Shown here one piece after another: positions 1 through 32,330 of a stretch of 32,330 nucleotides of DNA. The notes beneath the pieces are model-generated. The model ran no database searches, had not been told where the DNA came from, and saw only the letters and a program-made list of their open reading frames with translations. This DNA comes from Bernardetiaceae bacterium (GTDB lineage: Bacteria; Bacteroidota; Bacteroidia; Cytophagales; Bernardetiaceae), in contig JAFIER010000238.1 of the NCBI GenBank assembly GCA_020832465.1, positions 1 to 32,330 on the forward strand. The letters run 5' to 3'. Made by a program: the position numbers and the translations under genes. Numbering within the stretch: the stretch's first letter is position 1; every line of letters starts with the position of its first letter.

Positions 1-36
1 TTTCCAAATATAGCGATGCAACAACGCCAATATAAG

Positions 37-1017
37 TTATAAATATTGTTTTCGGAACTTTTTGGTATAAGATTTTTCTATAAAAGAAAAAAGTGCCGTA
101 GCTTGTTGCTGTGCTTGCACTTCCGAAATTTCGGCATTTTCCCAATCAACATGTATTTTGCTTATTTTTTTACGAAAACGAACTTTGCTACGCCTTGCAA
201 GCAATACTTTATTAGGATACAAACGAAAACCTAAAAATGGCAATCCGTGTGTAGTTTTGTTCAAATAACTTATTTTAAGCGTAAGAGCAAGTCTATCGGT
301 TAGATAATGTTTTATCTGCTGTTGAACTTTTTGTAAATACTTATGGTCGTTGTGCCAAACTACAAAATCGTCCATGTAGCGAACATAAGCCTTTGCTTTT
401 AGCTCCTGCTTTATAAAATGATCTGCAAAAGCCAAATAATGATTAGCAAAATACTGACTTGTCAGATTTCCGATAGGTACACCTTTGCCTTTTTGTGTTT
501 CATAACTCTTTAAAATGCGTTTAAACAAAAGCAATAAATCTGCATCTTTAAAACGACGCTCGAGTTGATGATATAAAATATTGTGGTCTATGCTATCAAA
601 ATACTTTCTTATATCCATTTTCAAGAAGTACTTGTACTCTTTTTGCAAGCTAAAAGCTTTATCTAAGGCACGAAAAGTACCTTTACCTATGCGTGTGGCA
701 TAGCTATCAGATATTTGAAATTTTTCAAAGTGTTCGTGACATACATTCATTATAGCGTGGTGCAATATACGCTCGGGGAAGGATGCGGCGCAAATTTGTC
801 GCTTTTTCGGATCATATATTGTAAAATAATGATAATCTCCGACCACAAGCTGCCCTTTGAGTATCTGACTTTGCAAATATTTTAGATTAGTTTTAAGATT
901 TTTGCCGTAAGCCATAACCTCTTTTTTATGCGACTTTCCCTTCTTTGCCTTATAATATGCCAATAGCAGATTATTCCACTCTGCTATCCTTGGCATTAGA
1001 TACCCTACTCGCTTCAT
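37..1017 (-). CDS. Diversity-generating retroelement reverse transcriptase
   Basis: This 326-residue protein is a complete group II-intron-like reverse transcriptase of the DGR class. It should copy the template repeat RNA into cDNA with errors at adenines, which then replaces the variable region of a target gene. The first catalytic aspartate is in LKMDIRKYFDSIDH (D135). Motif 4 reads IGNLTSQ (182-188), the DGR form in place of the QGxxxSP of other reverse transcriptases, and the catalytic YMDD box is at 214-217. There is no maturase, endonuclease or integrase domain, and the length fits the family. Its start overlaps the end of the upstream HRDC gene by 47 bases, so the two are probably translationally coupled. 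A shorter start at residue 8 is possible. Seen: motifs and overlap. Known: the SQ signature marks DGR enzymes. Confidence 0.95.
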   Translation of the reverse strand: MKRVGYLMPRIAEWNNLLLAYYKAKKGKSHKKEVMAYGKNLKTNLKYLQSQILKGQLVVGDYHYFTIYDPKKRQICAASFPERILHHAIMNVCHEHFEKFQISDSYATRIGKGTFRALDKAFSLQKEYKYFLKMDIRKYFDSIDHNILYHQLERRFKDADLLLLFKRILKSYETQKGKGVPIGNLTSQYFANHYLAFADHFIKQELKAKAYVRYMDDFVVWHNDHKYLQKVQQQIKHYLTDRLALTLKISYLNKTTHGLPFLGFRLYPNKVLLARRSKVRFRKKISKIHVDWENAEISEVQAQQQATALFSFIEKSYTKKFRKQYL

Positions 1018-1465
1018 CAGATAATTGTTTATAACATTCTAAAAATTGAACACCGTACTTTTCAGCCTTCATTTTTCCGATGCCTTTGATACTCGTAAGC
1101 GCACCGATACTAAGCTCAGGAAGCTGTGCCATTTGTGCTAATTGCGCATTCGTAAAAATTACAAACACAGATACAGCCTCTTTATCTGCGATTTCTTTTC
1201 GAGCTTTGCGCATTATAGCAAATTTTGCAAAAGTAACCTCGTCAAGTTCTTTCCGATAATCTACTTTGCTTTTCGGAGTCTGCTCCCCTAAGGTCGGCAA
1301 CAGATAACTCACGCAAACACACCAATAGGCATTTGCAGGCATCGTTACCAAATGCTTCTCGACTTCTATAATTTTATGACTACTCAAAAAAGCATTAAGC
1401 TCCTGCTCAAAAACAACCGAATCTAATATCGGTATAGTAAAAAGTTTAATTTGCATCATAATCAT
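971..1465 (-). CDS. HRDC-domain DGR accessory protein
   Basis: This small 164-residue protein has an N-terminal region beginning MQIKLFTIPILD and a C-terminal HRDC (helicase and RNase D C-terminal) helical domain at about 79-147. The HRDC pattern includes FTNAQLAQMAQLPE and the helix-turn IKGIGKMKAEKYG. HRDC proteins are a known alternative to the Avd accessory protein in DGR cassettes, where they are thought to help the reverse transcriptase bind nucleic acid. The gene lies directly upstream of, and overlaps, the reverse transcriptase, which fits that role. Three methionines in the first four residues make the exact start uncertain by up to nine bases. A terminator-like hairpin lies about 70 bases upstream, so expression needs read-through or its own promoter; I found no clear promoter box. 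Confidence 0.88.
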   Translation of the reverse strand: MIMMQIKLFTIPILDSVVFEQELNAFLSSHKIIEVEKHLVTMPANAYWCVCVSYLLPTLGEQTPKSKVDYRKELDEVTFAKFAIMRKARKEIADKEAVSVFVIFTNAQLAQMAQLPELSIGALTSIKGIGKMKAEKYGVQFLECYKQLSDEASRVSNAKDSRVE

Positions 1466-1514
1466 TTTGTGTCATGCACCTATCAAAAAGTGCTAATTCA
1501 TAATTAAAACCGAC

Positions 1515-1544
1515 GCACCCTAAAGGGTACGATACTGAAAAAAA
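1515..1544. repeat. Conserved box beside terminator, copy 1
   Basis: A 30-base sequence containing accctaaagggtacgatact and ending in an A tract is identical to the one at 28951-28980. Its core is a small palindrome (accct aa agggt). In both places it sits next to a GC hairpin and downstream of an FGE-domain gene with a variable-region-like end. Its function is unknown. Confidence 0.85.
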
Positions 1545-1561
1545 TTCCCCGCTTCGCGGGG
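1538..1561 (-). terminator. Rho-independent terminator after DGR target gene
   Basis: Read on the minus strand, a ccccgc/gcgggg stem with a three-base loop (1547-1561) is followed by aa and a run of seven T. It lies between the target gene and the HRDC-reverse transcriptase pair. An equivalent hairpin plus T tract, next to the same flanking box, follows the second FGE gene. Confidence 0.75.
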
Positions 1562-1583
1562 ATAACCACAACAATACCCGAAC

Positions 1584-1655
1584 GGTTTTGGTCTTGAAAT
1601 AGCCTTCTACATTTCGCTCACGCTACATTACGTTGGCTATTTCCCGACCAAAACC
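1584..1655. repeat. Long inverted repeat downstream of the variable region
   Basis: The arms 1584-1604 and 1635-1655 are reverse complements over 21 bases with two mismatches, around a 30-base loop. It begins about 36 bases after the stop codon that would be used in the shifted frame of the target gene (1692-1694). In the Bordetella phage BPP-1 DGR, a hairpin or cruciform just downstream of the variable region assists target recognition; this stem is longer but in a comparable place. Whether it serves that role here is inference. Confidence 0.8.
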
Positions 1656-2397
1656 TCTTGAGCTTAAATGAGGTAGGAGTAAAACCAACAGCTAAACTAC
1701 AGGGAGAGCAAACAAGCGGCAGCCGAGGCTTGAAACGGCTGGCGGGGTTGTTGAAGTTGCGGTTCGCCACACGGCAGTAGTCGGGGTAGAAGTCCCACGA
1801 GCCACCGCGCAGCAGGCGATACGTACCTCGTGGCTTATCTACCCAAGCCGAGCCATCCTTAGTCGCGCCTTTATAGCGATTGTGACAGTCGTCTTCGCAC
1901 CACTCCCGTACATTTCCACTCATATCATAAATGCCGAGTTGGTTGGGCTTTTTGAGTCCGACAGGCTTGCTCTCTTTGTGGCTATTGCCGTTATACCAAG
2001 CCACTTCGTTCACATCGTTACTGCCCGCATACTCAAAGCCCTCTTTGTGGTGTGTGCCTCCACGGGCGGCGTATTCCCACTGCGCTTCCGAAGGCAAAGC
2101 AAACTTCCATTCGCTCATTTCTTCGTTGAGTTTTGTGATAAACGTTTGGCAATCATTCCAACTCACCGTATCCACAGGGCGGTCTTTGCCTTTGAAATAA
2201 GCGGGGTTCTCACCCATCACGGCTTCCCATAGCTGCTGCAACACAGGGTATTTGCCTATCCAAAAGTCGGGGAGAGAGACTTTGTGTATGGGTTGTTCCT
2301 CTTCCCTTTTTTCACTTCCCATCATAAACTCTCCGCCTTTGACGAGGATAAGCTCGATGGGGATTTTTTTGTAATATAGGGTTTTGGTTTCCGTCAT
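1618..2397 (-). CDS. FGE/SUMF1-type lectin-fold protein, DGR target
   Basis: This 259-residue protein is a single formylglycine-generating-enzyme-like domain (C-type lectin fold), from GGEFMMGS at 21-28 through ALPSEAQWEYAARGG, GIYDMSGNVREWCEDD and LRGGSW at 196-201. It has no signal peptide. DGR targets commonly use this fold to display randomised ligand-binding residues rather than for catalysis. After W201, the codons for D, F, Y, P, D and Y all end in C, and they precede CRVANRNFNNP. This is what adenine mutagenesis of AAC codons would leave. The usual G-F-R ending is missing: the frame reads KPRLPLVCSPCSL and continues about 30 residues through the downstream inverted repeat. Skipping one base after codon 222 gives LGCRLFALPVV and a stop at 1692-1694, so a frameshift is likely and the true end may be 1692. 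Confidence 0.87.
   Translation of the reverse strand: MTETKTLYYKKIPIELILVKGGEFMMGSEKREEEQPIHKVSLPDFWIGKYPVLQQLWEAVMGENPAYFKGKDRPVDTVSWNDCQTFITKLNEEMSEWKFALPSEAQWEYAARGGTHHKEGFEYAGSNDVNEVAWYNGNSHKESKPVGLKKPNQLGIYDMSGNVREWCEDDCHNRYKGATKDGSAWVDKPRGTYRLLRGGSWDFYPDYCRVANRNFNNPASRFKPRLPLVCSPCSLAVGFTPTSFKLKRFWSGNSQRNVA
1709..1815 (-). other. DGR variable region (VR1)
   Basis: This is the 3' end of the target gene from LRGGSW onward. It holds a cluster of NNC codons (gac, ttc, tac, ccc, gac, tac, aac, ttc, aac, aac, agc, ttc), as expected from a template rich in AAC, and ends in a GC-rich stretch (cctcggctgccgc) where an initiation-of-mutagenic-homing site would lie. The template repeat itself is not in the window, so the exact limits are estimates. 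Confidence 0.72.
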
Positions 2398-2531
2398 ATT
2401 TTTTGGGGGTTATAGCCGTCGTTGAGGTTTGAAACCGTCAACGAGGGGGTTTGTCATTCTAATTTTTGGGTAATATAAGGAATTTTTTAAAAATACTCTC
2501 GTGGTGTCTGGTTCTCAAACGTGACACAAAT

Positions 2532-2573
2532 AGTTTCTCAAAACCATTTTGCAACACTCGGTTTTGAGAAACT
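2532..2573. repeat. Perfect 14-bp inverted repeat
   Basis: Arms agtttctcaaaacc and ggttttgagaaact flank a 14-base loop. No T tract follows, so it is not a standard terminator. It is upstream of both the DGR target and the SpoIIE gene. Confidence 0.8.
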
Positions 2574-2811
2574 GACAGCACGTGAAAGGAGGGGGTGCTT
2601 CTGGTCTTATATTTATGGTTTTAGTTCTGTGTTTTTGTCTTAGAAAAAGGGCTTTTTACCGAATAATTTAGTAGCTATGTAGATAAAGGCATAAATTTGT
2701 ATGTATAAGTTTGTACCTTCGATATACAACTTATTACTCACCATTTGCGTTATACAAAAGTCAATGTGTATTTTTTTATATCAAAAATATTTTTAAATTG
2801 TGTAAAAAGGT

Positions 2812-2819
2812 TACTTTTG
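2812..2819 (+). promoter_or_regulatory. Bacteroidota -7 box (TAnnTTTG) for SpoIIE gene
   Basis: The bases tacttttg match TAnnTTTG, 31 bases before the ATG at 2851. No TTTG -33 element is found at the ideal 19-21-base spacing, so the assignment rests on the -7 box and position only. Confidence 0.45.
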
Positions 2820-2850
2820 CTTTTGCATATAACTAACTAAATTCTAATCC

Positions 2851-5130
2851 ATGGCATCGAATCTATTTAGAGGCTATAAAATAACAATTCTTATTACGTT
2901 TCTTATCATTTCCATAGGTGCGCTTGGTCTGGGTTTTGCTCAGTTTATCAATCGTTTGGAATATGAAAAGTACTTGATTCGCAAGCAATTTGAACGGAGC
3001 GTATCTAATCTGGAGCTCATTATAATGGCTTGTGTCAATCACGTAGAGGGTATGCGCATCGAGAGTGAGGATTATTTTAATAATAGCCGTCAGAAAACTG
3101 ACCGTGAGCCTCTCTTTGAATTTTTAAAATACGATAGTGTAGCAAAATACACCCACTTAGATAGTCTTCCTTCTGGTTTTCCAACCGATATGACGGCAAA
3201 TTTAACAGGTCCTTTTGATGTAAATAACATCAAAGGCACAGACCTTGAGCGCGAGGTAAATATGGCACTTGCGCTTAATACTTCTTTTAAAGTAACGTCC
3301 TATCAAACGCCTAATGTAGCTTGGATTTATTATACATCACCACGGCTTATTTCTATTTACCCTTGGGTTACATCTTCGGTTTTTAAATATACAGACGATT
3401 TGCTCAGTCATGATTTTTATAGCCTTGCCGAGCCTCGTAAAAATCCATACAGAAATCTTTTCTGGACTCCGGCTTACATAGATGAGGCTGGCAAAGGCAT
3501 GATGGTTACTTGCGCTGCCCCTGTGTATGACTTTGATGAGTTTATGGGTAGCGTAGCACTTGACCTTACATTTGATTCTTTGAATAGCATTATTTCTAAT
3601 TCACAGCTCAACTTAGGCGAAATTTTTATTATCAATCGTCAGAATCAGTTGCTTGCCCACCCCGATTTAGTTAGTTCTTCAGATAGCAGTGTCAAACGCT
3701 TACAAGATGTATTCGATACAAAGCTATATGAAAAAGTTGGCAATCTTTGGGGTTATGAAGACCGTTCGGTGCATCTGGCTGCGGGTTATTTTATCTACTA
3801 TGAAAAGCTACCGAATACAGATTGGAAACTTATTTATTTAGTCCCGGAGTGGGATTTGTACTTTTCAGTATTGGGTAAAATTGGTTGGGGTTTACTATTT
3901 GTAGTTGTGAGCATGTCTGTTGTTATGCTTATTTCTAACCGTATTATTACAAAAGGATTTATCCAGCCTGCGAGTGGTCTTGTGGATCACCTTCAAAAAG
4001 AACATGCCGGTGTCGATGCTACTATAAATGCCAAAACACCAAAAAGTTGGAAAGTTTGGTATCAGATTATTTCTGATATTTTTAGTCAAAACCGCCGCCT
4101 CGTCTCGGAGCTCGAGGCGCACAACCGCAAGCTCGAGCAGCAAGTAAAAGAACGCACTGCCGAGCTCGAGCAGCAAGCCAAAGAACTTGCTCAAAAAAAT
4201 GATGACCTTATAGCCAGTGAAGAGGAAATCAGACAAGCTGCTGAGGAGCTTAGTGCTACTAACGACCATTTGGCTTATGCCAATCAGCAACTCATAGATA
4301 GGGAGGAAAAGCTCAATTTACAAAATCACAAACTCGAGGCTGCCTATAAAGAAATTCAATTGCAAAATGAGCATACTTATGCCAGCATTTCTTATGCAAG
4401 GCGCATTCAGCAAGCTATTTTGGGAAGTCAGGAGGGGATTATCGCTAATTTTAAATCGGGTTTTATTCTTTTCGAGCCCCGTGATATTGTATCAGGAGAT
4501 TTTTATTGGCATTCCCAAGTAGATGATTTACAGATTCTTATAGCAGCAGATTGCACAGGGCATGGCGTACCAGGCGCATTCATGACGGTTATGGGCAATG
4601 CGCTACTGAATGCTATTATCTTAGAAGAAAAAATCCGACAGCCTGATTTGATTCTAAGTCGCCTTGATGAGAAAGTACAAGCGGCTTTTCAAAACCAAAA
4701 CAACGGACACTCGCGCCGCCACGATGGCATGGATATGTCTGTATTGCTTATTGATAAAAAGAAAAAAACACTTGACTTTGCAGGAGCGAAATCCCCGCTT
4801 TGCTACGTCAGGGAAGATAAGATGTATCGCATTAAAGGCTCGCCCTACCCTATTGGTAGTTCACAATTTTCAAACAAACACTTTGAAAATCACCAACTTG
4901 AATTACAAAAAGGAGATAAAATTTATATCTTTTCCGATGGTTACCAAGACCAATTCGGGGGCGCAGAAAATCGTAAATTTATGAGTAAAAATTTCAGAAA
5001 TCTTTTGCTTAATATTGCAGCCCTGCCTATGAAAGCCCAAAAAATAAGGCTCGAGCAGGAGCTTCAATCTTGGAAAAATGAGCAAAAGCAAACCGATGAT
5101 ATTCTTGTTATTGGGTTAGAAATTTTATAA
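2851..5130 (+). CDS. Cache-domain sensor with SpoIIE-type PP2C phosphatase
   Basis: This 759-residue membrane signalling protein has a transmembrane segment at about 12-32, an extracytoplasmic double-Cache-like sensor at about 33-340 and a second transmembrane segment at 345-365. A long Glu/Gln-rich coiled coil follows at about 412-505, then a SpoIIE/PP2C serine phosphatase domain from about 515. Metal-binding aspartates are visible in IVSGDFYW (D550), IAADCTGHGVPGAF (D567) and the late YIFSDGYQDQFGG. Such proteins usually dephosphorylate anti-anti-sigma or related partner proteins in response to an external signal; the ligand and partner are not evident here. The gene stands alone, divergent from the DGR, with its own -7 box. 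The ATG at 2851 follows an AT-rich leader without a strong Shine-Dalgarno site, which is normal in this phylum. Confidence 0.93.
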   Translation: MASNLFRGYKITILITFLIISIGALGLGFAQFINRLEYEKYLIRKQFERSVSNLELIIMACVNHVEGMRIESEDYFNNSRQKTDREPLFEFLKYDSVAKYTHLDSLPSGFPTDMTANLTGPFDVNNIKGTDLEREVNMALALNTSFKVTSYQTPNVAWIYYTSPRLISIYPWVTSSVFKYTDDLLSHDFYSLAEPRKNPYRNLFWTPAYIDEAGKGMMVTCAAPVYDFDEFMGSVALDLTFDSLNSIISNSQLNLGEIFIINRQNQLLAHPDLVSSSDSSVKRLQDVFDTKLYEKVGNLWGYEDRSVHLAAGYFIYYEKLPNTDWKLIYLVPEWDLYFSVLGKIGWGLLFVVVSMSVVMLISNRIITKGFIQPASGLVDHLQKEHAGVDATINAKTPKSWKVWYQIISDIFSQNRRLVSELEAHNRKLEQQVKERTAELEQQAKELAQKNDDLIASEEEIRQAAEELSATNDHLAYANQQLIDREEKLNLQNHKLEAAYKEIQLQNEHTYASISYARRIQQAILGSQEGIIANFKSGFILFEPRDIVSGDFYWHSQVDDLQILIAADCTGHGVPGAFMTVMGNALLNAIILEEKIRQPDLILSRLDEKVQAAFQNQNNGHSRRHDGMDMSVLLIDKKKKTLDFAGAKSPLCYVREDKMYRIKGSPYPIGSSQFSNKHFENHQLELQKGDKIYIFSDGYQDQFGGAENRKFMSKNFRNLLLNIAALPMKAQKIRLEQELQSWKNEQKQTDDILVIGLEIL

Positions 5131-5359
5131 CTTTGGGTAAAATATTTGAAAGCAGCGTTTTTAGCAAGGGCTATTTCATATTGATACTCGGTAGCATACC
5201 CAAACAGCAACCCAGTTAGTTTTGGAATGCACACAGGTTTGGCATTGAGTCATCATTTTTTTTAGCTTAGAGAAACAAAGTGTCTGTTACGAATATGACA
5301 TTTCATAAAGTTGCTCAAAAACGCAATATGACAAACTTAATAACTACCCTATTCTCCCT

Positions 5360-6529
5360 ATGCAAAAATACGATTACATCATAGCTGGCGGTGGCTGTGC
5401 GGGGCTTACTTTAGCCTATAAAATGGCTTGCTCTTCGCTCTGTCAAAAGCGCATTCTTATCATTGATAAAGCTATAAAGCAACGCAATGACCGCACCTGG
5501 AGCTTTTGGACAAACAAAGCCACAGATTTTGATACCATTGTATATAAATCTTGGCAAAATATTGAGTTTATTACAGATAGCCGTGCGCAGGTTTTTCCGC
5601 TCCCTACGATGCAATACAAAACCATAAGAGGCATAGATTTTTATGATTTTGTAGATAAAAAATTATCCGAATTTGCTAACATCGAGCGCAAGCAGGAAAC
5701 GATAACCCAGATTCAGGAGGTTGCTCAGGGTATTGATTTGCATACAGAAGAAGGAGGTCATTACCGAGCGGATTTTATATTTGATTCTTGCTTTTCGCCA
5801 GATGATTTAAATTTATCAAATAGCCATTCGCATTATTTATTGCAACATTTTAAGGGCTATGTATTGCGAACAGCGGAGGATAGTTTTGACGATAGCAAGG
5901 TAAGAATGTTTGATTTTCGTGTACCTCAGCGCAATGCGGTACGTTTTTTTTATATATTGCCCTTTTCTAAGCGTGAAGCGCTTGTCGAGTACACTATTTT
6001 TTCTCAATCCTTAGAGCAAGAAGCCGATTATGAAATCCCCTTGCGCACTTATATAGACGGTCAGCTCGCCCTTTCCAATTATGAAATCATAGAAACAGAG
6101 TTTGGCGTAATCCCAATGACCGACTATGCTTTTGAGCGCAAAATAAGTGCACGGCACATGAGCATAGGCACAAAAGCAGGCATGGCAAAAGCCACTACAG
6201 GCTATGCTTTTTTGCGCATTCAGCGCGATGCTGATGCGATTGTGGCTTCACTTATCAAAAAAAATACGCCTTTTTACGATAAGTTCAAAAAAAATTCTTT
6301 AATTCGCTATAATGATACGCTACTGCTCGATATTATGGAGCGCGATGCAGAGCGAATTCGTCCGATTTTTATAGATTTGTTTAACAATAATCCGATTGAA
6401 AGATTATTAGGATTTTTAGATGAGCAAATCAGCACCATTGAAATTTTTAAAATTATGCTCTCTGTGCCAAGCGCACCCTTTATCAAATCTATTGGACGAG
6501 ACTTACATAATAAAACGCTAACAAAATGA
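5360..6529 (+). CDS. crtY: Lycopene beta-cyclase (CrtY family)
   Basis: This 389-residue flavoprotein cyclises the ends of lycopene to give beta-carotene at the membrane. The N-terminus carries the dinucleotide-binding loop YIIAGGGCAGLTLAYKM, followed by a conserved DRTWSFW segment (44-50). The mid-protein LPFSKREALVEYTIFS is typical of the CrtY/CrtL family, and the length is normal for bacterial CrtY. No other carotenoid genes (crtB, crtI, crtZ) are nearby. The next gene, a DUF445 membrane protein, begins seven bases after the stop and is probably co-transcribed. The 229-base spacer before the gene shows no clear TAnnTTTG box. The product is likely the orange or yellow carotenoid common in Cytophagales. 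Confidence 0.93.
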   Translation: MQKYDYIIAGGGCAGLTLAYKMACSSLCQKRILIIDKAIKQRNDRTWSFWTNKATDFDTIVYKSWQNIEFITDSRAQVFPLPTMQYKTIRGIDFYDFVDKKLSEFANIERKQETITQIQEVAQGIDLHTEEGGHYRADFIFDSCFSPDDLNLSNSHSHYLLQHFKGYVLRTAEDSFDDSKVRMFDFRVPQRNAVRFFYILPFSKREALVEYTIFSQSLEQEADYEIPLRTYIDGQLALSNYEIIETEFGVIPMTDYAFERKISARHMSIGTKAGMAKATTGYAFLRIQRDADAIVASLIKKNTPFYDKFKKNSLIRYNDTLLLDIMERDAERIRPIFIDLFNNNPIERLLGFLDEQISTIEIFKIMLSVPSAPFIKSIGRDLHNKTLTK

Positions 6530-6536
6530 TATTATT

Positions 6537-7742
6537 TTGAGTATTTCAGAAATATTACTCTACTTAGCCATTCCGATATCGAGTGGGCTGGTAGGCTGGG
6601 GCACAAATATTTTGGCTATAAAAATGACCTTCTACCCCGTAGAGGCTATTGGCATAAGACCCTTCGTATGGCAGGGAATTATACCCTCCAAAGCCCTTAA
6701 AATAGCCAATAAATCCGTCGATTTGCTCACAGGCAAACTGCTCAAAATAGATGAGCAATTTGCTAAAATTGAGCCACATAGAGTAGCTCAAGAAATTCAA
6801 ACAGACCTCAAAGCACTCTCACGCCGAATCATAAACGAAGCCATGGAAGCACAAGCACCAAGACTTTGGGAAAAACTGCCCGATTCGCTCAAGCAAACTG
6901 CTTATGAAAGAGTGAGCGAAGAGCTCCCAGAGGTTGTAGTGCTTGTATTGCAAGATGTAAAAACAGAAATAAAGCAAATTTTAGATTTAAAAACGCTTAC
7001 TATCAAGTCGCTGACACAAAATAAGGCACTGCTCAACGAAATCTTTATCCGATGTGGACGTGAAGAGTTTCGTTTTATCGAGCGTTCAGGCATTTATTTC
7101 GGGACGGGCTTCGGCATTATACAGATGTTTGTATGCTATTTTTATAATCCTTGGTGGCTGCTGCCCGCTTTTGGTTTGCTTATCGGATATGCTACAAATT
7201 ATCTGGCTATCAATTTGATATTCAGACCCTTAAAACCCCGATATTATTTCTTTGGAAAAATTAAGGTGCAGGGGCTTTTTCTCAAAAGGCAACACGAAGT
7301 AGCTGATGAATATGCGGGTATTATCACTGAAGAAATTCTGACTACACGGAATATATTTGACTTTATGTTGCGAGGTCCGGGTTCGGCTAAGTTTGCACAA
7401 ATTGTGCGCAGCCGTGTAGTACATGCCATAGATGACCTCACGGGAAGTGCAAAGCCTATTATCAATATTTGGGCTGAAAAAGAACTTGCCGCTATCAAAA
7501 ATATTGCCGTTTATCGCTTCTTAGAAGAGCTTCCACTCACTTTGCGCGCCTCTTTTCCTTATGCAGAGGAAGCATTGAATATGCGTGAAATGTTACGAAC
7601 AAAAATGAAGCAACTCACACCTACAGAGTTTGTGTCGTTTTTGCGCCCCGCCTTTCAAGAAGACGAATGGATACTCATTTTGGTAGGTGCAATTTTGGGT
7701 ATGCTTGCTGGCATTATGCAGTTTATACTTTTGTTTTTGTAA
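6537..7742 (+). CDS. DUF445 family membrane protein
   Basis: This 401-residue protein belongs to the DUF445 (YheB-like) family, whose biochemical role is not established. It has an N-terminal membrane segment containing GWGTNILAIKMTFYP, a central hydrophobic pair at about 190-225 with the matching GYATNYLAINLIFRP, and a C-terminal membrane anchor (ILILVGAILGMLAGIMQFILLFL). The two ATN-LAI-(M/L)-F-P copies show an internal duplication characteristic of the family. The start is TTG at 6537: the only nearby ATG, at 6526, hits a stop within a few codons. It follows crtY by seven bases, so the two form a likely operon, though no functional link between them is known to me. Confidence 0.88.
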   Translation: MSISEILLYLAIPISSGLVGWGTNILAIKMTFYPVEAIGIRPFVWQGIIPSKALKIANKSVDLLTGKLLKIDEQFAKIEPHRVAQEIQTDLKALSRRIINEAMEAQAPRLWEKLPDSLKQTAYERVSEELPEVVVLVLQDVKTEIKQILDLKTLTIKSLTQNKALLNEIFIRCGREEFRFIERSGIYFGTGFGIIQMFVCYFYNPWWLLPAFGLLIGYATNYLAINLIFRPLKPRYYFFGKIKVQGLFLKRQHEVADEYAGIITEEILTTRNIFDFMLRGPGSAKFAQIVRSRVVHAIDDLTGSAKPIINIWAEKELAAIKNIAVYRFLEELPLTLRASFPYAEEALNMREMLRTKMKQLTPTEFVSFLRPAFQEDEWILILVGAILGMLAGIMQFILLFL

Positions 7743-7822
7743 ACATATAAGTTGGAAATAATATTTCTGCTGGTAGCAACAAAGCGCCAGCTTCGTTCTA
7801 AACTTATTACCGAAGCAGGAGT

Positions 7823-7842
7823 CCCGAAGCAGGAGCTTCGGG
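7823..7842. repeat. Small REP-like hairpin after DUF445 gene
   Basis: A seven-bp stem cccgaag/cttcggg with a six-base loop, preceded by a second ccgaagcaggag copy. There is no T tract, so it is not a clear terminator. It is probably a dispersed intergenic repeat. Confidence 0.45.
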
Positions 7843-7880
7843 CTACAGCGTAAAAAATAATATTTAAAACCTGAATTATT

Positions 7881-7888
7881 TATATTTG
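7881..7888 (+). promoter_or_regulatory. Bacteroidota -7 box (TAnnTTTG)
   Basis: The bases tatatttg match TAnnTTTG exactly. The ATG at 7897 is only eight bases further on, which would make the message almost leaderless, or else places the true start at the in-frame ATG at 7930. Confidence 0.5.
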
Positions 7889-7896
7889 CACTTTTT

Positions 7897-8742
7897 ATGT
7901 ACTGTTTTATTGCTAACTTATCAGAGTCGATGCTTGCCCTGCTTATTCATACGGGGGTTTTGGCTATGATTTTTGTTATTTTTCAAATTTTGTATAGCTA
8001 CGTGAGAAGCAGAAAAGCTGATGACAGCGATTTTGAGCAAATTACAGATATTGATTACTATGAAATGGCTTTTTTGAGAGACGGTGCAGTAGCGGTTTAT
8101 ACATTAGCAATTTTTGAGCTTCATCGTAAAGGTTTTATTCAAAAAGAAAATAATAACTTTTGGCGAAAAATGCAATCTACTCCTTTCATGCTCGAAATGC
8201 CCCTTATAGAGCGCTACATCTTAAAAAAAATGCCACCACATAGTGAAACTTTTACTGATAAATGGCTATTCAAAAAAATAGCTAACGAACTCAAAAAAGT
8301 CTGTAATGATATGCAAAAAAAGCTCGAACAGAAAGAACTACTCGCCGATGATAAAGATTTTCAAAATCACAAAAAAATACAGCGATTTATGAGCTCAATT
8401 GCTTTATTATTGCTTTTAGAGCGTATAATAGCTGTTTTTTTTCAAACAGCAAATATTGGTTATCAAGAGTTGCTTATCATGAGCCTGCTTACTGTACTGC
8501 TCGCTGTCTATATTATGTATTTTGTAAGACTGCCCAAACGCACAGTGCGAGGCGATATTTACTTCAAAAATATACAAGCCATTTATACCCCACAAAAGGA
8601 AACCTTGCAAAAGCAAATCATACAAGGCGAGCAGTGGCTCACTTGGTATGACCTCGATTATGCACTTCTTTTTGGCATCTATGGTAGAGAGATGCTACAA
8701 GGCAGTCCGATGATTACTACATATCCTATTATTACAACCTGA
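7897..8742 (+). CDS. TIGR04222-like membrane protein
   Basis: This 281-residue protein has an N-terminal transmembrane segment (about 11-37), a soluble stretch containing YEMAFLRDGAVAVYTLAIFE (52-71), and two hydrophobic segments at about 166-182 and 193-209. The leucine-rich helix around residue 52 resembles the TIGR04222 family (uncharacterised membrane proteins with a winged-helix-like start). The match is from memory and partial. Its start may be at residue 12 (7930), because a -7 box at 7881-7888 leaves almost no leader for the upstream ATG. It is followed after 40 bases by an oxygenase gene, so they could be co-transcribed. The role is unknown. Confidence 0.7.
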   Translation: MYCFIANLSESMLALLIHTGVLAMIFVIFQILYSYVRSRKADDSDFEQITDIDYYEMAFLRDGAVAVYTLAIFELHRKGFIQKENNNFWRKMQSTPFMLEMPLIERYILKKMPPHSETFTDKWLFKKIANELKKVCNDMQKKLEQKELLADDKDFQNHKKIQRFMSSIALLLLLERIIAVFFQTANIGYQELLIMSLLTVLLAVYIMYFVRLPKRTVRGDIYFKNIQAIYTPQKETLQKQIIQGEQWLTWYDLDYALLFGIYGREMLQGSPMITTYPIITT

Positions 8743-8782
8743 AAAATTACTATTCCTAATTTTAAACGCTTCACCAAACTTT

Positions 8783-9421
8783 ATGACAGAAGAAATAAAC
8801 TTTGAAAAAATAAGCTTAGACCTCGTAAATCAAGGATATTCTATCTATAAAAATTTCTTGCCTACAGCAGAAGCGCAGCAGATACTTGCGCATTCCTTGC
8901 AGATTTATAAGCAAGATAATTTTCAGCCCGCCGGCATTGGTAAAGGCGACGAGTGGCAGCGCAATCAATCCATTAGAGGTGATGAAATCTATTGGATAGA
9001 AAACCCTGAAAAAACAGCCCACGTAGCCAATTTTTACGCTAAAATTAGAGCCTTAGCCCTTTTTTTTAACAGAGATTTATTCATTGGTATCAACTATATC
9101 GAGATGCACTTTGCGATTTATCCCGCAGGAAAATTTTACAAAAAGCATTTTGATAGCTTTAAAGGTTCTGACAAGCGAAAAGTAAGTTTTGTCTTATACC
9201 TCAACCCCGACTGGCAGTCAGACGATGGTGGTGAACTGCGCATTTATACCCGAGATAAGCAACAAGTAGATGTACTGCCCGAAATGGGTACACTTGTTTG
9301 CTTTTTGAGCAATGAAATATTACATGAAGTACGCGCACCCAAAAACCGTAAAAGAGTAAGCCTTACAGGTTGGATGCGTAAAGATGAGCTTAAAGATGTA
9401 TTAGTAGATTTTTCACGGTAA
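8783..9421 (+). CDS. 2-oxoglutarate/Fe(II)-dependent oxygenase (prolyl hydroxylase-like)
   Basis: This 212-residue protein has the double-stranded beta-helix features of the SM-20/P4H group. The iron ligands appear as H122 and D124 in KKHFDS, and H181 in ILHEVRAP. A basic residue for 2-oxoglutarate follows in NRKRVSLTGW, and the core strand VSFVLYLNPDW and DGGELRIY are typical. Relatives hydroxylate proline or other residues on proteins; some bacterial ones modify translation factors. The substrate here cannot be told. There is no signal peptide, so it acts in the cytoplasm. It sits between a membrane protein gene and an N-acetylglucosamine kinase-like gene with 40- and 57-base gaps, so an operon is plausible. 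Confidence 0.9.
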   Translation: MTEEINFEKISLDLVNQGYSIYKNFLPTAEAQQILAHSLQIYKQDNFQPAGIGKGDEWQRNQSIRGDEIYWIENPEKTAHVANFYAKIRALALFFNRDLFIGINYIEMHFAIYPAGKFYKKHFDSFKGSDKRKVSFVLYLNPDWQSDDGGELRIYTRDKQQVDVLPEMGTLVCFLSNEILHEVRAPKNRKRVSLTGWMRKDELKDVLVDFSR

Positions 9422-9478
9422 AAAAATTAAACAGTACTTTTCAGTGCGTACAACAAACTTTAATCCCAAAACAAAAGT

Positions 9479-10333
9479 ATGATTCTTATTGCAGATAGTG
9501 GCTCTACTAAGACCGACTGGCGGTGTGTGCAGCCCGATAACACAATTAAACAATTTATATCAGGCGGCTTAAATCCGTTTTTTATGGATACCGATGCTAT
9601 ATACCTTCATCTTCAGAAAAGATTAGCAGATAAAATTGATACCCAATCCGTAAGCGAAGTGCATTTTTATGGCGCTGGTTGCTCTTCTGATAAAAGATGC
9701 CAAACTGTAGCCCAGGCCTTAGGGCAGTTTTTTGAGCATGCAAAAATATTCGTTGCACACGATATGCTCGCTGCCGCACGTGCGCTTTGCGGACAAGAAG
9801 CGGGCATAGCCTGCATTTTAGGTACGGGTAGCAATGCCTGTAGCTTTGATGGCAACGAAATCCAAAAAGATAGCATCAACCTCGGTATTTGGCTCGGAGA
9901 CGAAGGAAGTGGGGGCTACTTAGGCAAAACCCTTGTACAAGCCTTTATGTACGATGAAATGCCCAAAAATTTGCGTGAATTATTTCAATCTCAATATCAA
10001 CTCAGCCGCGAAGACTTGCTCGAGGCAGTATATCAAAAGCCGCAGCCGAATGCCTATTTAGCAACGTATAGCCGTTTTTTATACAAAAATCTAAACGAAG
10101 CATTTTGCTACCGCTTAGTATATGATGCTTTTGTACTTTTTCTGCGTCGGCACGTACTTCCATTACAAAATTTAGAGAAAAATCTTCCCGTAAATTTTAC
10201 GGGTTCAGTAGCTTTTCATTTTTCTAATGTATTGCGCAAAGCCTGCCAAAAAGAAGGGCTTATGCTTCGCCATATCGTAGAAAAACCCATTGCCGGGCTT
10301 ACGCTTTATCATCAGTCGGCTTTCGATTCTTGA
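9479..10333 (+). CDS. BadF/BadG-type N-acetylglucosamine kinase-like ATPase
   Basis: This 284-residue protein has an actin-like ATPase fold. The phosphate-binding loop is ADSGSTKTDW (5-14), a second phosphate loop GTGSNACSFDG follows near residue 118, and WLGDEGSGGYLGK is typical of bacteroidete N-acetylglucosamine kinase-like proteins of the BadF/BadG family. It probably phosphorylates an amino sugar released during cell-wall recycling or from the environment. Its 3' end overlaps the 3' end of the convergent MazG-like gene by 35 bases. Confidence 0.88.
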   Translation: MILIADSGSTKTDWRCVQPDNTIKQFISGGLNPFFMDTDAIYLHLQKRLADKIDTQSVSEVHFYGAGCSSDKRCQTVAQALGQFFEHAKIFVAHDMLAAARALCGQEAGIACILGTGSNACSFDGNEIQKDSINLGIWLGDEGSGGYLGKTLVQAFMYDEMPKNLRELFQSQYQLSREDLLEAVYQKPQPNAYLATYSRFLYKNLNEAFCYRLVYDAFVLFLRRHVLPLQNLEKNLPVNFTGSVAFHFSNVLRKACQKEGLMLRHIVEKPIAGLTLYHQSAFDS

Positions 10334-10652
10334 GTTTTTCGTTGTTTGCATGACGCTCGGCATCGCGTTTTGTCTTTTTATCTAAATTTCGCTGCAAAGC
10401 GGCTTCTAAATCTACGCCTGTTTGGTTTGCCAAGCAAATAATCACAAAAAGCACATCGGCAAGCTCGTCATCGAGCTGATGCGCCTCATCAGATTTTTTA
10501 AATGACTGTTCGCCGTACTGCCGAGCGATAATGCGGGCAACCTCGCCCACCTCTTCAGTCAGGATTGCCATATTTGTGAGCTCGTTGTAGTAGCGTATGC
10601 CGTAAGTTTTTATCCAGTTATCTACGATTTTCTGGGCCTCTTGGATAGTCAT
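10299..10652 (-). CDS. MazG-like nucleotide pyrophosphohydrolase
   Basis: This 117-residue all-helical protein has the metal-binding acidic pattern of the MazG/dUTPase superfamily: EEVGEVARIIARQYGE, then LDDELADVLFVIICLANQ. Small single-domain members hydrolyse nucleoside triphosphates, often damaged or non-canonical ones, to monophosphates. The C-terminus is basic (KKTKRDAERHANNEKLKNRK). The gene converges on the N-acetylglucosamine kinase-like gene with a 35-base overlap at their ends. Confidence 0.9.
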   Translation of the reverse strand: MTIQEAQKIVDNWIKTYGIRYYNELTNMAILTEEVGEVARIIARQYGEQSFKKSDEAHQLDDELADVLFVIICLANQTGVDLEAALQRNLDKKTKRDAERHANNEKLKNRKPTDDKA

Positions 10653-10700
10653 AAGTCGTTAGTAATTATGTACAAAAATTTAAATTCGCATAAAACGGGT

Positions 10701-10723
10701 GTATGATCAAATATTATACAGCT
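10701..10723 (+). repeat. 23-base direct repeat, left copy
   Basis: The sequence starting gtatgatcaaatattataca is exactly repeated at 10835-10857. The two copies bracket 111 bases that contain both hairpins. Confidence 0.9.
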
Positions 10724-10738
10724 GGACATTCTCCATAT

Positions 10739-10771
10739 AGAAATAACATTTCTTTGAGAAATGTTATTTCT
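10739..10771. repeat. Perfect 15-bp hairpin
   Basis: Arms agaaataacatttct and agaaatgttatttct are exact reverse complements around the three-base loop ttg. Confidence 0.9.
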
Positions 10772-10786
10772 AAGCCCTTTTTTCCA

Positions 10787-10822
10787 TCCATAGCGTGGAG
10801 TTTGCAAACCCCACGCTATGGA
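10787..10822. repeat. 36-base near-perfect palindrome
   Basis: Arms tccatagcgtgg (10787-10798) and ccacgctatgga (10811-10822) are exact complements. The centre gtttgcaaac is itself a palindrome, so the whole 36 bases pair with one mismatched position. Confidence 0.9.
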
Positions 10823-10834
10823 AAATGTATAGCA

Positions 10835-10857
10835 GTATGATCAAATATTATACAGCT
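10835..10857 (+). repeat. 23-base direct repeat, right copy
   Basis: Exact copy of 10701-10723. Flanking copies of this length around paired hairpins suggest duplication or a small mobile unit. Confidence 0.9.
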
Positions 10858-11225
10858 TTTTAGCCCCCACGATGAAATACTGATTTTTACCCGATGAAGG
10901 CTTGATCATTTAGCAAAATTGTTTTGCGTCCCATAAAACGCTTTAAAAACAATTTTGTTTTTGCCTCAACTTACTTTGAAAATCAAATATAACTGCTTAT
11001 CAAAACCAAATAAGCAACCTTAAAAATAAAACTATTTTTAGGCTAAAACGCAAAATGATAATTTATATTTCAGGTTTGTTTTGAAAGAAACTTTACCTAA
11101 AATTCAATTTTTGATTATTTTTTGATAATATTGCAGTTGAAGCCCCAAAGAAGCCCCAAATCAATTTTTTTAAATTCTAACATCATAACAATATTCTATT
11201 TACTTTACCCAATTTCTTCAAAATT

Positions 11226-14200
11226 ATGAGCGATACGCTTAGCATTAAAAAAATTCTGTTTTTTATCTTTTTAGTTTTTTTTACCGTCCCTAATCATCTA
11301 TTACAAGCTCAATGCGACCAAAGCACGGAAGGCACAGACTTCTGGCTGGGCTTTATGCACCATAGAGAAGCTTTCTCAAACCCAGTGCTTTCAGTAATCA
11401 TTACCTCAAAAGATGCCACAACAGGGAGCGTTTTTATCAATAGTGGGGCTACCTTACAGCAAAATTTTACGCTAGCAGCCAATAGTTCCATCACGGTTAC
11501 AATTCCGATTACGCAGGAGATGCTTACCTCTGAAGTTATCGAGAATAAAGGCATTAGAGTTACGAGTGTTGAGCCTGTTACGGTTTATATCCTGAATTTT
11601 AAGCAATTTTCAGCCGATGCAGCCTTAGTTTTTCCTATCAATACGCTCGATACCGAATACTACACCATGACGTATGCGCCAGAGGGTCCAGCAGCTTATC
11701 GCAGCGAATTTTTGATTATTGCTACTGAAGATAATACGACTGTTACGATTACGCCTTCTGTGGCTACACTCGGCGGCAATGCCGCTGGCGTGCCATTTAG
11801 CGTTACGCTCGATGAAGGGCAGACCTATCAAGTACAGTCTGCAGGGAGTAACAATGCTATTGATGACATTACAGGCAGTAAAATCGTGTCGGACAAACCC
11901 ATTGCGCTTTTTAGCGGAAACTTCCGCACCAGAGTGCCCAATAATCAATGCTGCTACGACCACTTAGTAGAACAAATTCCGCCACAATCTGCTTGGGGGC
12001 GCAGTTATATCACTACGCCACTGGCGACTCGCGCTTACGATATTTTTAGAATCCTCGCCTCCGAAGACAATACGAACGTTACTATCAATGGCGTACCAAT
12101 CCCTGTACTCGATGCGGGTGAGTTTTATGAGTTTGATACTGACGGAAGTAATGTACCACAAGTGATTGCCTCCGATAAGCGCATCATGGTAGCGCAATTT
12201 GCGCTGGGGCGCGATACGGACGGACTTCTCAATGCCGACCCCTCGATGATTATCCTTGCCCCCAATGTACAGATGCAAGATAATATTACTTATGAGGCAT
12301 TTGCTGGCACTACGGTAGCAAATTATATGACTAATATACTGACACGAACAGACAATACAGATAATATTTTGTTAGATGGCGCACCTGTTGCCGGCTGGGC
12401 GGCTATACCAGGTAGTAATTATTCTTTTGTACAAGTTACAGGAATGACTCCTGGCACTCACACACTTGATAACTCGGGTAGCGATAGAGGTTTTTTAGCC
12501 TATGTATATGGCTTTGGCAACGCTGAATCCTTTGGTTATTTAGCAGGCATGAACCTCAATACCGCTCTGGACTTAGGTGATGAGCCACTTTTTTGCTTCG
12601 GTGGCGTGGACAATTATGAACTCGATGCCGGTCCCGACTTCGATAGTTATGAATGGAGGCTACTCCCCGACCCCACAGTGATTGCAACAACAAGAACCTA
12701 TAACGCTACCGAATCAGGATTTTACTCCATTGCCGCTACCGACCCTGCGGGCTGTACGCAAATCGATACCATTGAAGTAGCTTTTAGTAGCTTGCCCATT
12801 GCCGAAATTCAATACGAAGCTACAACGCTCCTTGAAAACCAAGAGATTTTCTTTTGCGATAGTGAAGGACCCCAAACCTTTACAGCCAATACCGACCCCA
12901 ACGACCCCGAAGTTACCTACGAATGGCGAAGGCTCGATACCGATGCTATTGTCAGCACCGCACCTACAATGATAGCAGACGATTTTTCTAACACTCTTAG
13001 CTATCAACTTATTGCCTACAATGCCATAGCAACTTGCGCTGATGACTTTGCAGCCAATGATACCACTACAGTTATCGTTACTTTCGTTCCAGAACCTACG
13101 GCTGATATTCGCTATAATGGCAATACGATAATCCCTGCCGAAGGACTTATAATTTGTGCAGAAGAGGGTACGAGAGTGCTCAATGCCCTCAATAATGCTA
13201 ATGCAGACTACGAAGCCAATATTACCTACCAATGGAGAGACCTCACCAATGGCATAGATTTAGGAACAAACCCTACGCAAAATACCAGACCTGAAAATAT
13301 CCCAGAAGCAGGTACAATGCCCATCACCATCGAGTACGAAGTCGAAATGACCAACACGCTCAGCAACTGCATCACCACAGATATAGTAGAAATTACATAC
13401 AATCCCACGCCCAAAAATGACCAAAATGTCATTGGCGTAGGTGGATTGTTTTGTGGAAGTGGTGATATTGAAATTATTGTAGAAAACGCCGATGCCAATA
13501 TCACATACCAACTTTTACGAAACGGTGCGCTCGAAGCAACGCAAACTCCTGATACCGATGGCGATTTGATATTCTCAGAAATAAATATTACTGCACCTAC
13601 TGGCACATTTGGTACTACAGATTATACATTTACAGTACGTGCTATAGACGAAACACGCGATACAAACTGCGAGATTATGCTCCTCGATAATACCATACTT
13701 TCCGTATTCCCCAACCCCTCCTTCAATATTACAGGAAGCAAAACAATATGCGAAGGAGAAAGCACAACGATCAATTTTAATATGACAGGCAACCCGCCCT
13801 ATCAAATCCAGTTCGAAACTACTATTGAGGGCGTAACGACCTTAACCGATACGCTCGTTACCGTCAATAATTTTACGAGAACTGTTACCCGAGGCACTTA
13901 CAAATCCCTATCTATTACCGATGATAACGATTGCTTTAATAATGACGGTGGCTCACAAGCTGTTATTACTGTACTCACACCGCCTGAAATGGAACTCGAA
14001 GCAAACAAAATAGAAATTTGTACCGACGAAACCCTTATCCTGACAGCGAACGGTGCTGATAGGTATATCTTCTTTTTCAATGGCATTCCCATACAAGAAG
14101 AAGCCTCTAATACTCTCGAAATGGATAGACTAGCACCCGGCACTTATGAAGTCTATTCCGAAGGATATTTTGCCGCCGCCCCTACTTGCAGAGGTATCAG

Positions 14201-17021
14201 CGAAACTATCACCATCACGGTCAATCCCATTCCGCAAGCCTATATCGGTGTGCCCACAAGGTTTGTTTGTGAAGATGTACCCGTAGTGTTTGAGGCCGTA
14301 GTTACCAACGGTCTCGATGGTGATAACTTTATCTACGACTGGCAACGCCTAAACGAAGACGGCACAAGCTCGCCCGTAGGTGTCGGCGAACCTACACTAA
14401 GCGTTTTAGATACAGGGCGTTACTTCGTGATTATCACTGATGCGGGAAGCCCTACGCTTTGTCAAAGTGTAAGCAATACCGTTACTGTACGACCTTTTGG
14501 AGATATTCCGCTCTCGCTCGGAGAAGATGTACAGCCAGTCTGCGACCCCGATGGCTTGCCTTACAGACTTGTCGCTTCCGACATCATTCACGGTTCGAAT
14601 ATCGTATATGAATGGTACAAAACGGGCGAACCCGATATTATCGGAACGGACAGTATTTATGACGTTACAGAACCCGGTTTTTATAGCGTTATCATCAGAG
14701 ACGAGAGCTCGACTTGCGCCGTGAGTGATACGGTAAGGATTGATTTTAATTCCAATCCCGATTTCGAAATTGCGGGCTACGACCCCGATAACTGCCTCGA
14801 GGAACAGGAACTTTTCATACAAGCCACCAACCTTACGGGTATGATTATCAATTGGTTCGGTCCTGGTATTGTAGCTGTTGAAAATGACGGCTTAAATGCC
14901 ACAGTCAATCGCAATGGCGTTTATACTGTAACTGTCAATGATACGGCTGCCAATTGCATCACAACAAAAACCATCGAAATTTCGGTCTATCCGCCGATTG
15001 CACTCAACTTGGATTTGAATGTTGATGATGAAGTCGTCCTTTGTCAAGATGCCATTTTTACCGTCGATGCTTTCTTACCTTCGCATGATGCTGATTATGA
15101 ATACGAATGGATTGCGCTCAATGGAGGCAATTCAGTTTCGAATACTTCTGTTTTGAATGTAGATTTTGAGTTGCAAGGCGAAACCTATGAATTGCGTCGC
15201 TACGAAATTCGCATAAGCGATCCCACAAGTCCGGGTTGCGAATCTAAAGATACGATTGCGGTGCGCTTTGAGCGAAAAGCAGAAGTCGAGATTGCCGAGT
15301 TTAATCCGACCCTTTGTTTAGGCGAAAGCCTACAACTCGTCGCCGAAACACAAGCCACAGATGTGAGCTGGAGCGATGGCACGACAGGCAGAACCCTCAC
15401 CATAGAACCTACTGAGCCCGGACTTTACACCTACATCGTAACAGCAGGTTTTGATAACAGTTGCCAGCCTGTTTACGATACGGCTACGGTGCGTGTTACG
15501 AACAAGCCCGATTTAGACCTGCCCGAAGAGGTCGTACTTTGTGAAACTGAAACTATCAGACTCGATGCTTTTGATTTCAGACACGAGCCGCGCTATATTT
15601 ACGAATGGACAAACCTCGAGACAGGCGAAGTCATCAGCAACGAATCCGAAATCGTTTGGGCTTTTGATAGCCTGCCACAGCCGAATTATGAAAATACACG
15701 CATCAGCGTTGCCGTCATCGATACGCTTGGCGGTGGAGACTGCCGCACCGAAGCTACGGTCAATGTACGGTTTGAGCGACTGCCTGTGTTGGAAGTGAGC
15801 GCATCGGATTCCATTGTTTGTATCGATGAAACGGTTACGATTACGGCTACGGGCGCGGAGGGTTATCTCTGGTCAAATGGTGAAGAGGGTGCAAGCATCA
15901 CAGTTACGCTCGATAGTGCGGGCTGGCATCGCTTTGATGTGATTGGTTTCAATCCGAATGCTTGCGATTCTGTAAGCTCGCGGATTTGGATATTTGCCAA
16001 GCCGCTGCCGATTGTCAAAGCGCATACGGATACATTGGTAGAAATTTGCTTGGGCGAGAGCGTTACGCTTACTCCCTCAGGTGCAGATACTTACGAATGG
16101 ACGCACGCCCCACAAGAGAATGGCGACATCACGGTAAGCCCGACGGCAACTACGGATTATATCGTTATCGGTAGAGATTCTTTGGGTTGTGAAAATAGGG
16201 ATACGGTTAGGGTTGTAGTTTTCCCTACGCCACAAATTGAAGCTGAGTCTTTGCAGTTCTGCGAGGGCGAGACTGTCAAAATTGGTTTGAATACATCTAT
16301 GTTGGATAGTGCGACCTTGGCGACAGCGGAGTTCCGTTGGAAAACGGGGGAGCGAGGCGATAGCATTGAAGTTTTCCGCACCGATACCTATTGGGTAAAT
16401 ATCAAAGTGGGGGATTGCGAATACCGCGATAGCATTCACGTAGCTTTCAAAGCGCACCCCGTATTGGCATTGGCAAATGATACGACTATCTGTTTTGAAG
16501 ATGCGAATTTCAATTCAAGCCTCAGGCACGAAATCGAGGTAGAAGTTACGAACAAAGACCCCGAGGCGACTTATGATTATCAATGGGTGCGCCGTGAGGA
16601 GAATCGCGTTGTAGGTTCTAATCCTGTACTTTCGGTATCAGATAGTGGTACTTATGTAGTTACGGTAACGGCAAATTATCCGAATGCTTGTAGTACTACG
16701 GATTCGATGTTGGTTTCAGTAGTTTGTGAGCCGCGCATTTTCATACCGCAGGCATTTAGTCCTAACAATGACGGTTTGAACGATGTATTCCAGATATTTG
16801 GTCGTCATGTGTATAATATTGATATGCGTGTATTCAACCGCTGGGGTGAGCCTATTTTCCATAGTTTTTCTGCGGATTTAGAAAATATGACCTATTGGGA
16901 CGGCACACACAAAGGCAAGCAAGTGCCTACGGGCAGCTATATGTGGCAGATTCGATACAATAGCAAAGACCGCCCCGATGAGACTATTCGTTCGAATGGT
17001 GTGGTGGTGATTTATAGATAA
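11226..17021 (+). CDS. Giant T9SS-exported adhesin-like protein with IgGFc-binding domain
   Basis: This 1931-residue protein has a signal peptide at 1-28 (hydrophobic core ILFFIFLVFFTV). An N-terminal region of about 410 residues resembles the IgGFc-binding/FCGBP N-terminal domain, starting GTDFWLGFMHH and including TVYILNFKQFSADAALVFP. A long series of Ig- or PKD-like modules of roughly 80-110 residues follows, each marked by a Cys near the first strand and a YxWxxxx core (for example FCEGETVKIGLN, ICLGESVTLTPSGADTYEW). The last 85 residues form the gliding-motility-associated C-terminal domain (FIPQAFSPNNDGLNDVF, FNRWGEPIF, TGSYMWQIRY), which is a type B T9SS sorting signal. It should be secreted and attached at the cell surface, probably in adhesion or gliding. 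The gene stands alone. Confidence 0.93.
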   Translation: MSDTLSIKKILFFIFLVFFTVPNHLLQAQCDQSTEGTDFWLGFMHHREAFSNPVLSVIITSKDATTGSVFINSGATLQQNFTLAANSSITVTIPITQEMLTSEVIENKGIRVTSVEPVTVYILNFKQFSADAALVFPINTLDTEYYTMTYAPEGPAAYRSEFLIIATEDNTTVTITPSVATLGGNAAGVPFSVTLDEGQTYQVQSAGSNNAIDDITGSKIVSDKPIALFSGNFRTRVPNNQCCYDHLVEQIPPQSAWGRSYITTPLATRAYDIFRILASEDNTNVTINGVPIPVLDAGEFYEFDTDGSNVPQVIASDKRIMVAQFALGRDTDGLLNADPSMIILAPNVQMQDNITYEAFAGTTVANYMTNILTRTDNTDNILLDGAPVAGWAAIPGSNYSFVQVTGMTPGTHTLDNSGSDRGFLAYVYGFGNAESFGYLAGMNLNTALDLGDEPLFCFGGVDNYELDAGPDFDSYEWRLLPDPTVIATTRTYNATESGFYSIAATDPAGCTQIDTIEVAFSSLPIAEIQYEATTLLENQEIFFCDSEGPQTFTANTDPNDPEVTYEWRRLDTDAIVSTAPTMIADDFSNTLSYQLIAYNAIATCADDFAANDTTTVIVTFVPEPTADIRYNGNTIIPAEGLIICAEEGTRVLNALNNANADYEANITYQWRDLTNGIDLGTNPTQNTRPENIPEAGTMPITIEYEVEMTNTLSNCITTDIVEITYNPTPKNDQNVIGVGGLFCGSGDIEIIVENADANITYQLLRNGALEATQTPDTDGDLIFSEINITAPTGTFGTTDYTFTVRAIDETRDTNCEIMLLDNTILSVFPNPSFNITGSKTICEGESTTINFNMTGNPPYQIQFETTIEGVTTLTDTLVTVNNFTRTVTRGTYKSLSITDDNDCFNNDGGSQAVITVLTPPEMELEANKIEICTDETLILTANGADRYIFFFNGIPIQEEASNTLEMDRLAPGTYEVYSEGYFAAAPTCRGISETITITVNPIPQAYIGVPTRFVCEDVPVVFEAVVTNGLDGDNFIYDWQRLNEDGTSSPVGVGEPTLSVLDTGRYFVIITDAGSPTLCQSVSNTVTVRPFGDIPLSLGEDVQPVCDPDGLPYRLVASDIIHGSNIVYEWYKTGEPDIIGTDSIYDVTEPGFYSVIIRDESSTCAVSDTVRIDFNSNPDFEIAGYDPDNCLEEQELFIQATNLTGMIINWFGPGIVAVENDGLNATVNRNGVYTVTVNDTAANCITTKTIEISVYPPIALNLDLNVDDEVVLCQDAIFTVDAFLPSHDADYEYEWIALNGGNSVSNTSVLNVDFELQGETYELRRYEIRISDPTSPGCESKDTIAVRFERKAEVEIAEFNPTLCLGESLQLVAETQATDVSWSDGTTGRTLTIEPTEPGLYTYIVTAGFDNSCQPVYDTATVRVTNKPDLDLPEEVVLCETETIRLDAFDFRHEPRYIYEWTNLETGEVISNESEIVWAFDSLPQPNYENTRISVAVIDTLGGGDCRTEATVNVRFERLPVLEVSASDSIVCIDETVTITATGAEGYLWSNGEEGASITVTLDSAGWHRFDVIGFNPNACDSVSSRIWIFAKPLPIVKAHTDTLVEICLGESVTLTPSGADTYEWTHAPQENGDITVSPTATTDYIVIGRDSLGCENRDTVRVVVFPTPQIEAESLQFCEGETVKIGLNTSMLDSATLATAEFRWKTGERGDSIEVFRTDTYWVNIKVGDCEYRDSIHVAFKAHPVLALANDTTICFEDANFNSSLRHEIEVEVTNKDPEATYDYQWVRREENRVVGSNPVLSVSDSGTYVVTVTANYPNACSTTDSMLVSVVCEPRIFIPQAFSPNNDGLNDVFQIFGRHVYNIDMRVFNRWGEPIFHSFSADLENMTYWDGTHKGKQVPTGSYMWQIRYNSKDRPDETIRSNGVVVIYR

Positions 17022-17042
17022 CTGCAATTTTTTGTCAGAATC

Positions 17043-17112
17043 AGGATTTACAAGACTATGTCATTTGCAAAATATAAGTTTTACAAATTGTCATCTTGTA
17101 AATCCTTTTTTT
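17043..17112 (+). terminator. Possible terminator of giant gene
   Basis: Arms aggatttacaaga (17043-17055) and tcttgtaaatcct (17094-17106) pair perfectly, followed by seven T. The 38-base loop is long for a classical terminator, so it may be a repeat end that also terminates. Confidence 0.45.
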
Positions 17113-17433
17113 ATTGCGTATTTAACATTCATAATAATTATTTTCAGATACTGATTGGAAGTCGGAATTTATCGCTGGACGATAAACGGTCGTTCTATCG
17201 GACTTAAACTTAAACCATCGGGAGGGTGTTCTTCGCCCACTTCCGAGGTATTCCGTCAGGTTGATAGTAGTCTTCATACCCAGCCAATAGTTAATGCAAA
17301 CAGGATTAAAGGATTCGTAGAATTAAGCAAATCCTGATTCTGACAAAAAACTACTGACTTGGTTTGAAATAACCTCTCTCAGGAACGGACAAAAGTCTAT
17401 GCTACCCTCTCTCAAAGCAGTTATCATAAAAAT

Positions 17434-17468
17434 AAAAAACCTCGAGCTATATAAGCTCGAGGTTTTTT
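17434..17468. terminator. Bidirectional rho-independent terminator
   Basis: A cctcgagct/agctcgagg stem with loop atata is flanked by six A on the left and six T on the right. It can end transcripts from both sides: the giant plus-strand gene and the minus-strand lipase gene. Confidence 0.9.
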
Positions 17469-17497
17469 CTATTCACAAAAAAAATCATGAAAACTGA

Positions 17498-19351
17498 TTA
17501 AGGGAAAAGAATGCCGTCAAATTGATTTACATTTACAGGTGCTAATTTTGCATTGTAATGACGGTTTATGTCTTGAATGAAGCGATTAGCAGCGATTGCA
17601 TATCCTCTGTCAGAGAGGTGTACGCCGTCTAGGCTAAATGCACCGCCGGTTACGAAAGTAGCAGAATATGTAACACCATCGAATACGAATCCCGTTACAA
17701 CACGGTCAAAGAAGTTATTCATATCTACCAATGCCCAGCCATTTTCTTGGGCTGCATTAGCAATAATACCGTTAAAGGTTTCGATAGCATTTCTGATATT
17801 TGCTTGTTCAGCAGGGTCAAGTACAAGTCTATCTGGAAGCACAGGGAATGCTTGGAACTCTGCTGAGCCTACAAATCCTAATACTTCTAAAAGAATCAAA
17901 TCTTCGGGTGTAGCTTGACGCACACCAAAAGGATTTTCTGCACTTTGTGGTACGGCTACCAAAAACGGATTCGGACCCTCAGAAACTGTGGGCAATGATG
18001 CCAAAACAGCAGCGAGTTGCGCCTCTATAATAGCCTGTACTTCTGGCGATTGCATTTGTGCATTTGTCTGCTGCTCTATGATATTTTGTACAGTATCTGA
18101 CTGCATTTGCGCTGCAAGCTGTGCTTCTATAATTTGCGCTACTGCGTCAGATGCCATTTGAGCATTTACTTGCTGTTGAATAAGAGCTTGTACCTCATCG
18201 CTTGCCATTTGTGCGTTTACTGCACCCTCGATAGTAGCCTGTCCTTCTGGACTTGCTACAAAAGCATCAGCAGCTGCATCGGCATCGGCTTCTGATGCAC
18301 CCGCATCAAGAGCCTGCTGTCTTGCATTTTCGCGTACTGCTGCTGTAACTTGTGCTGTAACTTGCTCACGTACTGCCATAGTAACCTGTGCTGTAACTTG
18401 CTCACGCACTGCGGCTTCTACCTGCTGGCGTACTTGCGCACGAACAGCCTCTACTACCTGCTCACGAACAACTGCACGCACGGCAGCTTCTACCTGTGGG
18501 CGAGCCTGTGCTTCCGCTGTGGCGCGGAAAGTAGCATTGAGCTGATCTGCTTGCTCTGCACTCAAAACAAAAGCATTGTAAGCTGCAGTTTTGAAAAACG
18601 GAATATCCAAAATATTAGGAATATTTGCAATTGCACCCTGTACATTAGGATTTGCAGCTTTGAGCGTAGCAATCGTACCGTTAATGCCTTGCGCAAATAC
18701 ATCAGTTGGCGTTATTTGATTTCCAGCAATACCAAAAGGATTATCTGCTGAGCCACCAGATGTACCATAGCCCAATACGTCATTATTTCCTATCCAAAGT
18801 GTCACAAAAGTTGGATTCTGAGCCGCTGCATCACCCGCTGGTGTAGCGTCATCAGCAGAAGCCATACGTCCGTAGAAAGGATTGAGTGCAGCATAGCCAG
18901 GTGTTACTAAATGAAACGAGCGCGCGCCAGGTACGCCTAAGTTTTGGAAAGGACCTTCGCTACGCACGTTAGTAAGTGCAGATGCGCCAGAGGGGTCTGG
19001 AGCGGGTAGCAAGCTTCCGTTAGATTCAGCAAGCACTAAGCGAGGTGAACCGGCACCATTATTACCACCACCTTCGGGCATGAGGGGTTGTTTGAAAGTA
19101 GATGCGCCTCCTGCCTCTGCTATTTTATCCGCAAGCATAGCTGGGTAAGAAGCGATTTGCCCTCTTCTATGCAAAGCACCATCAGCATAGCCCGCAGTGA
19201 GTGAGTTGCCAAGGGCAACAAAAGTAGTAAAATCAGCTTCACCAGGCGTAGGCGTAGGCACGTCGAGTGCTGGATCTGGTTCGCAAGCCGTAAAAAGTCC
19301 TAATGATAGGAACAGTAAGACTGATAAATATTTGTATTTTATGTATCGCAT
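17498..19351 (-). CDS. SGNH/GDSL hydrolase lipoprotein with two tandem repeat arrays
   Basis: This 617-residue protein has a lipoprotein signal ending LGLFTAC, with the lipidated Cys at 23. GDSL-family blocks are present: nucleophile S50 in FVALGNSLTAGY, the block III IGNNDV (187-192), and DGVHLS with D575 and H578. The catalytic domain is split by a 170-residue insertion rich in Ala, Gln, Val and Glu. The insertion contains five 12-residue repeats (287-346, like VEAAVREQVTAQ) and five 17-residue repeats (362-446, like NAQMASDEVQALIQQQV). It follows a FadL-type porin gene by 53 bases, an association common in Bacteroidota. It probably cleaves an ester lipid at the outer membrane, with FadL importing the product. 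The repeat insertion may form an extended helical arm. Confidence 0.9.
   Translation of the reverse strand: MRYIKYKYLSVLLFLSLGLFTACEPDPALDVPTPTPGEADFTTFVALGNSLTAGYADGALHRRGQIASYPAMLADKIAEAGGASTFKQPLMPEGGGNNGAGSPRLVLAESNGSLLPAPDPSGASALTNVRSEGPFQNLGVPGARSFHLVTPGYAALNPFYGRMASADDATPAGDAAAQNPTFVTLWIGNNDVLGYGTSGGSADNPFGIAGNQITPTDVFAQGINGTIATLKAANPNVQGAIANIPNILDIPFFKTAAYNAFVLSAEQADQLNATFRATAEAQARPQVEAAVRAVVREQVVEAVRAQVRQQVEAAVREQVTAQVTMAVREQVTAQVTAAVRENARQQALDAGASEADADAAADAFVASPEGQATIEGAVNAQMASDEVQALIQQQVNAQMASDAVAQIIEAQLAAQMQSDTVQNIIEQQTNAQMQSPEVQAIIEAQLAAVLASLPTVSEGPNPFLVAVPQSAENPFGVRQATPEDLILLEVLGFVGSAEFQAFPVLPDRLVLDPAEQANIRNAIETFNGIIANAAQENGWALVDMNNFFDRVVTGFVFDGVTYSATFVTGGAFSLDGVHLSDRGYAIAANRFIQDINRHYNAKLAPVNVNQFDGILFP
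18014..18268 (-). repeat. Coding tandem repeat, five 17-residue units
   Basis: Residues 362-446 of the GDSL protein form five consecutive 17-residue units with consensus xAQMxSDxVQxIIExQx. The units differ by several residues, so this is an old or selected array rather than a fresh duplication. Confidence 0.85.
18314..18493 (-). repeat. Coding tandem repeat, five 12-residue units
   Basis: Residues 287-346 of the GDSL protein form five 12-residue units with consensus VxxAVREQVxxQ. Neighbouring units three and four are nearly identical. Confidence 0.85.
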
Positions 19352-19404
19352 AATAACACAGTTGTTTTGTATCTACAAAAATATAGATTGTGAATGATTA
19401 TGAA

Positions 19405-20664
19405 TTAGAATAAAAATGAGAGCGCAAAACCTGGTACAATAGCACCAGCGTGGAACGTACCACTGATTGTGTTCGCCTCTGGTGCAGCTTCTTGCGTACG
19501 TGCTGCTCTATCAACAATAAGTAAATGCGCATCTATATTGAAGCGATTTCCAATTGTATAACCCGCACCAATTGTATAACCTAAAGTATTTGAATCTGGG
19601 CTTTCAGGGGTCATAAAACCATCTTTTACAGATGTTTGGTCATAATAAATACCCACACGCAATGCCAACTCATTCATAGGGCGATATTCAGCACCGAATC
19701 GGAAGGTAAATGTATCCTTATACTCACGACGGCTTACCGTAGTGGTAGAACCAGCTACAGGCTCGGCATAATCAAAACGCAACTCTTCATAAGCAGACCA
19801 GCCTACATAATTGATGTCTGTAGTAAGCATAAGTTTTGCAAGTCCTGTCTCCTCGTCTCTACCCATAGGATAAAAAGCCAAGCCTAAGGTAGTAACAGAA
19901 GGCATAGGTAACTCCGAGTTGAAAGTAGTATTAGGGAAATTTCCACGTACTGAATTAGGCACGTCAAAAGTAGCATCGCCACCTTCAATAACAGCATTCA
20001 CACGAGAGCGGTAGTTGAAACCTATTGAAAACTTATCCATAGGCTGATAGAATACGCCTAAGTTAAAACCAATAGCAGTATTAGCTGTGCCCTCAAGTGT
20101 ACCTTGTGCGCGCACGCCATCTTGCCCAGTAATAGGCAAATTACGGTTGAGCGATACACTACCCATAGCAATATTCAAACCCGCACCTACGCTAAGATTA
20201 TCCAAAATTCTGTAGCTAAATGTAGGCTGAATAGAAAAAGTTTGTAAGCTCAAACGATTCAAAGCATACTGACCGAGCCAGTTATCCTCCCACTCTACAG
20301 TAGAACCAAAAGGCGTTACAACGGCTAAACCCGCTGCCATTTTGTCGTTAATTTTGTAAACTCCGTATAAAAAGAAAGGCGTACCTACTGGGGATTGTGT
20401 GGACGCAGTATAAGTACTGTTGTCCGCAGCGAGGTAGTTAATCTTAGAATTTACAAAGTTTACACCCAATTGCACTTCGCTCTTCTCGAGCATAGCCATA
20501 GCACCAGGGTTAAAAAATACACTTTGTGCACTGACATAACCCGTTGCGGAGTTACCTAATCCAGTAGCACGGCTGCCTTGAAGCAGTACTTGATAACCAC
20601 TTGCTTGTGCTACACTTACGCTAAGGAGTGCGCACATCAATAAAGAAAGAAAATTTTTTCTCAT
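19405..20664 (-). CDS. OmpP1/FadL family outer membrane transporter
   Basis: This 419-residue protein has a signal peptide at 1-21 (ending AQA) and then the family's N-terminal plug segment, GYQVLLQGSRATGLGNSATG and SVFFNPGAMAML, which in FadL blocks the barrel lumen. The remainder is beta-barrel in composition and ends FALSFLF, with a C-terminal phenylalanine typical of outer membrane proteins. FadL proteins import long-chain fatty acids or other hydrophobic molecules. The downstream GDSL lipase in the same orientation suggests the lipase frees acyl chains that this protein takes up. A promoter box lies 44 bases upstream of the start codon. Confidence 0.92.
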   Translation of the reverse strand: MRKNFLSLLMCALLSVSVAQASGYQVLLQGSRATGLGNSATGYVSAQSVFFNPGAMAMLEKSEVQLGVNFVNSKINYLAADNSTYTASTQSPVGTPFFLYGVYKINDKMAAGLAVVTPFGSTVEWEDNWLGQYALNRLSLQTFSIQPTFSYRILDNLSVGAGLNIAMGSVSLNRNLPITGQDGVRAQGTLEGTANTAIGFNLGVFYQPMDKFSIGFNYRSRVNAVIEGGDATFDVPNSVRGNFPNTTFNSELPMPSVTTLGLAFYPMGRDEETGLAKLMLTTDINYVGWSAYEELRFDYAEPVAGSTTTVSRREYKDTFTFRFGAEYRPMNELALRVGIYYDQTSVKDGFMTPESPDSNTLGYTIGAGYTIGNRFNIDAHLLIVDRAARTQEAAPEANTISGTFHAGAIVPGFALSFLF

Positions 20665-20707
20665 GGTTTAAGGTATGTTTAATGGTAATTTAAAAATAAA
20701 AGCTCTG

Positions 20708-20715
20708 CAAACATA
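20708..20715 (-). promoter_or_regulatory. Bacteroidota -7 box for fadL-like operon
   Basis: Read on the minus strand the bases are tatgtttg, an exact TAnnTTTG match. A TTG lies about 23 bases further upstream. The predicted start of transcription would leave a leader of about 35 bases before the ATG at 20664. Confidence 0.55.
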
Positions 20716-20953
20716 ATAAAAAATATCACAAACACGAACAATAATTTGCGATATTTTTATTCATACTGTAAATATATTGCAAAAAAACAATAAAAAGCAA
20801 TAAAATGATGTTTTTTTTCATAATAAAAAATTATAACCACCACATTTTGCATTTTACTTTTGTAACATTCTGTTAATAAGTACGCTATCGCTATGCCATT
20901 TTTTACTGCATAATGCGCTATCTTTAATTTAGACAAAAAGCAGGTTTATTTCC

Positions 20954-21739
20954 TTAGAGTTCCCATTTTTCATTGAGCACTCCAATGGCGTGATGCGCAG
21001 TGAGGTCAAACTCACAAGGCACTATAGAAGCATAATTATGCGCAATTGCCCACTCGTCAGTATCCTCTCCCTTATCAGGATTGATAAACTTACCAGAGAG
21101 CCAATAATAGGGTCTGCCATAAGGGTCTTCTCTTTTTTCAACACTTTCGTGCCAAGCCGCCTGTGCCTGCCGGCAAATCTTAACACCGAGAATAGGCTCT
21201 TCACGAGCCGCTGGAAAGTTTACATTCATTACCGTAGCCTCAGGCAAACCTTTGCTTAAAGCCTCCGATGTGATTTTTTTGACTAATGCCCTAACGTGTG
21301 AAAAGTCAGCATCATGTCCATAATCACAAAGCGAAAAACCAATGGCATTCAAGCCACTCATAGCAGCCTCCATAGCCGCAGACATCGTACCCGAATAAAG
21401 CACACTCACCGAAGTATTACTCCCATGATTGATACCACTCACTACAATATCGGGTTTGCGCTCTGCAAGCACCTCATGCTTGGCTAATTTAATACAATCA
21501 GCTGGAGTACCCGAAGAGTGATAGGCTTCAACACCCAAATCTGAAAATACAGGAGAGGGGAAAAGTTTCAAGGGCGAGTGAATCGTAATCGCATGCCCCA
21601 TGCCCGACTGAGGACTATCAGGCGCAACGACAACAACCTCTCCAAGCTCGCACATGACTTCTACCAATACACGAATGCCCTTGGCTGTAATGCCATCATC
21701 GTTTGAAACCAATATTAAAGGACGTTTTTTGTTACTCAT
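20954..21739 (-). CDS. surE: 5'/3'-nucleotidase SurE
   Basis: This 261-residue cytoplasmic phosphatase removes phosphate from nucleoside monophosphates. The metal-binding start LILVSNDDGITAKGI (D14, D15) is diagnostic of SurE, followed by DSPQSGMGHAIT and VSGINHGSNTSVSVLYSGT, which complete the active site. The length fits the family. It is a single gene on the minus strand with its own 5' spacer of 168 bases. Confidence 0.96.
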   Translation of the reverse strand: MSNKKRPLILVSNDDGITAKGIRVLVEVMCELGEVVVVAPDSPQSGMGHAITIHSPLKLFPSPVFSDLGVEAYHSSGTPADCIKLAKHEVLAERKPDIVVSGINHGSNTSVSVLYSGTMSAAMEAAMSGLNAIGFSLCDYGHDADFSHVRALVKKITSEALSKGLPEATVMNVNFPAAREEPILGVKICRQAQAAWHESVEKREDPYGRPYYWLSGKFINPDKGEDTDEWAIAHNYASIVPCEFDLTAHHAIGVLNEKWEL

Positions 21740-21907
21740 ATTTTTTGTTTGAAATGATAAAAATGCTAAGTATAGCTTTATAGTGTTTAGTTAGTATGAG
21801 TTGTTATCCAACAAGCATAAAGGCTATATATAAGTTTGAATATAGGAATTTTTTTTGAAAGTTAGAAGGCATAAGCAAGTAGAAATTAGTTTTTTAACCT
21901 AACAAAA

Positions 21908-23722
21908 TCAAAGCGTAATACCCATTTTTTGCATCAAAACCATTGCATTCATAGTGCCACAAATGCCTTTTCGTATTGTATAATCATAAGTAAACTCATC
22001 GCCTTCGACCCTTACCTCAAAATTAAAATTGCGAATATTTTGTGGGTGCAAATCTGCTAATGCGCCGAGGGCAAGGTCATGAGTCGTAACAAAACCCGTT
22101 GCGCCAAGCCTCACAAGTTGCTGTACTAAGGCTTCCGAGCCCGCATTTCTATCTTTTGAGTTCGTACCTTTCAAAATCTCATCTAAGAAAATAAGACGGC
22201 TCTCACCTGCTGACAAAATATCTATAAGTGTTTTTAAGCGACGCAACTCGGCATAAAACGAAGACTCGTTATCTTTGAGTGAATCTGCTACACGCATACT
22301 TGTGTATAGCTTAATAGATTGCAAAGAAAAACGCTCTGCACAAACCACACAGCCTGCCAATGCCAATACAGTATTGACGGCTACCGTGCGCAAAAAAGTA
22401 CTTTTACCCGCCATATTAGAGCCTGTAATCAGTGTAATATCCCCCTTTTTGGCTAAATAAAAACTGTTTGCTACACGGCTCTCGGCAGGGAGTAGGGGGT
22501 GTGCCATAGCTTCAAAATCCAAAATAGCACTTTTACTCTCCGTAGGATAAGCAAAATTAGGCTGGTTATAAGCTATAGCCGCAAAGGAGCATATTGCATC
22601 GAGCTTACCTAAGCGAGCTACAAGTTGCGGAAAGCCAACATTATGCTTTGTCCTCCATTTTTCTAAAGCGCTTGCAGCGTGCAAATCCCAAAGTAGAAAA
22701 CCGTTGAGAAAAAGTGCAGCAAGCATATTAAGACGGTAGTCCATATTTTGTGCAAGGCGGGCAAGCTGGGCTAATGCCTGATAGCCCGTTTGTGCTTCAT
22801 TTTTGAGATAAGCAGATTCAAGGTGCGTTTCTTCCAGCATTTTGGCTAAAGCTGCATATTTTGTAAATAGCTTAAACTTACGACTTATCTGCGCATGCGT
22901 CTCGTTGATAGCTCCACCAAAGGCAGCCACGATGCCGAGCATCAACAAAAAGCTCAAAATTGCTAATTGCCAAGGCAACAGACCCGCTATCGAAAGTACA
23001 ATTACAACAGCATTGAAAAACGGCATAACCCACTTGAGCAAAGGCACTAACTTATGAGAAGTAAAAAATACAGGCGACTCAAGCCACGATTGAATCTGTA
23101 TAATATCTTGCTTACTCTCTTGAAAACCCTCTCCTTTTGCCCTAAAAGCAAGCCTAAAATCAGGCTTTTGAGATAGCTCTTTCACGGCCTCTTGCCTTGC
23201 AAGAATTGTTTCCCAATTTTCTGGTGCTTGCAACCACTCGGCTAATAGCGTTTTGCCATGCTCAGTGCTACAGCGATTTAGGTAGGCAAAAAGCGAGGCA
23301 TGACCAAAAATATCGAGGTCGCCACTATACTCATGGTTCGGATTTTTATGCTCATCGCCACCTTCTGCGTGGCTATACTCACCTTTTGCGCGTTTTTCCT
23401 CATCTTCGGCAACGCTTATAAGTTGATTGCAATCCTCAAGTAAATGATTTTTACGAAATTGCAATTGTACCAAAAAAAAGAATGCAAAAGTGCCCACCAC
23501 TACTGTGCCCAAAGTTAGATATAAATTAAAATCCGAAGTATAGAAACCCGCTACCACAATAAGCACAAAAAGCAACAGACGAGCAGTAGCTAAGGTTTTG
23601 ATTTGTTTTTGTAATTGTGTTTTTTCAGCATTTTTTTCTGTAATAATACGATGGTAAAAATCAATGGCATTCATGGTGTTTTGATTGTTTTGATAGAATG
23701 TTAGCTTTGAAGACAAAGACAA
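21908..23722 (-). CDS. Membrane-anchored MutS-like ATPase
   Basis: This 604-residue protein carries a MutS domain V ATPase at its C-terminus: Walker A TGSNMAGKSTFLRT, then SMRVADSLKDNESSFYAELRRL, the Walker B region SRLIFLDEILKGTNSKDR and the FVTTHDLALG motif. Instead of mismatch-recognition domains, the N-terminal half has hydrophobic pairs at about 48-86 and 230-270, consistent with membrane attachment. This is a paralogue common in Bacteroidota, not the mismatch repair MutS; its job is not established. The ATG at 23674 (residue 17, MNAIDFYHRII) is an equally possible start. Confidence 0.9.
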   Translation of the reverse strand: MSLSSKLTFYQNNQNTMNAIDFYHRIITEKNAEKTQLQKQIKTLATARLLLFVLIVVAGFYTSDFNLYLTLGTVVVGTFAFFFLVQLQFRKNHLLEDCNQLISVAEDEEKRAKGEYSHAEGGDEHKNPNHEYSGDLDIFGHASLFAYLNRCSTEHGKTLLAEWLQAPENWETILARQEAVKELSQKPDFRLAFRAKGEGFQESKQDIIQIQSWLESPVFFTSHKLVPLLKWVMPFFNAVVIVLSIAGLLPWQLAILSFLLMLGIVAAFGGAINETHAQISRKFKLFTKYAALAKMLEETHLESAYLKNEAQTGYQALAQLARLAQNMDYRLNMLAALFLNGFLLWDLHAASALEKWRTKHNVGFPQLVARLGKLDAICSFAAIAYNQPNFAYPTESKSAILDFEAMAHPLLPAESRVANSFYLAKKGDITLITGSNMAGKSTFLRTVAVNTVLALAGCVVCAERFSLQSIKLYTSMRVADSLKDNESSFYAELRRLKTLIDILSAGESRLIFLDEILKGTNSKDRNAGSEALVQQLVRLGATGFVTTHDLALGALADLHPQNIRNFNFEVRVEGDEFTYDYTIRKGICGTMNAMVLMQKMGITL

Positions 23723-23771
23723 AACTGTGCGAATATTTCGGCTAAAAATTCCGAAATTCCAATAAAAAGAG

Positions 23772-23779
23772 TACTTTTG
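23772..23779 (+). promoter_or_regulatory. Possible -7 box upstream of prfA operon
   Basis: The bases tacttttg match TAnnTTTG. It lies 171 bases before the prfA start, which would give a long leader; no -33 partner was clear. Confidence 0.3.
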
Positions 23780-23950
23780 TGGTGCTATTAAAAAAGACGC
23801 TACATCGCACTATAATAGAATAGCTTTGCAAAAAGACAAAAAATTACGCTTCTTTACAAATGCAAACGACATAAAGTTTGTGTTTATCGTGGGTTTTATA
23901 CGAAAAGTAGCCTGATTGTACAGAAAAGTCATAAAAAATATTTTCAAAAT

Positions 23951-25030
23951 ATGGTTGATAAATTAGAAGAAATAAAAACACGCTTTACGCAAATCGGTGT
24001 AGAAATGACAAAACCCGATGCTATGAGCGATATGAAAGCCTTTGCAAAACTTAGCAAAGAGTACAAAGATTTAGAAAAAATCGTTATACAATACGAAAAA
24101 TACAAACAAATCTTAGACGGCATTGCTGAAGGTAAGCACTTGCTCAATACAGAGAAAGACCCTGAAATGCGCGAACTTGCCAAAGCACAAATAGAAGAAC
24201 TCGAACCTGAAAAGGAAAATATAGAAGAGGTCATCAAGCAATTGCTCATTCCAAGCGACCCAGACGATGACAAAAATGTTATTTTTGAAATCCGTGCAGG
24301 TGCAGGTGGAGACGAAGCCGCTATTTTTGCTGGCGATTTATACCGTTTGTATCAGCGTTTTGCAGAACGTATGAAGTGGAAGGCTGAATTGCTTTCCTTT
24401 ACAGAAGGAACCGCAGGAGGTTATAAAGAAATTATTATGACCATATCTGGCGAGGAAGTTTATAAATCCCTTAAATACGAATCAGGAGTACACCGCGTTC
24501 AGCGTGTGCCCGCTACGGAAAGCCAAGGAAGGGTACATACCTCCGCAGCAAGCATAGCAGTACTACCAGAAACCGATGACGTAGAAATCAATTTGAATAT
24601 GAGCGACATCAAAAAAGATACTTTCCGTGCATCAGGTGCGGGCGGTCAGCACGTCAATAAAACAGAATCCGCAGTCCGACTTACCCATATACCCTCTGGA
24701 CTTGTCGTAGAATGTCAAGACGGACGCTCGCAAATGCAAAATTATGACCAAGCACTAAGGGTATTGCGTGCCAGATTATACGACATGGAGTTGCAAAAAC
24801 AAAATGCCGAAATTAGTGCCGCCAGAAAAGATATGGTAGGTAGCGGTGATAGATCAGATAAAATCCGTACTTATAACTATTCGCAAGGAAGGGTAACAGA
24901 CCACCGTATCAATTACAGTATATTTAACCTGCCCAATGTAATGGACGGCGAAATATATGATTTTATCGAAAAACTGCGCATTGCAGAACACAATGAACGC
25001 ATGAAAACAAATGCCGATAGCGAGGCTTAA
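23951..25030 (+). CDS. prfA: Peptide chain release factor 1
   Basis: This 359-residue factor ends translation at UAA and UAG. The stop-codon-reading tripeptide PAT is at 187-189 (HRVQRVPATESQG), which marks RF1 rather than RF2 (SPF). The peptidyl-hydrolysis GGQ motif is at 231-233 (SGAGGQHVNKTESAV). The length is normal. It leads a plus-strand gene cluster with an FKBP isomerase, rfbC and gatC at short spacing. Confidence 0.97.
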   Translation: MVDKLEEIKTRFTQIGVEMTKPDAMSDMKAFAKLSKEYKDLEKIVIQYEKYKQILDGIAEGKHLLNTEKDPEMRELAKAQIEELEPEKENIEEVIKQLLIPSDPDDDKNVIFEIRAGAGGDEAAIFAGDLYRLYQRFAERMKWKAELLSFTEGTAGGYKEIIMTISGEEVYKSLKYESGVHRVQRVPATESQGRVHTSAASIAVLPETDDVEINLNMSDIKKDTFRASGAGGQHVNKTESAVRLTHIPSGLVVECQDGRSQMQNYDQALRVLRARLYDMELQKQNAEISAARKDMVGSGDRSDKIRTYNYSQGRVTDHRINYSIFNLPNVMDGEIYDFIEKLRIAEHNERMKTNADSEA

Positions 25031-25063
25031 AATTAAATATTACCTCAAAAAAATAAAATCAAT

Positions 25064-25639
25064 ATGCAATTTTTTATGCAAATGAATACATCTATTGCCT
25101 TACGCAACTTGCTTATGCTCACCCTAATTTTTATCTTGGGTGCTTGTAATAACAACAACAATCCAGAGGAGGATTTACCCGACTTTCTCAACGAAGCAGA
25201 GCGAAGAGCAAGGGAGCAGCAGATTATCAATAGCTACCTGACTCAAAATGGATTTGAATCCCAGCAATTGCCATCGGGTTTGCACTATGTACTTTTGGAA
25301 GAAGGTAGCGGCGAGCGTCCGCTAAGTACGGATATTGTATCCGTGCATTACAGAGGCTATATCCTTTTTGGCAATCGTTTTGATGACTCTTACCAAAGAG
25401 GCACACCTATTCGTTTTCAGCTCGGCACAGGACGAATAGCTACAGAAGGGGCTGCTATCGTAGAGGAAAATGCACCTCGTGTGATTCAAGGCTGGATTGA
25501 AGGACTTGCACTTTTGAGCAGAGGAGAAAAAGCATTGATTATTTTGCCTTCTAATTTAGCTTATGGAAGAGAGGGCATTAGAGGCGTAATCCCACCTTAT
25601 TCCGTGCTGGCATTCGAGGTCGAACTTGTTGATTTTTAA
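25064..25639 (+). CDS. FKBP-type peptidyl-prolyl isomerase lipoprotein
   Basis: This 191-residue protein has a lipoprotein signal ending FILGAC (Cys near residue 28) and then an Asn-rich linker. An FKBP domain follows from about 65: VSVHYRGYILFGNRFDDSYQRG, FQLGTG, VIQGWIEGLALLSRGEKALIILPSNLAYG and VIPPYSVLAFEVELVDF. It should catalyse proline isomerisation in the periplasm or at the outer membrane, assisting protein folding. The likeliest start is the in-frame ATG at 25082 (MNTSIALRN), which places a short basic residue ahead of the hydrophobic core; the upstream ATG at 25064 is also open. Confidence 0.9.
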   Translation: MQFFMQMNTSIALRNLLMLTLIFILGACNNNNNPEEDLPDFLNEAERRAREQQIINSYLTQNGFESQQLPSGLHYVLLEEGSGERPLSTDIVSVHYRGYILFGNRFDDSYQRGTPIRFQLGTGRIATEGAAIVEENAPRVIQGWIEGLALLSRGEKALIILPSNLAYGREGIRGVIPPYSVLAFEVELVDF

Positions 25640-25652
25640 TCTAAAACAAACT

Positions 25653-26201
25653 ATGCAGTTTACACAAGCACCTATTTCAGGCGTATGGATTTGTGAGCCA
25701 CACCTCTTTGAAGACCATAGAGGATATTTTTTTGAAAGTTTTAACCTACAAGATTTTCAAAAAGCAACGGGGCTCGCACCCAATTTTGTGCAAGACAATC
25801 AGTCGCGCTCTTTTAAAGGTGTAATGCGTGGCTTACATTTTCAAAAATATCCCGAAGGGCAGGCTAAACTTGTAAGGGTATTAGAAGGAGAAATTCAAGA
25901 TGTAATTGTCGATATGAGACCCAATTCGCCAACATTAGGACAAAGTTTTAGTATTATGCTCTCGGCTCAAAATCGCAAACAACTTTATATCCCACGTGGA
26001 TTCGCACACGGATTTTTAGTGCTTTCAGAAGAAGCCGAATTTTTCTATAAATGCGATAATTTTTATATGCCAGAGTACGATACAGGAATTTTCTTTGCAG
26101 ACCCCGCACTCAATATCGAGTGGCAGTATCCGATAAACGAAATGAAAGTGTCTGAAAAAGACCAAAATCTAAAATATTTTGAAGCTATGGCTTATCAATA
26201 A
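25653..26201 (+). CDS. rfbC: dTDP-4-dehydrorhamnose 3,5-epimerase
   Basis: This enzyme performs the third step of dTDP-L-rhamnose synthesis, epimerising positions 3 and 5 of the keto sugar. It has the characteristic start GVWICEPHLFEDHRGYFFESFN, the catalytic His in MRGLHFQ (H62), and GFAHGFLVLSEEAEFFYKCDNFY. The ATG at 25653 is chosen because it gives the usual 182-residue length. A start at 25626 would overlap the preceding gene by 14 bases and add nine unsupported residues. No other rhamnose genes are in the window. Confidence 0.92.
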   Translation: MQFTQAPISGVWICEPHLFEDHRGYFFESFNLQDFQKATGLAPNFVQDNQSRSFKGVMRGLHFQKYPEGQAKLVRVLEGEIQDVIVDMRPNSPTLGQSFSIMLSAQNRKQLYIPRGFAHGFLVLSEEAEFFYKCDNFYMPEYDTGIFFADPALNIEWQYPINEMKVSEKDQNLKYFEAMAYQ

Positions 26202-26271
26202 AACTTATCACCCGCAGGCATGAAAAAACAATATTTTGTCGCTAATGCCTGAACTTAAACAAAAAAAAACA

Positions 26272-26565
26272 ATGAAAGTAAATGTAGATAGCGAATTGCT
26301 TTACAAACTATCTCACCTCTCAAGGTTAGAGTTTAGTGAAAAATCTGAAAGTGATATGATTTCTGATTTGAATGGTATTTTGGGCTGGATAGAAAAGCTC
26401 AATGAAATAGATACAGAGGGCATCGAACCACTCACTCATATCTCAAGTGAAGTCAATGTATTGCGTGAAGATCATAAAGAGCCGCCCTTAGATCACGAAA
26501 GTGGACTTAAAAATGCGCCTAAGCGCGACTCTGATTATTTTAGAGTGCCTAAGGTTATTGAGTAA
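26272..26565 (+). CDS. gatC: Aspartyl/glutamyl-tRNA amidotransferase subunit C
   Basis: GatC stabilises the GatA-GatB complex that converts Glu-tRNA(Gln) or Asp-tRNA(Asn) to the amidated forms. The sequence LLYKLSHLSRLEFSE, followed by ILGWIEKLNEIDTEGIEPLTH and the C-terminal SDYFRVPKVIE, is typical. The frame is open to 26236 through a TTG and an ATG at 26245, but the ATG at 26272 gives the usual 97-residue length and the expected N-terminus. Its end overlaps the convergent histidine phosphatase by 11 bases. gatA and gatB are not adjacent. Confidence 0.93.
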   Translation: MKVNVDSELLYKLSHLSRLEFSEKSESDMISDLNGILGWIEKLNEIDTEGIEPLTHISSEVNVLREDHKEPPLDHESGLKNAPKRDSDYFRVPKVIE

Positions 26566-27217
26566 TATGCTCTTGATGCTTATCAATGCCATCTAAATGC
26601 TTAATGCAATTGCGTTTAATAATCGAAAATTTTTCGTTTTCGTAACGCAAAATATACAAACATACATTTTGATGCTCGAAGTTATCCATTTGACTCAAAG
26701 GTTGCTCGAGCATCAAACAAAGTAGCAGTCGCATAGCTCGTCCGTGCATGCAAACCAAAATATTCTCCTCCTCGGGAGAAGCCAAAATATGTGCTAAAGC
26801 TTTTTCTTGCCGTGCTTTTACTTCTAATGGACTTTCACCGCCAGGCGTTTTGCGATGTAGCTCACCCCTGCGCCAGCCTTCAATCATATCAAAATAAGCC
26901 TCATCTTCCTCTGCCGTAATTTCGCGTCCTTCTCTATCTCCCCAGCTCATTTCGTTAAGCCCTGTAAGCTGTGTCCAAGGCAAGCCCATATTGATAAAAT
27001 TTTCTACTGTTTGATGCGTACGGCGCAAAGCAGAGGTATAAATTTTATCAAATGGAAGATGCTTATAAGCCTCAAAAAAACAGTTTGCCTGCTGCCGACC
27101 TAAGTCATTTAAATTTGAATCTACACCGCTACCTTGTACGAGTTTCATGCGATTAAATTCAGTTTGTCCATGCCTTATGAGGTATATGGTCTTGCGAGGT
27201 TGGGAGAGATTTATCAT
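26555..27217 (-). CDS. Histidine phosphatase (phosphoglycerate mutase-like)
   Basis: This 220-residue protein belongs to the histidine phosphatase superfamily. The phosphorylated His is H16 in IYLIRHGQTEFNR, the substrate pocket LNDLGRQQ follows, the acid residue is in LNEMSWGDREG, and the second His is in ILVCMHGRAMRLLL. The substrate could be phosphoglycerate, fructose bisphosphate or another phosphoester and cannot be settled. It converges on gatC with an 11-base overlap. Confidence 0.9.
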   Translation of the reverse strand: MINLSQPRKTIYLIRHGQTEFNRMKLVQGSGVDSNLNDLGRQQANCFFEAYKHLPFDKIYTSALRRTHQTVENFINMGLPWTQLTGLNEMSWGDREGREITAEEDEAYFDMIEGWRRGELHRKTPGGESPLEVKARQEKALAHILASPEEENILVCMHGRAMRLLLCLMLEQPLSQMDNFEHQNVCLYILRYENEKFSIIKRNCIKHLDGIDKHQEHITQ

Positions 27218-27586
27218 TGTGTTGCCTTTTAATGGTTATGCACAGAAATTAAGAAAATAAAATTTGTCTTTTTTGATGATGCAGCATCAATTTTTTGGTT
27301 CTTCTAAAATTTATACGGAAATATGTTTCCCACTTCATCGAGTAAAACACACGTTTTTAATCGTGGGAGCTAAAAAGCAGTATAAATCGTAGAAAAACCA
27401 GATTTTTTAAACAGTTGCAAATTTCACACAAAAAAACTTAAAAACCTATCATTTTTATTACAAATTTTGTTTTTTTTCTTTAATTCTCCGTTAAACATTA
27501 CGCTTAAATAACACCAGTTATTCATCTTTGGTTTCCCTTACACGCCTAATTCGCTGTTTAGCTATCTTTTTTATTCTCAAATAGGG
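27218..27586. other. AT-rich intergenic spacer
   Basis: No gene is visible. The only structure noticed is ttgatgatgcagcatcaa at 27273-27290, a short hairpin flanked by T runs. The rest is unstructured AT-rich sequence that probably includes the promoter of the phosphatase gene. Confidence 0.6.
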
Positions 27587-28150
27587 CTACAAACCCGCCG
27601 CCTCGAGATAGGCCACATCGCCTTTAATTTTTACCCTTATCTTGACCTCCTGCTCGGGTTCGTAGTGCCACTCCTCAAGGTGCAAACCACTGAGCCCAGG
27701 CACTGCACTTTTTATATGCTTATCTCTGCGCAAAGCACGGATATGATTTTCTAATTCTAAATGAAAAGTACGCAACCCCGCTGGCAATGTATCGGGTTCG
27801 GTTTTTGAGATGCGAAAAGCATCATTACTTACAGCTTTTGATCCCCAAGGGCGAGGCTTGCGCAAAGCATATTTTTTGGTCATAATTAGCTTATAAACCT
27901 TACCATCAACAGTTATTGTAGCATCATCGGCTATTTGGCAATAGCAGGCTTTGCTATCATTACGCAAACCTTTGGAAGCAATATAATTTGTCCTGCTAAT
28001 ACATACAATGACCGCCTCCGCATTCCCTATAGGTGTGCGCAGTGCACGCTCTGTACGCAATACACCCCGAACCGTCTTTTTATCGCTTTTGGAGCATGCT
28101 GAAAGCAATAAAGCAAGTATTAAAAACAAAAAAATACGCCACATAAACAA
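27587..28150 (-). CDS. Lipoprotein of unknown function
   Basis: This 187-residue protein has a clear lipoprotein signal (IFLFLILALLLSAC, Cys19) and no family that I recognise. After the signal come a basic segment, a possible beta-rich stretch VRGVLRTERALRTPIGNAEAVIVC that loosely recalls carboxypeptidase-regulatory-like folds, and two further cysteines in SKACYCQIA. The C-terminal half is mixed charged sequence. It has no close partner: 370 bases of spacer separate it from the phosphatase and almost 1 kb of repeats from the FGE gene. The reading frame is intact and the signal peptide convincing, so I treat it as real. Confidence 0.75.
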   Translation of the reverse strand: MFMWRIFLFLILALLLSACSKSDKKTVRGVLRTERALRTPIGNAEAVIVCISRTNYIASKGLRNDSKACYCQIADDATITVDGKVYKLIMTKKYALRKPRPWGSKAVSNDAFRISKTEPDTLPAGLRTFHLELENHIRALRRDKHIKSAVPGLSGLHLEEWHYEPEQEVKIRVKIKGDVAYLEAAGL

Positions 28151-28227
28151 ATGAACAATTGAAAATGAATAATTGAAACTGCTTAAAAAACTATGTTAAA
28201 ATAAAATCCTATCTCTTAGATATAGCC

Positions 28228-28286
28228 TTCAACCACCCCCAGCCCATCCTAATCTTAGGTGGGGAGCTCGAAACGGGGTGGTTGAA
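28228..28286. repeat. 12-bp inverted repeat enclosing a shared module
   Basis: Arms ttcaaccacccc and ggggtggttgaa enclose 35 bases. The enclosed 28242-28266 is, in reverse complement, nearly identical (one mismatch in 25) to 32274-32298 at the right edge. Confidence 0.85.
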
Positions 28287-28422
28287 AAATGCCTTACAAA
28301 AGCATACAAGCAAATATACACCTGTAGCTATTGTAAAAGCTAATTTTATTGAGTTTTAAAAAATATTTTTAAACAGCCTCATTTAAGAACTAACCCTTTT
28401 TTGAAATCTGTTAGGGCTGGGC

Positions 28423-28560
28423 TCATTGCAAAGACCACACCGCTACATCATTATTACCCTCCCCTCGAACTGCTCGAGAGAGAGCCTGTGCTATACTGCC
28501 CGCAGAGCGTGAAGTGCGGTTGCTAATCGATGAAGAAAAACTCCCATAAATACTACTCAT
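28423..28560 (-). CDS. Possible small Ser-rich protein or gene remnant
   Basis: A 45-residue frame begins MSSIYGSFSSSISNRTSRSA and ends GNNDVAVWSLQ before a stop at 28423-28425. It sits in a locally more GC-rich patch inside otherwise AT-rich repeats. It is rich in Ser, Ala and Arg. The frame is open 12 codons further upstream. I recognise no family. It could be a short gene, the tail of a lost gene, or chance. Confidence 0.25.
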   Translation of the reverse strand: MSSIYGSFSSSISNRTSRSAGSIAQALSRAVRGEGNNDVAVWSLQ

Positions 28561-28681
28561 ACCCGCAGAAGACGAACCGCTCAAGTTTAACTTTTATATC
28601 CTTACTTACGGATTTTACACTTATTAGTTTTTTTAACACCTCATCATATAGCATAGCAAATTTCTTTCCTATCTTCTTTTT

Positions 28682-28783
28682 GTCTGAAGCAAGATTTTCA
28701 GGATTTTGGGATTTGCTTGATTAAAATATAACCGCCCCTTTATCTCCTGCTTGAAACCTCAAGGACGGTCGAAGTCCTCCTTG
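28682..28783. repeat. Interspersed repeat, copy also at right edge
   Basis: Bases 28682-28758 (tctgaagcaagattttcagg onward, then the module aaaatataaccgcccctt) and the module cctcaaggacggtcgaag at 28757 are found again at 32196-32250 and 32303-32330. The right copy has an extra hairpin between modules, so the units are modular. Confidence 0.85.
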
Positions 28784-28893
28784 ACGGTTGAACGAAATTG
28801 TCTGAATCAAGATTTTCAAGATTTTAGGATTTACTTGATTGGCGTAATCCTGAAAATCTTTGAACCCCGTGAATCCTGATGCTGACAATTTCC

Positions 28894-28930
28894 AAACCTC
28901 GGAAGCGGTCGAAGACCCTCCCGATGGTTG
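28894..28930. repeat. Module cctcggaagcggtcgaagac, inverted relative at 17214
   Basis: This stretch, ending ccctcccgatggtt, resembles the reverse complement of 17214-17262 (accatcgggagggtgttctt onward). It also resembles the cctcaagg module upstream. Confidence 0.65.
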
Positions 28931-28950
28931 GAAATCAAAGGACAGCGCAA

Positions 28951-28980
28951 GCACCCTAAAGGGTACGATACTGAAAAAAA
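28951..28980. repeat. Conserved box beside terminator, copy 2
   Basis: Identical over 30 bases to 1515-1544, including accctaaagggtacgatact and the A tract. Again it sits next to a GC hairpin and downstream of an FGE gene. Confidence 0.85.
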
Positions 28981-29001
28981 AAATTTCGAGGCTGAGCCTC
29001 G
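28976..29001 (-). terminator. Rho-independent terminator after second FGE gene
   Basis: On the minus strand a cgaggct/agcctcg stem (28987-29001) with almost no loop is followed by aaa and about ten T. Confidence 0.75.
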
Positions 29002-29019
29002 TTTATTGTATCTTGAGTA

Positions 29020-29088
29020 AAATCCTTTTGTATATAGGTTTTAGTCGCTGCGTCCCTTGCTTCCTTAAACCTATATACAAAAGGATTT
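29020..29088. repeat. Perfect 22-bp inverted repeat downstream of second FGE gene
   Basis: Arms 29020-29041 and 29067-29088 (aaatccttttgtatatagg core) are exact reverse complements around a 25-base loop. The stem starts 41 bases after the stop codon of the FGE gene, almost the same distance as the inverted repeat beside the DGR target. The stem sequences of the two repeats are unrelated. On the plus strand eight T follow, so it could also terminate in that direction. Confidence 0.9.
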
Positions 29089-29129
29089 ATTTTTTTTAGC
29101 TCTAAGAATAAGCCAGAAGCACCGACTGA

Positions 29130-30989
29130 CTATAAAGAGAGCAGGCGAAAACCGTTGTAGTAGTCACGGTAGTCCGGCGCGTTGAGGCCACGATCTGCTA
29201 TACGGCAATCAGTGGCATCGTTGAGCCACGAGCCGCCGCGCAACACACGATGGCTAGCACGAGGATTATCTGTCCAAGCCGAACCATCGCTGGGCGCACC
29301 TTCGTAGTTTGAGTGCCAATCGTCTTCGCACCATTCAAATACGTTTCCGCTCATATCGTAAATGCCGAGTTCGTTAGCTTGCTTTGTCTTGACAGGGTGT
29401 GTTGTGCCTTCACTTCCGTGCTTACTTTGCTGATAATTCCCACCATACCAAGCTACCTCATCAATATCATTAGAACCCGCATATTTATAGCCTTTACTTT
29501 TATTTCCTCCTCGAGCAGCAAACTCCCACTCAGCCTCTGTAGGTAATCTAAAGGTTTTGTCCGTAAGGGTATTGAGCTCTTTGATAAACGATTTGCAATC
29601 ATTCCAACTCACGTTCTCCACAGGGCAATCGTCGCAGCCTTTATTGTAGAGTTTCTCGGGGTCGCTACGCATCACCGCTCGCCATAGCTTTTGCGTTACC
29701 TCAGTCTCAGCAACATAGTAGTCCGATAATGTAACCTCACGCACTGGCTTTTCATCACTCGCACAATCGCTACCCTGCTCGGAGGTGCAGCCCATAGTGA
29801 AGGTGCCGCCCTCCACATAAATCATAGTAAAAGATACGCCCTTGACCTCTATGGTGATATTTTCGCCATTGGGAGTAGGGGCCTCCTCATCTTTGGGTGT
29901 TTTTATCCAATCTATAATTCTCTTGGCGATGCCTTTTTTCTTTGCTTTTTGGGCTGCGGTTTTGAAGTCGGCTTGGGCTTGCTGGGTTTTGCCTGTTTTT
30001 TGATATACTGTGCCCCTCGCTTCGTAAGCTCTAAAAAAGTCTCTATCTTCTTCGATGGCTTTGCTTTGTGCTTCTGTGGCTTTGTCGTAGCGCCCTTCGG
30101 CAGCATACTGCGCCCCTTCGAGGTGTTTGGTGTATGCTTTTTCGTTTTGAGTAGCCTCTGTGGTGTAGCTTTTTACAAGCTGCTGCGCTTCGGGTTTGAG
30201 TTTTTTCTTACCCTCTTGCACCTCGATACCCACATTGAGGAGTTTAAGAATTTCGGTGTACATTTGTTCTTGTAGGCTTATTAGGTTATCGGCTTCTTCC
30301 GAGATGGACTGCCAGTAGGCTTGCTTGGTTTGCAAGTCTATAAACTCGCATGTAACTCTCCAAGTACCTCTGATATTTTTTTTATACATACCCATCACTA
30401 CGATATTGGCATTGAGGTCTTCGCTCATTTTTACGATTTCGTTGATATCGCAATAGGTATTTCTGTTGAGTTGGCGTTGTTGCATAGCTGCACGCACGGC
30501 AGAAGAAGGCACGCACTCGAGCTTCTGCTTATCTACATACTCGAGCGCATCGTTAGCCGTAGATGTAAAAGCCCCCTCTATGAGTGGCTTATCAGCCGAG
30601 TCGTCGCAAAAAGGCAATACAGCAATGCGCTTTTTTTCCGCAGGCAGCGGCTGCTTTATCATAACGATGGTTAGGAAGGTCTCGCGCTCCTCTGGTGCTA
30701 CCCGATACCGATGCTTATACAAAGGTGTAGCCAGATAATAACCCTCCTTTATGACGGTAATATCCACAGACGCATCACGAAATACAGCCAGCGTCGGAAT
30801 ATCAAAATACCCGTTTGGTGCTTTGGTTCTATCCGAAGCATCGGCAAAGAAAATATCAACGCCTGCAATTGGATTGCCATCGCTATCTACTACCCTACCC
30901 GCAAGTTTGGTTTGCGAAGGCACGGGTCTTTCTTGCGCCAGCAGGCAAGTCGGTAGGCACAAAAGGATAATGAAAAGTAAGTTTTTCAT
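29130..30989 (-). CDS. Secreted protein with TPR and FGE/SUMF1 lectin-fold domain; candidate DGR target
   Basis: This 619-residue protein has a signal peptide (LLFIILLCLPTCLLAQ) and a carboxypeptidase-regulatory-like beta domain at about 28-115 (LAGRVVDSDGNPIAGVDIFF). A CsgG/TolB-like segment follows at about 125-255 (KKRIAVLPFCDDS, ANIVVMGMYK), then TPR-like helices at 275-350. The C-terminus is an FGE-like domain from about 385 (YVEGGTFTMGC, RLPTEAEWEFAARGG, GIYDMSGNVFEWCEDD, VLRGGSW ending at 588). The last 31 residues (LNDATDCRIADRGLNAPDYR then DYYNGFRLLSL) have D, Y, L and G at positions that are Asn in FGE relatives, as in DGR variable regions. Codon third bases differ from the left-hand target, so the same template is unlikely. 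It follows the coiled-coil membrane protein gene by 65 bases. Confidence 0.9.
   Translation of the reverse strand: MKNLLFIILLCLPTCLLAQERPVPSQTKLAGRVVDSDGNPIAGVDIFFADASDRTKAPNGYFDIPTLAVFRDASVDITVIKEGYYLATPLYKHRYRVAPEERETFLTIVMIKQPLPAEKKRIAVLPFCDDSADKPLIEGAFTSTANDALEYVDKQKLECVPSSAVRAAMQQRQLNRNTYCDINEIVKMSEDLNANIVVMGMYKKNIRGTWRVTCEFIDLQTKQAYWQSISEEADNLISLQEQMYTEILKLLNVGIEVQEGKKKLKPEAQQLVKSYTTEATQNEKAYTKHLEGAQYAAEGRYDKATEAQSKAIEEDRDFFRAYEARGTVYQKTGKTQQAQADFKTAAQKAKKKGIAKRIIDWIKTPKDEEAPTPNGENITIEVKGVSFTMIYVEGGTFTMGCTSEQGSDCASDEKPVREVTLSDYYVAETEVTQKLWRAVMRSDPEKLYNKGCDDCPVENVSWNDCKSFIKELNTLTDKTFRLPTEAEWEFAARGGNKSKGYKYAGSNDIDEVAWYGGNYQQSKHGSEGTTHPVKTKQANELGIYDMSGNVFEWCEDDWHSNYEGAPSDGSAWTDNPRASHRVLRGGSWLNDATDCRIADRGLNAPDYRDYYNGFRLLSL
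29147..29240 (-). other. Candidate DGR variable region (VR2)
   Basis: The segment from RGGSW to GFRL at the end of the second FGE gene aligns with VR1 of the left target around the shared CR-A-R core. Randomised-looking residues flank conserved ones. Without the template this remains a candidate. Confidence 0.45.
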
Positions 30990-31027
30990 GAGTGTTGGGG
31001 CGTTTTTGTTTGAAAATATTTTTTAAG

Positions 31028-31050
31028 AAAAACAGACTAAAGTCTGTTCT
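31028..31050 (-). terminator. Weak terminator or attenuator between two minus-strand genes
   Basis: The hairpin aacagac-ttta-gtctgtt is followed by a short T run on the minus strand, in the 65-base gap after the membrane protein gene and before the FGE gene. It may reduce read-through. Confidence 0.4.
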
Positions 31051-31054
31051 ACAG

Positions 31055-32122
31055 CTAATCCATAATCGTAATCTTTTCTTTGCCTTGAAAGACTTTATAA
31101 GTGTGTGTCTCTTTTCCATTATCTTCAAAAACTACCTGCAACTCCTTATCAGTTTTCGCAAGTGGCAGCTTCAAGTAGCCGTTTTCATCGGGCTGATAGG
31201 CATTGCCATCAAATAAAAATTTCTTAACCTGCCCCAGGTTTCCCTCTATCTTCAGGCTGTAGAGTTCTACTTGGGGTTTGTCTGTTTTCGGTGTATGGGG
31301 AACTTTTTCAGGTTCTTTTTTTGCCTTTTTATCATCAGGTGGGGTAGGTTTTGGTTCTTCGGGTTTAGGCACTTTGATAGGATAGAAATTCAAATCGCTC
31401 CAGTCTGTAATTTCCTCTGTCTCTAAGGAGATGAGCGTATCGATTTTAAAATCAAAATCCACGTTTTCAAACAAGAGATAAAAATCGAGCGATGCTTTCA
31501 AATCCGAAGCATTGACTTCAAACTCATATTTTCCGTCTCGGTTGCTACTTCGCTGCCGCTCGAGTTGGGGTAGTTTTACTTTGAGGTTCTCGAAGGGTCG
31601 GTTATCCACATAAATAATACCCGAGATGATTAGTTTGTCATCGCAGTTTTTGGGTTTGATAATAGGTGCGGCAGGATTCCACCAAAAAAGTACCGCAAAA
31701 ACAGCCAGTCCGCCACCCGCTTGCATTCCTTTGAGTGAAATATTCAAAAATCCTATCATATAGCCTCCCAAAAATCCTCCACCTAAGGCAAACACAATGC
31801 GAATGCTGATATACATAATATCCGTAGGACAAGGAATCAAAACAGCCCCTCCAAAACCCAAAAGCACAAAAGCAACTCCTAAGCCCAATAAAAGCAAGGG
31901 ATTTATGGGCGGTGCAGGCGGTTTTATAGAACCATCATCTTTTTCTGTTTTCTTATTGTTGCTGGTTGCGCCGCTATTTTTCTTTTTCAGCTCCGCCAAT
32001 TCTTTTTCAGCACGCTCGATTTGCTTTTTAAGGGTAAATTTTTGGCTTCCAGAAGCAATTGCCCAATCTTCCTGTAAGGCTTCTATTTTTTCCTCGAGGA
32101 TTTTGATGGTTTTTTGGCTCAT
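31055..32122 (-). CDS. Coiled-coil, membrane and beta-domain protein; possible effector-associated N-terminus
   Basis: This 355-residue protein starts with a charged two-helix segment (residues 5-48, LEEKIEALQEDW and QKFTLKKQIERAEKELAEL). It then has three hydrophobic segments at about 75-97, 104-130 and 136-150. A regulatory-like beta domain follows (IISGIIYVDNRPFENLKVKL to DGKYEFEV), then a Pro/Lys-rich linker and a second beta domain. The helical start resembles the short effector-associated segments found on bacterial conflict-system proteins; this is from memory. The frame is open to 32281, but those 53 codons lie in a repeat, and the ATG at 32122 precedes the folded part. The gene probably forms an operon with the FGE gene 65 bases downstream. 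Confidence 0.75.
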   Translation of the reverse strand: MSQKTIKILEEKIEALQEDWAIASGSQKFTLKKQIERAEKELAELKKKNSGATSNNKKTEKDDGSIKPPAPPINPLLLLGLGVAFVLLGFGGAVLIPCPTDIMYISIRIVFALGGGFLGGYMIGFLNISLKGMQAGGGLAVFAVLFWWNPAAPIIKPKNCDDKLIISGIIYVDNRPFENLKVKLPQLERQRSSNRDGKYEFEVNASDLKASLDFYLLFENVDFDFKIDTLISLETEEITDWSDLNFYPIKVPKPEEPKPTPPDDKKAKKEPEKVPHTPKTDKPQVELYSLKIEGNLGQVKKFLFDGNAYQPDENGYLKLPLAKTDKELQVVFEDNGKETHTYKVFQGKEKITIMD

Positions 32123-32195
32123 AGTGCGAGGTGGTTTTAGTTTAGCAATTTCATCACGCCCTAAATTTAAATATTTTTTTGAAAAATATAGCTTG

Positions 32196-32330
32196 TCGGA
32201 AGCAATATTTTCAAGATTAAAATATAACCGCCCCTTTATCCCCTCCTTGAAAAGGTGGGGAGTTTGCCTACAACTCCCCACCTAAGATTAGGCTGGGCTA
32301 AAACCTCAAGGACGGTCGAAGACCTCCTTG
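32196..32330. repeat. Interspersed repeat at right edge, runs off the window
   Basis: Modules shared with 28682-28783 and 28242-28266. In the middle a 12-bp perfect inverted repeat (arms 32253-32264 and 32272-32283, aggtggggagtt) forms a hairpin. Confidence 0.85.

Follow-up and report, generated by a model that had tools for sequence, protein, structure and literature searches.

Diversity-generating retroelements (DGRs) rewrite a short stretch of selected sensor genes. How their mutagenised cDNA finds and enters a target is incompletely understood (PMC12875486), and the question is posed again by a cassette in the genome of a Bernardetiaceae bacterium (4.6 Mb, 289 contigs). The DNA analysed here, referred to as the window, is the entire contig C276 of 32,330 nucleotides, at one end of which the initial annotation had placed a DGR (37-2397). 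A DGR-type reverse transcriptase (RT), a template repeat (TR) differing at adenines and an FGE target with a variable repeat (VR) were all found, which bears out that assignment. The three ORFs also lie where they had been listed, all on the minus strand in the order FGE target with VR1, HRDC accessory gene, RT and contig end, and the overlap reported between the RT and HRDC genes amounts to 47 bp:

37-1017, minus strand: DGR reverse transcriptase, 326 aa, with the motifs IGNLTSQ and YMDD (Pfam RVT_1, E 1.9e-17)
971-1465, minus strand: HRDC accessory protein, N-terminal alpha-beta-beta domain and C-terminal HRDC fold (Pfam HRDC, E 3.2e-16)
1618-2397, minus strand: cassette target of the FGE/C-type-lectin fold, with a frameshift at its 3' end in the present assembly (Pfam FGE-sulfatase, E 4.7e-42)
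1697-1818, minus strand: VR1, with 14 substitutions relative to the template TR1, all at TR adenines, and a 2-nt deletion (frameshift)

The IGNLTSQ motif, correctly recognised before, conforms to the [I/V/L]GxxxSQ that replaces QGxxxSP in DGR-type RTs. Among solved structures, the window RT is best matched by the 'Reverse transcriptase' (328 aa) of 8ub7-8ube (4.6e-45), which we take to be the BPP-1 DGR RT, while group II intron RTs match at 3.5e-16. Among the 11 genomes of the family compared, the source genome included, no other genome has a matching RT. The HRDC protein has a true HRDC fold, its best matches being the HRDC domains of WRN, BLM and RecQ; for its N-terminal domain, no clear solved relative was found. 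This protein occupies the place of avd, and the Avd model gave no match in the window cassette locus or in the locus of a second DGR on contig C245. HRDC instead of Avd is, as had been stated, the less common arrangement, and it is known from earlier work (PMC4891356, PMC10053308). Rfam gave no match, hence no group II intron ribozyme, in the DGR loci scanned, including L004 and L017. The genome also encodes a third RT (L001/L005, on C272), which is an outgroup to all DGR RTs and probably belongs to a group II intron.

A search of the genome with the 3' part of the target gene returned a number of FGE genes, together with a single short match on contig C38. The latter, at C38 3224-3333 on the minus strand, is the predicted adenine-differing template copy, TR1; it is AAC-rich, begins TGGAACAACAACCCCGACAACTGCC, and lies outside the window, displaced by an IS insertion. 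TR1 serves remote targets as well, i.e. a CHAT-FGE protein on C222, whose VR differs from TR1 by 15 adenine changes and at 0 of 80 non-A positions, and a kinase-FGE protein on C182 beside VWA and PP2C genes, whose VR shows 14 adenine changes and no non-A change. Contig C245 holds the complete second DGR, which is likewise of the HRDC type and consists of an LRR-FGE target with VR2, HRDC, RT and TR2; here the TR lies in the RT locus, and TR2 differs from its own VR by 18 adenine changes and no others. One further target lies at the far end of the window:

29130-30989, minus strand: remote target of the C245 DGR, a TPR/FGE protein of 619 aa with a signal-like N-terminus
29130-29255, minus strand: VR2 of this target, with 15 adenine mismatches and 0 non-A mismatches

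The comparison of TR2 with this VR2 covered window positions 29136-29247, and its 15 adenine and 0 other changes indicate that the window holds a remote target of DGR2; the description of the region as an otherwise ordinary piece of chromosome is therefore refuted. Over the five VRs and two TRs of this genome, all 76 of 76 TR-to-VR substitutions fall at TR adenines, so that variation is restricted to these positions save for the one 2-nt deletion. The run of NNC codons noticed in the FGE gene is real and beyond chance, the 14 substitutions of VR1 relative to TR1 all falling at TR adenines. Each VR is at the 3' end of its gene, and PF03781 was found in all full targets. The coordinates given for the cassette target were right, but its 3' end is out of frame, which had been overlooked: as VR1 has a 2-nt deletion relative to TR1, the ORF leaves the normal frame, and the usual target end GCRLFALPVV* is replaced by ...RLPLVCSPC... 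(RLPLVCSPCSLAVGF).

Several side observations concern the surroundings of these targets. On C182 (L015, 92-4255) the kinase-FGE target is divergent from the VWA and PP2C genes, forming a kinase/phosphatase/VWA triad whose sensor is varied by a DGR. A dispersed intergenic repeat around atcaagtaaatcccaaaatcctgaaaatcttgattcagacaaa occurs at window 28670-28930 and 32200-32330 and on many contigs, frequently close to FGE genes and the ends of contigs, and a short repeat, GTATCGTACCCTTTAGGGTGC, occurs at window 1513-1546 and 28951-28980 and on C105, C95 and C38, after DGR target hairpins and elsewhere.

The displacement of TR1 can be read from the contig ends. Between the end of the RT stop codon and that of the window lie 36 bases, the last 28 of which are an IS terminus:

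1-28, minus strand: terminus of a multicopy IS element (GGCGTTGTTGCATCGCTATATTTGGAAA), recognised by 24-mer recurrence; the contig breaks within the element
29-37, minus strand: 9-bp target-site duplication ACTTATATT, with a second copy beside the IS terminus of C38, just upstream of TR1

The 24-mer of the window terminus was found at four contig places and the opposite terminus at five or more, and 9-bp duplications of the same kind join two other contig pairs, C250/C84 (TATTTGAGT) and C234/C29 (AATAGAAAA); the element is seen through its termini, its interior not being assembled in the contigs examined. As the IS termini at both contig ends share the 9 flanking bases, the stretch between the RT stop codon and TR1 is the most likely site of the IS insertion. 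C276 and C38 are not joined in the assembly, and the place of TR1 in the locus of the window RT is deduced in this way; without the IS, TR1 would start ~40 nt past the RT stop, near the RT as in relatives. Adjoining TR1 on C38 (L017, 586-2931) is an LRR-Roc-COR GTPase gene, beyond which two small genes (72 and 71 aa) resemble a toxin-antitoxin pair.

Since the IS splits the RT from TR1 and VR1 is frameshifted, DGR1 may be impaired in this strain. It is quite possible, though we lean against it, that the window DGR1 is a dying element which retains only sequence traces of past activity, a reading compatible with the explanation of its targeting favoured below. The insertion with its 9-bp duplication and the deletion in VR1 speak for it. 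On the other hand, TR1 shows no non-A substitution against any of its three VRs, which points to recent homing, and both RT and HRDC are intact. The TR may act in trans, in which case fresh homing would overwrite the deletion, and the latter may be either an error of homing or one of the draft assembly.

To place the cassette among other DGRs, we sorted RT loci by their accessory genes. A phylum-wide search returned 38 of 395 genomes, and the nearest RTs are those of Saprospiraceae and Bacteroidaceae MAGs. With the HRDC and Avd protein models, the RTs closest to the window RT were found beside HRDC without Avd, and the next closest beside Avd. TR/VR pairs could be identified in 98 loci; the TR is just downstream of the RT in all HRDC-only loci, and upstream of the RT domain in the Avd loci of the same set and in nearly all viral loci. 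The HRDC RTs form one clade (support 100/98, 29 rows), and the window RT falls inside it, among other HRDC-associated DGR RTs; having HRDC beside the RT and no Avd, the window cassette belongs to this HRDC-only clade. HRDC DGRs also occur on three viral contigs. Both HRDC and Avd genes are present in L074, which stands at the base of the HRDC clade with weak support (91/46), and in L199 (Prosthecochloris aestuarii plasmid pPAES01).

The HRDC-only DGRs share a feature, noticed first by eye and tested afterwards, that may bear on how the cDNA finds its target. A segment of ~32 nt directly 3' of the TR, here called X', is the reverse complement of a segment of ~35 nt directly 3' of the VR, called X, which is placed between the VR and a hairpin. 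In the window these are as follows:

1662-1696, minus strand: X1, the 35 nt immediately following the 3' end of VR1, complementary to the X'1 that immediately follows TR1 on C38
1584-1655, minus strand: long imperfect hairpin 3' of X1, with a stem of 10 + 9 bp and a loop of ~30 nt
29099-29129, minus strand: X2, the same as X2 of the C245 target and complementary to X'2 beside TR2 on C245
29020-29088, minus strand: perfect 22-bp hairpin 3' of X2, with AGGGACG in the loop

Local alignment of X and X' gave a mean z of 9.2 in the HRDC group vs 0.5 in the others. With a fixed geometry (34 nt past the TR, 36 nt past the VR, ends strictly called), each of the 23 HRDC-only loci scored above all of its 100 shuffles (median z 8.6), and of 77 other DGRs one did so (median z 0.2); these 23 loci are mostly from one genus, comprise about eight unlike X families, and are not an independent sample, as the geometry was chosen after some of them had been seen. 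TR/VR ends were re-anchored for L060, L054 and L070-072, and L041 was excluded because its X' is longer, its pairing ending at TAAACAG. A viral HRDC DGR found later, L196, has a shorter pairing (11 bp, z 3.4). Covariation over 20 loci and a 27-pair structure is pronounced: 90.2% of the cells are standard pairs and 16 of the 27 pairs show two-sided changes, on none of the five measures did a single one of 500 shuffles come up to this, and pairing in slid versions fell to 27-51%. The edges are equally regular: in nearly all loci the TR is followed without a gap by X' and the VR by X, and X' extends to a conserved (U)GAACAG, located 29-31 nt past the TR in most loci and 48 nt past it in L041.

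X also follows the targets within the genome. It occurs once per DGR1 target (C276, C222 and C182, and with two changes C132) and at both DGR2 targets, and nowhere else. It is identical (35/35) in the window, C222 and C182 targets, the FGE bodies of which are 61-63% identical, and identical (31/31) between the two DGR2 targets. The own pairing of DGR1 and DGR2 is -40.0 and -40.8 kcal/mol, respectively, vs -14.3 and -16.4 kcal/mol when crossed, so that there is no cross-pairing between them within this genome; between unlike families, swapping X and X' likewise weakened or abolished the pairing, and related genera of one family cross-pair partly. Neither the cyanobacterial Avd DGRs with a downstream TR nor L074 showed X/X' pairing, which ties it to the HRDC-only clade and not to gene order, and in Avd DGRs wide windows yielded scattered weak matches with no fixed position (mean z 0.9). 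One match of the BIP-1 spacer with its own hairpin arm (z 3.8, once) was off the fixed position and is not claimed.

The window cassette also has a hairpin downstream of the VR, its stem and loop both longer than those of phage hairpins. In most HRDC loci this hairpin has a stem of mostly 14-24 bp, starts 29-50 nt past the VR and has a loop of 7-30 nt, often containing AGGGACG, vs short stems and loops of 3-5 nt in the Avd loci with a clear hairpin, as is known for phages (PMC3240598). In the scan of HRDC loci, the hairpins of L039, L040, L060 and L074 were no better than shuffles. Between the window and C222 targets, with FGE bodies 61% identical and X 35/35, the hairpin is conserved at 78/80 positions, and the two targets of the Saprospiraceae locus L038 have exactly the same X and unrelated hairpins. 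A complementarity of the hairpin loop to the IMH (TTCGTCCC/GGGACGAA) was considered and rejected, for it holds in one genus only and off-diagonals match the diagonals. Farther downstream in the TR RNA, GGCAAAA and GTTGGTAG-like blocks are common to the HRDC and the viral DGRs; they are covered by no Rfam family and possibly represent a common RT-binding core.

The X/X' pairing itself is well supported, and from it we infer a role in targeting. The window cassette is, in our judgement, probably a DGR of the HRDC-only clade whose TR RNA docks on the target by X'-X pairing, whereby the cDNA is placed on the adjacent VR. The TR RNA would be copied by the adenine-error-prone RT, with the HRDC protein standing in for Avd, and FGE-fold sensor genes, beside the RT and elsewhere in the genome, would have their 3'-terminal VR replaced by the mutagenised cDNA. 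Docking of the TR RNA with its cDNA on the target sense strand would bring the cDNA to the correct VR, whether in cis or in trans, rather than to the TR; having X' but no X, the TR locus would be spared. If the cDNA is primed at or near GAACAG, with the cDNA-RNA joint there, the RNA X' and the cDNA would form one antisense strand that matches VR-IMH-X of the target gaplessly, since X begins exactly at the VR end. The paired strand would be the one complementary to the cDNA, a strand favoured when it is the lagging-strand template (PMC12875486). In BPP-1 the cDNA begins inside IMH*, attached to an adenine of the RNA spacer (PMC12875486). Against the model, the BPP-1 cDNA is self-primed (PMC12875486) and the sequence of its hairpin stem tolerates change (PMC3240598); hence the HRDC clade would need a targeting step of its own. 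More broadly, we incline towards the view that HRDC-only DGRs are RNA-guided, a TR RNA segment of 31-35 nt selecting, by pairing with the target beside the VR, the genes to be diversified; two DGRs of one cell would thereby keep separate target sets, and targets could be re-addressed via X' alone. HRDC is a domain known to bind DNA, and the HRDC fold of the accessory protein makes it plausible that it helps to hold the opened target.

Complementarity alone fits RNA-DNA and RNA-mRNA pairing alike. X lies just past the target stop codon, probably inside the target mRNA, and the paired strand is the sense strand, hence the mRNA would pair equally well; the TR RNA might thus pair with the target mRNA instead of DNA, for co-transcriptional docking or expression control. 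We consider this unlikely, as the exact abutment of X on the VR edge suits a cDNA/target junction better than regulation. It is far less probable that X and X' are the terminal inverted repeats of a mobile hairpin-HRDC-RT-TR cassette inserted by the target, their complementarity being a relic of transposition. X and X' do flank this unit, inverted, in all cis loci, and IS and MITE activity has been recorded around other DGRs (PMC10907252), but the remote targets (C222, C182, window 29130 and the second L038 target) have X without HRDC-RT-TR-X', and a cassette repeat would serve no purpose in targets distant from every TR; furthermore, X varies between families and its partner X' follows, the edges match TR and VR ends and not gene ends, and no transposase belongs to the unit. 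About as improbable is pairing of X and X' within one long target-HRDC-RT-TR operon transcript, shaping or protecting the TR RNA, for although the two lie on one strand ~1.7 kb apart in cis loci, X is retained in targets far from any TR, and the TR of the window cassette is cut off by the IS.

Docking of the TR RNA on target DNA, if true, would account for the service of remote and multiple targets, for a template that is not overwritten and for two DGRs without cross-talk, and would make HRDC-only DGRs addressable tools for targeted protein diversification; being covarying and edge-exact, the complementarity offers a simple, direct test of targeting in one clade. The system itself is a DGR, and what is new in the HRDC-only DGRs is the addressing feature X/X'. 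The HRDC accessory (PMC4891356, PMC10053308), remote targets (PMC4891356, PMC10907252), a TR downstream of the RT (PMC3521204) and hairpins (PMC3240598) are already known. The literature searched gave no account of X/X'; the largest DGR survey (Wu 2018) was outside that search, and an earlier mention is possible.

Among known systems, the HRDC DGR of Treponema denticola likewise has an HRDC accessory gene overlapping the RT gene and multiple remote targets, but its accessory gene lies between TR and RT, whereas here the TR follows the RT, and no mention of X/X' was met in the passages of its account consulted (PMC4891356). The BPP-1 DGR shares the adenine-specific TR-to-VR change, the DGR-type RT, the hairpin 3' of the VR and the 3' spacer of the TR RNA (PMC3240598, PMC12875486), but differs in having Avd instead of HRDC, a TR upstream of the RT and an 8-bp stem with a 4-nt loop, without X/X' pairing beside TR and VR. 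In the cyanobacterial plasmid DGRs L198, L201, L202 and L203 ('group 2' of PMC3521204) the TR is downstream of the RT and the targets are FGE proteins as well; however, Avd is present and X/X' absent. The remote targets of DGR1 resemble the conflict-type sensors of multicellular bacteria, for which invader sensing by such FGE proteins has been proposed (PMC7159879, PMC10907252); in both, a diversified FGE domain is found in multidomain sensor-like proteins, with targets in trans and IS activity around the DGR loci, and a search of the text of these two papers met neither retrohoming components of the HRDC type nor a TR flank complementary to the targets. Finally, in the retrohoming of mobile group II introns the RNA base-pairs with its DNA site (PMC3898094); although the HRDC DGRs are without ribozyme or splicing and have an RT of the DGR type, they would, if the proposed model holds, resemble these introns in that the RNA of a retroelement locates a DNA site by base pairing.
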